Source of the DNA: Nostoc sp. RI_552
GTDB lineage: Bacteria > Cyanobacteriota > Cyanobacteriia > Cyanobacteriales > Nostocaceae
Assembly: GCA_016124525.1 (NCBI GenBank)
Contig: WGNO01000041.1
Span: forward strand, 1-64,000
Direction: 5' to 3'
DNA: 64,000 bases
The notes beneath the pieces are model-generated. The model made no database searches and was not told the DNA's origin. It saw nothing but the letters and a program-made list of their open reading frames with translations. Every line of letters begins with the position of its first letter. Within the stretch, counting starts at the first letter, position 1. Shown here piece by piece: positions 1-64,000 of this stretch. A program made the translations under genes and the position numbers.

Positions 1-245
1 ATAAGAATGATTTCCTGGATTTAAGTATCCGTGAGTGGGTTTGTCCAAGTTGCCAAACAACCAATGACAAAGATGAGAATGGCTCACGAAGTCTAAGAGC
101 AGAAGGGATGAGAATGCTGTCAACAGATACCGTTATACACAAAGAATTTCAAGGTTGTGGAGAAACAGTAAGACTGGTTGGTACTTGTACCAAAAAGCCT
201 GTTTCTAGGAAGCAAGAATCTCCTGCTACACTGCTTTGCAGTTAG
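1..245 (+). CDS. TnpB-type transposon nuclease, C-terminal end (partial)
   Basis: The gene runs in from outside the window in the frame starting at base 3 and stops at TAG 243-245. The visible part has a CPSC pair followed by a DKDENGS segment. This matches the last zinc-finger cysteines and final RuvC acidic residue of IS200/IS605-family TnpB (usual form CxxC..DRDxNA). After that motif comes an Arg/Lys-rich tail of about 45 residues. TnpB is an RNA-guided nuclease of these elements. Whether the upstream part is intact cannot be seen. Family assignment rests on this short motif only. Confidence 0.72.
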   Translation, partial: KNDFLDLSIREWVCPSCQTTNDKDENGSRSLRAEGMRMLSTDTVIHKEFQGCGETVRLVGTCTKKPVSRKQESPATLLCS

Positions 246-262
246 CCGGGGAGTATCAAGCA
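209..262 (+). mobile_element. probable right-end hairpin of the IS200/IS605-type element
   Basis: At the 3' end of the TnpB frame there is a small stem CTGC/GCAG (231-234 with 238-241, loop TTT) inside an outer CTCC/GGAG pairing (220-223 with 249-252), followed by AGTATCAAG. Subterminal hairpins of this kind are the right end of IS605-type elements and overlap the end of the guide RNA of TnpB. The boundary is inferred; the left end lies outside the window. Confidence 0.45.
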
Positions 263-276
263 AACAGAGGAAACAG

Positions 277-897
277 ATGGAAACTAAACCAACAGAAGCA
301 TCACCAGCACTCGCCAAGATTCCTAATGGCTATGTCAACATCATGGGCTACGTGGATGAGTCAGAAGTTAATGGGCCCGGTTGTCGTGCTGTGATCTGGG
401 TGCAAGGTTGTCCGCGTCAATGCTCTGGGTGCTTTAATCCTGAGTCTTGGTCATTTAGGATTAACCAACTCATTTCTGTTGATTTTCTTGCGGAAAAGAT
501 TCTCAGGAAACCTAAGAATACGGGTGTGACGTTTTCCGGTGGAGAACCATTTTGGCAAGCTAGTGCTTTAGCGTCTTTGGCTCGTCAGCTCAAAGCGGCG
601 GGATTAAATGTCATGTCTTTTACTGGGTTTACCTTGAAGCAACTACAATCTGAATCTGCTCCGCCCAATTCCGCAAGATTATTAGCAGAACTAGATATTT
701 TGATTGATGGGCCTTTTGTGGAGTGTCTAGCTATTAATTCTCCCACTTCCTTGGTTTCTTCTAGCAATCAAGCGGTTCATGTTTTCAACCCAGACCTAAC
801 CAACCAAATGAATTGGGCTAGCGACCAAATAGAAATTCATATTCTCAAGGATGGGAGCAGAATTGTGACTGGCTATCAAGGCAGTTTGAGTAAATGA
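277..897 (+). CDS. 4Fe-4S radical-SAM protein, NrdG/PflA-like activase
   Basis: A 206-residue protein. The first ATG with a ribosome site (AGAGG at 264-268) is 277; the frame is open further upstream, but that part overlaps the TnpB gene. Residues 45-52 carry CxxxCxxC (GCPRQCSGC), the [4Fe-4S] ligands of radical-SAM enzymes, and residues 87-91 read SGGEP, the SAM-contacting GGE motif. Length and motif order match the short NrdG-type activases, which make a glycyl radical on an anaerobic ribonucleotide reductase or formate-lyase partner. No such partner is nearby, so the substrate is unknown. It follows directly on the transposon end and may be expressed independently of it. Confidence 0.8.
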   Translation: METKPTEASPALAKIPNGYVNIMGYVDESEVNGPGCRAVIWVQGCPRQCSGCFNPESWSFRINQLISVDFLAEKILRKPKNTGVTFSGGEPFWQASALASLARQLKAAGLNVMSFTGFTLKQLQSESAPPNSARLLAELDILIDGPFVECLAINSPTSLVSSSNQAVHVFNPDLTNQMNWASDQIEIHILKDGSRIVTGYQGSLSK

Positions 898-959
898 TTA
901 ATAATTGGTAATGCCTGTTTGAGAGGAGCTTCGCTAATGTATCAATTATGAATTACGAA

Positions 960-1628
960 CTAACTAGTGATTTGAGATTCGACTACACCTATAGGACAAG
1001 CAACCTTTGTGCCTCCTAAGCCACAATAGCCATTAGGGTTTTTGGCTAGATACTGCTGATGATAAGCTTCTGCGTAGTAGAATTCAGGCGCATCTAAAAT
1101 TTCTGTGGTAATTTTGCCATAGCCTGCTTTGTTCAAAGCTTGCTGATAAGCGTCCCGTGATGCTTCTGCTAGTTGCTTCTGCTCTGGGGAATAAACATAA
1201 ATTCCTGAACGGTATTGAGTACCAGTGTCATTACCCTGGCGCATTCCTTGAGTGGGGTTGTGGCTTTCCCAAAAAACTTTTAGTAGTTGAGAGTAACTAA
1301 TCACTTTGGAGTCAAACACAACTAAGACTACCTCATTGTGACCAGTCATCCCGGTACATACTTGATCATAAGTGGGGTTGGGGGTGAAACCAGCAGCATA
1401 ACCCACCGCAGTTGTGTAAACTCCTGGAAGTTGCCAAAATTTCCGCTCTGCACCCCAAAAGCAACCTAAACCAAACATTGCTTTTTCCATTCCTTCAGGA
1501 AATGGGGGCTTGAGTGGATTTTTATTAACATAGTGTTCATTGGGTACTGGCATTGATTTTGCCCTTCCTGGCAAAGCTTCTTCAGGAGTGGGGAGAGTCA
1601 GCTTTTTACCAAATCCAAATAATCCCAT
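960..1628 (-). CDS. msrA: peptide-methionine (S)-S-oxide reductase MsrA
   Basis: A 222-residue protein. The GCFWGAE motif places the catalytic Cys at residue 56; two more Cys near residues 202 and 212 (GYCGLGG and VACP) are placed to act as recycling cysteines. MsrA reduces methionine-S-sulfoxide in oxidised proteins using thioredoxin. The approximately 45-residue N-terminal lead before the core is common in cyanobacterial MsrA and has no clear signal peptide. The upstream gene on the same strand ends about 110 bases away. Assignment is secure. Confidence 0.95.
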
Positions 1629-1741
1629 AGCCTTTAACCTTGATTTCTCATAAACTTCTTTACCTTAGTTAACATTGTAAAGAATCAAGCGATCGCTTGG
1701 AGAGTTTTCCCGTGTCATTGAAAGAAATTTATTTGGAATTT

Positions 1742-3889
1742 TCAAAGACAGGCGTGTACTAAAGGTAAAAGTCTACCTAATTGCTCTTGGCCGTTTACAG
1801 CCAATTCGCTGTGACATAAATAAACTTTTTCAGCGACACGAGAGAGTAAATCTGCCAAAATCCTTCGTAATCTTTCTTCTCCTAGAGAATTCTCATCTTC
1901 TGCTGTCCAAGGTTGCCCTAATCTATCTCGCAAGAACAACGGCGCTCCAAATAACGTTGCCGCACCACCTTTTGTCCATAGGGGAGAACCCACATCCAAC
2001 CAGAAATGCCAACGGTGAAATCTTCTACTCGAACGATATTGGAAAATAGTTGCCAAGGTGACAGCTTTTCTGGCCGGGCCGATGGGACGCAAGGGGTAAG
2101 GGTTGGCGGTGATAGTACCAAGTCGCAGTAGTCGTATAAATTCCGCCAGGGTTGTGTTAAGTTCTCCTTCTCCTGTTCTTGGAGTTGTTTGTCGTAAACG
2201 GGCGTCAATTTCCCAGTAGTGTTGAGCAGTTTCCAGTAATTCCCGCAGTGCTGCCATTTGGTCGTGAGGCGGGTTGCTATGTCTACACAAAAAATCCTGA
2301 ATTGCCAAATATAGCAAAGAAATAGGACTGGGAATTAAACGCTGTGCTTGCTGCCCTCGTTGTTTTTCTAACCACTGTAAAATTTCATCATAAGCTGTAG
2401 TGGCTGCATAGCCAATGCGATCCCAGCGCTCAAAAGCTCTAACTGGTAATAAATTGGGATAATCCGGATGAGGTGCAAAACAGTAATCTACTATTAATCC
2501 GGCACGTACTGGGTCGATGCGAGTGGGCAGTGCGGAAGAACTGTACAATACTTCTGGTTTTCTACTTAAAACAACTAACATCTCAGCTACAGCCTCGCGA
2601 TCTACCAGGCGACCTAAACCGGGATAGACTAGAGCGAGCATGGTAAGTAATGCTCGAATTACAGGTGAACTAATCAGGGGGCGTTGGTCGTTGAGGGATT
2701 CCACCAGGATATTTTGCTTGCCGAGAATTTCTATTAAAGTATAGCGAGCAAGGGCATCTAAACCTGGTGCAATAATTGCTACTTCTTCTGTTTTTACTTT
2801 TCCTGATTTCACAGCTTGAATAATTTCCTCGGCTGTTGCCCGTAACAATTCAGCGCGGGACTTGGTTTGAATTAACTGCACTGCTTCTGGTAAGGTTGAT
2901 AGTATTATTTGTTCAGAAACTAACTCTAGCATTGGGGTAGCGAGTTGCTCCATTAAACCAGGTGAGGGTGAATTAGTTAATGTCTCAATTTGACAACGCC
3001 CTGATAAATTTTTCAAATAGTTGGGATCTCCTCCCAATCCCAGGCGTACCGCACCATCAGGGTTATAACTAAAAGCCCCTACTGCACCTTGATCCAATAA
3101 AAAATCAAACAGTTGACGTGCTACCCCAGGATAATCATCGACATCATCTGCTAATACAGCTTGATAGCGTTGAGTGAGGTGCTGTTGGTAATAGCGATCG
3201 CTTAACAACTTTTGACTATACAGTTCAGTGATAATACCATAGGTAAGTAATCCCCTTTGTAAACACCAGTCGCGCCAATCGAGTAATAAAGATGCCAAAA
3301 ATTCTGGGTCTAAATCCATGGCATTTTCTTGCAAGCCTGTGTGTAAAATTTTGGCGATATCTTCACAGCGTGTACCACTGTAAGCAGCCAATTGTAATAA
3401 ATCCAAGATGCGACGTACCAAACGGTACTCATTCACTCCTGCACGGCGGAAAGTAGCTGTATTAAGTTGGGAATGCCAAAGTTTCGCGGCTAATTCCTGT
3501 TCGGTTTCCGGACGTAATCGTAGTGGAAATTGTGCTTTGAGATGTAAGGATTGAATCAATAAAGGCCAAAATAAAATTACTTCATCTTGAAAAAAACCAA
3601 GTATCGTCTTAGCCCGAACTGGATACTTGCCTTGAGTAGCTGTAACAATTTTATCAGCAAGTTCTCGGCGGTTCTCACTATTAGCGGCTAAAACCAAAAA
3701 TCCTGGCTCTGTCTTTGGCAAATGTAGAACTTGTGATGTTCCCTTGCTTTTTTTATTACTTTGTTTTTTAGTATAAAATGATCCAAAACTAAGATTTTCA
3801 CCTGACAGCCAATCACAAAAACTTTCTACCAAACGAGTTGTCTTACCACTGCGGCTCGCGCCAACAATCCAAATAGAATGAGAAATCAC
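1742..3889 (-). CDS. UvrD/AddB-like P-loop protein (helicase-related)
   Basis: A 715-residue protein with a Walker A at residues 10-17 (GASRSGKT). A VLADDVDDYPG segment resembles the DExx Walker B of SF1 helicases and is followed by a stretch ending in LGGDPN that parallels the GDxxQ motif. A later block (EEVAIIAPGLDAL, then SLNDQRPLISSPVIRALL) resembles the C-terminal UvrD/AddB core. Several helicase motifs look degenerate and no AddA-like partner is adjacent. It may be an ATPase or scaffold in recombination rather than an active helicase. Genus-wide annotations such as 'recombinase family' would fit, but I cannot verify them. ATG start at 3889; no strong ribosome site seen. Confidence 0.6.
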   Translation of the reverse strand: MISHSIWIVGASRSGKTTRLVESFCDWLSGENLSFGSFYTKKQSNKKSKGTSQVLHLPKTEPGFLVLAANSENRRELADKIVTATQGKYPVRAKTILGFFQDEVILFWPLLIQSLHLKAQFPLRLRPETEQELAAKLWHSQLNTATFRRAGVNEYRLVRRILDLLQLAAYSGTRCEDIAKILHTGLQENAMDLDPEFLASLLLDWRDWCLQRGLLTYGIITELYSQKLLSDRYYQQHLTQRYQAVLADDVDDYPGVARQLFDFLLDQGAVGAFSYNPDGAVRLGLGGDPNYLKNLSGRCQIETLTNSPSPGLMEQLATPMLELVSEQIILSTLPEAVQLIQTKSRAELLRATAEEIIQAVKSGKVKTEEVAIIAPGLDALARYTLIEILGKQNILVESLNDQRPLISSPVIRALLTMLALVYPGLGRLVDREAVAEMLVVLSRKPEVLYSSSALPTRIDPVRAGLIVDYCFAPHPDYPNLLPVRAFERWDRIGYAATTAYDEILQWLEKQRGQQAQRLIPSPISLLYLAIQDFLCRHSNPPHDQMAALRELLETAQHYWEIDARLRQTTPRTGEGELNTTLAEFIRLLRLGTITANPYPLRPIGPARKAVTLATIFQYRSSRRFHRWHFWLDVGSPLWTKGGAATLFGAPLFLRDRLGQPWTAEDENSLGEERLRRILADLLSRVAEKVYLCHSELAVNGQEQLGRLLPLVHACL

Positions 3890-3976
3890 AAATCCTCCCC
3901 TTGTAGATTTGCTAGTATACTTCGTGCGTTAAGTTAATGATAAGAATCACTAATAAATGCTAGATAATTACTTACG

Positions 3977-5296
3977 ATGAGAATACCAATTTTTAGCCAA
4001 AAAATTTACCCTTTTTTACTTTCTGCTTACAGATGGTACTTACTCACCCCAGAACGTTCCCTGGAAGCAGCTTATCAAGCAGCATTACACATTAAATCAA
4101 TCGAAGATAACTATTTTCATGGTAATAAAATAGACTTGAACTCAGCCATTTACAGCAACACTGTGATGGATTTTTTTGAGTCAGATTTAAGGCAAAAGTT
4201 AAAAATTGTCCGGATGCGACTGACAGAGTTTCGATCCAGTCGTTTTTTTTCTAATGAATCTCATCAAATATCTGCTCAAAAAACAGGGATAGAATATCCT
4301 AGCCCTAGCCTAATTTTAGATAAATTACAATTCATTGATCAAGTTATTTCAAAATACAATAACTTTAATAACGAGTTAAATTACCCTTTGGTAGTCAATC
4401 AAGCACAAATTGTTAAATTTCAGGGACTTACGTCTCCACCATCATCACAAAATTCACCAAATCAAAATTTAAACCCGAATAAAAAACAGCGAGGTAAGGC
4501 TGATACAATGGGGATATTACCCCGGTCGATTTTAAGTACTATCGGACGTTTGCAAGTTGAATTAGATCCAAACGCTGAACAAGATGTGGTGAGAAACTTC
4601 CGTCATAATCAAAGAAGAACGATAATATCAATTAGATTTATTTTACTACTAATTATAGTACCTTTGTTGACACATCAAATATCAAAGGTATTGATAGTAA
4701 GCCCTCTAGTTAACCATTTTAGAAATATAGAAACCGCACCAATATTTCTCAACTTAGAAATGGAAGAGGAAGCATTATTAGAAATGCAAAGATTTGAAGA
4801 AAAAATCAAATTTGAAAATATGATTAGTAGCATTCCTCGATTATCTACTCAAGAGATGGAAGTTGAGATGGAAGACAAAGCACGTGAAATTGCTGAACAA
4901 TTTCGTCGGGAAAGTGCCAACGCAATTAAAAATGTTTTTGCAGATATTTTCTCGGTTGGTGCTTTTATTTATCTCTTGATGATTAGTAAGTCTTCAATTA
5001 TGGTGCTAAAAGATTTCTTGGATCATATTGTCTATGGTCTCAGTGACAGTGCTAAGGCATTTATCATTATTTTGTTTACCGACGTATTTGTAGGATTTCA
5101 CTCTCCCCATGGCTGGGAAGTAATTTTAGAAGGTGTCTCACGTCATTGGGGCTTACCAGCTAATCGAGATTTTATCTTTTTATTTATTGCCACTTTTCCC
5201 GTGATTTTGGATACCATCTTTAAATACTGGATTTTCCGTTATTTAAATCGCATATCGCCTTCTGCCGTTGCTACCTACAGAAATATGAATGAGTAA
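3977..5296 (+). CDS. pxcA: proton extrusion protein PxcA (CemA/CotA family)
   Basis: A 439-residue protein. It has a soluble N-terminal half beginning with YRWYLLTPERSLEAAY, typical of PxcA, a variable linker around residues 150-180, and then a C-terminal CemA-type membrane domain. Hydrophobic segments lie near residues 212-232, 322-342, 355-375 and 395-420, with a charged stretch between the first and second. PxcA supports light-dependent, Na-linked proton extrusion and inorganic carbon uptake at the cytoplasmic membrane; the chloroplast homologue is CemA. The divergent upstream gene starts at 3889, leaving a shared 87-base promoter region. Confidence 0.88.
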   Translation: MRIPIFSQKIYPFLLSAYRWYLLTPERSLEAAYQAALHIKSIEDNYFHGNKIDLNSAIYSNTVMDFFESDLRQKLKIVRMRLTEFRSSRFFSNESHQISAQKTGIEYPSPSLILDKLQFIDQVISKYNNFNNELNYPLVVNQAQIVKFQGLTSPPSSQNSPNQNLNPNKKQRGKADTMGILPRSILSTIGRLQVELDPNAEQDVVRNFRHNQRRTIISIRFILLLIIVPLLTHQISKVLIVSPLVNHFRNIETAPIFLNLEMEEEALLEMQRFEEKIKFENMISSIPRLSTQEMEVEMEDKAREIAEQFRRESANAIKNVFADIFSVGAFIYLLMISKSSIMVLKDFLDHIVYGLSDSAKAFIIILFTDVFVGFHSPHGWEVILEGVSRHWGLPANRDFIFLFIATFPVILDTIFKYWIFRYLNRISPSAVATYRNMNE

Positions 5297-5302
5297 GATT
5301 CA

Positions 5303-5571
5303 TTAGTTTTGTTTGCTCCACAAAAGATCAACTTGATAACGGATTTCGTGCAAATAACGATGAAAGAATATCTCCTGTGGTTTTCGCGCTCTCGTTTGCA
5401 ACGCCCAGAACATTTCTAGCTAGTTCGGTTATCTGCTAAGACAATTACTTGCCAGTCGGGAGGAATGGCATCTTTATCTTCATGGGTTTTAATTTTTCTT
5501 GCTTCTTCTTCCTTGTCCACTTTCCTTACTTGTTTGCCAAGTCTAGCCCTATTATAAATCTCTGTGTAAAA
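5303..5571 (-). pseudogene. decayed transposase fragment
   Basis: On the minus strand, 5571-5416 reads as about 50 codons ending in a segment with IPPDWQVIVLAD, which recalls the 'W.VIVLADRG' block of DDE transposases. It is cut off by a TAG at 5416-5418. A second frame then stays open to a TAA at 5303-5305 (EMFWALQTRARKPQEI and onward). Neither frame has a start or a full domain. I read it as a frameshifted remnant of an IS4-like transposase. The family call is tentative. Confidence 0.4.
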
Positions 5572-5580
5572 AACTTACCC

Positions 5581-5632
5581 TTGTGAGGGGCATTCTACCC
5601 GCCTAGAACAGGCAAGATGCCTGTTCCACAGG
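5581..5632. repeat. dispersed hairpin repeat of the GGCAAGATGCC type
   Basis: GAACAGGC (5606-5613) pairs with GCCTGTTC (5619-5626) around AAGAT. A related but degraded copy, GGCGGGCAAGATGCTGACCC, occurs near 25354-25373. Hairpin repeats of this form are scattered through cyanobacterial spacers. Confidence 0.5.
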
Positions 5633-5739
5633 AAGATTAAAATACAACATTTTAGCCTTGCCACAGCAGTACCAACTAAAGATATTCCCACTTGTTGGCT
5701 TTCTATTTGTGTTCTTTGCGCCTCTGTGGTTCGATCTGT

Positions 5740-7017
5740 TTAAGTTGTATACTCCGCGTTAATTTTTACGTAGTCATAACTCAAATCACACCCCCAAGCT
5801 TGACCAGAACCATGACCATTACCAATGGTAACTGCAATAATCACAGGATTATCTGTTCTTTGCCATGAGAAATTGTTACTAGGGTCTCGAGGTAAAGAAG
5901 AATCAGCCGCAGTTTGTTTCAAATATGCACTCGCTGCTGCACGGTCAAATGGTACTGGTTGACCATTTTCTAACAACAAAAAATCCCCTAACTTAATTTG
6001 TAGGTTGTCTTGTTCAAAATTCACCCCCGCGCGTCCCGCGGCGGCGGCGATACGTCCCCAATTGGGATCGCGTCCAAAAATTGCAGATTTAACTAGAGAT
6101 GAACCTGCAATAGTTTTAGCAATTTGACGTGCGGAAACTTCATCATAGGCCCCAGTTACTTGCACTTCAATTAAGCAAGTTGCACCTTCACCATCACGAG
6201 CGATCGCTTTGGCTAAATGCTGACATAGTGCTGTTAACATTGCTTCTAATTTCTCGGCTTCTGCACCCATTTCGGTAATTGCTGGGGTCCGAGATTGACC
6301 ATTTGCCAAAGCAATTAAACTATCATTTGTGCTGGTATCACCATCAACAGTTATGGCATTAAAACTTTTATCAGCTGCCCTACCTAACATTTGTTGCCAC
6401 AGATGTGATGAAACCGCCGCATCACAGGTAACAAATGCTAGCATGGTGGCCATATTGGGATGAATCATCCCGGAACCCTTGGCAATACCACCAATTCGCA
6501 CTGGGCGATCGCCGATAGTTGTTTCTAAAGCAATAGATTTTTTGACTAAATCTGTAGTAATGATTGCCTTAGCTGCTGCATCTGAACCTGTTTCTGAGAG
6601 TGCTGCTACTACCTTAGGGATACCAGTGCGTAAGGCATCCATTTTGATTCGTTGACCAATCACACCAGTAGAAGCTAATAAAATTGATTCCGGTGAAATA
6701 TTCAACTCACGGGCTAAGATTTCGGCACTTTCTTCCGCATCACGCACACCTTGTATACCTGTGGAAGCGTTTGCTTGACCGGCGTTGCAGAGAATTGCAC
6801 GGGCGCTATGTTTGGCTTGCAAACGTTGGCGACAATAATCTACACAGGCGGCTTTAACTTGGCTAGTGGTGAATACACCAGCCGCCATCGCCTCTACATT
6901 TGACCATATTAAAGCTAAATCCGGTAATCCCGAAGGCTTCAGTCCTGCTGTGATTCCCGCCGCCTGATAACCCCTAGGAGCTGTAACACCACCACTAATT
7001 TCTTGCCAATCTGCCAT
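5740..7017 (-). CDS. argJ: bifunctional ornithine acetyltransferase / N-acetylglutamate synthase ArgJ
   Basis: A 425-residue protein starting at the ATG at 7017 (MADWQEISGG); an upstream in-frame codon at 7032 would add five residues that the family lacks. ArgJ transfers acetyl from N-acetylornithine to glutamate, recycling acetyl in arginine synthesis. It is made as a precursor that cuts itself before a conserved Thr. Here the site is MAT at residues 189-191 within HPNMATMLAFVT, giving alpha and beta chains with Thr191 as nucleophile. Arginine also feeds cyanophycin, relevant in a heterocyst former. Single gene with spacers on both sides. Confidence 0.95.
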   Translation of the reverse strand: MADWQEISGGVTAPRGYQAAGITAGLKPSGLPDLALIWSNVEAMAAGVFTTSQVKAACVDYCRQRLQAKHSARAILCNAGQANASTGIQGVRDAEESAEILARELNISPESILLASTGVIGQRIKMDALRTGIPKVVAALSETGSDAAAKAIITTDLVKKSIALETTIGDRPVRIGGIAKGSGMIHPNMATMLAFVTCDAAVSSHLWQQMLGRAADKSFNAITVDGDTSTNDSLIALANGQSRTPAITEMGAEAEKLEAMLTALCQHLAKAIARDGEGATCLIEVQVTGAYDEVSARQIAKTIAGSSLVKSAIFGRDPNWGRIAAAAGRAGVNFEQDNLQIKLGDFLLLENGQPVPFDRAAASAYLKQTAADSSLPRDPSNNFSWQRTDNPVIIAVTIGNGHGSGQAWGCDLSYDYVKINAEYTT

Positions 7018-7391
7018 TTTTATTATTCCCACAACTGCTAGCTGCTTGACTGGTGATTATACCAAGTCTTCACTCATTAATTGGTGGTTTGTTGTTGGTT
7101 ATTCATCTACGTTAGTGGTGATATGGAAGTAAGGATAACTACCTAGGCAAATCTCCAGATCATCAGGGTGCATCTACCTGGCACAGTATAACAGTTTTGC
7201 TATGAACAGTAATACCCATTGTTAAGCAGTCAAGAGATTTAGTCTTGAAAATATCCCTAAAACTACTTTTTGCAATACGAATTATTAATTTTAAATACTA
7301 ATTTTTTTCTATGAAGAGTATATATGTTATCTAGTGTGATATGTATAATTGCTATCATAAAATCATTTGACAAAGTATTTTATTTTCGAGT
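7018..7391. other. spacer between argJ and the CHAD fragment
   Basis: AT-rich spacer. The only promoter-like sequence I can point to is an extended -10 (TGTATAAT, 7342-7349) about 40 bases before the CHAD fragment, without a good -35. Nothing else recognisable. Confidence 0.3.
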
Positions 7392-7595
7392 ATGAAATCA
7401 GCAATAAAACCCCCAGTAAAAAGTTTCCAGGACTACGCTTATCAAGCAATTCAACAACACCTTAACAAAACCTTGAAATGGGAAAAACCCATTAAAAAAG
7501 ATGAAGACCCGGAAGCATTACATCAAATGCGGCTGGGGATGCGTCGCCTACCCACTGCAATCATTAATTTTGATAATGATATTACCGACGACTAA
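7392..7595 (+). pseudogene. CHAD-domain protein, N-terminal fragment
   Basis: A 67-codon open frame. Residues 12-58 match the start of a CHAD domain: FQDYAYQAIQQHL, then DPEALHQMRLGMRRL with the conserved His and the Arg-rich helix. CHAD domains bind polyphosphate and are normally 250-350 residues. Here the match ends abruptly after RRLPTAI. The last codons are unrelated and run into the 3' end of the convergent gene (overlap 7582-7595). I read it as a gene cut by a deletion or rearrangement at about base 7565. It still has an ATG start, so a short peptide could be made. Confidence 0.65.
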
Positions 7596-8238
7596 AAAAG
7601 CTGATGGGGGCCTCCAGGGATAATACATAAACACTACGTTGAGGAATCTGCACAACACGGATATTTTCTGCGGAACCTAAACCAGCGATAAACCCCACAA
7701 TGCTTCCCAGCATTGCACCCTGGTCAAACTGCCCTGGATCACCTTGGCTGAAAAAGCTCAAAGTATCCCCACCAATTTGACTCCAAATAGAACTATTTTC
7801 CACAGCTTTGTCATGAGCTCGTTTGTAGGTAATAGTGGTACCGGGAATTGTCTGACTTGATGCTTGAATAGCAACAATGCGACCATTAATCACCAAAGAC
7901 TGAGCGACAATTTTTACTCCCCCCTCTGTAGGTTTGAGGTTAATAGTTACAGGGGTATTTTCAGGAATTAAAACATTACCTTGATGATCTTCAATAGCAT
8001 TCGTTAAAGGAAGAGTTAGAGGATAAGCTTTGTCTTGTCCAACATCAATAGTTACCGACGCCGGAAATTCCACAATAATTGCTGTATCTTGAGGAATTAT
8101 GATTTCTTTACTAACTGCTTGGGTTTGAGATTGTCCAGTACTAGGCTGAGTAGGAATGGGTTGAGCGCTAGCTGGTAATGTGACAGAACCTAACAAGGAA
8201 ATGGAATAGCCAAGGGTCAACAAAATTTGTATTTTCAT
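7582..8238 (-). CDS. secreted or periplasmic protein of unknown function
   Basis: A 218-residue protein with a clear signal peptide: MKIQ, a hydrophobic core, and ASAQ at residues 23-26 as the likely cleavage site. A Pro/Thr/Gln-rich stretch follows, then a beta-rich domain containing IIVEFPASVTIDVG and IPENTPVTINLKP. The C-terminal region is Gly-rich (GAMLGSIVGFIAGLGS, about residues 174-190). This order recalls a cyanobacterial family of exported proteins loosely like the C-terminal region of TrbI/VirB10. I do not recognise a function. Confidence 0.7.
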   Translation of the reverse strand: MKIQILLTLGYSISLLGSVTLPASAQPIPTQPSTGQSQTQAVSKEIIIPQDTAIIVEFPASVTIDVGQDKAYPLTLPLTNAIEDHQGNVLIPENTPVTINLKPTEGGVKIVAQSLVINGRIVAIQASSQTIPGTTITYKRAHDKAVENSSIWSQIGGDTLSFFSQGDPGQFDQGAMLGSIVGFIAGLGSAENIRVVQIPQRSVYVLSLEAPISFFSRR

Positions 8239-8566
8239 AACCGTTTCTTCCTTGGGCTGGAATAGTGTGTTATGGATTTAAACTAACAGGGCGAATAACT
8301 AGCCTCAAACGCTGATTGAATCAACGATACAGCAACTCATCCCAAAAAAAAACAAGTTTAGGTTTATTAATCGGACTTATCAGTTTGCTCAAGTCCTACC
8401 ATGGGGTATGCTACGTAAACGAGAGGAATTAGATTAGGAGCAAGGTTTATACCCCGCTCCTAATAGACAAAAAATCCTTGTATTACAAGGTTGTCAAAAC
8501 TTTTCTCGTCGTGGATCCATTACGGTCTTTTTACTTAGGAAGGACACAGTCAAAGAGCTAGTCAAG
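8239..8566. other. spacer with a perfect 8-bp hairpin
   Basis: TTAGGAGC (8434-8441) pairs with GCTCCTAA (8456-8463) with a 14-base loop. No T-run follows on either strand, so it is not a standard terminator. No gene seen in the rest. Confidence 0.4.
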
Positions 8567-9508
8567 CTAACCAATTAATTTTTGCCAGGTCATTCTGCCG
8601 ACAATACCATCGGCAAGTAAACCATTTTGCCTTTGAAATTTTCTGATGGCTGCTCCTGTCTGGGGACCATAGATACCATCAACACCAGCACCTACACGGT
8701 GTTGTATGTATTTAACAACTGAACCGCCGGCATGGTGAGGCCTGACTATTCGTTTAGCTAAAATCAAATTAATTTCATTCCAGGTACTTGTGTCTGCAAT
8801 TCCAGTGGGTGCTAATTCAACAATATTTTGAAAATTTACTGTTGCGGAGCTTGTTGCCGGGCCCATGATGTTATCTTCTACCAAGGGGTTACCATTCTTG
8901 TCGTTGATTTTTAATTGATTTAAGGCTTTTTGCAGTCTGATAACTGTGGTATCTGTATTTAACTCTTCATCTGGCACAGGATTAACAGGCGTATTATGCA
9001 CTTGACCCGTCAAGCCTTTGACAATGGCATTAGCAGTTGCTTCCGAGTCAAAGATATTCATATCTCGTGGTGAATCAATGAAGCAACATTCTATGAGAAT
9101 CCCAGGCATACTAGTATTTTTCAAGACATATAGGTGAGAACCACTTTTAACCCCGCGATTAAAAAATCCTAGTTTGACTATTTCATTTAATACTGGTTGA
9201 GCAATTCTTCTTCCTGCTTCCGAAGCTGCAAATACTTCTGTACCATTAGCCCGACCATTAAAAGCGTTAAAGTGGATTGAGACAAAAACTTCAACTTTGT
9301 TAGTATTCGCCGTATTAATTCTTTGAAATAGTGAATTGGTTACGGAAACAGACTTATTTGGTTTACACGATATTACTTCATGTCCTAAAACCCGTAATTT
9401 CGAGATAACTCTGTTCCCTACATCTGTGGTCAAAACATCCTCAGATTTAATTCCTACAGCACCTGTGTCTGGAGGAGAATTATGACCAATATCAATGCCA
9501 AATTTCAT
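8567..9508 (-). CDS. N-acetylmuramoyl-L-alanine amidase (Amidase_3) with peptidoglycan-binding domains
   Basis: A 313-residue protein. Residues 1-175 are an Amidase_3 zinc hydrolase: GIDIGHN holds the first His ligand (residue 9), VSIHFNAF a later His, and GILIECCF the catalytic Glu. Two PG_binding_1-like units follow, near 185-245 (RLQKALNQL, GPATSSATVNFQ) and 262-313 (GIYGPQTGAAIRKFQ, DGIVGRMTWQ). It would cut the amide link between the glycan and the peptide of peptidoglycan. No signal peptide is visible; the catalytic domain starts at residue 3. So either export is non-classical or it is used for lysis. Divergent from the Cys-repeat gene. Confidence 0.87.
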   Translation of the reverse strand: MKFGIDIGHNSPPDTGAVGIKSEDVLTTDVGNRVISKLRVLGHEVISCKPNKSVSVTNSLFQRINTANTNKVEVFVSIHFNAFNGRANGTEVFAASEAGRRIAQPVLNEIVKLGFFNRGVKSGSHLYVLKNTSMPGILIECCFIDSPRDMNIFDSEATANAIVKGLTGQVHNTPVNPVPDEELNTDTTVIRLQKALNQLKINDKNGNPLVEDNIMGPATSSATVNFQNIVELAPTGIADTSTWNEINLILAKRIVRPHHAGGSVVKYIQHRVGAGVDGIYGPQTGAAIRKFQRQNGLLADGIVGRMTWQKLIG

Positions 9509-10032
9509 ATGTTAAACCTCACAACTTCTGCTGATAAATTCTAATTTTTTCTGGCTTTGCCATGTCATTTATCAGGTTTTGAATAGTAAATTTAATTGAT
9601 TACTATTCAAATAATCCTGATCGACTTATTCTCTGTGATCAGATATCATTAATTGAGTTGATAATTGCCAATAACTACTTAATCAAAAGTAATATATTGG
9701 CTAAACCACTCCAGCAATGATGGATGGCAAATAAAAGAACAAAGTAATCGAGGTACAGAAACCTCGCAGCCAGGTTTTACCTCGTAATACAATATACCCT
9801 GTATTTTATACTGGGTAGTGGTTTTTAGGTTCTGTTTGATTATTGTTCGTTATTAGACTGATCCACACCACCGTATTCTCTCGTAGTCTTTTGCCTAAAT
9901 CAAATCGGATTCTCAGATTCAGATAGATATTTACAAATATTCCTAATATCCACGCCTTCTCAATTTCCTGGTATGGACTAAGAGTTGCTGTACATTTGAG
10001 TTAGCATAACTTTGGGTGTTTGGAGAAAGGCA
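9509..10032. other. long spacer upstream of the amidase and Cys-repeat genes
   Basis: Divergent 524-base spacer. Apart from the hairpin at 9571-9622 and a weak TACCC/GGGTA stem around 9793-9817, I see no gene. It should contain the promoters of both flanking genes. Confidence 0.35.
9571..9622. repeat. long imperfect inverted repeat
   Basis: TTTGAATAGTAA (9578-9589) and TTACTATTCAAA (9600-9611) are a perfect 12-bp inverted repeat with a 10-base loop. ATCAGG (9571-9576) and CCTGAT (9617-9622) extend the stem imperfectly. It lies about 65 bases upstream of the amidase start, within its probable leader or promoter. Confidence 0.6.
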
Positions 10033-10662
10033 ATGAGCAAAAAAAAGTTGAGTAAAGTTGGGAACCAAAAAGGCAGTTCATCTGTTGTCCAAATATTTAA
10101 GACTCAAATGATTCCACTGACAACGCCAGTTTTTGCTATAGCTGGATTGTTGGCAACCATTACTCCCAGCATGGCAGTAACTACCTCTTACGCCAACGAT
10201 TACCGTGTTTGCACAGCTCAACTCTTAAAATTGGGGATAACAGAACAAGCTGTGTCACAAGGGTGTGCAAAAGCATTGCGTCCGAGAGACTTGTCTTCTT
10301 GTGTTCTTAAAATTAATCAGCAAAGGCAAATTAGTGCCGCAGATGCTCTCTCGTCCTGTGAGCGAGCCAGGCGACCCCAAAACTTTTCTGATTGTGTCGT
10401 TGGCATCACCAGCAATACTCGAGAAGCTCTTGGCAAGACAGTTTTAAACTACTGTGGCCGTAGTTTGTTGCCTAAACGTTTCGCTGAATGTGTAGTGGGT
10501 TTACGTAGTGAGATTGATATTGCACCTACCCAGGCAATGGATGCTTGTATTGATGCCGGTGACCCTGTTAGTGGCTTTTCACCAACATCTGCACCACAAA
10601 ATAGCCCCTCGACAGAATTTAAACCCTCTTTTGAGGTTACTCCAATTCCAGGGAATCAGTAA
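10033..10662 (+). CDS. exported protein with four Cys-pair repeats
   Basis: A 209-residue protein. The start at 10033 is set by GGAGAAAGG at 10022-10030; an in-frame GTG further upstream lacks a ribosome site. After about 25 polar residues there is one hydrophobic segment (about residues 33-52, ending PSMAV), a signal or anchor. Four repeats of about 35 residues follow, with spaced Cys and patterns such as LRPRDLSSCV, RRPQNFSDCV and LLPKRFAECV. The tail is Pro/Ser-rich. The paired Cys suggest disulfide bonds outside the cytoplasm. Family and function are not recognised. Confidence 0.7.
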   Translation: MSKKKLSKVGNQKGSSSVVQIFKTQMIPLTTPVFAIAGLLATITPSMAVTTSYANDYRVCTAQLLKLGITEQAVSQGCAKALRPRDLSSCVLKINQQRQISAADALSSCERARRPQNFSDCVVGITSNTREALGKTVLNYCGRSLLPKRFAECVVGLRSEIDIAPTQAMDACIDAGDPVSGFSPTSAPQNSPSTEFKPSFEVTPIPGNQ

Positions 10663-10692
10663 AATATCAGGTCTTTAAAGACGATCTCTTTT

Positions 10693-10714
10693 AGGCTGGC
10701 TGTAAGCCCAGCCT
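10693..10714 (+). terminator. hairpin after the Cys-repeat gene
   Basis: AGGCTGG (10693-10699) pairs with CCAGCCT (10708-10714), followed by ATTCTTTG. It sits 31 bases after the stop codon of the Cys-repeat gene and is probably its terminator, although the T-run is interrupted. Confidence 0.5.
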
Positions 10715-10774
10715 ATTCTTTGATAGCCATCATCATGTAAGTGAGGAGAGTGTTGATTCCATGAGAGAAATGAA

Positions 10775-10812
10775 GTTGAGTTGATACTCAACACTTTAGT
10801 ATGCTAAGTGTT
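10775..10812 (-). terminator. two overlapping hairpins downstream of hetR
   Basis: GTTGAGT/ACTCAAC (10775-10781 with 10786-10792) and AACACTT/AAGTGTT (10790-10796 with 10806-10812) share bases 10790-10792 and cannot both form fully. They lie 20-60 bases beyond the hetR stop and may end or stabilise its mRNA. There is no clear T-run on the minus strand. Confidence 0.4.
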
Positions 10813-10832
10813 AATGGTATAACACCTAACTA

Positions 10833-12674
<1,842 letters not shown>

Positions 12675-14702
12675 TTAATTATGAGAGTTAGAAGATTTAA
12701 CCTGAGTTCGCATTTTCTCAAAACTGTAAGCTGCTACCCCAAAAGTCACGAACAGCACTCCCATAATTTGCATAATTGTCAAGGTTTCCTGAAGTATCAA
12801 ACCAGCAAAAACTACAGTTAGGATGGGGACGCCTCCACCGATAATCGCCGCCCGGAACGCACCTAATTTGCGAATACCAACATTGTTGAATACATAGCCT
12901 ACTAGTGTCAGAACACCCAAAATAAAAGCACTCAAAATCAATTCCAGCAAATTAGACTGCTGAAGGGCAAGACTCAAATTGCTTGGTAAAGGCACCATCA
13001 AACAAATAAAGCTCAACACAAGCATGGTGGTAAAGTTAATTAGTGTCAAAGACACTGGATGCAACTGACTACCACATATCCGTGTCAAAATCACATAGCA
13101 AGCAAAAGCTACGCCAGCTAAAATTGCAATACTACTTCCCATGGAGAAATTAGCCAGGCCAAGGTTTGGAGAACTCCCTAAAACCAGCAATCCACCACAG
13201 AAGATAGCAGCCAAAGTAGCAGAGTGGAATCCTTGAGGGCGATCGCCAAACAGTAACCACGAGAGAAGACCGCCAATCATGGGGTAGACAAAAAACAAAG
13301 CGATGGCGATTCCGGTTGCCAGTTGACCGATAGCAAGGTAAATCAGCACCTGTGATAAAAACAAAAAACAACCACTGGCCAGAGACAACTGTAAAGTTTT
13401 TTGTTGCTTGAGATTACTATTTGCAGTATGATTGCCACGTGATGTTGCCAAAAGATTTTGCATATCTTCCCATACTTGTGGATGCATCATAGGAGCCAGG
13501 AGTAACATTAGTGGCACAACTACTAACAACCGTAGCATTAGAATTAGTAGTACATTTCCCAATGTTGGCGAAATGATACCTTGTATTTCTAAAACCCCAA
13601 AATTGTCGTAAGGTTTATAAAAGATCCACTTGACAACTATGTTGTACAGGGATGAAACCACTGTTGACAACACAACCAACAAAAAGCCTATTTGGATTGG
13701 TGAAAAAGTTGGGGATTTGGGTGATGGTGATAATGCAGTTTTTGTTTCTGGCTTGGTTGCTAGGTTAGAATTTAGAGGTTTAGCCTTGGGTGGCGACAAC
13801 TCCCGACTGATTACTGAAACTGGTTCAGTGGCCACAGGTGGTTTTTCCGGGGATTTTGTCTGACTTTCTGACAACTCCCGACTGAGTACTGGAATTGGTT
13901 CACTGGCCAGTAGCGTTATTTTCTCCGCAGATGAGACTAGTGTGGAAGAGGCAATATTGTTGCTTTTAGATAAGTCTTCAGTGCTTGTAGAAATTGATTC
14001 CGTTACACTGGCTTTGATCTCTCCTAACTGTAAATGTGTCTGGGAGGAACGTGGCGGTTGCTGCTCCGTGGTTTGGAGAATAGTAGGCGGTGATGTTGTT
14101 ACCGTTGCTTGTGAGATTTCTTGTTTTGTTTTTCCCAGTTCACCACGCAGATGATTAATAAACTCCTCTACAATCGCTTCTCCCTGGTGCTGTTGGCTCT
14201 GCATCCGAGATAACTGTTGGGAAAGATTATTTTGATAATTCTTCAGCTCCTGTTGTAACGAGTTAAAGGTAATCGTCAGTGTATCATCCAAACTGCCCAG
14301 CATTTGTTGAGCATTCTCATTGTTACCCCCCGGCGAGTTAATGGCAGATCGTTCCTGGAAATTACTTTCTACTGATTTGTTCACTAAACTTGCCAGTGAT
14401 GATTGCAGTTGCGAAGATATGTGCTTTGCCAAGGCCTCTGATAACTGACGAATTAACACTTGCTGTCCAGTTATTTGCCGTACCTGTTGTAGGTGTTCTT
14501 TTTCCTCTAATAACTGCTGTATTTCGTCAGATAAACGAGTTTTCTCCGCCTGAAGCCGCTTTATTTCTTCCTGTAACGACCTGAGCACATTTTGCTGGAG
14601 TCTTTCTAAATCCTCCACCACAGCCCATAAAGCTGTCTCTGCTGCTCTGGATAGCTCGCCTCTGACGCGCGGGTTGTCTGGTCGCTTCTCAAATCGCCCC
14701 AT
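12675..14702 (-). CDS. coiled-coil/EamA (DMT) transporter fusion
   Basis: A 675-residue protein. Residues 15-80 are a strong Glu/Lys/Leu coiled coil (LERLQQNVLRSLQ, EEIKRLQAEKTRL), with more helix to about 210. A Ser/Thr/Pro-rich linker follows to about 335. The rest is a ten-helix drug/metabolite transporter domain with two EamA halves; the second begins near GSSIAILAGVAFACYVIL. The substrate is unknown. The cytoplasmic coiled coil could tether the transporter to a partner or to itself. It lies upstream of hetR on the same strand, but 940 bases apart, so they are not an obvious operon. Confidence 0.82.
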   Translation of the reverse strand: MGRFEKRPDNPRVRGELSRAAETALWAVVEDLERLQQNVLRSLQEEIKRLQAEKTRLSDEIQQLLEEKEHLQQVRQITGQQVLIRQLSEALAKHISSQLQSSLASLVNKSVESNFQERSAINSPGGNNENAQQMLGSLDDTLTITFNSLQQELKNYQNNLSQQLSRMQSQQHQGEAIVEEFINHLRGELGKTKQEISQATVTTSPPTILQTTEQQPPRSSQTHLQLGEIKASVTESISTSTEDLSKSNNIASSTLVSSAEKITLLASEPIPVLSRELSESQTKSPEKPPVATEPVSVISRELSPPKAKPLNSNLATKPETKTALSPSPKSPTFSPIQIGFLLVVLSTVVSSLYNIVVKWIFYKPYDNFGVLEIQGIISPTLGNVLLILMLRLLVVVPLMLLLAPMMHPQVWEDMQNLLATSRGNHTANSNLKQQKTLQLSLASGCFLFLSQVLIYLAIGQLATGIAIALFFVYPMIGGLLSWLLFGDRPQGFHSATLAAIFCGGLLVLGSSPNLGLANFSMGSSIAILAGVAFACYVILTRICGSQLHPVSLTLINFTTMLVLSFICLMVPLPSNLSLALQQSNLLELILSAFILGVLTLVGYVFNNVGIRKLGAFRAAIIGGGVPILTVVFAGLILQETLTIMQIMGVLFVTFGVAAYSFEKMRTQVKSSNSHN

Positions 14703-15030
14703 TAGCTTCTAACCTCTAACACCTTGAAGATAAAGCTGCTTGCTGTAAACTTGCTTGGCACTAATACTGATTTTTTGTATTGTGTCAGGTAAATTCAAAA
14801 TTGTGGCAAGAATTGCGTACATAAGTGTAATTTTGTCATGGTAAGTACAGGGTTGGCAAAGTATCCAATTTATTTCGGTAACGGACTTACTATACTGTTT
14901 CCCCTTCAGCATTACGGAGATGCCTTCCATCGGAGTTACTTAAATTAACAGTTTTCAGGTGCAAGTTTATAAGAAAAAACTTTACACCCAGTGTTAATAC
15001 TTATGTTCAGTTTTTTTAGTAGGAACAGTA
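14703..15030. other. spacer upstream of the EamA fusion
   Basis: AT-rich. An open frame on the minus strand (14709-14930) has no ribosome site and no recognisable motif. Nothing supported. Confidence 0.3.
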
Positions 15031-15294
15031 ATGATCAAAAATTTATCAATAGGTGTATTGCCACAAAAGGATGGTCAAACTTATGGATTTGTATGTCAAT
15101 TTGTACAGAATGTAACTTATGTGACAGTTTACATTATTAATAGGTATTATGGTAGGAAGCCGCAGAAATTTAAAGTATTACTATCCCCCATACAATATTT
15201 TAGTGAATTAACAGCTATTCTGCAAAAACAAAGTCTGGTTTTGGTGTTGTGCCAGTTTCCTTTTTCACAGCTAAGCAAGAGATATATTAGTTGA
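15031..15294 (+). CDS. possible small hypothetical protein
   Basis: A frame of 87 codons with an ATG and a reasonable upstream TAGGAAC. The product is basic and aromatic-rich, with QNVTYVTVYIINRYY and SQLSKRYIS at the end. No family recognised. It ends 23 bases from the stop of the convergent phosphate transporter, which leaves little room for terminators. Weakly supported. Confidence 0.3.
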   Translation: MIKNLSIGVLPQKDGQTYGFVCQFVQNVTYVTVYIINRYYGRKPQKFKVLLSPIQYFSELTAILQKQSLVLVLCQFPFSQLSKRYIS

Positions 15295-15317
15295 TTAAGA
15301 TACATAAAGAATAAATT

Positions 15318-16592
15318 TTAAAGGAATAAAATCTTGGTAGTGGTAAAGATGGCAACACTGAAGATTGCACTTACGGGAAATGTCATTAGCCATGCAACCG
15401 CAATACTTTGTAGAGTTGTAAATTGAATTGATTTGATATTTTGCACCAGTCCAATACCGATGACACCACCTACAAGAGCATGAGAGGTGGAGACAGGTAA
15501 ACCCAAGCGAGAGGCTAGCAGGATGGTAATGGCGGTTGCAAGTTCGGCGCAAAATCCACCACTAGGTTGTAAAGAAATTATGTTTTCCCCAATAGTGTTA
15601 ATTACCTTTTGACCCCAGACAGCTAAACCAGCGACAATACCAGCGCCACCCAGGATTAAAATCCATAGGGGGATGGTAATGTCACTGACGGGTATAGTAC
15701 CAGTGCTATTGATGTAGACAATGGCAGCTAAAGGAGCGATCGCATTGCCAACATCATTAGAACCATGAGCAAAGGCGACAAAGCAAGCACTGAGAACCTG
15801 AAACCGAGCGAATAGCTGTTCTACAGGAGTGAAAATTATTTCTTCGTTGTTTAGTTTTTGTGCATTATTCCCTACTTCTTGCAACTGTCGCCAACTAATG
15901 ACTGACAGTACAATAGCTGCAACTGCACCTACAAATAAGGGAAGGTCGTAACTAGGTAAGTTTAGACCAATGCTATTTAAGTAATTAGTTAAGGGTTGGG
16001 TTAACAAAGGTAGGACAATGACACCAAATACTCCCAACACAATGACACTCAGCCAGGGAATCCACTGTTGTAGCTGTGCTAGTTGATTTGGTTGCTCCAA
16101 AATCCAATGCTTGATTTGACCGTAGAATAAAGCTGCAATAGCACTACTGAGGATCGGCGTGACAATCCAGCCAATAGCAACTAAGCCTATTGAGATCCAA
16201 TTAATCGCATCTACTCCCATAGCTACCCAACTAAATCCCGCCATCGCACCTACAACTGCATGAGATGAGGCTACGGGTAAACCGCCAGAGGTAGCAATTT
16301 GCAGCCACAAACCGCAGGTAACTAACACTGTTACCATACCGATTATGTAAATTTCTGGTGTAGCAGCAAATAAAACAGGATTAGCAATTTTGGTAGCTAA
16401 AGTTTGGGATACTTCCTGCCCAAATAATACTGCCCCTGTAAACTCTAAAATTCCAGCAATAATTATTGCCTGTCTCAGGGAGAGAGCTTGGGAACCTACA
16501 GAAGTTCCCATTGAGTTAGCGACATCGTTAGCGCCGAGATTCCAGGCGAGGTAGAAGGCTAGCAGGGAAGTTGAAATTAACGTAATGGGCAT
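15318..16592 (-). CDS. inorganic phosphate transporter, PiT family
   Basis: A 424-residue integral membrane protein. The duplicated PHO4 signature is visible: GANDVANSMGTSVGS near residue 20 and GSNDVGNAIAPLAAI near residue 270. These are the phosphate-binding halves of low-affinity, cation-coupled phosphate carriers. About ten hydrophobic segments surround them, with a polar loop around 210-265 (QEVGNNAQKLNNEE). No regulator such as the DUF47/PhoU-like protein is adjacent. The start is the ATG at 16592. Confidence 0.92.
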   Translation of the reverse strand: MPITLISTSLLAFYLAWNLGANDVANSMGTSVGSQALSLRQAIIIAGILEFTGAVLFGQEVSQTLATKIANPVLFAATPEIYIIGMVTVLVTCGLWLQIATSGGLPVASSHAVVGAMAGFSWVAMGVDAINWISIGLVAIGWIVTPILSSAIAALFYGQIKHWILEQPNQLAQLQQWIPWLSVIVLGVFGVIVLPLLTQPLTNYLNSIGLNLPSYDLPLFVGAVAAIVLSVISWRQLQEVGNNAQKLNNEEIIFTPVEQLFARFQVLSACFVAFAHGSNDVGNAIAPLAAIVYINSTGTIPVSDITIPLWILILGGAGIVAGLAVWGQKVINTIGENIISLQPSGGFCAELATAITILLASRLGLPVSTSHALVGGVIGIGLVQNIKSIQFTTLQSIAVAWLMTFPVSAIFSVAIFTTTKILFL

Positions 16593-16733
16593 TTAGGGTT
16601 GGCGTAGATGGAAAAAAATAGCGATTCTTAAACAAATTAAAAGTGTTGACTTAGCATCTGGCAACAGAGGGGTTATCGCACAAAGCGCGAGAAGCGCTAT
16701 AAATATTTTCTACTGTTATCTTGTTTGCCCGGA

Positions 16734-17780
16734 TTACGGATAAATTAAAATTTTGTATGTTTTGGGATTAGGTGCGATCGCTTGTTCCACGGCTGCTGAT
16801 AAGTTTTGCAAGGGATAGCGATCACTAATTAAGGCTTGTACATCTATGCACCGATTAAATACAATATCCGCAGCTAGACTTTGAAGCCGATAGGATGAAC
16901 TGTAACTACCCATCAAATCAATTTCCCTACGGTAAAGAACATTCGGATTAATGGGAATTTCCACTTCATCGGGAAATTCTGCGAAAAACAAAATTTTACC
17001 ACCTTTGCGAGTACATTCCAGTGCTTGGAAGAAAGCCTTGTCACTGGGAACAGCCAGCAGAGTCACATCAACACCCATCCCCCCAGTCAAAGCGTGAATT
17101 TTCCGAGGTAAATCAGGATCACGCGCATCAAGAGCGGCTTTTGCCCCAACATTCAATGCTTTCTCAATTCTGGATGGTAGTAAATCAGTAGCGATCGCTT
17201 TCGCCCCAAAATATTTTACCAACATGACAAACATTAACCCAATTGGCCCGGCACCAGTAACCAAAACAGTTTTTCCTGGGGACACTTGAGCTTTTTTCAC
17301 CGCTTTGAGACAGCAGTTAGTTGGTTCTACAAAACTTGCCTCTTCAAAGCTGATATGGTTAGGAATGGGAATTAGTCCCCCATTTTGCACAATATGTCCC
17401 GGAACCTTAACATACTCAGCAAAACCGCCACCACTAGGGTTAAATCCGGCTGTGGTGGAAATGTTTTTATAAACATCGCACATAGAGAAATTCTCATTTA
17501 AGCAGTAAGCGCAACGCATACAAGGAATGTGGTGCATCACCGCCACCCGTTGTCCTACTTGCCAAGATTTCACCTGAGAACCCACAGATGCGATTGTTCC
17601 GGCTGTTTCATGCCCAAATATGCGTGGTGGTTCATATAGGGGATAACGAATTTTTTTAATATCTGATTGACATAATCCCACCACTCCCACTTTTACTAGC
17701 ACCTCATCTGGTTCCAGAGTCGGGACTGGGATATCTTCATAAGAAAGTTGATTTACACCTCTAAATACCTGTGCTTTCAC
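16734..17780 (-). CDS. zinc-dependent medium-chain alcohol dehydrogenase
   Basis: A 348-residue protein. Catalytic zinc ligands are Cys in GLCQSD and His-Glu in GHETAG. Structural zinc is held by CMRCAYC and a fourth Cys (CxxCxxCx7C, about residues 92-106). The Rossmann loop VTGAGPIGLMF is near residue 170. This is the sorbitol/L-iditol/threonine dehydrogenase branch that oxidises secondary alcohols of polyols or sugars; the exact substrate cannot be read from sequence. Its start faces the FAD oxidoreductase gene across a 286-base divergent spacer, so the two may be co-regulated. Confidence 0.87.
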   Translation of the reverse strand: MKAQVFRGVNQLSYEDIPVPTLEPDEVLVKVGVVGLCQSDIKKIRYPLYEPPRIFGHETAGTIASVGSQVKSWQVGQRVAVMHHIPCMRCAYCLNENFSMCDVYKNISTTAGFNPSGGGFAEYVKVPGHIVQNGGLIPIPNHISFEEASFVEPTNCCLKAVKKAQVSPGKTVLVTGAGPIGLMFVMLVKYFGAKAIATDLLPSRIEKALNVGAKAALDARDPDLPRKIHALTGGMGVDVTLLAVPSDKAFFQALECTRKGGKILFFAEFPDEVEIPINPNVLYRREIDLMGSYSSSYRLQSLAADIVFNRCIDVQALISDRYPLQNLSAAVEQAIAPNPKTYKILIYP

Positions 17781-18066
17781 GTTGGTTTTTCCCGCTCAAC
17801 TTTCTTAGATGTAACATTTAGCGGGTCAGGTTAGCTCATTAAGTTTGAAACTTGTAGTTAATTATTTTGATAGCGGTTTCCATATTTGTAGGTACTAAGA
17901 AAAATTAACCGCTAAAAAATCCCAAAAAAGTCAACTAGAATTAGCGCCATAAAAAACTGATTCACTCCAAAACCTTTTCACCAAAAACATCAAAAAAGAC
18001 TTTGCCTACCTCTGGGTTTAAAAACAGTGAAATCATCTAAAATTGTCAAAAATCGAGTGACCTTGA

Positions 18067-19848
18067 GTGATGATACATCAAACATATACAGCCGATATCC
18101 TAGTAGTGGGTGGAGGAACCGGAGGAACAGCTGCGGCTATCGAAGCAGCGCGACAGGGAGCAAAAACTATCCTAGTCAGCGAATTTCCTTGGTTAGGGGG
18201 AATGCTCACATCCGCAGGGGTATCCGCACCCGATGGTAATGAACTAGTAGCCTTTCAAACTGGATTATGGGGCGCATTTTTACAAGAACTACGCCAGCGT
18301 CAACCAGGGGGATTAGATAACAGTTGGGTGAGCTTTTTTAGTTATGATCCCCGCATTGCAGCCAAGATTTTTGCAGACTGGGTGCAGGAATTATCAAATC
18401 TGCATTGGATTTCTGGACAAGTGCCAATAGAAGTATTGCAGCAAGGAAATTGTGTAACTGGCGTGCGGTTTGCAGAGTTTACCGTTACAGCCAAGATTAT
18501 TCTCGACGGTACAGAATTAGGCGATTTATTGGCTTTGGCGGAAATACCTCATCGTTGGGGCTGGGAGTTGCAATCTGAGTGGGGAGAAATAAGCGCACCG
18601 GCTCATTTTAATCAGCTCACAGAAAGATATCCTGTGCAAGCCCCTACTTGGGTAGTGGTAATGCAAGATTTTGGCGAACCGAGCGCTCCAGAGATTTTTC
18701 CTGCACCCAATTATAATCCTGCCCTATTTACTGGTGCTTGGGATAACTATGGTGCTGAGAAATTCTTAAATTATGGACGTTTACCAGGGGGTCGATTTAT
18801 GATCAACTGGCCCATCTGTGGTAATGACTATGCCGAAGGTGTAGGGCGTTTAATAGAGTCGGAAGTAGCAAAACAGGAATTTTTGTCAGAATGTCGCTGG
18901 CATAGCCAAAATTTTGCCCATTTCATCCAAAAAAACTTAGGTAGGCGTTATGGCTTGGCTGAGTCGGCTTTTCCCCATCATCATAGTGCTTTTGCATTGC
19001 ATCCTTACTACCGTGAGAGTCGTCGCTTGGTGGGACTAACTACCGTGCGAGAACAAGACATTTTGCCCATACCAGGGGGTAGGGTAGCATCTTTGTTCCC
19101 CGATGCGATCGCTGTCGGTAATTATGCCAACGATCATCATTATCCTGGGTTCAACTTGCCACTGCAACCTAAATCCATTCGTTGGGGGGGACGTTGGACT
19201 GGTACACCCTTTACTATTCCCTACCGTTCCTTAATTCCTGTGGACAGAGATGGTTTATTAGTTTGTGAAAAAAATATTTCTGTATCTCATATTGCTAATG
19301 GCGCAACCAGATTACAACCCGTTGTCATGGGTATAGGTCAAGGGGCGGGAATGGCGGCGGCTATGTGCGTTGAATTGAACTGTCAGCCCAGACATTTACC
19401 TGCCAGGCAATTACAAAATCATTTGTTAAAATCTTTACATACTCCCGCAACAATTGTACCTTTATTTAACTTAGATATATCTCCGAAAAATCCAGAATGG
19501 CTCAACTGGCAACGGTATTACTTAAATGACCCACAAGCTTATCCATCAAATGGCAATTACCCTTGCATCTCGGTAAATAAGTATAATCAATTACATTGTC
19601 AACAAGTAACAAGAACTGAAAGCAAGTGTTTTACAGGAATTTTCCAGCGTTTCCAGCAAGACTACCACTTTACCATAACCACACCAGAAACCTATAGTGG
19701 TCAAACTTGGCAGATTGTGACTTTGCGATCGCAGATAGAAGAGCAACTACAAGCTGTTGTGAATGAACAACTGCTGACTATTTGGGGTAACTTCAATCAT
19801 GCTGGTGGTTGGTTACTAGCTGAAACCATTGACATATCGTTAAAGTAA
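18067..19848 (+). CDS. FAD-dependent oxidoreductase (PF12831 type)
   Basis: A 593-residue protein starting at ATG 18067, although MIHQ at 18070 is equally possible. Residues 11-24 form the FAD-binding GxGxxG-type loop (VVGGGTGGTAAAIE) and LVSE follows the second strand. A later IPYRSLIP and a C-terminal ATRLQPVVMGIGQGAGMAAA are typical of this flavoprotein group. The last about 100 residues (after 480) lie beyond the usual core and seem to be a beta-rich appendix. The substrate is unknown. Divergent from the Zn-dehydrogenase, with which it might share a carbohydrate or polyol pathway. Confidence 0.8.
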   Translation: MMIHQTYTADILVVGGGTGGTAAAIEAARQGAKTILVSEFPWLGGMLTSAGVSAPDGNELVAFQTGLWGAFLQELRQRQPGGLDNSWVSFFSYDPRIAAKIFADWVQELSNLHWISGQVPIEVLQQGNCVTGVRFAEFTVTAKIILDGTELGDLLALAEIPHRWGWELQSEWGEISAPAHFNQLTERYPVQAPTWVVVMQDFGEPSAPEIFPAPNYNPALFTGAWDNYGAEKFLNYGRLPGGRFMINWPICGNDYAEGVGRLIESEVAKQEFLSECRWHSQNFAHFIQKNLGRRYGLAESAFPHHHSAFALHPYYRESRRLVGLTTVREQDILPIPGGRVASLFPDAIAVGNYANDHHYPGFNLPLQPKSIRWGGRWTGTPFTIPYRSLIPVDRDGLLVCEKNISVSHIANGATRLQPVVMGIGQGAGMAAAMCVELNCQPRHLPARQLQNHLLKSLHTPATIVPLFNLDISPKNPEWLNWQRYYLNDPQAYPSNGNYPCISVNKYNQLHCQQVTRTESKCFTGIFQRFQQDYHFTITTPETYSGQTWQIVTLRSQIEEQLQAVVNEQLLTIWGNFNHAGGWLLAETIDISLK

Positions 19849-19949
19849 CATTTTTTCAGTAAAAAACACTACTTTTTACTAAATTTTCCGGATACACTAC
19901 CAGAAGATCCGTAACATTAGACAAGAGAGTTCAAAAATAAACATCTGTT

Positions 19950-20189
19950 ATGCGAGCTACGATTTCACTTTTAGTTTCGTGTTTAGTCTTCAGTTCCCTA
20001 GTTTTTAACTGCCAAGCAAAGGTAAATCGCTTATCTCAGATGTTGCTATCCTCTTGTGGTTCGCAACAGTTAACCTCAGATTCATCTCAATATCAAGCCC
20101 AACTGAGCGAGGTAGACAGCCCAATACTACATCGAGGTAGTGGACGGATAAAGATAAACTTGATAGAAAAATCTGGTGGTAATGTTTAA
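19950..20189 (+). CDS. small exported protein, hypothetical
   Basis: A 79-residue frame. The N-terminus (MRAT then a hydrophobic run, FNCQAK) looks like a signal peptide, with Cys at about residue 21 in a weak lipobox context. The remainder is Ser/Gln-rich without a known domain. A weak GAGAG lies 20-25 bases upstream of ATG. The perfect terminator-like hairpin at 20412 could belong to this unit. Moderate to low support. Confidence 0.4.
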   Translation: MRATISLLVSCLVFSSLVFNCQAKVNRLSQMLLSSCGSQQLTSDSSQYQAQLSEVDSPILHRGSGRIKINLIEKSGGNV

Positions 20190-20498
20190 CCTCGAATAAG
20201 GCAAAATTTCTCAAGACCATATCTTGTATAGAGTCAGCAGTTGTATGATTGTCAGGGAATCAAAAACTGCCTCTCTAACAGAGATGTAAAACTTGAATAT
20301 TTACCTTACTGTTGCATAGCTAAACTCGTTAAGTCTCAACAGGGGGGTGACCCCGTTAGTTACGCGTATATCAAGCGCCAATAATCTGATGAAAAGCTCA
20401 TATATAAAGACAGTGACTCTGAATTTCAGAGTCACTTTTAAATATCCAACTTCAACACAGAAAACTTTCACAATCCAGGGATGTGAATATGTTAAAGT
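20190..20498. other. spacer ending in a terminator
   Basis: No supported gene in 309 bases; the hairpin at 20412-20439 is the only clear signal. Confidence 0.4.
20412..20439 (+). terminator. strong intrinsic terminator-like hairpin
   Basis: AGTGACTCT (20412-20420) pairs with AGAGTCACT (20428-20436), with the stem extendable into the loop, followed by TTT. It can also serve the convergent gnd gene, whose stop is 60 bases on. Confidence 0.65.
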
Positions 20499-21929
20499 TT
20501 ACTTTCTGGCTTCAGCAATGGGAACCCACTCAGTGTGAAATGTTCCCGGCTTGTCAAGACGGAGGTAAGTATGTGCGCCGAAGTAGTCGCGTTGTGCTTG
20601 AGTAAGATTTTGGGGTAGGCGATCGCGACGATAGCTGTCAAAATAATCCAAAGATGCACTAAAAGCAGGAACTGGGATTCCCACTTTTGCTGCTGTCATG
20701 ATCACTTCCCGCCAAGCATCTTGTCTATCGAGAATAGTCTGCTTAAACTCAGGAGCCAGTAGCAGGTTAGGCAAAGTTGGATTTTCGTTAAAAGCCTTCT
20801 TAATCTTATTCAAGAAGCCAGCGCGAATAATACAACCACCTTTCCAAATCCGCGCCATCTCACTGAGATTCAAATTCCAGTTGTATGTTTTGGAAGCTGT
20901 ATTTAACAGCGCCATACCTTGAGCGTAAGAACAGATTTTTGAGCAATACAGAGCATCGCGAACCTTGTTAACAAAGCCCTTCACATCGCCATCAAACTTA
21001 GAGCTAGGGCCTGTTAAGCTCTGAGATGCTGCTACCCGTTCTTCTCTAATAGAAGATATAATCCGGGCATTAACTGCTGCGGTAATTGTCGGAATAGCCA
21101 CACCCAATTCCAAAGCAGTTTGTACAGTCCAACGACCTGTTCCCTTTTGACCGGCTGCGTCGACAATTAATTCCACCAAGGGTTTTTTTGTTTCCGGGTC
21201 AATGTAAGGGAAAATGTTCGATGTAATCTCAATTAAAAACGAATTCAGTTCATCAGTACTGTTCCACTCAGTGAAAACTTGATGTAGCTGATTTTCATTT
21301 AATCCAACCACATTTTTCAGCAAATCGTAGGCTTCTGCAATTAGCTGCATATCGCCGTACTCAATGCCATTGTGTACCATTTTCACATAGTGACCAGAAC
21401 CACCAGGGCCAATATAAGTAACACAAGGGCCGTCATCAACTTGAGCAGCAATTTTGTTGAAAATTGGTGACAGATACTCGTAGGAACTAGGAGTACCACC
21501 AGGCATGAGGGAAGGTCCATTGAGGGCACCTTCTTCACCGCCACTCACACCCATACCAATAAACCGTAGTCCCACAGGTTCTAATTCCTGAGTACGTCTT
21601 TCTGTATCTTCAAACCAAGAGTTACCACCGTCGATAATGATATCGCCTTCATCTAGCAGGGGTTTGAGTTGGGCAATCACCGCATCTACCGGCTTACCAG
21701 CCTGTACCATCACCAGAATTTTGCGGGGACGTTCCAATGATGCGACAAACTCCTCTAGGGTAAAGGCGGCTTTGACGTTCCTTCCTGGCGCACGCTGCGC
21801 CATAAACGCATCCGTTTTTTCTCTGGAGCGGTTATAAACTGCAATTGGGAAGCCATTACGCTCGACGTTGAGAGCTATATTCTCGCCCATTACGGCTAAT
21901 CCAATCACACCAAAGCTTTGTAGTGTCAT
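20499..21929 (-). CDS. gnd: 6-phosphogluconate dehydrogenase, decarboxylating
   Basis: A 476-residue protein of standard length. The NADP fold opens with GVIGLAVMGENIALN; IDGGNSWFEDTERR and the C-terminal signature around DAAGQKGTGRWT are all present, the latter carrying substrate-binding residues. It converts 6-phosphogluconate to ribulose-5-phosphate, CO2 and NADPH. In cyanobacteria the oxidative pentose phosphate pathway runs at night and supplies reductant to nitrogenase in heterocysts. ATG start at 21929. It stands alone; no zwf or opcA is nearby. Confidence 0.97.
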   Translation of the reverse strand: MTLQSFGVIGLAVMGENIALNVERNGFPIAVYNRSREKTDAFMAQRAPGRNVKAAFTLEEFVASLERPRKILVMVQAGKPVDAVIAQLKPLLDEGDIIIDGGNSWFEDTERRTQELEPVGLRFIGMGVSGGEEGALNGPSLMPGGTPSSYEYLSPIFNKIAAQVDDGPCVTYIGPGGSGHYVKMVHNGIEYGDMQLIAEAYDLLKNVVGLNENQLHQVFTEWNSTDELNSFLIEITSNIFPYIDPETKKPLVELIVDAAGQKGTGRWTVQTALELGVAIPTITAAVNARIISSIREERVAASQSLTGPSSKFDGDVKGFVNKVRDALYCSKICSYAQGMALLNTASKTYNWNLNLSEMARIWKGGCIIRAGFLNKIKKAFNENPTLPNLLLAPEFKQTILDRQDAWREVIMTAAKVGIPVPAFSASLDYFDSYRRDRLPQNLTQAQRDYFGAHTYLRLDKPGTFHTEWVPIAEARK

Positions 21930-22276
21930 AAATTATGTTTGGCTAACTCTTGCAGATCCTTTTATCTTTAGGGTAGACCGAGATTTTCGCTTCTCTCCTA
22001 AAGAAGACCTTAAGACTTGAATAAACTGCAAAAACTTATAATTAACACAAGCAAATGGTTGTTGCAACTTTCAGTGTTCCAGTCAAGTTTCTATACTTCT
22101 GCCTTGATTAAAAAATAAGGAAATGACAATTTTAACTAATTCAGCGCTCCCCATCAATATTACGCGCCGGGGTAGTTAATTAAATCGATTTCTTTCACAT
22201 AGAGGATGAATTAACTCTATCCATTGCTTTAGACATAGTAGAACATGGGCAAATCAAAAACAGTAGGACAGCCTAT
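21930..22276. other. divergent spacer between gnd and the antiporter
   Basis: AT-rich. CCCC and GGGG flanked by AACTA and TAGTT around 22135-22180 could fold weakly. Promoters of both flanking genes should lie here. No gene seen. Confidence 0.3.
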
Positions 22277-23511
22277 ATGAATGAATCCGTGCAGGGGCTA
22301 CCATTATTAGTGTTACTAGTGGGTATGGCAATTGCCATGGCCATTCTCATCAAGTCTGGTTTAGAAAGCATTAGTGTTCCTGCTCTGGTAGGCTATTTAC
22401 TAGTAGGATTTCTCCTGAGCCTGATGGATCATCAATGGCATATCCTTTCCTCAGAGGGAGAAGAAATTTTTGACTTTTTGGCAGAATTAGGCATCATTGC
22501 CTTACTATTTCGAGTTGGATTAGAAAGTGACTTAGCTGGACTAATGAGCCAAGTTTCCCGTGCCAGCATGGTCTGGGTTGGTGATGTTTTAGTGAGTGGC
22601 ACACTTGCTTTTGTTGTCTGCTACTGGTTCCTCCAACTCAGCCTAATTTCCAGTTTGTTTGTGAGTATTGCCATGACCGCCACTAGTGTAGGCGTAGCCG
22701 TTGGGGTTTGGCAAGAAGAGAAAGCGACAAACTCCCCCAACGGTCAGCTAATGTTAGATGTAGCTGAAATGGATGATATTTCCAGTGTAATTTTGATGGC
22801 ATTGCTGTTTGCGATTGCGCCTCTGTTAAAAGAGAGTGCCAACGGTTCTATCTTACCCGTTATCATTAAAACAGCAGGAGGTTTATTACTTAAATCTATA
22901 TTATTTGCCACTGTTTGTTATGTATTTTCCCGGTATTTTGAGCAAGCAATTACAGTTTTTCTGATGAGGATAGAAAAACCCCCAGATCCAATGTTAACTG
23001 TTGCCAGTATTGGACTCATCATTGCTGCAATCGCTGGTTTATTGGGGTTTTCCGTTGCCATCGGTGCATTTTTTGCTGGACTGGTGTTCAGCCGCGACCC
23101 GCAAGCGGTCAAACTAGATACCTCTTTCAGCACACTTTATGAATTTTTTGTGCCGTTTTTTTTATTGGTATCGGTTTGCAAATCGACCCCAACGCCTTAA
23201 GAACAGCTTTAGGTCTAGGTGGCGCTCTGTTAATAGTAGCCGTACTAGGTAAAATTATTGGTGCTGGTATACCTGCTGTATTTATGACTGGATGGGTAGG
23301 AGCGACATTAGTAGGTGTGAGTTTGGTTCCCAGAGCCGAAATCGCCCTAATTATCATGCAACGAGGTCTGTCATTAGGAAATTGGGCAATTTCTCCACAG
23401 GTATTTGCTGCTATGGTTGTTGTATCTGGTGTAACTAGTATCGCCACGCCCCTGATTCTGCAACGAATGTTGGAGCAATGGCCACAAACACAACCAGGAA
23501 AATCATCTTGA
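22277..23511 (+). pseudogene. cation:proton antiporter (CPA2/Kef type), interrupted by a frameshift
   Basis: Frame 1 (22277-23200) encodes a multi-helix antiporter core including GVAVGVWQEE and AIGAFFAGLVFS, and ends in an unrelated tail. Frame 2 from about 23163 continues the protein exactly where expected (FFIGIGLQIDPNAL, then VPRAEIALIIMQRG) and stops at 23511. The shift is at a run of eight T (23156-23163); a run of nine would give one protein of about 411 residues, the normal length. It is a real one-base deletion, a sequencing error, or a slippage site. The ATG at 22277 has no strong ribosome site. Confidence 0.75.
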
Positions 23512-23648
23512 ACAGTATCATGCATCCATTCATGATCTTCTTGCTGATAGGATTAATTAGCGCTTAACGCATCTCGTCATCTGTAGGGCTGACGTAATTA
23601 CTCTCAACAAATTCCAGAGCATAAAAATAACCATACAAAGGAAAAAAA

Positions 23649-24257
23649 ATGGTAGAAATTATGAGCAGACAATACACCCTCATCATAGACAAGTCCGGCA
23701 GCATGGAAAGTCCTAGCGAACTTCCAGACAAAACCAGATGGGAAGTTATGCAAGAGAACACCTTAGCCTTGGCTCGTAAGTGTGAGCGGCTAGACCCAGA
23801 TGGGATCAACGTTTACGTATTTTCTGGTAGACATAAATTTTACTCTGGTGTCACTGCTAGTAAAGTTCAACAGATATTCCAAGAGAATAACCCAGCTGGA
23901 AGTACCAACTTAGGAGGCGTACTTCAAGCAGCTTTTGATGACTTTTTCCAACGCCGAGAACAAGGTTTAACCCCCAACGGTGAGACAATCATTGTAGTCA
24001 CCGATGGTGAGCCAGATGATCGTAAGTCTGTGTATGAGCAGATTATCCTAGCCAGTCGCAAAATAGATAGTGACGAAGAATTAGCAGTGCTGTTCTTTCA
24101 AATTGGTGATGATCCAGGAGCAACTAAGTTTCTGCGTATAATAGACGATGAGTTAACCAAAGCGGGGGCAAAATTTGATATTGCTGACGTTACCACTGCT
24201 AATGAAATAGAGGAAATCGGATTTGCCGCAGCTCTAGAAAAAGCTATTACTGATTAA
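23649..24257 (+). CDS. von Willebrand factor A domain protein
   Basis: A 202-residue protein consisting almost only of a VWA domain. The metal site (MIDAS) is complete: DKSGS near residue 14, Thr in GSTNLGG, and Asp in TDGEPDD. AAGGA precedes the ATG at 23649. Soluble VWA proteins of this kind bind partners through a divalent cation; relatives occur with tellurite-resistance-type and chaperone-like ATPase systems. No AAA+ or Ter gene is adjacent. It lies downstream of the antiporter with a 137-base gap. Confidence 0.85.
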   Translation: MVEIMSRQYTLIIDKSGSMESPSELPDKTRWEVMQENTLALARKCERLDPDGINVYVFSGRHKFYSGVTASKVQQIFQENNPAGSTNLGGVLQAAFDDFFQRREQGLTPNGETIIVVTDGEPDDRKSVYEQIILASRKIDSDEELAVLFFQIGDDPGATKFLRIIDDELTKAGAKFDIADVTTANEIEEIGFAAALEKAITD

Positions 24258-24457
24258 CTTCACTATGACTGCAATGTTGATAACTTTAAGTTCAACAATA
24301 TCACCCATTGAGTTGCAAAACTAAAATATTTAGTTAACGATTCGGGTACTGATAAGCAGGAAACATAAATGATTCCCCATTTCGATTCCCCATTTCTAAT
24401 TTTTAGTCCTTAATTCCCAATCCTTAGTCAAATGATACAATAAGGAGTAACCAAAAA

Positions 24458-25153
24458 ATGCTGGCATACGTTCTAGCTTTTGTGGTCGGACTTGGTAGTT
24501 TAGCCCTTTACATAGCAGCTTTCTTTTTACCGGAAATCCACCGTAAGAATGACTTTATCTGGAGTGGTCTAGGACTTTTTTATGCCTTAGTCTTATGGGT
24601 GTTTGCGCCACGCATTTCAGCCGGCCTATTGCTGGGTCATGTGGCTAGCGTCGCTGTTTTAGTTTCCTTTGTCTGGCAAACTCTTTCATTACGTCGCCAA
24701 CTCACTCCGCAAACAGAACAAACCCCAGTACCCAGTGCTGAGACATTGAAAACTGGTATTCAAGACCAAATGACTAAGTTATCCCTCCCAGAACGGTTGA
24801 CTCAGGTACAACGGAGTATTGGTAGTGCTTTAAGCGGAGTGAAGGGAAAAGCCCAACAAACCATAACTAAGACAAGGCCTGAAACTCCCCAACCAGAAGA
24901 AACGACCCCTGCACCCACGGAGAAACCCGCTGTTGAGATTATTGATAAAACTTCTTCCACACCAGAAGCACCAGCAGAGGAAGTAACCCCACCAAATCCT
25001 CCACCACCTGAAGTGGTCGCACCAGCCCAAGCAGAAGCTGAGACTGAACAAAAACCACCAATTTCCACCGCAGAAATTCCACCTGATGCTGCACTTGCTC
25101 CCCCAGCAGAAGCGCCACCGGAAAAAATACCACCTACTGATCAAGCTGGTTGA
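24458..25153 (+). CDS. Ycf66 family protein
   Basis: A 231-residue protein with AAGGAG 11 bases before the ATG. Residues 1-80 carry three hydrophobic helices (start MLAYVLAFVVGLGSLALY; LSLRRQL ends the domain), which is the Ycf66 domain found in cyanobacteria and some plastids. The remaining 150 residues are a Pro/Glu/Ala/Thr-rich tail, clearly low complexity and probably disordered in the cytoplasm. The function of Ycf66 is not known. A terminator follows. Confidence 0.85.
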   Translation: MLAYVLAFVVGLGSLALYIAAFFLPEIHRKNDFIWSGLGLFYALVLWVFAPRISAGLLLGHVASVAVLVSFVWQTLSLRRQLTPQTEQTPVPSAETLKTGIQDQMTKLSLPERLTQVQRSIGSALSGVKGKAQQTITKTRPETPQPEETTPAPTEKPAVEIIDKTSSTPEAPAEEVTPPNPPPPEVVAPAQAEAETEQKPPISTAEIPPDAALAPPAEAPPEKIPPTDQAG

Positions 25154-25162
25154 CTTGGATTA

Positions 25163-25197
25163 AACCCAGCGTTATTTAAGATGGCGTTGGGTTTTTT
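25163..25197 (+). terminator. intrinsic terminator of the ycf66-like gene
   Basis: AACCCAGCG (25163-25171) pairs with CGTTGGGTT (25185-25193), with one G-U pair, followed by TTTTTT. It lies 10 bases after the stop codon. Confidence 0.85.
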
Positions 25198-25428
25198 CAA
25201 TTTCTGAATTTAGTAATATCTTTGATGGAATTAGATCATTATTTATTAATCAATCAGTTTGTCAAATTAAATTTGATTTTAAAATGCTCCCAGCAAAAAA
25301 TTTAATAAGGCTATGTATTGATCCTAACATCTGGTGTAGGTGAGGTACACAAGGGCGGGCAAGATGCTGACCCCACAAAAGTTTTATCATTCATGTCTGT
25401 ACTTGAGATTCGGTGCAAGGTGCTGTAG
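25198..25428. other. spacer with a degraded dispersed repeat
   Basis: Contains a degraded GGCAAGATGC repeat copy (about 25354-25373). No gene supported. Confidence 0.3.
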
Positions 25429-25692
25429 TTAAGGAGTAACCATTTCCGCTACTAAATTAGGCGATGCTGGCTCAAAATTTAAACCCGTAATTTGTTGTGA
25501 ACGCAACCCAATAGATTCATAAGTTTGTCCGTTATTATCACTAAGTTCTACTTCAAAAGCAGCACCATCAGCTAATAATTTAACCATTGTACCTACTTGA
25601 CCGCGCAATAAGTTATGTTTAGGTCAATCAACTGTTAATGCTATTACATCTAGTAACTTAATTGTATTAAGATTGATTTTGCTCATCTTCAT
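25429..25692 (-). pseudogene. DUF4926-type small protein, one in-frame stop
   Basis: An 87-codon frame on the minus strand, ATG at 25692, TAA at 25429-25431. It carries the DUF4926 pattern: LLDVIALTVD, then LLRGQVGTMVKLL, then FEVELSDNNGQTY. Codon 23 is TGA (25624-25626), where the family normally has a hydrophobic residue before Pro; a change from TTA would explain it. Everything after the stop stays in frame, so the loss looks recent. DUF4926 proteins are small, often near mobile or toxin-like genes; the function is unknown. It faces the DUF5131 gene from the other side. Confidence 0.6.
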
Positions 25693-25810
25693 GGATAAAA
25701 AAAATAGTTAGATTAATTTCTTGATTGAAAACTCTGCTATACTATAGTGCATACGAATTACTGACATTTAAAATAATTTACCAAATTAATAATTATCAGG
25801 TTAAATAATC

Positions 25811-26587
25811 ATGTCTAGTACACATACAGGTATTGAGTGGACTGATAAAACTTGGAATCCAACAACTGGTTGCGATAAAGTTAGTCCAGGATGTTTACAT
25901 TGCTATGCAGAGGCTTTGACTAAACGGTTTCCTAATAATTTTAGAAATGGATTTAATTTAACTTTACATCCCGATAGGTTGCTAGAACCTTTAAAGTGGA
26001 GAACCCCTAGCAGAATTTTTGTTAATTCTATGAGTGACCTTTTTCACGAAGAAGTACCTCTAGATTTTATGCAAAAAGTATTCAAAGTTATTGAGGTTAC
26101 ACCTTGGCACATATACCAAATCTTAACAAAAAGACCTGAGCGTTTAGTTGAGTTAGCACCTAATTTACAATTCCATAAAAATATATGGTTGGGTGTATCC
26201 GTAGAAAATCAAAATTATGTCCACCGCGTTGATTTGCTGCGTCAAGTTCCAGCAAATGTTAGGTTTCTTTCATGTGAACCACTTTTAGGTTCATTGAACC
26301 TGAACTTAAAAAATATTGATTGGGTTATAGTTGGGGGAGAGTCAGGACAAAAACATCGTCCTATGAAAATTGAGTGGGCTGAGGATATTCGTGACCAATG
26401 TCAAAAAGCTAAAGTAGCATTTTTCTTTAAGCAAGTTGGCGGGAGAACTTCCAAAGCTGGTGGTAAGTTACTAGATGGTAAAATCTGGGATGAAATGCCT
26501 AATGCTTGGCAAAAACACCATCGACAATGGGGTGTATCTCCACAGAAATTAATAGTTAAAAAAGAAAGTTTAGGACTTACCGCTTAG
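25811..26587 (+). CDS. Gp37/Gp68 (DUF5131) three-Cys-motif protein
   Basis: A 258-residue protein. The N-terminus (GIEWTDKTWNPTTGCDKV) and Cys21, Cys28 and Cys31 (Cx6CxxC) are the hallmark of the phage Gp37/Gp68 family. The Cys triad and barrel-like pattern suggest a radical-SAM-like iron-sulfur enzyme, but the spacing is unusual and activity is unproven. ILTKRPERL and VIVGGESG are further conserved blocks. It converges with tcmP and overlaps it by 11 bases (26577-26587), the partner it usually accompanies. Its reaction is unknown. Confidence 0.88.
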   Translation: MSSTHTGIEWTDKTWNPTTGCDKVSPGCLHCYAEALTKRFPNNFRNGFNLTLHPDRLLEPLKWRTPSRIFVNSMSDLFHEEVPLDFMQKVFKVIEVTPWHIYQILTKRPERLVELAPNLQFHKNIWLGVSVENQNYVHRVDLLRQVPANVRFLSCEPLLGSLNLNLKNIDWVIVGGESGQKHRPMKIEWAEDIRDQCQKAKVAFFFKQVGGRTSKAGGKLLDGKIWDEMPNAWQKHHRQWGVSPQKLIVKKESLGLTA

Positions 26588-27692
26588 GTGGAAATGTAAC
26601 TCTAACTGCATCTCCAAAAGTAATTTCTCCTTTGTTTTTTTTTCTTTGATTAGCAGGTGGTTCTGCTGTGATTTTTCCTTGGGATTCAAGATTTTTCAGA
26701 GCGGCTTTGTAATTCTTTTCAATGTAGGCTCTACCTACATGATGCTGTAGATAAATTTCTTCCATAGTGATTGTTTGTCCTGCAAATTCATCTAGGAGCA
26801 TTTGTTCTAATTCATCTAGAGGACGACTAAGTTCAAACAGCAATGGCTGCTTAGAAGTAGCTGGGTTATATTCAAAAGATGGTACTCCTTGATTTTGGTC
26901 AGAACTCTCTTTAGCCATAATATCTTTGATAATATTATAGGCATTCAAATTCTTGGTTACAAAAATTAAATGATGACTTGTACGTTGATTTTTTTCATGT
27001 TTAAAACGAAAATTTTGAACGTATTTTATGTCCATTTCTTTTAATGATTCACAAATGTATGTGACAATGAGATTTTCTCTATCATTTGAGTTATTTTTTA
27101 ATTTATTGCGTAATTCATCTGCCCGTGTTTTTTCAAATAGTGCATTTATATGTTCTTCAACTAATGGATTACCTAACCCCATGCTAATCCGATTGTAATT
27201 AAAAAAGAAAAGGCAATCACAGCCCCAGTTTTTGACGAATGAGTTTATAAGTTGTAATGATAATCCTTTATAGCCAAAAGGATCTAAAAAGAACAGTGTA
27301 GGAACATCAAATAGTTCAATAGTATTTTTTCCAATTTCCAAATTAGTTACTATAGGTTGATATTTTAAAGTTTGAATACCAGGAATTGCATTTATAGCTG
27401 ATTGCAGAGAATTAGTATGCTGAGAATTAGCATCATTAAATAATGTCTTCAGCATATTTCGCATATCTGGGTCAGCAATTGCGGTTTCTAAAACTTTGAT
27501 TGGTGTTGATTTAGAACCATTTTCATATCTACCAGGTCCAGCAAAAAGGTCGATGTAGGCAATAATTTCATAACCTCTGTTTTTTGCCTTTGGTATAATT
27601 ACTTTCGCCCAAGCCCAAAAATATTTTTCTACAATTCTGGCTTTAATTAAAGATTGCTCTGTCTGTTCATCAAAGAAGGAATCACCAGCCAT
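26577..27692 (-). CDS. tcmP: three-Cys-motif partner protein TcmP
   Basis: A 371-residue protein. The opening, up to AYIDLFAGPGRYENG (residues 45-59), is characteristic of TcmP. DLFAGPG looks like the SAM-binding motif I of class I methyltransferases, and FFLDPFG (134-140) like their motif IV; so a methyltransferase fold is plausible. The C-terminal 90 residues, from about 280, resemble a winged-helix tail. TcmP proteins are known mainly from co-occurrence with DUF5131 proteins, as here. No biochemical role is established. ATG at 27692. Confidence 0.85.
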   Translation of the reverse strand: MAGDSFFDEQTEQSLIKARIVEKYFWAWAKVIIPKAKNRGYEIIAYIDLFAGPGRYENGSKSTPIKVLETAIADPDMRNMLKTLFNDANSQHTNSLQSAINAIPGIQTLKYQPIVTNLEIGKNTIELFDVPTLFFLDPFGYKGLSLQLINSFVKNWGCDCLFFFNYNRISMGLGNPLVEEHINALFEKTRADELRNKLKNNSNDRENLIVTYICESLKEMDIKYVQNFRFKHEKNQRTSHHLIFVTKNLNAYNIIKDIMAKESSDQNQGVPSFEYNPATSKQPLLFELSRPLDELEQMLLDEFAGQTITMEEIYLQHHVGRAYIEKNYKAALKNLESQGKITAEPPANQRKKNKGEITFGDAVRVTFPPKR

Positions 27693-27910
27693 ACGTAATT
27701 ACTCTATGTCAAACTAGTAAGTAGTATAATATATAAGTGATTAATAGATGTATAAAAAATAATGCAGTTTATTATTGAGATAATTTAAGCCGCACCATAT
27801 TATTGCTGAGAGATCCGTACCCGGGTGAAAAACAGAAGAGATTTCGGTATTCATGCCCATCTTCTATAATTGATGGGATAACTTGCATATATAATCTTAG
27901 GCATGAGACT

Positions 27911-30900
27911 GTGACAGAACCTGGAAGCTACAAAGATACGGTAAACCTACCCAAAACTAAATTCGATATGCGGGCAAACGCCATCAAGCGGGAACCGGAA
28001 ATTCAACAGTTCTGGGCAGAAAATAATATTTACGATCGCCTGTCGCAAAATAACCCCGGCGAATTATTTATACTCCATGATGGACCTCCCTACGCTAACG
28101 GTTCATTGCACATTGGTCATGCCTTAAATAAAATTCTCAAAGATATTATTAACCGCTACCAACTGCTACGAGGGCGTAAAGTTAGATACGTCCCAGGATG
28201 GGATTGTCACGGTTTACCCATTGAGTTAAAAGTTCTGCAAGATATGAAATCAGCAGAACGGCAAAGTTTAACACCTTTGACACTACGGCAAAAAGCCAAG
28301 GAGTTTGCCTTAGCTACCGTAGATGACCAACGGGAATGTTTCAAACGCTACGGCGTTTGGGGTGATTGGGATGATCCTTACCTGACTTTGAAGCCGGAAT
28401 ATGAAGCGGCACAAATTGGTGTGTTCGGTCAGATGGTCTTAAAAGGATACATCTATCGGGGTTTAAAGCCTGTTCACTGGAGCCCTAGTTCTAAAACTGC
28501 TCTAGCTGAGGCGGAGTTGGAATACCCAGAAGGTCATGTTTCCCGCAGTATCTATGCAGCTTTTCCGGTAACAGGTCTGTCTGAGGCGGCTAAACCTGTT
28601 TTGGGTGAATTTTTACCTCATTTGTCTGTGGCTGTTTGGACTACGACCCCTTGGACTATTCCGGGTAATTTAGCTGTGGCGGTAAATGGTGATTTGAGTT
28701 ATGCTGTGGTTTCTACCAAGCAAGAATTTACGCATCAGGAAGTTGAACGTAGAGCAAGAGAAATATGGGAAACAAAAGGCAGACCTCAACAAGATAAATT
28801 TGGTCAAGATGCTGACTATATTCAAGCTTTACATGAATTTGAAAGACAAGTAAAACGAAAGCAAATTCCCAAATATCTTATCGTAGCCGCAGATTTAGTA
28901 CAAAGTCTGTCAGCCACCCTTTCCACTCGGCTCACGGTGAAGGCTACCTTTAAGGGGCAAGATTTAGAACATACTACTTATCGTCATCCTCTGTTTGACC
29001 GGGAAAGTCCCGTGGTGGTGGGTGGTGATTATATTACCACTGAGTCCGGTACTGGGTTAGTACATACTGCCCCCGGTCATGGTCAAGAAGACTACATTGT
29101 GGGTCAGCGTTACGGTTTGCCAATCCTCGCGCCAGTAGATGACAACGGCAATTTTACCCCAGAGGCGGGTGCTTTTGCTGGTTTAAATGTTTTGGGTGAT
29201 GGAAATCAGGCGGTAATTGACGCGTTGACGGCTGCTGGTTCTTTGTTGAAGGAGGAACCCTACGCTCACAAATACCCCTATGATTGGCGGACAAAAAAAC
29301 CCACAATTTTCCGAGCGACTGAACAATGGTTCGCTTCGGTGGCTGGATTTAGGGAGGAAGCTTTAAAGGCCATCGCTGGGGTAAAATGGATTCCAGCCCA
29401 AGGGGAAAATCGCATTACGCCCATGGTAGCAGAACGTTCTGATTGGTGTATTTCTCGTCAGCGTTGTTGGGGTGTACCCATTCCGGTTTTCTACGATGAA
29501 GCTACTGGAGAAGCACTGCTGAATGAAGAAACCATCAACCATGTCCAAGCAATTATCGCCGCAAAAGGTTCCGATGCTTGGTGGGGAATGTCAGTGGAGG
29601 AGTTATTACCAGAGTCTTACCGTCATAATGGCAAGTCTTACCGCAAAGGTACAGACACAATGGATGTATGGTTTGATTCTGGTTCATCTTGGGCGGCTGT
29701 AGTGAAACAGCGTCCAGAATTACGCTACCCGCCTGATATGTATTTGGAAGGTTCCGACCAACATCGGGGTTGGTTCCAGTCAAGTTTGCTCACCAGCGTA
29801 GCAGTAAATGGCATTGCACCTTATAAAACTGTCTTAACTCACGGCTTTGTTTTAGATGAACAAGGGCGGAAGATGAGTAAATCTGTAGGAAACGTGGTCA
29901 ACCCCCAAGTGGTCATTAATGGCGGGAAAGACCAGAAAAAAGAACCCCCCTATGGTGCTGATGTGCTGCGGCTATGGGCTTCGTCGGTAGATTATTCTGC
30001 TGATGTGCGTCTAGGTGGTAACATCATCAAGCAAATGAATGATGTTAGAGGTAAAATTCGCAATACAGCGCGGTTCTTATTGGGTAGCTTGCATGATTTT
30101 GACCCGGAACAGGATGCAATACCCCTGGAAAATTTACCAGAACTTGACCGCTATATGCTCCACCGCATCGCTGAGGTGTTTGCAGAAGTTACCGCAGCTT
30201 TTGAAAGTTTCCAATTCTTCCGCTTTTTCCAAACTGTGCTGAATTTCTGCGTAGTGGATTTATCCAACTTTTATTTAGATGTTGCTAAAGATAGATTGTA
30301 CATCAGCGCCCCGGATGCTTTTCGCCGTCGCAGTTGTCAAACAGTGCTTAAGATAGCTTTGGAGAATTTAGCACGAGCGATGGCACCTGTGTTATGTCAT
30401 ACTGCTGAGGATATCTGGCAATTTATCCCTTACCAAACACCATATAAATCAGTGTTTGAAGCTGGTTGGGTGCAGGTAGATGAAAAATGGCGTAATTCTC
30501 AATTAGCGGAGTTTTGGCAACAAGTGCGGAAACTTCGGGATGATGTTAATAAGGTGTTAGAACAAGCCAGGGTAGAGAAAAAGATTGGTTCTTCCCTAGA
30601 AGCTAAAATCTTGCTTTATATCAAGGATGAGCATTTGCTTTATGCGGTGAAAAAACTAAATCCTGATATTGGTAATGGTATTGATGAACTGCGCTATCTA
30701 TTCCTCACTTCTCAAGTGGAACTATTACATTCTCCCGAAGCATTGCAAGGTTCGAAATATAACTTGCAGTTAGATAGCTGGGGAATTGCAGTAGTTGATG
30801 CAGAGGGTCAAAAGTGCGATCGCTGTTGGAATTATTCTACTCATGTGGGAGAATCAGTAGAGCATCCCCTATTGTGTGAACGTTGCGTTCCAGCTTTGGC

Positions 30901-30913
30901 GGGGGAGTTTTAA
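27911..30913 (+). CDS. ileS: isoleucyl-tRNA synthetase with an extra inserted domain
   Basis: A 1000-residue class I synthetase. I choose the GTG at 27911 because the product then begins TEPGSYKDTVNLPKTKFDM, as in cyanobacterial IleRS; an upstream in-frame start at 27803 would add 36 unrelated residues. HIGH-type PYANGSLHIGHA, the KMSKS loop GRKMSKS and the C-terminal zinc pairs CDRC and CERC are intact. Inside the CP1 editing domain, at about residues 270-316, there is a charged helical insert (VERRAREIWETKGRP, QALHEFERQ) resembling DUF2934. Flanking editing residues continue normally (YLIVAADLVQSLS). It charges tRNA-Ile with isoleucine in the cytoplasm. Confidence 0.96.
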   Translation: MTEPGSYKDTVNLPKTKFDMRANAIKREPEIQQFWAENNIYDRLSQNNPGELFILHDGPPYANGSLHIGHALNKILKDIINRYQLLRGRKVRYVPGWDCHGLPIELKVLQDMKSAERQSLTPLTLRQKAKEFALATVDDQRECFKRYGVWGDWDDPYLTLKPEYEAAQIGVFGQMVLKGYIYRGLKPVHWSPSSKTALAEAELEYPEGHVSRSIYAAFPVTGLSEAAKPVLGEFLPHLSVAVWTTTPWTIPGNLAVAVNGDLSYAVVSTKQEFTHQEVERRAREIWETKGRPQQDKFGQDADYIQALHEFERQVKRKQIPKYLIVAADLVQSLSATLSTRLTVKATFKGQDLEHTTYRHPLFDRESPVVVGGDYITTESGTGLVHTAPGHGQEDYIVGQRYGLPILAPVDDNGNFTPEAGAFAGLNVLGDGNQAVIDALTAAGSLLKEEPYAHKYPYDWRTKKPTIFRATEQWFASVAGFREEALKAIAGVKWIPAQGENRITPMVAERSDWCISRQRCWGVPIPVFYDEATGEALLNEETINHVQAIIAAKGSDAWWGMSVEELLPESYRHNGKSYRKGTDTMDVWFDSGSSWAAVVKQRPELRYPPDMYLEGSDQHRGWFQSSLLTSVAVNGIAPYKTVLTHGFVLDEQGRKMSKSVGNVVNPQVVINGGKDQKKEPPYGADVLRLWASSVDYSADVRLGGNIIKQMNDVRGKIRNTARFLLGSLHDFDPEQDAIPLENLPELDRYMLHRIAEVFAEVTAAFESFQFFRFFQTVLNFCVVDLSNFYLDVAKDRLYISAPDAFRRRSCQTVLKIALENLARAMAPVLCHTAEDIWQFIPYQTPYKSVFEAGWVQVDEKWRNSQLAEFWQQVRKLRDDVNKVLEQARVEKKIGSSLEAKILLYIKDEHLLYAVKKLNPDIGNGIDELRYLFLTSQVELLHSPEALQGSKYNLQLDSWGIAVVDAEGQKCDRCWNYSTHVGESVEHPLLCERCVPALAGEF

Positions 30914-30942
30914 TCAAATAAGCACATAGACGACTATAGGTA

Positions 30943-31010
30943 GTCATTGCGAGTAGAAAGAGGTAATCCCAAGGATTGTGGGATTACTTCACTTCCTTTG
31001 CAAGGGCAAC
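30943..31010. repeat. GTCATTGCGAG-type palindromic repeat after ileS
   Basis: GTAATCCCA (30963-30971) pairs with TGGGATTAC (30979-30987); the flanks start with GTCATTGCGAG. Repeats with this opening are dispersed in bacterial spacers. It lies between the convergent ileS and parA genes and could stop transcription from both sides. Confidence 0.55.
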
Positions 31011-31053
31011 TATTAAATCCGACACAAATTATATGCGTCCGGAAGTTTTGTTG

Positions 31054-31938
31054 CTACAACTTCTGCAACAGCTCCTGAGTTAACTGAGAAAATGCTTTAG
31101 AACCCGATGATTGAGGTGCATTCAACACAACCGGCGTAAAACTATCAACAGCCTTAGCCACATTTATATCAACTGGTATTTGTGCCTTACAAATTTTCTC
31201 TACACCAAAATCTTCCACAACACGGTGCATCACTTGTTTATAATATCGCCCATTGAGCAAATTAGAACTAGCCATGCTAAAAACAATTCCCAGCATTTTG
31301 ATCTCTATCTTAGCTTCCTGTTCGTGAGCATCTTTTAATTGACCAATGCGTCTTTCTAATAGCTGAATACCCACCACAGATAAAGGTTCTGGTTTAGCAG
31401 GAAGAATGTAGAAATCACTGGCAGCCAAAGCACTGCGAGTCAATAAATTATAGCCAGGGGCACAATCTAAAAGAATGAAGTCATACTCCTCGCGCACTGG
31501 GTTTAAAATATTATTAATCAACACTCTTTCAAAACGATTCCAAACCGTTTCAAAATCCTGCTCGCCCAAAGCAGTTGCTTGTTGGTGGAGCATCTCTGAC
31601 ACCACAAATTCATCATATAAATCAATATCCCCGGGTAATAAATCTATGCCGGGGATATTGCAAACCTGACCTTGAATAATATCTTGAATCGTCAGTTTTG
31701 GTTTGGGTTCAGGATTGATAATTTGGTCTATTAAATATCTCAATGTCTTACGTTGTTTGCGAAGTTTAGCAAAAGCTAAAGGCGACATTAAACTCAGTGT
31801 AGCACTGATTTGGCTATCTAAATCCAGGACAAGCACGCGCTTACCGTGATTTTTGGCTAAACAAGTCGCTATATTGACAGTGAGGGTGGTTTTACCAACA
31901 CCGCCTTTCATATTTGCAGTAGCAATTACATATCCCAT
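31054..31938 (-). CDS. ParA family ATPase
   Basis: A 294-residue protein with an AGAGG site before ATG 31938. Deviant Walker A NMKGGVGKTT at residues 9-18, then LVLDLDSQ (Walker A') and FILLDCAPG (Walker B). These MinD/ParA ATPases dimerise with ATP, bind DNA or membrane without sequence specificity, and position plasmids, chromosomes or protein complexes. No ParB gene follows it. The N-terminus lacks the extra helix-turn-helix found in autoregulating ParA. It is divergent from a second, nuclease-fused ParA. Confidence 0.88.
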   Translation of the reverse strand: MGYVIATANMKGGVGKTTLTVNIATCLAKNHGKRVLVLDLDSQISATLSLMSPLAFAKLRKQRKTLRYLIDQIINPEPKPKLTIQDIIQGQVCNIPGIDLLPGDIDLYDEFVVSEMLHQQATALGEQDFETVWNRFERVLINNILNPVREEYDFILLDCAPGYNLLTRSALAASDFYILPAKPEPLSVVGIQLLERRIGQLKDAHEQEAKIEIKMLGIVFSMASSNLLNGRYYKQVMHRVVEDFGVEKICKAQIPVDINVAKAVDSFTPVVLNAPQSSGSKAFSQLTQELLQKL

Positions 31939-32357
31939 TGGTTAAGTCCTCTGATAGCGCATCCCCATATCTAGGTAGCGTACACTCCTATTCAATAATT
32001 AAAACTTCAATTAAGTGTAATCTTTTTGGAAACGTTAAAAATTAACGTTGTCCCTATTAGGGCAGTCAGATTATAACAGTGCCCAGGAGTGTTGAGATTT
32101 GTTTAGAGTATTTTTTAGTTCTTTTACCTCACCCAGAAGCCCAGAGGCGTGGATATATTACATCAAAACTGCTGCAATTTTAAGTTTTATTTAACAAGAT
32201 TATCATATGTTTATTTTTTCGTAAAAAAACTAAACATATTTTTATGGATATACATATAATGTAAGTAATTTTTATAACACAGATAACTAAGCATGTGCCA
32301 TACTCAAATAAGTATGAAGTTATTTCCATGATTTTAACTTTATTGGAGTAAAAAATT
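31939..32357. promoter_or_regulatory. divergent control region between two ParA genes
   Basis: AACGTTAA (32031-32038) and TTAACGTT (32042-32049) form a perfect 8-bp inverted repeat with an AAA centre. Two bases on, CCCTA (32052-32056) and TAGGG (32058-32062) form a second palindrome. Position between divergent partition-type genes suggests an operator or parS-like centromere. That role is inferred only. Confidence 0.5.
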
Positions 32358-33740
32358 TTGCTTTTTAATCCTGAACTGTGTCGTAACGAAAGTGAAGTTG
32401 AAAGCAAACTCATAGTTCAGTATTTGTTGCCGCAACTAGGGTATACTCCCGATACGTGGCATCAAGAAGTTGCCCTTGGTAGCATTCGTTTAGATTTTTT
32501 AGCATTTGCAAAACAAATTATTCCGTTGGTTTTAGATGCTAATTCGCCGATGAGTGTTGTCATGGAAGCAAAGCATCCAAAGCAAAATTTAAATAATCAT
32601 GTCCTCAGACTCAGACATTATTTAACAAGCTTGAATGCGCGATATGGGTTGCTGACCAATGGTAAGGAAATCAGGATTTATGAAAAGTTGGAATATGATA
32701 TTGAACTAGTCTTTCAGTGTTTGGGAAAGGATGTCGAGGAAAAAATAGAAGAAATTAAAGGTTTAATCGGTAGAGATATTCTCACCACAAGCCAAATCAT
32801 AGCTAATTCAAAAATTCATATCACTCAAACTCATTCAACTACTGACAATAAGAGGGAAAATTCCATGAAAACAATTGCAATCTACCATCATAAAGGCGGT
32901 GTAGGTAAAACAACCATCGCTGTTAACTTAGCAGCTGGATTGAGGAAAAAAGGTAAAAAAGTTTTGTTAATTGATATAGACGCTCAAGCCAATACAACTT
33001 TTGCTACAGGACTAGTCAAATTTCAATTTGAAGAGGATGATGACTTAAAAGATCGTAATGTATATCATTTATTAGAAAAAACTGATAATAACTTTATACC
33101 AGATATTATTCGCAAATCTAAATTTTTTAATGATCCAGAAATTGATGTTATTCCTTCGCATATTACCTTAGTTTCACTTCAATCTAACCTAGTCAAGTAT
33201 GGAGCCAGCAGGAGTAGATTAGCTAGAAAGTTGGATAAAGTAAAAGATCAATATGATGTTGTAATTATTGATACACCTCCATCGCTTGATCTATATGCAG
33301 AAGCTGCTTTAACGGCTGCTGATTACCTGATAATTCCTTCAGATTTAAAACCATTTTCCAACCAAGGCTTGCCCAGTGTCCAAAACTTTATTAAACAAGA
33401 AATTAATGAAAATAAAGAAGGTTTGGGAAAACCACCTCTGATCATTATGGGTGTTCTTCCGTCTAAAATTTCAACTAATGTTCAATATTTAAAACACAAC
33501 TTTTTAAAGCAAAAAAGTTTAATTAATGATCGTTATAAACTGCCGCTTATGGATAGTATTATTTCTGAGAGAACAGCTTTATCTACTTGTATCAATAGGA
33601 CTATACTTGTAGGAGATTTGGAAATTCCTGATCCTAAGTCCATTCTAGATTTTGCTAAGTTTGAATCTTCGGCAAACCTCGCTGCTGCTGAATTTGAATC
33701 TTTAGTTATGGAAGTTATGAAAAAAATGGAGTTAAAATAA
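32358..33740 (+). CDS. restriction-like (HSDR_N, PD-(D/E)XK) domain fused to ParA ATPase
   Basis: A 460-residue fusion. TTG start at 32358 with GGAG at 32345-32348. Residues 8-115 match the N-terminus of type I restriction R subunits: Glu15, Asp46 (IRLDFLAF), Glu70 and Lys72 (VMEAKHP) form a PD-(D/E)XK set, and GLLTNGKEIRIYE is the usual distal block. Residues 170-460 are a full ParA: HHKGGVGKTT, LIDIDAQANTT, VVIIDTPPS. Codon 170 is an ATG (32865) preceded by AGAGGG, so a separate ParA could be made. It overlaps the next gene by one base (TAATG). I know of no named system with this layout. Confidence 0.82.
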   Translation: MLFNPELCRNESEVESKLIVQYLLPQLGYTPDTWHQEVALGSIRLDFLAFAKQIIPLVLDANSPMSVVMEAKHPKQNLNNHVLRLRHYLTSLNARYGLLTNGKEIRIYEKLEYDIELVFQCLGKDVEEKIEEIKGLIGRDILTTSQIIANSKIHITQTHSTTDNKRENSMKTIAIYHHKGGVGKTTIAVNLAAGLRKKGKKVLLIDIDAQANTTFATGLVKFQFEEDDDLKDRNVYHLLEKTDNNFIPDIIRKSKFFNDPEIDVIPSHITLVSLQSNLVKYGASRSRLARKLDKVKDQYDVVIIDTPPSLDLYAEAALTAADYLIIPSDLKPFSNQGLPSVQNFIKQEINENKEGLGKPPLIIMGVLPSKISTNVQYLKHNFLKQKSLINDRYKLPLMDSIISERTALSTCINRTILVGDLEIPDPKSILDFAKFESSANLAAAEFESLVMEVMKKMELK

Positions 33741-34450
33741 TGACTGATTTTTTGATGGTAGATGTTGCTAGTGTTAATTCAAGTATCCCTCGTTCAAATT
33801 TCCATGAAGCTGATTTAGATATTCTTGCTGATAAAATATTAGAGTCTGGAGGTATTCTCAAGCCGTTAGTTTTAAAAAAGATTGGTTTTGAAAAATACGA
33901 ATTACTTGATGGACATTTTGAATACTATGCTGCTGTCAGAGCTAGAGAAAAAAATCCAGACGAAGGTGAAATGGTCAATGCCTTTATTATCCCTTCTGAA
34001 AAAGAAGAAGCAGTCTTAAAGCAAGCAACGATTTTAAGTAGTTTAAATTCTTCTGATAAGTCAGTATCTCCCATACCTGAAAGGAGTAGTTCAGACTCAT
34101 CACGGCTGACAAATTTGGAGTTACGCATTGAAAAGCAATTCAATGAGTTTAAGTCACAGCTAATACAAGAAAGACAAATAACAGATGAAAAATTTAAGCG
34201 ACTTGAAAGCAAAATTCCAGAAAATAGTGAAGAAAATAATCCACTCAAATCATTAAATACTTTGCCTGAAGACGCTCTTTTTAAAAAGTTACAACGTTCT
34301 AGAATTAGTAAAGCTGAAAAACTTGCCAAAGCTATAGTAGAGGCTAGACTAAAAAAAACTAACCAAAAATTTGAGGATTATAGGGATGTCAAAAAATCTG
34401 TTAAAGGTTTAGGTGAACAAGGTATTTTAACTATTGTTGATGAATGGTAA
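33740..34450 (+). CDS. ParB-like partner protein
   Basis: A 236-residue protein whose ATG shares its A with the TAA of the ParA fusion, indicating coupled translation. Residues 5-90 resemble a ParB/sulfiredoxin N-terminal domain: FHEADLDILADKI, GGILKPLVL, and LLDGHFEYYAAVRA in place of the classical GERR box. Residues 120-165 form a charged coiled coil (LELRIEKQFNEFKSQL). The C-terminal 60 residues include a helix-hairpin-helix-like end (KSVKGLGEQGIL). No clear HTH is visible, so it may use DNA-bound partners rather than a standard parS. It probably stimulates the ATPase next door. Confidence 0.65.
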   Translation: MTDFLMVDVASVNSSIPRSNFHEADLDILADKILESGGILKPLVLKKIGFEKYELLDGHFEYYAAVRAREKNPDEGEMVNAFIIPSEKEEAVLKQATILSSLNSSDKSVSPIPERSSSDSSRLTNLELRIEKQFNEFKSQLIQERQITDEKFKRLESKIPENSEENNPLKSLNTLPEDALFKKLQRSRISKAEKLAKAIVEARLKKTNQKFEDYRDVKKSVKGLGEQGILTIVDEW

Positions 34451-34535
34451 ATAATAAAATAATATCTTTCACTAAATACCGTAAAACTTTTTAAAAATCC
34501 ATTTGCACTCTTTCTTTGCGCCTTTGCATGAAACA

Positions 34536-35483
34536 TCACCCCTTAACTTGGCGCAACAAATTAATAACCCGACCCCGTAACCCAACAGGTAAAAAAGACA
34601 AACCCAAACCAATCAAAGTCTTAGCAGTAGAAAAAGACCGCCCCGCCAAAACCAGTTCCCTTCCCTTTTGGGTTTCACCTTTTTCAATCAAACGCAACCC
34701 CAATAACAATTGCGATTCAGCTAGGCGATATTGCCTAACTTGTTCCAACTTATCTATATCAAACTGATAACTTTCCAAATACCGAACCTTATCAAACAAA
34801 TAAGGAATTGCTCTATTCATACCTTGCTGTTCTGCATGGGAACGATATTCCATTAATAATTCCGGTATATAATAACCCTTTTTATCAGCCAAAGCCAGCC
34901 GGACAAATAAATCATTATCTTCACAATTTTGAATATTCGGTAGCATAAACCCCAACTCTTGCAAAGTCTGACGACGAAATAAAGTCGCCCCAATTTGAAA
35001 GCTTTGGTTAATAAAAACCACCTCTAACAAATTATCCACTACGCCTGGTTTTAAATTAGCTCGACCCCAACGACGAGAATTTTCTTGAGTCTTTTTCTCA
35101 TCCCGGATATTTTCAATATCAATTATCCAATGGTCAGTACCAACAAAATCAATTCTAGAATCTTGATCAAGTATTCCCGCAGTCCGGGCTAAAAAATTAG
35201 TTGTTAGCCTATCATCATCATCAAACTTGATAAAATATTCACCTTGGGCTGCATCAAAACCAGAGCGCATATTATTACTTTTACCAATATTTTGCCAATG
35301 ACGGATATATTTAATTTTATTGTCTGTGTACTGTGACATCAATTCAGGAGTACCATCAGTTGAACCATCATCACAAACAATTAATTCAAAATCTTGATAA
35401 GATTGCTGAAGTACGCTTTCTATGGCGTATGGTAGGAGATTTTGCCGATTAAATGTAGGAATGCAAACGCTAATTTTAGCCAC
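34536..35483 (-). CDS. glycosyltransferase family 2
   Basis: A 315-residue protein with GTG start at 35483. It has the GT-A opening SVCIPTFNRQNLL, then VCDDGSTDGT, and the metal-binding DDDD in IKFDDDDRLT. Such inverting transferases add a sugar from a nucleotide donor to polysaccharide or lipid acceptors at the cytoplasmic membrane. No transmembrane segment is obvious. It ends 85 bases from the convergent ParB-like gene and lies divergent from a family 4 transferase, suggesting a small cell-surface or polysaccharide cluster. Confidence 0.9.
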   Translation of the reverse strand: MAKISVCIPTFNRQNLLPYAIESVLQQSYQDFELIVCDDGSTDGTPELMSQYTDNKIKYIRHWQNIGKSNNMRSGFDAAQGEYFIKFDDDDRLTTNFLARTAGILDQDSRIDFVGTDHWIIDIENIRDEKKTQENSRRWGRANLKPGVVDNLLEVVFINQSFQIGATLFRRQTLQELGFMLPNIQNCEDNDLFVRLALADKKGYYIPELLMEYRSHAEQQGMNRAIPYLFDKVRYLESYQFDIDKLEQVRQYRLAESQLLLGLRLIEKGETQKGRELVLAGRSFSTAKTLIGLGLSFLPVGLRGRVINLLRQVKG

Positions 35484-35918
35484 AGCTATTAGTTTGAGAT
35501 CAAGTTACAACTTCACTAGAACCAGAGTTTTAAGATTAGTTCTGAGGATTGTTCATATATCATACAAGATGAATTCATTACCAGCTGACAGAATAAGTGA
35601 TAATATTTATTTATCCTTAATTATCAGTAAAAGCAACAATTTATCTGTGAATATACAGAAACTTCATGATGTTTGTCGAAAATTTATTGTTCAGCTTTTG
35701 GTTGACCCTCAGTTATAAAAATCCTAAGACCTTCACCCTCAGCACCCGGACTTCTTCAATAATTCCGGGATATTTATGTTGCTAACTTATTTACAATTGC
35801 CATATTAAAACTTGAGGAAAAATAGATAAGAGATATTTATCATGACATCAAGGCTGAAATCAGAGCATGGTGTATATGTCATCATTTGATTTAGTCTAAT
35901 TTACCCTGAATTGCTGAT
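35484..35918. other. divergent spacer with a CCCGGA hairpin repeat
   Basis: CCCGGA (35745-35750) pairs with TCCGGG (35764-35769) around a CTTCTTC loop, a short palindrome of a type that recurs in cyanobacterial genomes. Otherwise AT-rich, with no supported gene. Confidence 0.4.
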
Positions 35919-37136
35919 ATGCACATCTTAATGCTGTCTTCTACCTTTCCCTATCCGCCAACAAGGGGGGGAACTCAAGTGAGGACATTTAACTTACTCA
36001 AATATTTAAGTCAACGTCACACTATCACCCTCGTAACTCAACGGGATGACGACGTTACGGAAATAGAAATCGTCAGCCTACGGGACTGGGTAGATCATCT
36101 AGTTGTATTTGAACGTCCTCCAGATTCTGGAACCCCATCGGGAATACTCCAGAAAATACAACGATTAAGTCAGTTTTTGCAACAGGGAACCCCACCCAGC
36201 GTACTCAGCCGCTACTCAGTTGAAATGCAAGCATGGATTGATAACTTTGTCGAGGAGCAAAAGTGTGATGTGATTACCTGTGAACATAGCGTTAATGAAA
36301 TTTATGTGCGATGGCATTTTCAGAAATCTCTCAGAACCATAGTCAATATTCACAGTTCCGTCTATGGTACTTGTCTGAACCAGCTAACAACAGGTGTCTC
36401 CGAAAATAAGCTCCGAGATAGGATTATTCTACCACTTTTACGTCGTTATGAACAAAGATATGGCGCAAAATTTTCGGCAATAGTAGTAACTACAGAAAAT
36501 GATAAAAGTCAACTAGAAAAACTTCATCCTCACGGTGAAATTACAGTTATTCCCAATGGAGTTGATTTAGACACATTCCCCCATCGTACTACCGACCCCG
36601 GAGGATACAAATTAGTTTTTATTGGAGCGATGGATAACTTAGCAAACATTGATGCTGTCTGCTTTTTCGCCAATGAAATTTTACCACAAATTCAAAAACA
36701 TTATCCTCAAACAACCTTTGATATTGTTGGTTCTCGCCCTGGTCCCGAAGTTTTAGCACTCAAACAACAACCAGGAATTAATGTCACTGGAAGAGTGCCT
36801 TCAATGGTAGACTATTTACACAAATCAACAGTCTGCGTTGTGCCCATGCGGACAGGATTTGGAATTAAAAATAAAACCTTGGAAGCAATGGCCGCCGGTG
36901 TACCAGTAGTAGCCAGCGATCGCGGTTTAGAAGGACTAGCCACAGATACTTCAACACCAGCATTACGCGCCAATGAACCTGCTGAATATGTCACTGCTAT
37001 TAGTCAACTTTTTGATGATCCACAACTGCGTCATCAAATATCACATAACGGTAGAAAACTTGTAGAAACCCAATTCACCTGGGCCATGGCTGGAAAACAT
37101 TATGAGCAAGTTTGTGTCGGACTCAATAATCACTAA
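35919..37136 (+). CDS. glycosyltransferase, GT-B fold (group 1/4 type)
   Basis: A 405-residue protein. It opens SSTFPYPPTRGGTQVRTFNL, with the glycine-rich donor-side loop of GT-B enzymes. The second half has VIPNGVDLDTFP, then GFGIKNKTLEAMAAGVPVV, the Glu-containing donor-binding motif of group 1 transferases. It is probably retaining, with a nucleotide-sugar donor; the sugar and acceptor are unknown. Relatives often occur in exopolysaccharide clusters, in line with the GT2 gene across the spacer. A hairpin follows its stop. Confidence 0.9.
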   Translation: MHILMLSSTFPYPPTRGGTQVRTFNLLKYLSQRHTITLVTQRDDDVTEIEIVSLRDWVDHLVVFERPPDSGTPSGILQKIQRLSQFLQQGTPPSVLSRYSVEMQAWIDNFVEEQKCDVITCEHSVNEIYVRWHFQKSLRTIVNIHSSVYGTCLNQLTTGVSENKLRDRIILPLLRRYEQRYGAKFSAIVVTTENDKSQLEKLHPHGEITVIPNGVDLDTFPHRTTDPGGYKLVFIGAMDNLANIDAVCFFANEILPQIQKHYPQTTFDIVGSRPGPEVLALKQQPGINVTGRVPSMVDYLHKSTVCVVPMRTGFGIKNKTLEAMAAGVPVVASDRGLEGLATDTSTPALRANEPAEYVTAISQLFDDPQLRHQISHNGRKLVETQFTWAMAGKHYEQVCVGLNNH

Positions 37137-37931
37137 GCATACTTATCAAAGTAACAGATGTAACCACACACAGCCCTAAAAAAAAGAGGAGTGAGCAGCC
37201 GCCATTATCTTGATACCGCAGCCATCACTCCTTTAACCTCGCGCGTTGATAAGCTGTTATGCTTATTTATCAATAGAGCAAATTAAATCTGAACTTTTAT
37301 CTAACTAAAGTCGCTAATCGTTGTTAAAAAATTACGTAACTAACTATACAACCTTTACCTTTTATGCAAATAGATTATTAAATATTAAGAAACTTTTTCT
37401 GAGAATTAATGTAGTTAAAATTACAAATTTCACCAATAAATAGTTTTACCCCATCCCCAGACCAAGAAAGTAAATTAGAGAGCAACCGAATTTAAATATG
37501 CTTGTTTCAAAACCTTGTTATGTAGCTCCAGGATATTCTCCCTCAATTCTGGGCTAGAGATGTGTATTTAACAATTTAGAGATATTATCTATAAAAATTT
37601 TACCTGCATCGATTTTAACGTATTTAATAACACAATGCAACTTAAAACTAACCTATACCTGAGTTAGTAGTAGACTGATTCCTGGGGTGGAAGTTAGAGA
37701 CAGAAATGGTAGTTACTGTCATAAATAAAGGCAAGGATAATCACAAATATAAGATACAAAGCAGTAAAACGAACAGTAGAATTAAAAGTTTATGGACAGA
37801 CTGAGATATAAGGAAACAAAAATTAAATTGCTAAAAATTACTTAAATTTATTTACATCTCATAAAATACACGCATTCCTCTTTATCAAGAAGCTGATCTG
37901 ACAAGGATTCAAAACCGGGGGTATATTTATT
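37137..37931. other. long AT-rich spacer
   Basis: Nearly 800 bases without a supported gene. Besides the hairpin at 37187-37232, I see only AT-rich sequence. It could hold a small RNA, which I cannot show. Confidence 0.35.
37187..37232 (+). terminator. hairpin after the GT-B glycosyltransferase
   Basis: AGGAGTGA (37187-37194) pairs with TCACTCCT (37225-37232), with a 30-base apical loop and TTTAA after it. It lies 51 bases past the stop codon. The long loop is unusual for a simple terminator. Confidence 0.5.
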
Positions 37932-38351
37932 ATGGACTGGTCTAAAAACTTACAGCAATTCCAACACATTGTAGTATTCAAATTTCCTCAAGCACCATAC
38001 TTTTTACTTTTAATTAGCTTATTAATTAGCCTAGTCTGTGGATTGCCATTTGCTATAACTTTACAGGAAAGAGTTGAAGATTGGATTGAAAATCATTCTT
38101 CTAGCACTCTACCAAGATGGGGAAAATTACAACTTTTAATTCCTTTTATAGGAATTAGCATTGGTGTTTATATTGCTTTTGCCTCGTTGTTAGAAATTTT
38201 GGGATTACCCACTCTGCCTTCTTATTTGCTATCTTTATTGGGCACAACTTTCCTATGTTTATGGGTTTGGTCAGAAATTGGTAACCTCTTATTTAGAAAA
38301 CTTTTGCGTTCCTATTTAGACAAATCTTCAAAATTGTCTCACCAAAGGTAG
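37932..38351 (+). CDS. small membrane protein, hypothetical
   Basis: A 139-residue protein with three hydrophobic segments at about residues 22-44, 67-90 and 95-115. A polar loop (ERVEDWIENHSSS) separates the first two, and the C-terminus is basic. No family is recognised. The ATG is preceded by GGGGG about 12 bases upstream. It stands alone between long spacers. Confidence 0.6.
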   Translation: MDWSKNLQQFQHIVVFKFPQAPYFLLLISLLISLVCGLPFAITLQERVEDWIENHSSSTLPRWGKLQLLIPFIGISIGVYIAFASLLEILGLPTLPSYLLSLLGTTFLCLWVWSEIGNLLFRKLLRSYLDKSSKLSHQR

Positions 38352-38698
38352 AAGTAATTTTTCATCCCGAAACCTAAAGTTTTAAGTAGTGAAAAATATT
38401 TAAAACAAAAGATAATCAATGGCCACTATGCAATTCTTGATATGTCATCTACAAACAGTTAGGACTTTAGCCCTGTTGCAATATTTTAGCTACCAAAATT
38501 ATCACACACCTATTTTGCGGCAGGTTAAATAATTAGTATAAGAATAGATATGTACATATTCAGGGTTCATTTGGGTAGCAGTTACACCTTATTCAAAGTT
38601 TTATTACTAGATATCTTCAAGAGTAGTGCAATTGATATTAGCATTGCTCTAGTGGAATTTTTTGCTCAACTTCTGCCAGCAAGTAGCGGGAATTTAAG
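38352..38698. other. spacer upstream of the PAS-CRP gene
   Basis: No supported gene or strong motif; AT-rich. Confidence 0.3.
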
Positions 38699-39868
38699 GT
38701 GAACATAGAACAATTCATTCAAAGCACAGAAGCATTACACAGCCGTTTAGCAGACTTGTACCAAACAGCTAGCGTATTACCTTGGATTCCGCCTGAACTG
38801 CTCCCCCAGGCTTTTAAGGAACTTTATAGCAGCTCCAAGATGGTCCAGTTAGCGGCGGAGGAACTTTATCGGCAAAATGAAGAACTCATTCAAACACGAA
38901 ATTGGCTGGAAGCTGAACGCCAACGTTACCGAGATTTATTCGAGTTTGCACCGGACGGCTATTTAGTCACTAATACCGAAGGAATCATCCAAGACGCCAA
39001 TGTCGCCGCAGCGCAATTACTCAACCTTTCAAGGCAATTACTCCTAGGTAAACCAATAGTTAATTTTGTCCGCCTTGAAGAAAGACAACCATTTCGCAGT
39101 GAAATCTACCAGCTATGTCAGTCGGACAGAGTTAAAGAGTTAGTACTACCCTTGCAAAAAAATCACGGCGAATATTTTGACGCAGCGTTAACAGTAGCAG
39201 TACTGCGGAATCAACAGGGTCAAGCAAACTCCCTGGGTTGGCTGCTGCGTAATATTGATGAAACTGAGAAAAATAAAACACAAGTAACTAGTGGTGACAT
39301 CAACATTGATTTAGTTCAAGATCGCCCTGTACATAAACATACCAAAGGAGAAACTATTCCCCTCAATCCCTTAGTAGTTTGGCATGTTCGCCAAGGATTA
39401 GTTAAGCTAAATACTTTTTGTGAAACCGGCGAAGAAATATTGATAGGATTAGCGACACAAGACATGGTTTTTGGCTCTAACATGACTTCTTTACCGATTT
39501 ATCAAGCCACAGCCCTATCCGATGTCGAATTAACCTCAATTTACGTAGCCGAAATAGCAGTAAACCCAATGTTGAGCCATATTCTGTTACCAAAAATCAA
39601 TCAACGATTACAACAAACAGAATCTTTTCTAGTCATTGTTGGTAAACGACGAGTTGAAGAGAGACTCTACCATCTATTGCAACTTTTAAAACAACAAATT
39701 GGTGAGCCTGTACCAGAAGGAACTCGCTTGAGTGTGCGCCTAACTCATGAAGATATCGCTAGTGCCTGCTGTACTACCAGGGTTACAATCACCCGATTGA
39801 TGGGCAAATTACAACAGGAAGGTTTAATTACTTTTGACGCAAAAAAATATATTATTTTGAAAAACTAA
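38699..39868 (+). CDS. PAS domain fused to CRP-type transcription regulator
   Basis: A 389-residue protein with GTG start at 38699 and only a weak, close AAGG. Residues 70-185 form a PAS domain (YRDLFEFAPDGYLVTNTEGIIQ) after a helical lead. Residues 215-310 resemble a cyclic-nucleotide or oxoglutarate-type effector domain (LNTFCETGEEILIGLATQDMVF, ALSDVELTSI). Residues 335-389 are a CRP winged helix (LTHEDIASACCTTRVTITRLM). The glycine-rich cAMP-binding signature is not evident, so the ligand may differ. This probably senses through PAS and binds a CRP-like palindrome. A PAS input on a CRP protein is uncommon. Confidence 0.82.
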   Translation: MNIEQFIQSTEALHSRLADLYQTASVLPWIPPELLPQAFKELYSSSKMVQLAAEELYRQNEELIQTRNWLEAERQRYRDLFEFAPDGYLVTNTEGIIQDANVAAAQLLNLSRQLLLGKPIVNFVRLEERQPFRSEIYQLCQSDRVKELVLPLQKNHGEYFDAALTVAVLRNQQGQANSLGWLLRNIDETEKNKTQVTSGDINIDLVQDRPVHKHTKGETIPLNPLVVWHVRQGLVKLNTFCETGEEILIGLATQDMVFGSNMTSLPIYQATALSDVELTSIYVAEIAVNPMLSHILLPKINQRLQQTESFLVIVGKRRVEERLYHLLQLLKQQIGEPVPEGTRLSVRLTHEDIASACCTTRVTITRLMGKLQQEGLITFDAKKYIILKN

Positions 39869-39912
39869 TTAATTTCATTGTATAAACGTTAATTATTTGT
39901 AGATTTGAGTAG

Positions 39913-40053
39913 GTTTTATATAACGGATTGCGTGCAGCAGACATTTACAGTTACCCTCAGATGTGGTTACACCCAGAAGTCATGGGCTATGTTGGGATGC
40001 GTCGTGAAGACCGTATCCAATTCAGCATCGATTGGACAATACAGTTCAGTTAA
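39913..40053 (+). pseudogene. coding-like fragment truncated at an inverted repeat
   Basis: A 46-codon stretch without a start, reading GLRAADIYSYPQMW, then HPEVMGYVGMRRED, and ending at TAA 40051-40053. It looks like protein sequence rather than chance, but I do not recognise it. Its end lies inside the left arm of the inverted repeat at 40044, suggesting that the gene was cut by the element. Confidence 0.35.
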
Positions 40054-40154
40054 GCATAAAAGTCAACGTCTACAGAGGTTTGGTTGAGGAAGGTAGCTGC
40101 GGCTTACTGTTTGAGTAAACCAACATTTGGGGACTGGAATTTGCTTAACTGAAC
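40044..40154. repeat. 111-bp element with 13-bp terminal inverted repeats
   Basis: GTTCAGTTAAGCA (40044-40056) and TGCTTAACTGAAC (40142-40154) are perfect inverted repeats. The interior has no gene. The size and layout suggest a miniature inverted-repeat element or a large hairpin RNA; no target duplication was identified. Confidence 0.55.
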
Positions 40155-40173
40155 CGTTTTGGGATGTGAATCC

Positions 40174-40199
40174 AAAATCTAAAATCTAAAATCCAAAAT
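40174..40199. repeat. short tandem heptanucleotide repeat
   Basis: AAAATCT/AAAATCC units repeat in tandem (four copies with one-base differences). Such heptamer repeats are widespread in filamentous cyanobacteria. Confidence 0.55.
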
Positions 40200-40228
40200 G
40201 GAGTTGAGGAACTTCCCACCTCCCCACT

Positions 40229-41248
40229 TCATCTCCCTCTACTTCCCTCTAACATGAACTTTGAATCCCAGGTGTAGAAACCAATTTTATCAGGTACTCT
40301 AGAAAATCGCCCTGTTCGATAACCTCGTGATAGTTCATTGAGCACCTTTGTTTTCACCTCTCGAATTTCCTGCTCATTTAGTTCTCCATAAATACCAGTG
40401 ATGATTTCCCTCACACTGAAAATTCTGCCGGAGTGTTTTTCCAAAAAGTCAGAAAGAGCATCTATCAAAAATTTACCTTCAAATTCATCAAGCATCGGGA
40501 TCACATTTGTATGCGGAATCGGGAGCAGTTTCTTCTTTTTGTATTTGCTAGTCTGAGAGTAACCTTTGGTCTTATTAGACCTGACCAAACCTAAATCAAG
40601 AGTGTAGCAACCAGGCTCGTCAGGAATACTTGACCAAACACGCCTTTCTCTACCCTGTGTTAGCGACGATTGGACTCTACCTTTGACAACTTTGAAAGTG
40701 TGTATGTCTAAATCTCCATAAAGCGATCGCACAATAAAATCTATATGACAAAAAGTACCAATATGTTTGCGCAAGAGATTTTTGATAGCTTCCATCCGAC
40801 TTTGATTTTGATATTCAGGAAGCAAGGGAATATCCGGCACCTTGATTGATTCATCTTCACTGTCTATAGAAAATGTAGCTGACTTTTGAGGATCTTGAAT
40901 CTCCGTCGTTGTACTAGCTGAATTATCTATGTGCAAATTATCTGAGTCTTCAAATTCATACTGGTCAGAATCCACAGTTTCATCAGGTACAGATAACAAT
41001 GAATCTTGTTGAGATGAAGAAGAAGCCTGTGGAAGCATCTCCAGCTTTGGCATATTGCCGTGATCTTCTGACGAAGACCAGTTAGACAATAAAGAATCCA
41101 CATGATTTAGCTGAGATAGCGCCTGTGTATATAAGCTTTGATACTCTTTTACGAGGCGAGCATAGTATTCTCGTAATTCCAATAGTGGAGGAAGAAAAGC
41201 TTCAGGAGGTTCTAATGGTAAGTGATTATTCATCAAGCTACAAATCAT
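40229..41248 (-). CDS. protein with two winged-helix-like repeats
   Basis: A 339-residue protein. Residues 1-50 are helical ([15 protein letters not shown]), 60-140 are acidic and Ser-rich, then come two similar units of about 65 residues. Unit 1 has [19 protein letters not shown] and [13 protein letters not shown]; unit 2 has [19 protein letters not shown] and [13 protein letters not shown]. The pattern matches HARE-HTH-like winged helices, which may bind DNA or modified DNA. The start overlaps the stop of the Zn-ribbon gene upstream (ATGA, 41245-41248), so both are made together. Function unknown. Confidence 0.65.
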
Positions 41249-41490
41249 CCTAAATTGGTATCACTTTTGTAAGTCATTGGTCTAGGTTTTGCTTTTTGAG
41301 ATGAGTGATGGGATTTTTTCGGTGGTTGTGGTGGTCGGCATTGCTCGCAATATAATGGGCGAGGGCCGAATGTCTCGCGCTGTGTAGTCTGGTTGCATTG
41401 CTTACAGACAAAATGGAAAACACGAGTATGAATCTGTCTTTTATGCGCCCGGACAGTATATTCTCTAACATCAATGACTTTACTAGGCAT
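41245..41490 (-). CDS. small zinc-ribbon protein
   Basis: An 81-residue protein. Two Cys pairs, FVCKQC and YCEQC, separated by about 16 residues form a zinc ribbon (about residues 27-51). A basic, Lys/His/Pro-rich tail follows. It could bind nucleic acid or act as an adaptor. It is the first gene of a two-gene unit with the winged-helix protein, translationally coupled by a 4-base overlap. ATG at 41490. Confidence 0.65.
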
Positions 41491-42065
41491 AATCCAGAAT
41501 TGTGAATTTTATTCCTATCAATATAGCTATTCAAGCAAATAAAATGTCATCCGTGTACGTTCAATTGTAAGTTTTATTCAAATCATTGATTTTGATTCAA
41601 CGTAACTTGCAAGTAACCAATAGGCTATGTTCTTGAGATACACATAGTTAATTATCACCATTTAAGCGTCTATGGCCTATATCCCTCTGGGGTACTAAAT
41701 AGAGAAATTAACAATGTTTCTATAAAAATTTATGTCAAATTGGCTATATTTTCCACATTGCATTTAAAATTGCTAGTTTTTATGTCGGTTAGAAAATGTG
41801 ATAAAAAACCGCCCCACAATAACAGAAGGCGGTTATCTCATTCAACCGTATTGTCTAATAGCCAAATACCTCTCCCATGACAAGGCCATGAGAGACAGGG
41901 AATTTGTCTTTCAGCTCAAGCCGATCAATTGGGATACACTATGTAATCACTATCCCACAATTGCTAAAATTTCCTTTTCATTCACTAATATGTAATCTTT
42001 ATTACCTATTTTAATGTCAATTACTGCGTATTTAGAATAGAGAACTTGATCGCTTACATTAACCC
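41491..42065. other. spacer with a doubtful open frame
   Basis: A 65-codon plus-strand frame at 41798-41995 has no ribosome site and no known motif. Otherwise AT-rich. No supported feature. Confidence 0.3.
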
Positions 42066-42248
42066 CTATCGTTTAATATGAGCCATCCTCATTATACCTG
42101 CCAGGTCTGACGGCCACAACTTATCCCATTTTGGGTTTTCTTTTGCCTTGTCGGGAATGGGAATTCCACCAGGGTTTTTGACTTCAGATTCACTGATTTT
42201 AATTAACACGGGATTCCGCAAAGGGAGGTTGAGACATACCCTTGTCAT
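42066..42248 (-). CDS. small hypothetical protein with a good ribosome site
   Basis: A 60-residue frame starting ATG at 42248. GGAG lies 8 bases upstream (42257-42260 on the plus strand as CTCC), the best-placed site among the small frames here. The product is mixed charged with a Pro/Gly stretch (NPGGIPIPDKAKENP). No family is recognised. Confidence 0.4.
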   Translation of the reverse strand: MTRVCLNLPLRNPVLIKISESEVKNPGGIPIPDKAKENPKWDKLWPSDLAGIMRMAHIKR

Positions 42249-42671
42249 TTGTAATTCTCCAGAACCTTAAAAACAAAATTTATTATTATTCAAAAATAAC
42301 CACATCTTTTCTCAAGATGCTAATATGTGATTGAGTATTTTTAGTTTCGGGTATACTTTTACCAGACACTATAAAAATAGTTCTATTATCCACCGGAGGG
42401 CATACATTGTGATTTAGTTGAGCTAAAAAAAAACTTTGCTGTCAGATTTTTTACCTGATGCAAAGTGGTGTTTTGTACAAATTCAACCTAAATTCAACCT
42501 AAAATTGATAACTAATTAACGAGAGGAAAGAGATTATCTACCACTACCGCGATTTAACTTTATTGGCTCAAGCAGATGTAATTTCAGGCAATTTAAACAA
42601 TTACTGAAACTGCCAAATTTAACACTGACTTCCGTATCAAAACAAAAAGATTGGTTGTTCATATGCTGAAA
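42249..42671. other. spacer with a hairpin and an 11-bp direct repeat
   Basis: A stem ACTTTGC..TCAG with CTGA..GCAAAGT spans 42433-42466. AAATTCAACCT is repeated directly at 42479-42489 and 42490-42500. No gene supported. Confidence 0.4.
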
Positions 42672-42989
42672 TTAAGAGTCTGGATTTTCATTTTTAGTAA
42701 CTGAGCTAATAAAGTCATAAATTGAATTTATCAGAGCTATATGTTCTTCATAGCTAAGATAAAAGTTCTGACAAGATTCATTTAAAAAAGAGATAATTGC
42801 CCAACTTGTAGATTCTAATTTTGCTCTTTTCCTAGCTGCTCTAACAGCTTGATATAATTTGGGACAGATATGGTTATTGCTAATTGCTATTTGCTCATTT
42901 GGCATCCAATAGTTAAATGTATAACCTTCAAGCAATAGTATTAATTCAATTAACCAACCATCATATGAATCTTGCCATTTCATCCACAA
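42672..42989 (-). CDS. small hypothetical protein
   Basis: Up to 105 residues from a TTG at 42989, or 103 from the ATG at 42983. Helical and Trp/Tyr-rich (WQDSYDGWLIELILLL, SYEEHIALINSIYDF). The composition and length look like a real gene, but no family is recognised and the ribosome site is weak. It lies downstream of, and on the same strand as, the response regulator with a gap of about 160 bases. Confidence 0.45.
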   Translation of the reverse strand: MWMKWQDSYDGWLIELILLLEGYTFNYWMPNEQIAISNNHICPKLYQAVRAARKRAKLESTSWAIISFLNESCQNFYLSYEEHIALINSIYDFISSVTKNENPDS

Positions 42990-43148
42990 TTCATCTCTTA
43001 GTTGGATTATGCAAGTAAAATCATATAACCCATGTATGCAATCAATGTGCAGAATTTGTGTAGAATTTGTGCAGAAAAATCTCTAATAATTTTTATAATT
43101 TATTAAGTATAAAGTAAAACAGCAAATTTGCATAAAACCCAATAATTC

Positions 43149-43841
43149 CTATTTCAGGCGATAGCCCAGTCCGTGAACCGTTTCAATCAGATCTTCTGGC
43201 GCACCTAAAGCTCTCAGTTTTTGTCGGAGACATTTAATATGAGACCTTACAGTTTCCTCCACAGGAGAATCATCCACAGACCAAACCTGCTCAATGATAC
43301 TAGAACGACTCAACACCCTTCTGCCATTAGCAACCAACAATTCTAAAATTGCGTATTCTTTCGGAGTTAGTGTTAAAGATTCACTATTATAGGTAGCCTC
43401 GTAGGTACTGGGGTTCAGGTGCAGTTTTTCCCAGGATAAAGTTACTGTACTTGCAGAACTACCCCGTCTGAGTAAAGCACGTATACGAGCCATCAACTCT
43501 TCTAAATCAAATGGTTTAGCCACATAATCATCGGCTCCTGCATCCAACCCAGCTATCTTGTCAGCGACAGTATCACGAGCAGTTAACATTAACACTGGTG
43601 CGCTGCAATTTTGATGTGCTGGATGATTTGTGCCAATACTACGTAAACGTTGACAAAACCTGATACCATCTAGTTTTGGCAGTGTTACATCCAGCAGCAC
43701 TAAGTCATATTTGATGGATTCTGCTGAGTTCCAAGCTGCTTCGCCATCTTTGGCAACATCTACTACATACTGCCGTCCACTTAAAGCTTCTGTTAGTATC
43801 TCTGCCAATTGTATATCATCTTCAACTACAAGAATTCGCAT
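43149..43841 (-). CDS. OmpR/PhoB-type response regulator
   Basis: A 230-residue protein with AAGGAAGGA before the ATG at 43841. The receiver domain has the acidic pair in VVEDD, phospho-acceptor Asp51 (LLDVTLP) and Lys in AKPFD. The winged-helix output domain has the block LTLTPKEYAILELL and ends VHGLGYRLK. It is divergent from a CHASE3 histidine kinase across 146 bases, which is the probable partner. No operator was identified. Confidence 0.93.
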   Translation of the reverse strand: MRILVVEDDIQLAEILTEALSGRQYVVDVAKDGEAAWNSAESIKYDLVLLDVTLPKLDGIRFCQRLRSIGTNHPAHQNCSAPVLMLTARDTVADKIAGLDAGADDYVAKPFDLEELMARIRALLRRGSSASTVTLSWEKLHLNPSTYEATYNSESLTLTPKEYAILELLVANGRRVLSRSSIIEQVWSVDDSPVEETVRSHIKCLRQKLRALGAPEDLIETVHGLGYRLK

Positions 43842-43987
43842 AATATATCCTTCCTTTAGTCAATAGAAAAACTTACCCATACTTGACTGAATAGCTTAAG
43901 AAATATTGCAGCTTATTCAACGGTAAGCAATGGCAATTATAACGATTAAATGAGTGATTTTTTGCGAAATTTATCTAACAAAAATCT

Positions 43988-45376
43988 ATGAAATGGTGTC
44001 TTCAAGGAAAATGGATTGTTAGCGGGTTCAGTTTAACGTTGTTACTGATGGGTGTGGTCACCTTTACTTCATTCAAGAACACAACTGAAATCCGACAGGG
44101 AGCTAATAGCGTGCAGAGGACTTATCAAACCCTCAATACTTTGACAAATTTTTATGCTGCCATGACAGCAGCGGAATCGGCACGGCGAGGATATATATTT
44201 TTAGGTAGCAGTCAAGATTTAAAGCAATATCAAAATGAAATAGCAAATATGCAGTCTGAACTCAAGCTGTTAGGGGAGCAGATACACCCTAGTTTAAATC
44301 AGAAGAAGCGATTTTTACGGTTGAAGTCATTGGTAGATAAAAGATTAAATCTTTTGGCACAATCAATAGAACTTTATCAGAAAGATAAAACTGCATTAGA
44401 AGCACAACATAATATTACTGAACACAGCGTAAATATCAGAGAAAAAATGCGGCCGTTTATAGCAGATATTAGAGCAGAAGAACAAAGTCATCTGCAACTT
44501 ACTCTAGAGCAATCTCATAATAGTATTAATTTCCGAATTTTCATAGAAATAGTGGGGACAATTTTAAGTCTTGTAGTTATTTCTAGTTTATCTATTATTC
44601 TCGAACGTCAATGGATAAAACGCGAAAAAATTGAGTCATTAGAAGTTTCTCTAGCTCAAGCAAAAGAATTTAGTGAATTAAAACTTCGTTTATTTGCAAT
44701 GATTTCTCATGAATTTAGGACGCCGTTAAGTATTATTTTGCTGTCTTCACAATTGTTAAGTGAAACCCTCACCGAATCGGCAAACAAGCAGCAATTAAAA
44801 AATCTCCACCGGATTAAATCCTCAGCTAAATTAATGAATCATTTCTTAACAGATGTATTAACTTTAACCAGAGCAGAAGCAGGTAAACTAGATTTCAAAC
44901 CTCAATTGATTAATGTGGAAAACTTTTGTTTAAATTTGTTAGAAGACTTACAACTATTTGGGACAAAAACCCATATCCTAGAATTTAGGAATTATGGCCA
45001 GTGTTTTCGTGCCAATGTAGATGAAAAACTTCTGTACTCTATTCTTAGCAATTTACTATTGAATGCCATTAAATATTCCTCTGCCGGAAGTAATATATAC
45101 TTGATTTTAAATTCTTCACCAGAGGCTATAATTTTTCAGGTAATAGATGAAGGTATAGGCATTCCACCAGCAGAACAAGAAAAAATTTATGAACCTTTAT
45201 ACCGATGTAAAAATGTGGAAAATATTGTTGGTACTGGACTGGGATTACCAGTTGTTAAAAAATGTGTAGAACGACATCAAGGAGAAATTAGTATGAAAAG
45301 TGAAGTGGGAGTAGGAACAACATTTACGGTGATGATCCCGCTCCATTTAGCAGCATATATAGAGGTTGGTCAATAA
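43988..45376 (+). CDS. CHASE3 sensor histidine kinase
   Basis: A 462-residue membrane kinase. Transmembrane helices lie at about residues 10-28 and 183-205. The periplasmic part between them has the CHASE3 pattern (TFYAAMTAAESARRGYIF-like, with SLNQKKRFLRLKSLVD). HisKA has His241 in MISHEFRTPL, and HATPase boxes N (LLLNAIKYS), G1 (DEGIGIP) and G2 (GTGLGLPVVK) are complete. It should phosphorylate the divergent response regulator. The signal is unknown. Confidence 0.92.
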   Translation: MKWCLQGKWIVSGFSLTLLLMGVVTFTSFKNTTEIRQGANSVQRTYQTLNTLTNFYAAMTAAESARRGYIFLGSSQDLKQYQNEIANMQSELKLLGEQIHPSLNQKKRFLRLKSLVDKRLNLLAQSIELYQKDKTALEAQHNITEHSVNIREKMRPFIADIRAEEQSHLQLTLEQSHNSINFRIFIEIVGTILSLVVISSLSIILERQWIKREKIESLEVSLAQAKEFSELKLRLFAMISHEFRTPLSIILLSSQLLSETLTESANKQQLKNLHRIKSSAKLMNHFLTDVLTLTRAEAGKLDFKPQLINVENFCLNLLEDLQLFGTKTHILEFRNYGQCFRANVDEKLLYSILSNLLLNAIKYSSAGSNIYLILNSSPEAIIFQVIDEGIGIPPAEQEKIYEPLYRCKNVENIVGTGLGLPVVKKCVERHQGEISMKSEVGVGTTFTVMIPLHLAAYIEVGQ

Positions 45377-45599
45377 ATAGGATTTGCTCAAATCACAGTC
45401 TATCCTGAATGAGGATTGCAGTGACAGGAGAAAGCTGTGAGTCATCTCGGCAAAAAAAGATTAGACGTTGTTTTATCCATCGCGCTTTGCCCAATGGCTA
45501 GGCTGCTGAAAAAGAACCGCAATCACTTTAAAATTTTCTCCCGCTACACTGCACAGTGAGCATAAGTCCTCATACTGGTTAACAATATCAATTCAACTC

Positions 45600-48590
45600 T
45601 CAACTCAGCACAGGGGATTTTTTTGTACCTTCATTGACTAAAAACGGCACTAAACCACCAGCGACCACCACAGCACCATCCATAAGACCAATAGGAGTAA
45701 TCTTTAAAAGATTCCTCAGTGGGGGAATAACGGTAACTAAGAGTTGCATACCAAAAGAACCCATCATGGCAGCATTTAAGTAAGGATTTACGGGTAATTT
45801 ATCTCGACTGAATATGCTGTGGTGTTCGGAACGGCAGCTAATAGTGTGCAGTAATTGTGCCGTTGTTAAGGTCATACAGGCAACAGTACTAGCTTGCGCC
45901 CCCACACCATACCTGAGTAGCGCATAGCTGTATGCTGCTAAAGTACTGACCGATATTGTCCCTGACTCAAACATAATTCTGCCGAAGTCAGAATTTTTGA
46001 TAATTGGTTCATCAGGATTGCGGGGTGGCTGACTCAACACATCGGGTTCTGGTGCTTCCATAGCCAAGGACAAACCAGGGAAAATATCACTAACTAAATT
46101 CAGCCACAAAAGTTGAATAGCATTCAAGGGTTCCCCTAAACCAGCACCTATAGCAGTAGTCATCACCATAATTTCGCTGAGATTCGTGGCTAGGAGGAAA
46201 TGCACAGATTTTCTAATATTGTTATAGATAGTCCGCCCCCGACTGACAGCAATAATCATAGTTTCTAGTCTGTCATCTTCTAAAACAATATCTGCAACTT
46301 CACGCGCCACATCAGTTCCTCCTTTACCCATTGCTACACCAACTTGTGCCGCTCTCATTGCCGGTGCATCATTAATACCATCACCGGTCATGGCCACCAC
46401 TTTGCCAGCTGCTTGAAAAGCCTGGACAATTTGCAGTTTATTACTAGGACTGATGCGGGCAAAGACGTTTACTTTGTCACTAACTGCTGTCAGTGCTTCT
46501 GGAGTGAGATTCTGAAGGTTAGTAGCATCAAGAACTTCCAGTTCGCCAGTGCGACTCAATTCTAATTCTTTAGCGATGGCATAAGCAGTTGAACTTTGAT
46601 CTCCAGTCATCATTACTGTATCAATTCCAGCTTGATGAAACTCGCCAATCAATTTTTTCGCCCCCCTTCTAATGGGGTCTGTCATCCCCACCAAACCCAA
46701 CCAAATCAAGTTTGCTTCATGATTATTGCTATTGTCATCGTCAATATTGTCATCATCAATATAGCTATAGGCTACCCCCAAGACTCGCAGTGCCTTTTGT
46801 GCCAAGCGCTCATTTTCCCTTACCATCCCTTGCCTGTCTTTTGGCGTTAAAGGCACTACTTCTCCATTTTTCATCCACCATTGACATATAGAAATCATTT
46901 CCGCTGGGTTACCTTTAACTGCAATCAACTTGCGGTGATTCTCAGTGTCATGAATTGTACTCATGACGTTACGGTTTTCGGTTCGCAGGTTGGTTTCCAA
47001 CAGTTCATATTTTTGCCTCAGTTGTATAACATCCACCCCAGCGCTAATTGCCAAGTGAATCAAAGCATTTTCCGTTGGCGAACCTGTCACCACATACTCA
47101 CCATTAGGCTGTTGACTGACTTCGCTTTCGTTACATAGCACGGATATATGAATCAGCCTTAACAATTCATCCTTCCTGTAGGGGTGAATATTGTCTTCCC
47201 CCACTCTAATTTTTTGGGTGGTTGTAGATATTTCCACCACTAACATTTTATTTTCTGTAATTGTCCCGGTTTTATCCAGGCAAATTGTCTGTACAGAACC
47301 CAAAGCTTCCACCGCGCTGAGACTGCGAACCAAAACATTATTCTTTCTCATCTCGCGGATGCCCAAGGTTAGGGTTGTAGTGGCAATCGTCGGTAACCCT
47401 TCTGGAACCGCAGCTACAGCCAAAGATATAGATGATTGCATCATTCTTAATAAACTATATCCCCGCAGCACTCCCAAACCAAAGACAAGACTGCAAATTC
47501 CCATCCCCATTAAAACCAATTGACCTCCCACCTGGTCTAGTTGTCTTTCCAGGGGAGTGTCTATAGACACAGCCTCATTCACGAGTTGTTGGATTTTGCC
47601 CATTTCTGTAAATTGACCTGTAGCTACAACTACAGCCAGTCCTTGACCACTAGTAACCAAAGTCCCTTTGTACACCATATTCACACGATCAGCCAAGGGG
47701 ATATTTTCACAAGACAAAGGCGCAGTAGTTTTCGTGCTGGGGATACTTTCACCAGTCAAAGCAGATTCGTCCACACTCAAGTTATCGGCTTCAATCAGTC
47801 GAGAATCTGCTGGTATATAACTACCAGGTTTGAGAAATAAAATGTCTCCCATCACCACATTTTCCGCAGGTATTTCCACCTGTTCACCTTCTCTAATTAC
47901 CCAAGTTAATATTTGCTCCCAATTTTTGAGAGATTGAATTATTCTTGCTGATTGGCTTTCTGTCATGTATCCAATCACCGCGTTCAAACCAACAACACCC
48001 ATAATCACAACGGCATCTATCACACCGCCAGTAATAATGGCAATTCCCGCCGCCGTCACCAGTAAAGCAACTGGCAGAGATTTAAACTGCTCAATGAAAA
48101 TCTTGGCGGAAGAACGAGTTGGTACTTCAGATAAAACATTAGAACCATACTTACTCAGGTTGACTATGACATCTTCATGAGATAATCCTTTTCTTTTTGA
48201 AGTATTTAATCTATCTATAATTTTATCCGTTGTCATCAAATGCCAATTATCTATTTGTTGTTTTTTATCATTATCAACAGCTAATTGCTGATTAATTAAA
48301 GATTTTGATAGCTTTTTACTTGTAGATAAACTAGTAATTTTTTGATAATCTTTTATAGTTTGCTGAATCAGTAAGCCAATTTTTTTCCAGCTCTTTTTCG
48401 GTTCAAAACAAACTAGAACATTACTTGTTAATGGATTTGCCGAAACATAAAATATTTCCGGTTTATTCGCCAGAGATCGCTCTAAGTATCTTTGTAATAA
48501 TGGCGAAAGATAAAGTTGATCAACTTTGTATCTAGCTCTCCCTTTCACTCTCGTGTGTATTGCTTTAATCACAGCAAATTTTGCTCCCAT
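45600..48590 (-). CDS. P-type ATPase, calcium/cation type (P2-like)
   Basis: A 996-residue pump. After an extra N-terminal stretch of about 100 residues resembling the heavy-metal-associated HMA_2 lead, it has a cation ATPase N-terminal domain (LSHEDVIVNLSKYG), TGES in the actuator domain, the PEGLP helix, the phosphorylation motif DKTGT and the hinge MTGDGINDAP. PEGLP and the absence of a CPC motif argue for a P2 pump (Ca2+, Mn2+ or Na+) rather than a heavy-metal pump. The mixture with an HMA-like N-terminus is unusual. A small membrane protein gene lies just upstream on the same strand. Confidence 0.9.
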   Translation of the reverse strand: MGAKFAVIKAIHTRVKGRARYKVDQLYLSPLLQRYLERSLANKPEIFYVSANPLTSNVLVCFEPKKSWKKIGLLIQQTIKDYQKITSLSTSKKLSKSLINQQLAVDNDKKQQIDNWHLMTTDKIIDRLNTSKRKGLSHEDVIVNLSKYGSNVLSEVPTRSSAKIFIEQFKSLPVALLVTAAGIAIITGGVIDAVVIMGVVGLNAVIGYMTESQSARIIQSLKNWEQILTWVIREGEQVEIPAENVVMGDILFLKPGSYIPADSRLIEADNLSVDESALTGESIPSTKTTAPLSCENIPLADRVNMVYKGTLVTSGQGLAVVVATGQFTEMGKIQQLVNEAVSIDTPLERQLDQVGGQLVLMGMGICSLVFGLGVLRGYSLLRMMQSSISLAVAAVPEGLPTIATTTLTLGIREMRKNNVLVRSLSAVEALGSVQTICLDKTGTITENKMLVVEISTTTQKIRVGEDNIHPYRKDELLRLIHISVLCNESEVSQQPNGEYVVTGSPTENALIHLAISAGVDVIQLRQKYELLETNLRTENRNVMSTIHDTENHRKLIAVKGNPAEMISICQWWMKNGEVVPLTPKDRQGMVRENERLAQKALRVLGVAYSYIDDDNIDDDNSNNHEANLIWLGLVGMTDPIRRGAKKLIGEFHQAGIDTVMMTGDQSSTAYAIAKELELSRTGELEVLDATNLQNLTPEALTAVSDKVNVFARISPSNKLQIVQAFQAAGKVVAMTGDGINDAPAMRAAQVGVAMGKGGTDVAREVADIVLEDDRLETMIIAVSRGRTIYNNIRKSVHFLLATNLSEIMVMTTAIGAGLGEPLNAIQLLWLNLVSDIFPGLSLAMEAPEPDVLSQPPRNPDEPIIKNSDFGRIMFESGTISVSTLAAYSYALLRYGVGAQASTVACMTLTTAQLLHTISCRSEHHSIFSRDKLPVNPYLNAAMMGSFGMQLLVTVIPPLRNLLKITPIGLMDGAVVVAGGLVPFLVNEGTKKSPVLS

Positions 48591-48703
48591 AGCACCCCCA
48601 ATAACTGAGGGTATTTTAGTTTATATACTCAATTGTTATTCTAGTAACTAGAGTCTACCTGTTGAATGAGCATACTATGAAGACTTGCAAAGCTCCTTAT
48701 ACT

Positions 48704-49219
48704 CTACTTCCCTAATCTTAATTCATTTTCATTGTTAAGTCTCACAAAGCTATCAAAGGCAAACCACGCTAATATATACCAAGAAATTTCTTCTAGCCTT
48801 AGCCCCTGTTTAACCAATTGGGCGATGGCAAATAAACTCAATCCCAGAGGCACTAGTAACCGCAAATCCACAACACCGTTTGTCATTCTATCAACATCGG
48901 CATTGAAATCAGACATAATATTTACCAAGTCCTGAGCCACAACGGATCTACCATCTCTGACATACTGAAAATCTTGCCCTGTTTCTGGGTTAAAATCGGT
49001 ATTTACTTGTCCTGCCTGATTTTCAAATTCATCAATTGCTTCTGTCACTACTTCTTTGAACCTTTCCGATAAAGCCATACCTTCTGTTATGGTAGTTCTA
49101 ACTACAGGTTGTTTGACAACATAAGCAACAGAAAGAATCAAAGATGAAGAAATCATTGTTGCCAAACTATCGACAATTTCAAATATATTAACTTGTTGCC
49201 AGTGACAGGTAGATGTCAT
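48704..49219 (-). CDS. small membrane protein associated with the P-type ATPase
   Basis: I use the ATG at 49219 with GGGAG 10 bases upstream; a TTG further up adds six residues. The 171-residue product has a hydrophobic segment near 20-40, then an acidic helical region (EGMALSERFKEVVTEAIDEFE) that resembles DUF5132-type proteins, and another hydrophobic segment near 125-150. It is just upstream of the ATPase on the same strand (114-base gap), so an accessory role in transport is likely. Function unproven. Confidence 0.6.
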   Translation of the reverse strand: MTSTCHWQQVNIFEIVDSLATMISSSLILSVAYVVKQPVVRTTITEGMALSERFKEVVTEAIDEFENQAGQVNTDFNPETGQDFQYVRDGRSVVAQDLVNIMSDFNADVDRMTNGVVDLRLLVPLGLSLFAIAQLVKQGLRLEEISWYILAWFAFDSFVRLNNENELRLGK

Positions 49220-49237
49220 TTGCCAATTTTCTCCCAA

Positions 49238-49597
49238 ACTAAGGCATCAATATATTAAGACTGATAAAATTTATTTTTATTTACATCAGCCTATAGTCTC
49301 AAAACTATATCCTGATGTAGGGAACAGTCAACAGTCATAGGAGTCCTATAGATAAAAGAATAATGACAACTTCTACACAGCGCGAGCAACAAATTCACAA
49401 ACTGGGTGAACTGATTGCACAGATTACAAGAGTCCCCGGGCTTCTACCTGTGGGGAGTGTCAATCAAAGTGAATATTAACAAAGTTGACTGTTGGGATAG
49501 TTCATCAACCATTCACCCCCAAACCATTGGAGTTTAAACCAATTTGCCCTAAGGAAAACTGCAACATGAACATATTTAGCTTAGTGCTTAATTTTAA
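49238..49597. other. spacer containing a palindrome and a short frame
   Basis: ATAGGAGTCCTATA at 49337-49350 is a near-palindrome. A 38-codon frame lies at 49363-49479. No other signal seen. Confidence 0.35.
49363..49479 (+). CDS. possible short peptide or gene remnant
   Basis: 38 codons from ATG to TAA, reading MTTSTQREQQIHKLGELI and on. The helical start looks like the beginning of a larger protein, so it may be a truncated gene. The nearest AGGAG is about 20 bases upstream, too far for a good start. Low support. Confidence 0.25.
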   Translation: MTTSTQREQQIHKLGELIAQITRVPGLLPVGSVNQSEY

Positions 49598-50071
49598 TTA
49601 AGAAAAATCCACAGCACCTTCCCTAGCATAGCGTCCCATCAGTTCTACAGCCTCTAAAACGTGGCCTTTCATAGCTGCCAGGAGTTCAGTTTTGCTTGCC
49701 CTTGGTGGTAAGCCCAAAAATTGATCCAGGGCGTAAAGTTTAAAGAAGTAGCGATGAGTTCCATGAGGCGGACAGGGTCCACTAAAACCCAACTCACCAA
49801 AATCATTCATCCCTTGTACACCACCATGAGGTAAATGAGTTTGTTTTATCATCCCTTCTGGTAGGTGGCGCAAATTAGCAGGTAAATCGTAGACTACCCA
49901 GTGAGTAAAAGTTTCTTTTGGCGCATCAGGATCTTCCATTAGCAATGCAAAACTGACTGTACCTGGCGGTGGGCTATCCCAAGCTAGGGGAGGAGAAACA
50001 TTTTCGCCATCACAGGTGTATTTAAAAGGAATGGAATTGCCGATGAAAAAAGCCAGACTTTGAAGTTCCAT
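49598..50071 (-). CDS. YbhB/YbcL family (PEBP, Raf kinase inhibitor-like) protein
   Basis: A 157-residue protein. KYTCDGENVSPPL, then MEDPDAP and HWVVYDLP form the PEBP ligand pocket (Asp-Pro-Asp and His residues). HRYFFKLYALD is the usual C-terminal block. The bacterial members bind anionic ligands, but their role is poorly known. First of a same-strand series with HPF-like and phosphoribosyltransferase genes, commonly found together in stress-related clusters. Confidence 0.9.
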   Translation of the reverse strand: MELQSLAFFIGNSIPFKYTCDGENVSPPLAWDSPPPGTVSFALLMEDPDAPKETFTHWVVYDLPANLRHLPEGMIKQTHLPHGGVQGMNDFGELGFSGPCPPHGTHRYFFKLYALDQFLGLPPRASKTELLAAMKGHVLEAVELMGRYAREGAVDFS

Positions 50072-50106
50072 CAGTGAATTATAGTGAATAATTTAGTGTT
50101 TTTCGT

Positions 50107-50307
50107 TTACTTGGACGGCAGGCGATGAGGGTCTTCTAGGTGTTGGTTTAAACTTTCAGCCATCTCAATGGCCACAAGAATTAATTGCTGTTCCATACGC
50201 CCATTGCCGCCCTCATCACTAACTTTTGGGTAAATATGGGGATTTGATAGCATCGCGGCTAACAATTGAGATGCAGTTTGTTTCAATTCATTAACTTGCG
50301 TGTTCAC
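50107..50307 (-). CDS. small conserved-type hypothetical protein
   Basis: A 66-residue protein starting at GTG 50307, preceded by GGAGG about 9 bases upstream. The frame is open further up, but that part overlaps the HPF-cold-shock gene in another frame. The product is helical (LKQTASQLLAAML, LILVAIEMAESLNQHL). It follows the HPF-like gene by 4 bases, indicating an operon. No family recognised. Confidence 0.6.
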   Translation of the reverse strand: MNTQVNELKQTASQLLAAMLSNPHIYPKVSDEGGNGRMEQQLILVAIEMAESLNQHLEDPHRLPSK

Positions 50308-50311
50308 ACCC

Positions 50312-50968
50312 TTATTCCTCCCACCCCAACGGCGGTTCAATGATGGTCTGCTCGGACTTGCCGACAGGAGGGCTAGGCTTATCAATAATTTTAACTGTGC
50401 TAGCTTGGGGGCCTTGTTCACCTAGTTGTTGGGTCAAATGCACAGCCGTACCAATTTGTAAGCGCTCAAAATCGTCATGTAATACACTATTACGGTGAAA
50501 GTAGATTTCCCGACCATCTAAAGTTCTCACGAAGCCATAGCCCCTATCTTTAAATAGTTTGGTCACAAGTGCTGTTGTTGCCTGTAATTCTTCTTGATTT
50601 TGACGGCCATTGCCTCCGGCACTGCGCTTTGCACAATTGCTTTCATGTTGCTGTCGGTTGAGTTCAACTAGTTGCTGACGTGCCGCGTTAAAAGTATCCC
50701 GAATCACCGCATCTAAAGGATCATATTGGTTACTTTCTGCCGGATTTCTTTCTGCGACAATTTCGTGACCCGGTGGCACAGTGATATCAATTCGCACGCG
50801 ATAAGGTGAACCACTCCGGGGACGATGATGTATCTTTTCAATAGCAATATGGCAACTATTGATTTGATGGCAAACATGCTCTAATTTGGCAATTTTTTCA
50901 TGAACTAAAGTATCAATCGCATTTGTTTTTTCAACATTACGATAAGTAATTTCTGGTGGTAGTTTCAT
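50312..50968 (-). CDS. ribosome hibernation factor-like protein fused to a cold-shock domain
   Basis: A 218-residue protein. Residues 1-105 are an HPF/RaiA-like S30AE fold (opening PPEITYRNVEKTNA, then YRVRIDITVPPGHEI). Residues 130-205 form a cold-shock RNA-binding domain with the RNP-like GYGFVRTLDGREIYFH. The arrangement is known from stress clusters; it should bind the ribosome or RNA under starvation or cold. The short gene 50107-50307 starts 4 bases downstream. Confidence 0.85.
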   Translation of the reverse strand: MKLPPEITYRNVEKTNAIDTLVHEKIAKLEHVCHQINSCHIAIEKIHHRPRSGSPYRVRIDITVPPGHEIVAERNPAESNQYDPLDAVIRDTFNAARQQLVELNRQQHESNCAKRSAGGNGRQNQEELQATTALVTKLFKDRGYGFVRTLDGREIYFHRNSVLHDDFERLQIGTAVHLTQQLGEQGPQASTVKIIDKPSPPVGKSEQTIIEPPLGWEE

Positions 50969-51049
50969 ATTTTTGTCAAATTTCCAATGGGCTGCTTGAA
51001 AAAATCAATTCATGAACTAGTATGGACATTTTCAAAGGTCTAAGCTTAT

Positions 51050-51715
51050 CTATGCACCCAAAGATAACGGTTGATAACCAGTTTGAGCTTTTGCTAACAG
51101 ATCACGCACTTCATCATCTGTAGTTTGGGGAAAGTCTTCGTACCATAAACCCACACTGTAAAAAGGCTCAGGTGTGGCAGCACAAACAATTTTATCCACG
51201 CCAACTTCCAACTCTCGGCAAGTTGCGCTAGCAGCCACAGGTACAGCAATAACAATTTGTGCCGGGTTCTGTCGCCGCACAGATGCCACTGCTGCCCACA
51301 TAGTAGCGCCTGTGGCTAAACCATCATCCACTAAAATCACTATGCGTCCTTGTAAATCGGGGAAAGGGCAATGGCCTCGATAAAGATTTTCTCGACGTTC
51401 TAATTCTCGTTGTTCTTGGGCTGCAACTGTGGCAATTGTTTCTTCGCAAATGTTGGCCAACTTAACAATATGTTCATTTAGAATCCGCACGCCACCGGAA
51501 CTTATCGCCCCCATTGCTAGTTCTTCTTGCTGAGGCACACCCAGCTTACGTACCACCAGGACATCTAGTGGGGCATTTAACGCTTTGGCAACTTCATACC
51601 CAATGGGTACACCCCCCCTGGGTAGTGCTAGTACAATGACATCTGAACGATTAGCATATCCTGTTAATTCCCCGGCTAAAATTTGACCTGCTATTGTGCG
51701 ATTTTTGAATAGCAT
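51050..51715 (-). CDS. phosphoribosyltransferase domain protein
   Basis: A 221-residue protein with GGAG well placed before the ATG at 51715. The PRPP loop is VILVDDGLATGATM (residues 128-141), and LPRGGVPIGYEVA is the early PPi loop. It belongs to a group of PRTases fused to or found with alpha/beta hydrolases in stress clusters; the base acceptor is not known. Lies with HPF-like and PEBP genes on the same strand. Confidence 0.88.
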   Translation of the reverse strand: MLFKNRTIAGQILAGELTGYANRSDVIVLALPRGGVPIGYEVAKALNAPLDVLVVRKLGVPQQEELAMGAISSGGVRILNEHIVKLANICEETIATVAAQEQRELERRENLYRGHCPFPDLQGRIVILVDDGLATGATMWAAVASVRRQNPAQIVIAVPVAASATCRELEVGVDKIVCAATPEPFYSVGLWYEDFPQTTDDEVRDLLAKAQTGYQPLSLGA

Positions 51716-51927
51716 GGTATGGTTCTCCTGGTATTTGTCTGCAAAATGAGCTTTTATTTATTAGATAACAACCATCTTTTCTCAACTTGCTGTGTTAAAC
51801 AATGGATCATATTGTGATGACAGTCGAGAGCCAATATTTTCCATGTCACCCTCACTAATCGCCTTATTCAAAAGCTCCACACCGCACTGGTATGATGAAG
51901 ACCATCGGCAACTTCTACCTTTTGTGG

Positions 51928-52125
51928 TTAACTGATGCTCTGAAAAAGTTCATCTAAACAAAAGGTTTCTCCAGCATTAGCACGTTCAGCAGAACCTGCA
52001 AGGAGAGCACCGACTAAAACCTCACCCAAGGTTCCTAAAGTCTCAGGGGTTGGGAGTTCTGCTTCACCGCGCGAGGGGAGGTGCGCATGATTCTGCACCT
52101 GTGCAATAAATTCATTATGTTGCAT
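51928..52125 (-). CDS. short DUF2267-like protein, probably shortened
   Basis: A 65-residue product. MQHNEFIAQVQNHAHL and the following ETLGTLGEVLVGALL match the first half of DUF2267, normally about 120 residues. The end (AGETFCLDELF) recalls the start of the second half, so an internal deletion is likely. DUF2267 proteins occur in stress clusters, as here. Role unknown. Confidence 0.55.
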   Translation of the reverse strand: MQHNEFIAQVQNHAHLPSRGEAELPTPETLGTLGEVLVGALLAGSAERANAGETFCLDELFQSIS

Positions 52126-52576
52126 TTTTGGTCCAGTTAGATTTATTGTCCGTGGCTAACTAGTGATGGTGGTTAATACCAATCATCCAGTCTTGCTGCT
52201 GTTTCTGAATTGATCATAGAAAGCTATAAGTTGCATTACCTCTGACTAACGAGGCGACATAATCAGTTAACCTATCTATCTAATGGAGGAGAAAGAGGTA
52301 GGGAGCAGGAAACAGTGAAAGGGGAATAAGGCTTTTAGTATGTACGGAGTTATGGCTACGCCACCAAAGCTATTAAAAGTCAAATAGGACTCCTATAGTT
52401 AATTGTTCGTGCTATACTGGAAAGGTATGCATATGTTCAAGATGACACTTTTGTATAAATAAGTGATTATTTTTCTTACCTATCAAAACATAGTGGGAGC
52501 GTGAGAACCCCCACGCTTTAGCTAGGGGATGAAACGCAAGTCAAGGGGATTTATCCCCAAAATTAGAGATTTTTTT
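52126..52576. other. spacer with IS605-like hairpin and leader structure of nurA
   Basis: ATAGGACTCCTAT (52384-52396) is a near-palindrome related to one at 49337. CCCC..GCTTTAGC..GGGG (about 52508-52528) resembles an IS605 right-end hairpin. GGGGAT/ATCCCC (52545-52550 with 52553-52558) follows, then seven T just before ATG 52577. Confidence 0.4.
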
Positions 52577-53752
52577 ATGCTTGATATGACAAAATTGTCG
52601 CGGCAAATGCAGGGTTTAAGTCAGCATCTTACCTTAGAAGCTGCCGCCAGTAGCCAGCGTTTGGAATTAGCGCAGCAACATTTAAAACAAGCTTATCAAT
52701 GTCAACAAGATTTAATTAACCTTCAGGAAAAATGGCGCGATCGCATTCTCTTTGCTTATCCTACGCCCATTGAGCCCCTAGACACCTGTATTGATATCCC
52801 CGTCCCGCCCAAAGTGCATACTGTCATTGCTACTGATGGTTCCCAAATTGCCCCCAACCATCATGAAATTGCCTATTGCTATCTTTTGAATATTGGCAGA
52901 GTAGTTTTACACTACGGACAAAATCGCCAACCGTTACTTGATAGTTTGCCAGAGGTATTTTATCGCCCGGAAGATTTATATGTGCCTCGCCAATGGGGGA
53001 TTAAAACCGAAGAGTGGATGGGTTATCGCCGCACTGCTTCAGAAACCACGGTTTTGGCAGAACTAGCTTGTGCGGTCAAAGGAGAAGCACCAACTTTAGC
53101 AATGGTTGATGGTTCCTTAATTTACTGGTTCTTGGAACAGTTGCCCAATGATGCTCGCGATCGCATTTTACCGCCCATCCTGGAAGCTTGGCAAAAAATG
53201 AGTCAGGCGCAAATTCCTCTCATGGGCTATTTGAGCGCGTCTCGCAATGTTGATTGTATGAACTTCTTACGGTTGTTGGCTTGTCCCCATCCAGCCCCCG
53301 ATTGTAAAAGTTATTGTCCAGACCAATTAGAAAAGTTACCTTGTAAAGTTTTTGAACCCTTGCGAGATACTACCTTCTGGGGAAGCAAACTACAACCAGG
53401 ACAAAGGGGGCCACTATGGCGGAGCAATAACCGTATTTTAGAACTATATGGCGATGAAATAATTTACTTTTGCCATGTCCACGTGGGTAGTGAAATTGCG
53501 AGGATAGAAGTACCATCATGGGTGGCTGAAAATACAGATATTTTTCACCAATCACTAGGATTAATGCTGGCACAGGTACAAAAAGGCTATGGTTACCCTG
53601 TGGCCATGGCAGAAGCCCACAATCAAGCAGTGGTAAGAGGGGGTGATAAAACTCGTTTCTTTGCTATGTTAGAAAGACAAATGATTAAAGCGGGTTTGAG
53701 AAATGTCGGCACTTCTTACAAAGAAGTGAGAAAACGAGGCAGTATTGCTTAG
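52577..53752 (+). CDS. NurA-like nuclease
   Basis: A 391-residue protein from ATG 52577 (MLDMTKLSRQ), matching cyanobacterial NurA; an upstream ATG at 52529 would run through a terminator-like hairpin. NurA-type motifs are present: IATDGSQIAPNHHE with a metal-binding Asp, and a second AMVDGSLIYW. Late HVHVGSEIARIEVP and a YPVAMAEAHNQAVV block complete the domain. In archaea NurA works with HerA in end resection. The cyanobacterial role is not established, and no HerA gene lies here. Confidence 0.85.
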   Translation: MLDMTKLSRQMQGLSQHLTLEAAASSQRLELAQQHLKQAYQCQQDLINLQEKWRDRILFAYPTPIEPLDTCIDIPVPPKVHTVIATDGSQIAPNHHEIAYCYLLNIGRVVLHYGQNRQPLLDSLPEVFYRPEDLYVPRQWGIKTEEWMGYRRTASETTVLAELACAVKGEAPTLAMVDGSLIYWFLEQLPNDARDRILPPILEAWQKMSQAQIPLMGYLSASRNVDCMNFLRLLACPHPAPDCKSYCPDQLEKLPCKVFEPLRDTTFWGSKLQPGQRGPLWRSNNRILELYGDEIIYFCHVHVGSEIARIEVPSWVAENTDIFHQSLGLMLAQVQKGYGYPVAMAEAHNQAVVRGGDKTRFFAMLERQMIKAGLRNVGTSYKEVRKRGSIA

Positions 53753-53817
53753 TTATGGTTTGCTGCCAAGTCAACAGACTATAATTCTCTCATAATTGTC
53801 CCATTGACCAATGACCA

Positions 53818-54768
53818 ATGATTAAGGACTCATTTTCCCCGGTGTTGGGACAACCACAAGCTATAGAATTACTTACCCAAGCGGTGAAACAAAATCGGGT
53901 TGCTCCAGCCTATCTATTTGTGGGTATAGATGGTGTAGGCAAAACTTTAGCTGCACGGTGCTTTGTGGAGTTATTATTTTCCGCACAGACAGGCAATTTC
54001 CCTGGTTTACAAATTCGTTTGCGTCAAGGTAATCATCCTGATTTGTGGTGGGTACAACCCACGTATCAACATGAGGGAAAACGACTCACAGCAGCAGAAG
54101 CAGCAGAGAAAAAACTCAAGCGTAAAGCACCGCCTATAATTAGGCTAGAACAAATTCGTGAAATTACTGAGTTTCTCGCCCGTCCCCCCTTGGAAGCACC
54201 CAGAAATGTAGTGGTACTGGAGTCAGCCCAAACAATGGCGGAACCAGCCGCTAATGCTTTGCTCAAAACCTTAGAAGAACCAGGACAGGCCACCTTGGTT
54301 TTAATTGCACCATCGCCTGAGTCTGTTTTGCCTACCTTGGTGTCACGCTGTCAACGCATTCCTTTTTATCCCTTAGACACACCATCTTTAACACGGGTAC
54401 TCACCCAAACAGGATATGAGGAAATTTTGCAGCATCAGACAGTTTTGAGTCTAGCGGCGGGTAGTCCAGGAGGTGCGATCGCATCTTATGAGCAATTAAA
54501 AGCAATTCCTGATCAGTTACTCCAAGAAGTAACTAAAGTGCCTTCATCCTATAGTCAAGCCCTGGAGTTAGCCAAGAAAATTGCTCAAGATTTAGATACA
54601 GAAGCACAACTGTGGTTAGTCGATTATCTGCAACAATTCTACTGGCAACAGTGGCACCAAGGAAAAATCATTCACAAGCTAGAACAAGCGCGTAAATCCT
54701 TACTTTGTTACGCCCAACCGCGCCTAGTTTGGGAATGCACCTTTATAGGACTGTTGACTAATGATTAA
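53818..54768 (+). CDS. holB: DNA polymerase III subunit delta prime
   Basis: A 316-residue protein. The clamp-loader AAA+ core has GQPQAIELL, Walker A GIDGVGKTLAARC (about residues 37-49), LEQIREITEFL and the sensor block ALLKTLEEP. VSRCQRIPF follows. It belongs to the gamma-complex that loads the sliding clamp. A conserved cyanobacterial neighbour of rpaA, here convergent with it. ATG start at 53818; it follows nurA by 65 bases and may be cotranscribed. Confidence 0.92.
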   Translation: MIKDSFSPVLGQPQAIELLTQAVKQNRVAPAYLFVGIDGVGKTLAARCFVELLFSAQTGNFPGLQIRLRQGNHPDLWWVQPTYQHEGKRLTAAEAAEKKLKRKAPPIIRLEQIREITEFLARPPLEAPRNVVVLESAQTMAEPAANALLKTLEEPGQATLVLIAPSPESVLPTLVSRCQRIPFYPLDTPSLTRVLTQTGYEEILQHQTVLSLAAGSPGGAIASYEQLKAIPDQLLQEVTKVPSSYSQALELAKKIAQDLDTEAQLWLVDYLQQFYWQQWHQGKIIHKLEQARKSLLCYAQPRLVWECTFIGLLTND

Positions 54769-54787
54769 TGACCACACCGTTGAGAAG

Positions 54788-54864
54788 TTCGCCGGGAGGA
54801 ACACTAGCCCCTTGTGTCTGGGTGAAAAGCCCATATGCAGCCCTGGCTCCTCCTGGCGAATTTT
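54788..54864 (+). terminator. long hairpin after holB
   Basis: TTCGCCGGGAGGA (54788-54800) pairs with TCCTCCTGGCGAA (54848-54860), with one G-U pair, followed by TTTT. The apical loop is 47 bases, more than a simple terminator needs, so a structured RNA or repeat is possible. Confidence 0.6.
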
Positions 54865-55005
54865 ATGCACAACATAGCAGTTTTTAAGCACTGTACTCTC
54901 AAAGGCGGCTGCTCGCAGAGTAGGAAGCCGTCTCATCAGATGTGTGGCGAAACAAAGTACAGATGCGTCAATTACGTTAGTGATGTTTGAAATCCAAGAG
55001 AAATT

Positions 55006-55749
55006 TCACTCAACCACTGATGCGGAAGCATCCTCATTTGATTGAGGTAAGCCGGGCAATTCTAAACAGTATCCCGCACCATAGACTGTTTTGATATAGC
55101 GAGGGTGACGGGGGTCTGGTTCTAGTTTAGTTCTTAGGTGGCGAATATGTACTCGGATGGTTTCAATGTCATCATCTGGATCATAGCCCCAAACTTCTCG
55201 CAGGATTTCGCTGGGGGAAACCGTCTGACCGTGGCGTTGCAGTAAACAATGGAGTAGCTCAAATTCCAGGTGAGTGAGTTTCACCGTTTCATTGAACCAT
55301 ATAGCCTCAAATCTTTCTGGCACCAGGGTTAAATGGCCATAGTTGAGAATCTCACTATGTTTTGCTGCTTGAGGAATGCGGTCAGTACGCCGTAATAATG
55401 CCCGCACCCGTGCTAACATCTCTTCCACTTCAAAAGGCTTGGTCAGGTAATCATCCGCGCCAGCATTGAAGCCTTCTACTTTATCCTGAGTTTGGCTTAA
55501 AGCAGTCAGCATCAATACGGGAATTTCCGCCGTCCGCTCATCCCGCCGTAAGCGTTGGCAAACTGTAAATCCGTCCACTCTTGGCAGCATGAGGTCAAGC
55601 ATGATTAAGTCAGGTTGCAGCTGAAGAGCCAACGCTTGACCTTTGATGCCATCTTCAGCTTGACTGACATCATAGCCAGCCATTTCCAAGTTGACCGCAA
55701 CGAGTTCTGAGATTGCTGGGTCATCATCTATGACAAGAATCCTGGGCAT
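55006..55749 (-). CDS. rpaA: response regulator RpaA
   Basis: A 247-residue OmpR-type regulator nearly identical in motif order to RpaA of other cyanobacteria. The receiver has Asp52 (LIMLDLMLP) and [10 protein letters not shown]; the DNA-binding domain has [16 protein letters not shown]. RpaA, phosphorylated by SasA, is the output of the circadian clock and controls night-time genes and phycobilisome association. The neighbourhood with holB is typical. ATG at 55749. Confidence 0.94.
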
Positions 55750-55958
55750 TATTAAAAAATTTATTACTACTTAATTAAGGATAAATAAGAACCTTTGATA
55801 GATACAAAGATTTTTATCTTGATTATAAGAAACATTTCAATGTAGCATAAAATTTAAAACTGAAGAATGGTGCAATCAAAACTAAGGTACTCTAAATCCC
55901 CTATATGTTGTGTCATTCTGCCTACAATCCGCCCCGCTTTCTCCAAAATGGTGTAATA

Positions 55959-56969
55959 ATGACTGTTTACACTGCTTTGTGGGGAAAACGTTATTGGCAA
56001 CAAACTACTCCTCATTTAGAGCCGCCTTATCATAAAAAAATTTTTATTGGTGGACAGGGTGTGCCAATTTTTAGTTTGGTCGCAATACCAAAAAATGCTC
56101 ACGGCACGATTATTGCTACCTATGGGATTACTGGGGATATAGAGCAAGAATGGTTTTTGAGACTCTTAGGGCGTAAAGCTTATGCTCAAGGATACGCCGT
56201 CGTGTTATTTGATTGGCGTGCCCACGGTAAAACAGCGGAATTATCTCCTACTTTGACCTCCGATGGTTTGTATGAAGGGGAAGATTTTGTTCGCATTGCA
56301 GCGGGGGCTGCTGCTATGGGGTGTCCGGGTAAATTTTGGTTTACAGGATTTTCCTTGGGGGGACAATTAGCACTATGGGGGATAAAAACTGCGGCGGATT
56401 TGATTCAAGGCCATGAATATTTAGGATTACGAGATAGTGATATTGGTGGTGGGGTGGTTATTTGTCCAAGTTTGGATTCCAGGCGATCACTTGAGTATTT
56501 AGTCAAACAACCTATTGGTAAATACTTAGAAAAGCTGATTGCAACTAAATTGAAAACACTGGCGTGGCGCATACATGATGCTCATCCTGGCACAATTGAC
56601 CCTGAAGCAATTAAACGAGCTAATAGTATCTGGGCTTTTGACCACGAATTGGTAATTGGCAGATTGGGTTTTCCCTCGGTGGAAGCATATTATCAAGCCA
56701 GTAGCGCTTTACAGCTGTTACCACAAATATCAAAACCAACCCTGATTTTATATGCTGCCGATGACCCTTTATTTCATCCAGCAATTATCCCTCAGTTACA
56801 AGCCGCTTGTGGTAGTAATCCAGAGCTAGATTTGTTACTTACCGCTCATGGTGGTCATGTTGGTTATTTAAGTAGCAAACAAGGCCAGCGCCAAACACAA
56901 GATCCTGACCTTTGGTGGGCTTGGAATCGGACTTTAGAGTGGTTAGAAAACAGGCGAAAAATTCCATAG
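55959..56969 (+). CDS. alpha/beta hydrolase
   Basis: A 336-residue protein from ATG 55959 (MTVYTALWGKRYW); an upstream ATG at 55905 would add 18 poorly supported residues. The nucleophile elbow is FTGFSLGG (GxSxG), and Asp in YAADDPLF and His in TAHGGHVGY complete a Ser-Asp-His triad. It resembles YheT-type esterases with an oxyanion region DWRAHG. The substrate is unknown. Confidence 0.87.
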   Translation: MTVYTALWGKRYWQQTTPHLEPPYHKKIFIGGQGVPIFSLVAIPKNAHGTIIATYGITGDIEQEWFLRLLGRKAYAQGYAVVLFDWRAHGKTAELSPTLTSDGLYEGEDFVRIAAGAAAMGCPGKFWFTGFSLGGQLALWGIKTAADLIQGHEYLGLRDSDIGGGVVICPSLDSRRSLEYLVKQPIGKYLEKLIATKLKTLAWRIHDAHPGTIDPEAIKRANSIWAFDHELVIGRLGFPSVEAYYQASSALQLLPQISKPTLILYAADDPLFHPAIIPQLQAACGSNPELDLLLTAHGGHVGYLSSKQGQRQTQDPDLWWAWNRTLEWLENRRKIP

Positions 56970-57350
56970 GCATGGCGATGATATGACAAAGTTAATAAAA
57001 ATACAGCAGCTTTCATGAAGATAAAACATATGTAGAAATTCTCAATAAAATAGCAACATTAAGATACTGCTTCTTCAATCCTTAAGGATTCAAGAGGGTA
57101 AGTGAGGCTCTCTGTGTTGGTAAATCAAAAAAGATTTGGTGAATTATTTGCTGATGTAATCTACTCAGTCCCAAATGCCCTAAGTATTTTTTAACATTTG
57201 CTCAGAGTTATGTGTACAGCAACATTCTGGTTTGATGGTTTTATTTTACTAACCTAGAGTTAAACCAATCGTAATTCAATATTAACGTTGATTCAATAGT
57301 GTATTAGTGTCCGATCCCGTATTGAATTAAAAATAAAGAGAAGCAACATA
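56970..57350. other. spacer upstream of the PhoX-like gene
   Basis: AATCCTTAAGGATT at 57077-57090 is a perfect 14-bp palindrome. Possible Pho-box-like elements (such as GTTAAACC) are too weak to call. No gene seen. Confidence 0.35.
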
Positions 57351-58775
57351 ATGCAAGTCTCAAGACGTAAATTTTTAACTTTAGCTGGCACAAGTGCAGC
57401 CACGGTGACAATGCTTTCACCATTGGAAGCATTCTATGCCAGGGTTGCCCGTGGTGAAATGCCTACAACTCGTGGCTACGGAAGACTTGAAGAAAAGTTA
57501 CCTTTAAACAGTGCTGAACTTCCTGCTCAATATAGAGGAGTACCCGTTTTACAACTGCCTCGTGGGTTTAACTACACCGCCTTCCATTTTACTGGTGAGC
57601 TAATGGATGACGGGTTTACAGTGCCCCAGGGACATGACGGGATGGCCGCATACCCAGGAGCTAACAAAACAACAATTCTAGTTTGTAACCATGAACTCGG
57701 TTCTTCCGCAAACAATCCTGTTAGAGGTGATACCAGATACTCTACAGGTGTTCAAGGCGGAACTAGCACGGTGGTAGTGGGAGCAGACCGTAAACCAATT
57801 AAGCACTTTAACTCTTTAGCTGGAACTAGTCGTAACTGTGCAGGTGGTCCTACACCCTGGCGGACATGGGTTACTTGTGAAGAAACCTTCTCCACAAGTA
57901 GCAACACCACTGGTACTGCTGGTACTGCAACCGTGAGACATGGTTACAACTTTGAAGTTGTTGCTGACCCCAACAGTGGTTTAGTCACTCCAGTTGCTCT
58001 CACAGCTATGGGACGCTTCAACCATGAAGCCATAGCTGTAGACCCCAGAACTGGCTATGTCTACGAAACCGAAGACCGTGGTGATAGCAGCTTCTATCGC
58101 TTTGTACCTGATGTTAGACCCACCAAAGTGGGTGACTTGGCTCAAGGTGGTACTCTTTATGCATTGAAAGTTAGAGGCGCAGAAAATTTTGCTCTCAATA
58201 CAATCAATAATCCTAATTTTGGTGGTCAGCCAGGATTAGTTCAAGTTGGTCAAAAATTACCTGTAGAGTGGGTTCAAATTGACAATCCCGATCCCGACCA
58301 AGATACTGTTCGCAAGGAAGCTCAAGAAAAGGGTGCGGCTATATTCTTCCGAGGTGAGGGAGCTTGGTACGGTAATGGATTAATCTATTTTGTCGCTTCT
58401 CAAGGTGGTCCACCAGTATCTTCTGCTGCTAACGCCAGAGGTAATGGTCAAGTTTGGGCTTACGACCCTGCTAGGGAAGAGTTAACCCTTGTAGTTGAAG
58501 GTTCTCCCACTGGTGCATTTTTACAGGCTCCAGATAATATCACTGTTGCTCCTTGGGGCGACCTCTTCCTGTGCGAAGACGGTAGTGGAGTAGACTATAT
58601 TGTGGGCGTTAATGGCAAGGGCGAGGTCTATCAATTTGCCATGAACAATCTGGGTACCAGTGAGTTTGCTGGTGCTTGCTTCTCTGCTGACGGTAGAACA
58701 ATGTTTGTCAACATTCAATCTCCCGGTATTACACTTGCTATTTTTGGACCTTGGAATCGTGCTTATCGTGGATAA
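57351..58775 (+). CDS. PhoX-like (DUF839) secreted phosphatase-type protein
   Basis: A 474-residue protein. The N-terminus SRRKFLTLAGTSAATV is a Tat signal (RRKFL), so it is exported folded. DUF839 landmarks include CNHELGSSANNPV and RNCAGGPTPWRTWVTCEET. A later PDNITVAPWGDLFLCEDG is a typical C-terminal beta-propeller block. PhoX enzymes are Ca/Fe alkaline phosphatases; this one has the family pattern, but catalytic proof is lacking. A strong terminator follows. Confidence 0.85.
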   Translation: MQVSRRKFLTLAGTSAATVTMLSPLEAFYARVARGEMPTTRGYGRLEEKLPLNSAELPAQYRGVPVLQLPRGFNYTAFHFTGELMDDGFTVPQGHDGMAAYPGANKTTILVCNHELGSSANNPVRGDTRYSTGVQGGTSTVVVGADRKPIKHFNSLAGTSRNCAGGPTPWRTWVTCEETFSTSSNTTGTAGTATVRHGYNFEVVADPNSGLVTPVALTAMGRFNHEAIAVDPRTGYVYETEDRGDSSFYRFVPDVRPTKVGDLAQGGTLYALKVRGAENFALNTINNPNFGGQPGLVQVGQKLPVEWVQIDNPDPDQDTVRKEAQEKGAAIFFRGEGAWYGNGLIYFVASQGGPPVSSAANARGNGQVWAYDPAREELTLVVEGSPTGAFLQAPDNITVAPWGDLFLCEDGSGVDYIVGVNGKGEVYQFAMNNLGTSEFAGACFSADGRTMFVNIQSPGITLAIFGPWNRAYRG

Positions 58776-58860
58776 GGTTACACAGAAAATAGAACTAGTG
58801 TAGAGGGATTTGCATAATAAGCCTGAAAAAGTAATTTCAAATCAAACCAGAGGTTAAACA

Positions 58861-58891
58861 GCCGGGTTTTTGACATAAAAACCCGGTTTTT
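58861..58891 (+). terminator. strong intrinsic terminator of the PhoX-like gene
   Basis: CCGGGTTTTT (58862-58871) pairs with AAAAACCCGG (58877-58886), with TTTTT after. The perfect stem can also end transcription of the convergent glcF. Confidence 0.9.
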
Positions 58892-58923
58892 ATGGTCTGT
58901 TCCTGCGCCTTTGTCTATCTCCC

Positions 58924-60276
58924 TCAGTTCAGTTTTACACCCCGAATTGAATAATCCAATAACTCCATTGGGTGCATGACAAAAATTGTTTTTCCTTGCA
59001 ATTGCAAATGCTTAGTAATTTGCAACGCACAACCAGGATTAGCAGAAGCAATTAACTCTGCACCAGTATTTAATAAATTCTGCACTTTTTGTCGGCCTAA
59101 TTCTTCAGCAACTTCTGGTTGCAACATATTATACACACCGGCACTACCACAACACAGAGCTGCATCTACTGGTTCACTCAACTTAACACCAGGAATTTTC
59201 CGTAACAATTGACGGGGTTGCACACTAATTTTTTGTCCATGTAATAAATGACAAGCATCTTGATAAACCAAATTTAAGGGTTTATCAGTTAAGGGCAATA
59301 ATTTAACTGTCAATCCCACTGTTGCTAAAAACTCTTGAGCATCTCTAATCTTAGCGGCAAATGCCTCAGCTTTTTCTCGATAATCTGGGTCATCTTGTAA
59401 AATGTGACCGTATTCTTTTAAGGTATGACCGCAACCGGCAGCATTGATAATAACAAAATCTACTTCAGTATTGGCAAAACTATCAATCATTTTCCTGGCT
59501 AACGCCTTCCCTTGTTCGGTTTGTCCTTGATGTTCAGGAAGCGCCGCACAACAACCTTGAGATTTAGGAATTACAACTTCACAACCATTCGCTGTTAAAA
59601 CTCGTACAGTTGCTTCATTGACAGGGGAGAAAAACAGCCGTTGCACACATCCCAAAATTACCCCAACTCGGTAACGCTTCTCTCCTTGGGCGGGAATAAT
59701 ATCCGGTAAATTATCTTGAAAAGATTGAGCAGTAATTTTGGGCAAAATTGATTCCATTGCGGCCAAACGGGGAGATATTTTTTTCAGTAAACCCGTAGCG
59801 CGCACTAACTTTGGCAAACCCAACCTTTGATATACCAGTAAAGGAAACAAAAACAATCGTAATAAATCAGGATTAGGAAACAAAAAAAATAGCAGTTGAC
59901 GAATTAGCTGATCTGGTAAACTGCGGGAATAATTGCGTTCAACTTGGTGACGAGTGGCAGAAATCAATTTGTCATACTGTACACCAGAAGGACAAGTACT
60001 GACACAAGCTAGACAACCCAAGCAAGAATCAAAATGTTCTACGGTTGCTTGATTCAGAGCTATTTCACCCTCGTTAATTGCATCCATTAAATAAATACGT
60101 CCTCTCGGAGAATCCATCTCCTTACCAATCACCCTATAACTAGGACAGGTAGAAAGACAAAACCCACAATGTACACAACTATCAATTAACTTCGGGTCTG
60201 GTGGATAATTAACATCAAACCTTTTTAAATTCTTAATACTAGCGGTATCATTGACAGAATTCTCTGAAACTTGCAT
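58924..60276 (-). CDS. glcF: glycolate dehydrogenase iron-sulfur subunit
   Basis: A 450-residue protein. Two ferredoxin-like motifs are visible, CVHCGFCLSTCP (residues 34-45) and CLGCLACVSTCP (about 84-95). Two CCG domains follow (GCCAALPEHQG, ALCCGSAGVYN). It passes electrons from glycolate oxidation to the respiratory chain in the photorespiratory pathway. It follows the FAD subunit gene by 55 bases on the same strand. AGGAAG precedes the ATG. Confidence 0.93.
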   Translation of the reverse strand: MQVSENSVNDTASIKNLKRFDVNYPPDPKLIDSCVHCGFCLSTCPSYRVIGKEMDSPRGRIYLMDAINEGEIALNQATVEHFDSCLGCLACVSTCPSGVQYDKLISATRHQVERNYSRSLPDQLIRQLLFFLFPNPDLLRLFLFPLLVYQRLGLPKLVRATGLLKKISPRLAAMESILPKITAQSFQDNLPDIIPAQGEKRYRVGVILGCVQRLFFSPVNEATVRVLTANGCEVVIPKSQGCCAALPEHQGQTEQGKALARKMIDSFANTEVDFVIINAAGCGHTLKEYGHILQDDPDYREKAEAFAAKIRDAQEFLATVGLTVKLLPLTDKPLNLVYQDACHLLHGQKISVQPRQLLRKIPGVKLSEPVDAALCCGSAGVYNMLQPEVAEELGRQKVQNLLNTGAELIASANPGCALQITKHLQLQGKTIFVMHPMELLDYSIRGVKLN

Positions 60277-60331
60277 ATTGATTTTCTTCCTCTATTCCTT
60301 TTTATCCTTTGGTATTTTGCGTTTGGTTCAA

Positions 60332-61618
60332 TTAAATCCCACCCACAAAGCGACCGGGATTTAAAATATTTTTACTATCAAACTGTGCTTTAATTTGGCG
60401 CATCACGTGCAAAGAATTCCCTGTGTATCCCCAAACATCTATTGCTTGTTTTACCTGATTTGATGCAGTTAAAATACTTACAAAACCTCTATGTTGTTGA
60501 CAGCGATCGCGCATTTTTAAAATTTGTTTTTCATCCTCAAATTGCAACCAGCCTAAACCACTACCAATATGAATTAAACCCATTTCTGTTTGGGTCAGAA
60601 CCTCCACAGCAGCAGTTGGTGACACTCCTATTTTGCAGGTAATTGTAGAATCTTTGCCCAAATCATCCATTAGTTCTCGCAATCTTTGCCATAGATGGTC
60701 TTCATGTTCATTCACATAAATTTTTCCATCTAAACCTAACCTTTCCGCCACAGCCAACAATCGATTTGACTGTTCTTTCACACTTTCACTAATACTTTGG
60801 AAACGAGCAATTAATCCTAACCCCTGATTCCAGCCTAACTCAGAAACCAATTGAGTGGATAGTAAATCAGCCTGGGTTGGTGTTAGTGCTGAATTGCGGA
60901 GAGTAGCCGCAGCTTGACATATGGCTTCTGGTGTACCAGTTAGCGCCACGGTACTGGATGCTTCCTGTAATGGATACACACGAAAAGTTACTTGACTAAT
61001 AATACCTAATGTGCCGTAAGCCCCAGCAAATAACTTCATCAAATCGTATCCGGCAACATTTTTGACAACCCGCCCTCCAGCTTTGGCAATTTGCCCATCA
61101 CTACGGACAAAGGTAATACCTAGTAGCTGGTCGCGTACACTACCATAACGTTGCCGCAAAGAACCTGTGTCACCTGTGGCGACAATACCGCCAATAGTTG
61201 CTAGTTCTGGTTTACTGGGGTCAAGGGCAATAAATTGGCGTGCTTGGGCTAAAATTCCTTGGAGTTGAGAAAATTGCATCCCGGCTTCCACTGTGACAGT
61301 TAAATCACCGACGGCGTGGGCAATGAGTTGATTGATGCGTTCTGTGCTAACTACTATATCTATACCTGTAGCTAAACCACCCCAGTTGATTTTACTCCTT
61401 TTACCACAGGGCAAAACGCGCCAGCGGTGACGGTGGGCTTCGGCTATGACGGCTGCTAATTGTCTTTGGGTGCGGGGATAGACGATACAAGTGGGAGGGT
61501 TTGCAGATGCGATGGCCTGTTGAATTTGTTTTTGTTGGCTGTGTTCGAGGTTTTCCCAAAGACAGATGGCATTTTCTGCGTCAATGGTAGATGCGAGACA
61601 AGAGGCGATGGGGTTCAT
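60332..61618 (-). CDS. glcE: glycolate oxidase FAD-binding subunit GlcE-like
   Basis: A 428-residue protein. An FAD-binding-4 domain begins CIVYPRTQRQLAAVIAEA, with PCGKRSKINWGG and VTVEAGMQFSQLQGIL, then the C-terminal KAQFDSKNILNPGRF. It pairs with glcF downstream. A separate GlcD subunit is not in the window, as in many cyanobacteria. Photorespiratory glycolate is the likely substrate. Confidence 0.85.
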   Translation of the reverse strand: MNPIASCLASTIDAENAICLWENLEHSQQKQIQQAIASANPPTCIVYPRTQRQLAAVIAEAHRHRWRVLPCGKRSKINWGGLATGIDIVVSTERINQLIAHAVGDLTVTVEAGMQFSQLQGILAQARQFIALDPSKPELATIGGIVATGDTGSLRQRYGSVRDQLLGITFVRSDGQIAKAGGRVVKNVAGYDLMKLFAGAYGTLGIISQVTFRVYPLQEASSTVALTGTPEAICQAAATLRNSALTPTQADLLSTQLVSELGWNQGLGLIARFQSISESVKEQSNRLLAVAERLGLDGKIYVNEHEDHLWQRLRELMDDLGKDSTITCKIGVSPTAAVEVLTQTEMGLIHIGSGLGWLQFEDEKQILKMRDRCQQHRGFVSILTASNQVKQAIDVWGYTGNSLHVMRQIKAQFDSKNILNPGRFVGGI

Positions 61619-61960
61619 CAGTTTATTTTTTTAGTCCTAATTCTAATTTAAAGGTGAAACGAAAGAATTTAGGGGCTACCTCGCCGCAGTTAATTTGGTG
61701 TGATGGACAAATCATGAATGCTTTTACCGTTACACCGATTCCCCTGGTAATCCCGCCTATAATAGGGTGTTCTTGTGACTTTTCATCACAATGTTGATTA
61801 ATTCTCACCTGATGCTGGAATTTGTGTCATAGTAGGAGAGTGAGAATTTATTCGGCGATCAGCTTTTGTTTTTAGTATTGACAGGCTCTTTCCTTTTGGT
61901 ATTTACAGACTTTTCTCCGAAACCGGAATCTCTACACTCTTACGATTTGGGAGAAAATTT
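61619..61960. promoter_or_regulatory. rbp promoter and leader region
   Basis: A consensus TATAAT lies at 61758-61763, without a clear -35. TTGTGA (61773-61778) and TCACAA (61786-61791) form an inverted repeat with a 7-base spacer, at about the predicted transcription start. The leader of the RRM gene would then be about 190 bases. GGGAG lies just before its ATG. Confidence 0.5.
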
Positions 61961-62266
61961 ATGTCAGTTTACGTAGGTAATCTATCTTACGAAGTTACAC
62001 AAGAAACTCTTACTGCTGTGTTTGCGGAGTATGGTTCTGTAAAGAGCGTACAGCTACCTACTAACCGTGAAACAGGGCAACTGCGCGGTTTTGGTTTTGT
62101 AGAAATGGCTACACAAGAAGAAGAAACAGCAGCCATCGAAGCTCTTGATGGTGCTGAATGGATGGGACGGGATTTGAAAGTCAATAAGGCCAAGCCCAGA
62201 GAAAATAGAAATACCTTTAGTGGTAACCGTGGTGGCGGTGGCGGTAATTTCCGTAGCCGTTATTAA
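61961..62266 (+). CDS. RNA-binding protein with RRM and glycine-rich tail
   Basis: A 101-residue protein. RNP2 is VYVGNL and RNP1 RGFGFVEM in one RRM (residues 2-78), followed by a Gly/Arg/Asn tail with five Gly in a row. Similar cyanobacterial Rbp proteins are induced by cold and bind U-rich RNA. The long leader and the inverted repeat at the promoter suggest post-transcriptional or temperature control. A strong bidirectional terminator follows. Confidence 0.93.
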   Translation: MSVYVGNLSYEVTQETLTAVFAEYGSVKSVQLPTNRETGQLRGFGFVEMATQEEETAAIEALDGAEWMGRDLKVNKAKPRENRNTFSGNRGGGGGNFRSRY

Positions 62267-62278
62267 GTAACTTAGTTT

Positions 62279-62317
62279 AAAAATCTCAAGCCCGACTCGT
62301 CGGGCTTGAGATTTTTC
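62279..62317. terminator. bidirectional terminator
   Basis: AAAAATCTCAAGCCCGA pairs with TCGGGCTTGAGATTTTT around a four-base loop, with T on both sides. It serves the RRM gene and overlaps by two bases the stop of the convergent GGCT-like gene. Confidence 0.92.
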
Positions 62318-62969
62318 AATAGCTTTTTAACCCTTGGTTAGTGCTAGGATTGGCTTGCAATGGCGATTTGTCAACGGTTGGCAAAATTTGCTTTTCTTGA
62401 TCACGCTGCTGTAATTTGTACATATGATCAAACAAATGCCAGCAATATTCCTCTGGTAGTCCACAGGTAACGGCGCCCCGCAGTACAACATTAAAGTACC
62501 AATCATTTGGTGCGAGTTCTTCCGTGAGCTTGTTAACAACTACATAGGTGCGAACTTTGGTGTATACCTGATTTTCGCATTGAATATCCACTGTCTCCCG
62601 ACGATATAAACTTTGGGAAACACCTTCACGCTTGTCTAGATATGCGCTCAGTCGCCAAGGTAGCTGATACAGTACACCTTTGACACTGGCACTGATATCT
62701 GTTAAGACATCCAAAACCCCACACTTGCGAGTTGGAGAATAGGAATAAAACCCTAAGCGGTAACCCTTTAAAATTCCAGTCCCAATAATATAAGAATGGG
62801 TATTTTCACCAAGCGATCGCTTCAAATCTACCGGACACATACAAGAGCCATAGGCAAAATAGTAAAACATCGGCTCTTTCTGTGACTGTTGTTGCAGTTT
62901 TAAATCTAGCTTGGGAGGATTATGAGGTTGCACCCAAGTATGATGTGAGCGATCGCTGTGATGACTCAT
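62316..62969 (-). CDS. gamma-glutamylcyclotransferase-like protein
   Basis: A 217-residue protein from ATG 62969. The fold begins MFYYFAYGSCM (residues 34-44), with the FAYGS loop of GGCT enzymes; an ATG at 62870 would start just there. DKREGVSQSLYRRE carries the conserved acidic residue. These enzymes form 5-oxoproline from gamma-glutamyl amines. The first 33 residues are His/Gln-rich with no domain and may not be translated. Substrate unknown. Confidence 0.82.
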   Translation of the reverse strand: MSHHSDRSHHTWVQPHNPPKLDLKLQQQSQKEPMFYYFAYGSCMCPVDLKRSLGENTHSYIIGTGILKGYRLGFYSYSPTRKCGVLDVLTDISASVKGVLYQLPWRLSAYLDKREGVSQSLYRRETVDIQCENQVYTKVRTYVVVNKLTEELAPNDWYFNVVLRGAVTCGLPEEYCWHLFDHMYKLQQRDQEKQILPTVDKSPLQANPSTNQGLKSY

Positions 62970-63059
62970 CTATCTTTAGAAGTACTTATGTAGGGACTAG
63001 TTTATCATTTGTTCTCCACAAATACAACTTTATACCGATAGAGAAACTGTAGTTTAAAG

Positions 63060-63779
63060 TTATAAGGGCGATACTCTTGGATTTCTGACCACCGAGCTGG
63101 CTTTTTTATTCAGTCTGACTAGAGAGCCAGATTCATTAGTGTGATATACCAAACTTTCACCAGCACCAGTAACAGTTACTCGCCAGCCAGGAACTAAAGC
63201 CTGGGTACACAATTCATCAGCAGCAGCCAAGTTCAAACAGCCATCATTCCAAGTGTTTGGTTGAGACTGAGTAATTTTTAGCTGCAAACTTGGCATTTGT
63301 AAACGTTGAGAAGCCGCTTGCAGAACTGCATCTTTCACGGATTCAGGGAGATTTGTAGCCGGGTTATTTGTGGATATATTTTGTGCTGCTAAACGCAAAT
63401 AACGCCCATTTCTATTGGTGTGATATATCCAGTTTTTTGCGTTGTTAGAGACTACAACTCGCCAACCAGGAACTAAGACTTGGGTACAAAGCTCATCAGG
63501 TTGAGGTAGTTCTAAACAACCATTGTTCCAATTTTTTTGCTCATAATCGATAGTTTTTATTTCTCTAACAGCAATTGCCTTTCTCCTAGCTAAATCTCGC
63601 TTTACAGCCTGCTCTACTCGAATTGGTAAGAGATTACGCTGATTTTTTGTTAATACTTCAGCAGTGGCACTTTTGACGATTGTCAACCCCCCAATTACAG
63701 ACAAAATACTAGCTAAAATTAAAACTGTGATTATTGACCCTTGATAGGAAACACAACATTTTTTCTGAGGAATCTGCAT
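63060..63779 (-). CDS. membrane-anchored protein with a duplicated domain
   Basis: I use the ATG at 63779; an upstream TTG at 63809 would add 10 residues. The 239-residue product has a hydrophobic segment near residues 13-35, a signal or anchor. Two copies of an approximately 60-residue unit follow, each with WNNGCL/WNDGCL, DELCTQ.LVPGWRV and YHTN. The paired Cys suggest disulfides outside the cytoplasm. The repeat is shared by cyanobacterial exported proteins; function unknown. Confidence 0.65.
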   Translation of the reverse strand: MQIPQKKCCVSYQGSIITVLILASILSVIGGLTIVKSATAEVLTKNQRNLLPIRVEQAVKRDLARRKAIAVREIKTIDYEQKNWNNGCLELPQPDELCTQVLVPGWRVVVSNNAKNWIYHTNRNGRYLRLAAQNISTNNPATNLPESVKDAVLQAASQRLQMPSLQLKITQSQPNTWNDGCLNLAAADELCTQALVPGWRVTVTGAGESLVYHTNESGSLVRLNKKASSVVRNPRVSPL

Positions 63780-64000
63780 AGGAAAATACCAATACTTATT
63801 AATATCCAAACAGACGTTAGGACTATAATAATTTGTTCCTGAGAGAGATGTAGCAAGTTATGAAGTCAGACAAAAAAATATTACAAAAATTCACCAAAAA
63901 ATAAGTAAGTCAGTAGTCTAACTCACACATAATCACGCAACTTATGTCTAAAGAGACTAGTCTAAATTATGTTAGAGGCTATGTCTAGAAAGTTATGGAA
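63780..64000. other. window end spacer
   Basis: AT-rich sequence with no supported gene. Confidence 0.3.

Follow-up and report, generated by a model that had tools for sequence, protein, structure and literature searches.

What does a restriction-type nuclease domain do in front of a ParA ATPase on a cyanobacterial chromosome, with a ParB-like protein encoded beside it? ParA ATPases are known positioners of DNA and other cargo. The question is raised by two adjoining genes in a 64,000-nucleotide stretch of DNA from Nostoc sp. RI_552 (the window). The first gene (32358..33740, + strand) has a TTG start and encodes a 460-aa protein in which an HSDR_N-type PD-(D/E)XK domain is followed by a linker and a ParA ATPase. 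The second, ORF2 (33740..34450, + strand), has an ATG start and encodes 236 aa, comprising a ParB_N domain, a coiled coil and a helical, helix-hairpin-helix-like tail. That ORF2 begins inside the stop codon of the fusion gene (TAATG), as an earlier note on this DNA had claimed, is borne out by base 33740, which is common to both genes. We give about an even chance to the answer that the pair is a ParA-switched chromosomal nuclease module guarding against foreign DNA.

The PD-(D/E)XK domain occupies about residues 8-142 of the fusion (32379..32783, + strand). When residues 1-169 are searched alone, Pfam HSDR_N (25.9 bits, cut-off 25.1) and HSDR_N_2 (25.7 bits, cut-off 25.0) both pass narrowly; with the full-length fusion both lie slightly under the cut-off. 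D46, E70 and K72 are unvarying in 80 of 80 rows of an alignment of the window and 79 loci (the frameshifted L103 was excluded), and E11, K17, Y88 and N101 are likewise invariant. In an AlphaFold2 model of the fusion built with 55 sequences (mean pLDDT 84.7), the nuclease part is predicted to contain a helix (11-27), three strands (34-40, 43-50, 65-71), a second helix (78-92) and a further strand (96-100). Strand 2 contains D46 and strand 3 contains E70, with K72 immediately past the latter; the loop 54-63, ahead of strand 65-71, belongs to the low-confidence part of the model. The predicted order of these elements is that of the PD-(D/E)XK core. Searched by itself against PDB sequences, the nuclease domain had no significant match (best E 0.061). 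Pfam, the invariant residues and the predicted topology together support both the Asp46/Glu70/Lys72 set of HSDR_N type and the nuclease fold at residues 8-115 that the earlier note had proposed, and the sequence suggests that the domain may cut DNA. Behind it stands a complete ParA, also as proposed: this half matches Pfam AAA_31 with 190 bits (E 4e-56), and the motifs K179GGVGKTT186, D206, D208 and D305TPP308 are invariant in 55 sequences, in which the deviant Walker A, A' and B motifs of ParA are all present. ParA/MinD-type ATPases are among the 50 matches listed by Foldseek for the whole fusion model.

The gene for ORF2 adjoins fusion relatives in 77 of 80 related loci, and a ParB_N domain was found in 41 of 44 ORF2 proteins. 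In the window this domain covers residues 3-104 (33746..34051, + strand) and exceeds the Pfam cut-off (E 3.2e-7); it is followed by a predicted coiled coil at residues 120-157 (34097..34210, + strand), and the description of a ParB-like partner with an odd box and a coiled coil holds. Noc/ParB structures are matched by the whole ORF2 model in Foldseek (best E 3.3e-5). The helical C-terminal tail, residues 163-235 (34226..34444, + strand), matches HHH_3 at an E of 0.035 only, and the tails of some homologues match HHH or Rho_N/SAP families. Over 44 rows the only invariant ORF2 columns are A30, G58, A68 and E70. In ParB, box II arginines of the GERRxRA type serve CTP binding; they are absent in ORF2, which in the window has DGHFEYYAA at this place. 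No KorB/ParB HTH family occurs in the 44 ORF2 proteins among the 25 of 26 matched families listed, and inspection by eye revealed no ParA-binding motif of ParB. One simple scan of 350 nt upstream and 300 nt downstream in 80 loci detected no widely shared parS-like palindrome, the best exact palindrome being present in 7 loci only, and Rfam gave no match in 31000-36000.

These features bear on two readings that start from the homology to ParA and ParB_N. In one, ParA would place ORF2-bound DNA as a cargo, and HSDR_N would be a mere DNA-binding or scaffold part. The existence of ParA-only versions fits such positioning, but the catalytic D46, E70 and K72 are invariant, ORF2 lacks the arginines, the matched HTH family and the ParA-binding motif, the one scan showed no conserved parS-like palindrome beside the pair, and the pair was not found on plasmids, so that we consider it very improbable. 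The other reading, an ordinary ParABS partition locus, would account for the adjoining ParA and ParB_N genes; it faces all of the same objections and, in addition, the HTH-type ParBs of these genomes, present in 56 of 100, form a family separate from ORF2 and are lacking in the window genome at E 1e-15. We regard this reading as scarcely credible. A plasmid partition locus, which as the only setting of the pair would have refuted the reading of the earlier note, was rejected: among the best 5000 of 72,556 plasmid records none covers 80% of the fusion, and ORF2 matches no plasmid at E 1e-5. Nor does the pair simply substitute for a missing chromosomal ParABS, as some genomes are without both HTH-type ParB and the pair. 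An anti-plasmid effect was not apparent from the number of HTH-type ParBs, a rough measure of plasmids: pair genomes did not have fewer of them (mean 1.77 in 44 genomes with the pair against 1.08 in 51 without it, p 0.21; 5 ParA-only genomes excluded), a result that counts against guarding.

The fusion gene contains a second start signal. An internal ATG at residue 170, preceded by the Shine-Dalgarno-like AAGAGGGA (32850..32857, + strand), is predicted to yield a second product of 291 aa, ParA alone (32865..33740, + strand). AGG lies 6-16 nt before this ATG in 60 of 80 rows, compared with 17.1 +/- 3.4 expected from a synonymous-codon control, and in 49 of 68 rows (14.9 +/- 3.1 expected) when each distinct peptide is represented once; it occurs in more than one reading frame. 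Stand-alone ParA genes start at the equivalent position, and of the seven inspected upstream of this start, two retain AGAGG. As to the first start, the N-terminal motif was located in 69 rows, and in 63 of these the closest in-frame start codon upstream of it is TTG. Because the internal ATG with its ribosome-binding site is conserved and the first start is usually TTG, one gene probably gives rise to both nuclease-ParA and ParA alone. About 60 nt upstream of the fusion gene lies the element TGCCATACT (32296..32304, + strand); of 78 homologous upstream regions, 33 contain TGCCATAHY, which in 28 cases lies 61-70 nt ahead. The TGCCATAAT-like element had been considered as a palindrome and proved to be a non-palindromic upstream element.

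The pair is chromosomal and often occupies one slot beside ParA2/ileS and glycosyltransferases. In the window, the left side is formed by ileS (27803..30913, + strand) as the anchor and the stand-alone ParA2 (31054..31938, - strand) at the edge, and the right anchors are a GT2 glycosyltransferase (34536..35483, - strand), a relative of which adjoins the pair in 39 of 81 clustered loci, and a second glycosyltransferase, GT4 (35919..37136, + strand). In other lineages the pair occupies unrelated loci. Its neighbours are for the most part housekeeping genes, which counts against a guarding role and leaves the suggestion of a mobile-element system without support. Known defense genes, which the earlier note had proposed to score among the neighbours, show no visible excess beside the pair: PADLOC matches were similar and scattered among 117 near and 90 far genes of 30 loci (91 far genes were picked and the ParA-only gene of L054 was excluded). 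No hsdM or hsdS was identified among the recurrent neighbours (25 of 104 Pfam families listed).

The slot alternates between the pair and an exonuclease-PDDEXK-FtsK operon. In 100 genomes, 38 have the pair only, 40 the operon only, 6 both and 16 neither, a mutual avoidance with a Fisher p of 6e-9 when kinship among genomes is ignored. The survey scored the best candidates per genome (e.g., up to 16), and the presence lists, here and in the ParB comparison above, were compiled by hand from the per-genome searches. The operon set is defined by the FtsK half and takes in the broken copies G015 and G045 and the remnant G058; G097 is counted under both, though the protein matched there has 688 aa and FtsK only (55%, query 521-855), with no AAA_16 or cl27 adjacent. 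On the ParA2 tree there are 11 unclustered changes between pair and operon, at least 9 being forced for the operon label (the truncated L119 and the contig-cut L122 carry the pair label, and the branch of L107 is long). The breakpoints of exchange are visible in the DNA between flanking blocks that are 88-95% identical; at one, some 50 nt from the beginning of a type-1 gene have stayed behind, and at another a 0.7 kb remnant of the operon. Remnants or parts of the operon lie beside the pair in L037, L047, L097, L129 and L185. Such repeated takeover of the same place might be expected of a selfish cassette, restriction-like in its addiction or homing-like, whose nuclease attacks cassette-free cells or alleles and displaces the rival operon. 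However, the breakpoints vary from takeover to takeover with no fixed cut site seen, no modification gene or antitoxin was recognised in the pair, and its unrelated loci elsewhere also speak against this explanation, which we hold to be improbable.

The main rival is chromosome maintenance, in which pair and operon would serve one housekeeping function in these cyanobacteria (chromosomal DNA would be cleared, resected or resolved), with the pair displacing the operon non-orthologously beside ParA2. Some form of a cassette, broken and ParA-only copies included, is carried by 90 of 100 genomes, which is above the usual for a defense system and counts against guarding; the setting amid housekeeping genes, beside a ParA2 that 10 of 10 cassette-free genomes have as well, and the FtsK motor of the alternative operon likewise favor maintenance. 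ParA-only versions survive without the nuclease, implying that the ATPase pair may act without it and again counting against a guard. The repeated loss of the nuclease part, with the fusion/ParA-only label taking 8 changes on the tree, at least 5 of them forced (L142 excluded, L126 labeled as fusion), is counted in favor of the guarding module. L126 is a helicase-ParA protein. Further points against guarding are that G022 and G083 appear to carry both machines intact and that the two are adjacent in L054 (= G022), L060 and L061. On the other hand, 10 of 100 genomes, among them the complete or near-complete G066 and G099, have no cassette at all, and the forced switches on a single gene tree, together with differing cassettes inside one genus, amount to a rapid turnover for a core function. 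Both machines occur as broken copies, namely split or truncated pairs (L118, L119, L139) and decayed or split operons (L207, L208), and the partner domain is carried by a phage. Maintenance is, in our estimation, possible but unlikely.

The phage in question is a cyanophage contig encoding the ParB_N domain only, as a 101-aa protein that shares 79% identity with the ORF2 protein of the sister species, Chrysosporum bergii. Its gene has a good ribosome-binding site, and with a dN/dS of 0.20 the domain is under purifying selection. A clear copy was found on this one metagenomic phage contig only, which counts against a guarding role. For the fusion, 225 phage records match (E <= 1e-3), without any covering 80% of its length; the ten listed match in the ParA part only, and one further record, outside this listing, falls within the 60-80% identity band. 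In one search 25 of 25 viral contigs matched within the ParA part only. A domain of the A-4L tail protein (9k3a) was downgraded from a strong lead to a lead only, because it is about 40% identical in pairwise comparison and virion proteins are known to include ParB-fold domains.

The exchange with another DNA-cutting machine and the apparent viral copy of the ORF2 ParB_N domain support DNA guarding indirectly and point to a probable, previously unrecognised guard against foreign DNA. Its target would be incoming DNA, phage first. The weak TTG start would give little full-length nuclease-ParA, and the internal ATG with its ribosome-binding site more ParA alone. Through ATP binding, dimerisation and DNA occupancy, ParA would then form mixed dimers with few nuclease heads. 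ORF2 may sense DNA, a DNA end or a structure with its helical tail (helix-hairpin-helix or Rho_N-type) and trigger or gather the ATPase, whereupon nuclease heads would meet and cut. The pair and the exonuclease-PDDEXK-FtsK/AAA/cl27 operon would compete for one slot like interchangeable defense machines, and phages may respond with the ParB_N domain as a decoy. A fuller version, an immune machine controlled by its isoform ratio, is put forward tentatively, at rather less than an even chance. In it, the ratio of nuclease-ParA to bare ParA would govern the frequency at which nuclease heads come together in twos on DNA, cutting would be licensed by a ParB_N-fold partner that reads DNA ends or structures, a set of at least four interchangeable nuclease-ATPase cassettes (type-1, type-2 and type-3 pairs and the exo-FtsK operon) would take turns in the slot of Nostocales, and the phage decoy would be stolen. 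A ParA that bears a restriction-type nuclease and is also made, from the same gene, in a nuclease-free form would represent a novel kind of switch for DNA cutting. The slot offers a natural experiment, in which relatives with 88-95% identical flanks have different machines in the same place, and the phage copy is a testable candidate inhibitor.

A literature search found no immune-type machine driven by a ParA switch. In PADLOC-DB 2023 the fusion matches no curated system; PDC-M28B (E 2.5e-10) aligns with residues 145-268, i.e., the ParA half, as it is confined to the ParA part in type-2 and type-3 fusions, mad2 and Cas4 are weak matches in the nuclease part, and ORF2 has no match at E <= 1. 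ParABS systems (Soj/Spo0J, Noc) share a ParA with intact motifs and a directly adjoining ParB_N-fold gene. They differ in that the pair has a nuclease domain ahead of ParA, an ORF2 that ends in a helical tail of HHH or Rho_N type and has neither a matched HTH family nor a GERRxRA-type box, no parS found nearby, and a chromosomal slot that exchanges. ORF2 also lacks the LG-R/K-GL peptide of ParB, in the form of the motif given in the available part of PMC12704722. The same part describes ParB-CTPase-DUF3850, a prophage-enriched, non-canonical ParB-fold protein with a PUA-like domain that is likewise encoded with a neighbouring parA; it describes no nuclease-ParA fusion, and "HSDR" does not occur in it. 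ParB/Srx-fold domains are carried by phages, some in virion proteins, and for the DdrB-like ParB domains of injected phage "polyvalent" proteins the text available of PMC5512222 reports no ParA partner, whereas the phage ParB_N found here is close to the host ORF2 N-terminus. The N-terminal domain of HsdR in type I restriction (PF04313, PF13588) shares with the fusion the PD-(D/E)XK domain, its D, E and K residues and a conserved Tyr; the fusion has ParA as its motor in place of the SF2 helicase, with no hsdM/hsdS recognised adjacent. McdAB carboxysome positioning, related structures of which (6non/6nop) are among the fold matches of the fusion model, also combines a cyanobacterial ParA with a non-ParB partner; it has no nuclease, and McdB is not known to have a ParB_N fold. 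The closest counterpart in setting is the exo-PDDEXK-FtsK/AAA_16/cl27 operon, for which we know of no name and whose FtsK part matches PADLOC SspH. No sequence kinship with the pair was seen and an FtsK translocase takes the place of ParA; like the pair, it combines a nuclease, an ATPase and accessory proteins, and the two avoid each other in the same slot.

The fusion gene of the window (32358-33740, + strand, TTG start, 460 aa) overlaps its partner gene ORF2 (33740-34450, + strand, 236 aa) in TAATG, which confirms the two-gene layout described in the earlier note. With fusion residues 1-169, Pfam gives HSDR_N at 25.9 bits (cut-off 25.1) and HSDR_N_2 at 25.7 bits (cut-off 25.0), both scores falling slightly under the cut-offs when the full-length protein is used; the remainder is AAA_31/ParA (E 4e-56). 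D46, E70 and K72, proposed earlier as the catalytic set, do not vary across 80 aligned fusions (the window and 79 of 80 loci, the frameshifted L103 being excluded), and E11, K17, Y88 and N101 are likewise invariant. AlphaFold2 (55 sequences) confidently predicts an alpha-beta-beta-beta-alpha-beta nuclease core. Foldseek with the whole fusion model gave ParA/MinD-type ATPases in the 50 matches listed; the nuclease fold is therefore assigned from the Pfam match, the unvarying residues and the topology predicted for the domain. One fusion copy is present in the genome of the window, a second match being at chance level.

The fusion gene probably yields two products, nuclease-ParA and ParA alone, as judged from its internal start signals. 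An ATG opens the ParA part in 80/80 aligned rows, and a Shine-Dalgarno-like stretch of at least 4 nt precedes it in 61/80; the corresponding rates are 10% for the other internal Met codons (n = 329) and 17% for positions in the linker (n = 2160). AGG occurs 6-16 nt before the internal ATG in 60/80 rows, whereas a control in which these peptides are back-translated at the codon frequencies of the genes themselves, and which keeps the kinship among the related rows, gives 17.1 +/- 3.4 (highest value 29, 2000 trials); when each distinct peptide is counted once, the values are 49/68 and 14.9 +/- 3.1. Since the AGG lies in different codon frames (45, 13 and 2 rows), the peptide sequence is not by itself enough to account for it. 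TTG is the nearest start 5' of the N-terminal motif in 63/69 rows, a count that omits 11 rows in which the motif is absent.

ORF2 contains a ParB_N domain (Pfam, E 3.2e-7) that resembles Noc/ParB structures (best Foldseek E 3.3e-5; ORF2 profile against Noc 7ng0, E 1.4e-8). These matches hold despite the odd box noticed previously, which reads DGHFEYYAA; invariant positions are limited to A30, G58, A68 and E70. Among 44 ORF2 homologues (E <= 0.01), ParB_N was detected in 41, and the tails carry HHH_6 in 9, HHH_3 in 2, Rho_N in 4 and SAP in 3, the majority being without any family match; no HTH family was present among the matches listed (25 of 26 families). In the ORF2 tail of the window, HHH_3 reaches no better than E 0.035. 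The examined partners of the related type-2 and type-3 pairs are built alike, with ParB_N (weak in L131) followed by HHH_3 in L133 or Rho_N in L126 and L141. At least three families thus combine HSDR_N-ParA with a ParB_N-type partner, whose putative DNA-binding tail varies. A type-3 pair with a ParB_N + Rho_N partner lies at L141:3858-5884 (- strand); a similar-looking one adjoins the exo-FtsK operon (see below) and GT2 at L209:2408-4458 (+ strand), partner domains having been checked in L141 only. At L126:5774-7345 (- strand; genome G098), a helicase C-terminal domain (AAA_12) replaces the nuclease, in frame before ParA, and the N-terminal part of the helicase is encoded upstream by its own ORF; the fusion may have arisen by chance from a broken gene.

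Among 100 genomes (that of the window and 99 relatives), 54 match the fusion at E <= 1e-20. By manual reading, 44 were assigned the nuclease-ParA pair, including split, truncated or contig-end-cut pairs, and 5 ParA only. A phylum-wide profile search found it in 59/386 genomes (E <= 1e-60). Genome contigs hold 130 stretches encoding fusion relatives; in the best 80 of these, an ORF2 relative lies directly 3' of the fusion in 77. It is shortened or broken in a few loci (e.g., L064, L082), and in the three loci lacking it (L049, L080, L102) the fusion reaches a contig end or stops <80 nt from one. Five of the 80 are non-cyanobacterial records (L087, L090, L094, L095, L099); they form one clade (support 98) nested within cyanobacterial diversity on the ParA tree, and we therefore read them as a probable transfer out of cyanobacteria. 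A stand-alone ParA gene followed by an ORF2 relative occurs in L113-L117 and L135-L137 (ORF2 broken in L115), and L138 has no visible ORF2. Upstream DNA was inspected for seven ParA-only genes, of which two (L114, L138) retain AGAGG. The fusion/ParA-only label requires 8 changes on the ParA tree, at least 5 of them forced by supported branches, from which we infer that the nuclease part was lost repeatedly. A ParD/ParE-like toxin-antitoxin pair, recognized by eye, lies at L117:6426-7003, between the ParA-only module and the GT2 anchor.

The pair does not appear to be a plasmid-only partition locus, the alternative named in the earlier note: the 5000 best plasmid matches include none spanning 80% of the fusion, no plasmid match to ORF2 was found, and phage records likewise lack a match of that span. 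The ParB_N domain of ORF2 alone forms a 101-aa protein of a cyanophage contig in IMG/VR (L143:5983-6288, + strand), 79% identical to ORF2 of Chrysosporum bergii (L075; dN/dS 0.20, dS 0.56, 101 codons). AAAGAGGTAAG stands before its start, and we read translations of the region as putative portal, head and amidase genes. A separate stretch after the gene encodes a coiled-coil-like peptide of ~60 aa. A second viral scan gave this contig and no other, and no close copy of the domain was found in phage records. In Anabaena phage A-4L, a tail protein (ORF27, 1717 aa, chain 9k3a_B; L169:4975-10128) has a weaker ParB_N-like domain at ~1320-1410 (~40% identical; ORF2-profile E 3.7e-9); as its gene adjoins that of an 'internal protein', it may be part of the virion or be ejected. 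Injected phage proteins with ParB-fold domains are a known theme (PMC5512222), so the A-4L domain is a lead only. On plasmid pOSC7112.03, a 66-aa ORF (L172:4995-5195) is 38% identical to the L143 protein (E 1e-3); it adjoins a peptidoglycan-binding protein gene, with a ParA gene near.

Several pairs adjoin an operon encoding an 861-aa exonuclease-PDDEXK_1-FtsK protein, a 679-aa AAA_16 protein and cl27 (L118:1094-3676, L117:231-2267 and L117:2328-3194, respectively). Pair and exo-FtsK avoid each other across the 100 genomes: 38 have the pair only, 40 exo-FtsK only, 6 both and 16 neither (p 6e-9). In the same order, family f1, which includes the window's genome, gives 24/27/4/5 (p 6e-8), and the other families 14/13/2/11 (p 0.0095). 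Among the six with both, the pair is split in G021, truncated in G037 and cut by contig ends in G044, the match in G097 is an FtsK-only protein, and both machines appear intact in G022 and G083. Type 2 occurs in 6/100 genomes, in none together with the nuclease pair. Ten of the 100 genomes are without any cassette, and all ten have ParA2, the stand-alone ParA beside ileS (window 31054-31938, - strand).

The exo operon occupies the place where the window has the pair, the slot between ileS-ParA2 on the left and the glycosyltransferase genes GT2-GT4 on the right. Among 16 regions examined that contain a long exo-FtsK, ParA2 adjoins it in 10 (L173, L175, L176, L178-L180, L182, L183, L191, L192), most of them also anchored by ileS or GT genes; L174 has GT2-GT4 and lacks ParA2, and in L177, L181, L184, L189 and L190 exo-FtsK is outside the slot. 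In loci such as L192 and L180, ParA2 lies directly downstream on the same strand, like the operon's last gene. L185 holds, between ileS-ParA2 and GT2-GT4, a pair with a 186-aa exo remnant, AAA_16 and cl27. Exo-FtsK is decayed or transposon-split in L207 and L208; in the latter, a transposon-like insertion (L208:3947-10962, recombinase-type ORFs by eye) breaks it near residue 645. The pair is not confined to the slot: ParA2 lies within 9 kb of it in 27/80 loci and a GT2 relative near it in 39/81 clustered loci; other lineages hold the pair beside different genes.

On a ParA2 tree of the 48 of 131 examined loci with ParA2 <=9 kb from a cassette, the pair/exo label requires 11 changes, and supported branches force at least 9 for the exo label and, with the pair set against all other labels, at least 10; the labels cluster no more than shuffled ones. 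Between L097 (type 1) and L129 (type 2), surrounding blocks are 88-95% identical (those adjoining the cassette, 92 and 94%) and the cassette interior differs; L129 retains ~50 nt matching the type-1 gene start and lacks AAA_16. L037 and L173 (exo operon) share blocks 92-94% identical, and L037 has a 2.6 kb pair in place of 5.3 kb of exo-FtsK/AAA_16/cl27, with 0.7 kb of exo-FtsK (88%) remaining; anchors farther left are set apart by other insertions. One genus has two contents, the exo operon with type 3 in G006 and type 2 with an exo remnant in G058.

The favoured reading, with about an even chance, is that the pair is a ParA-switched DNA-guarding nuclease. The genes flanking it are for the most part housekeeping, and HTH-type ParBs are no fewer in genomes with the pair; both points argue against a guard. 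A role in chromosome maintenance, with which the presence of some form of at least one machine in 90/100 genomes also fits, is possible but less likely. The scoring of defence neighbours suggested in the earlier note did not set the pair's surroundings apart: in PADLOC comparisons of 117 near and 90 far genes from 30 loci (E <= 1e-8), matches were scattered and alike among those listed, near genes (25 of 41 families listed) giving SspH 3, mad8 3, PD-T4-6 kinase models <=3, mad6 2 and MkoA 2, and far genes (25 of 68) ThsB 2, mad3 2, PD-T4-6 <=2, mad8 2, mad6 2 and other singles.

In a literature search with few subscription papers and no bioRxiv, an HSDR_N-ParA fusion was found in no title or abstract opening among the papers listed, and no paper had 'HSDR_N' and 'ParA' together as whole words; no established name for the exo-PDDEXK-FtsK/AAA_16/cl27 operon was found. 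By its sequence features, the module is a predicted nuclease-ParA/ParB-like unit, widespread on chromosomes and interchangeable in position with a nuclease-FtsK operon. The exo-FtsK protein matches the PADLOC models SspH (FtsK part, E 1e-69) and mad8, two of the models matched by the near genes. Among ParB-CTPase fold fusions, a 2025 survey gives the one with DUF3850 as the only one consistently encoded with parA (PMC12704722).
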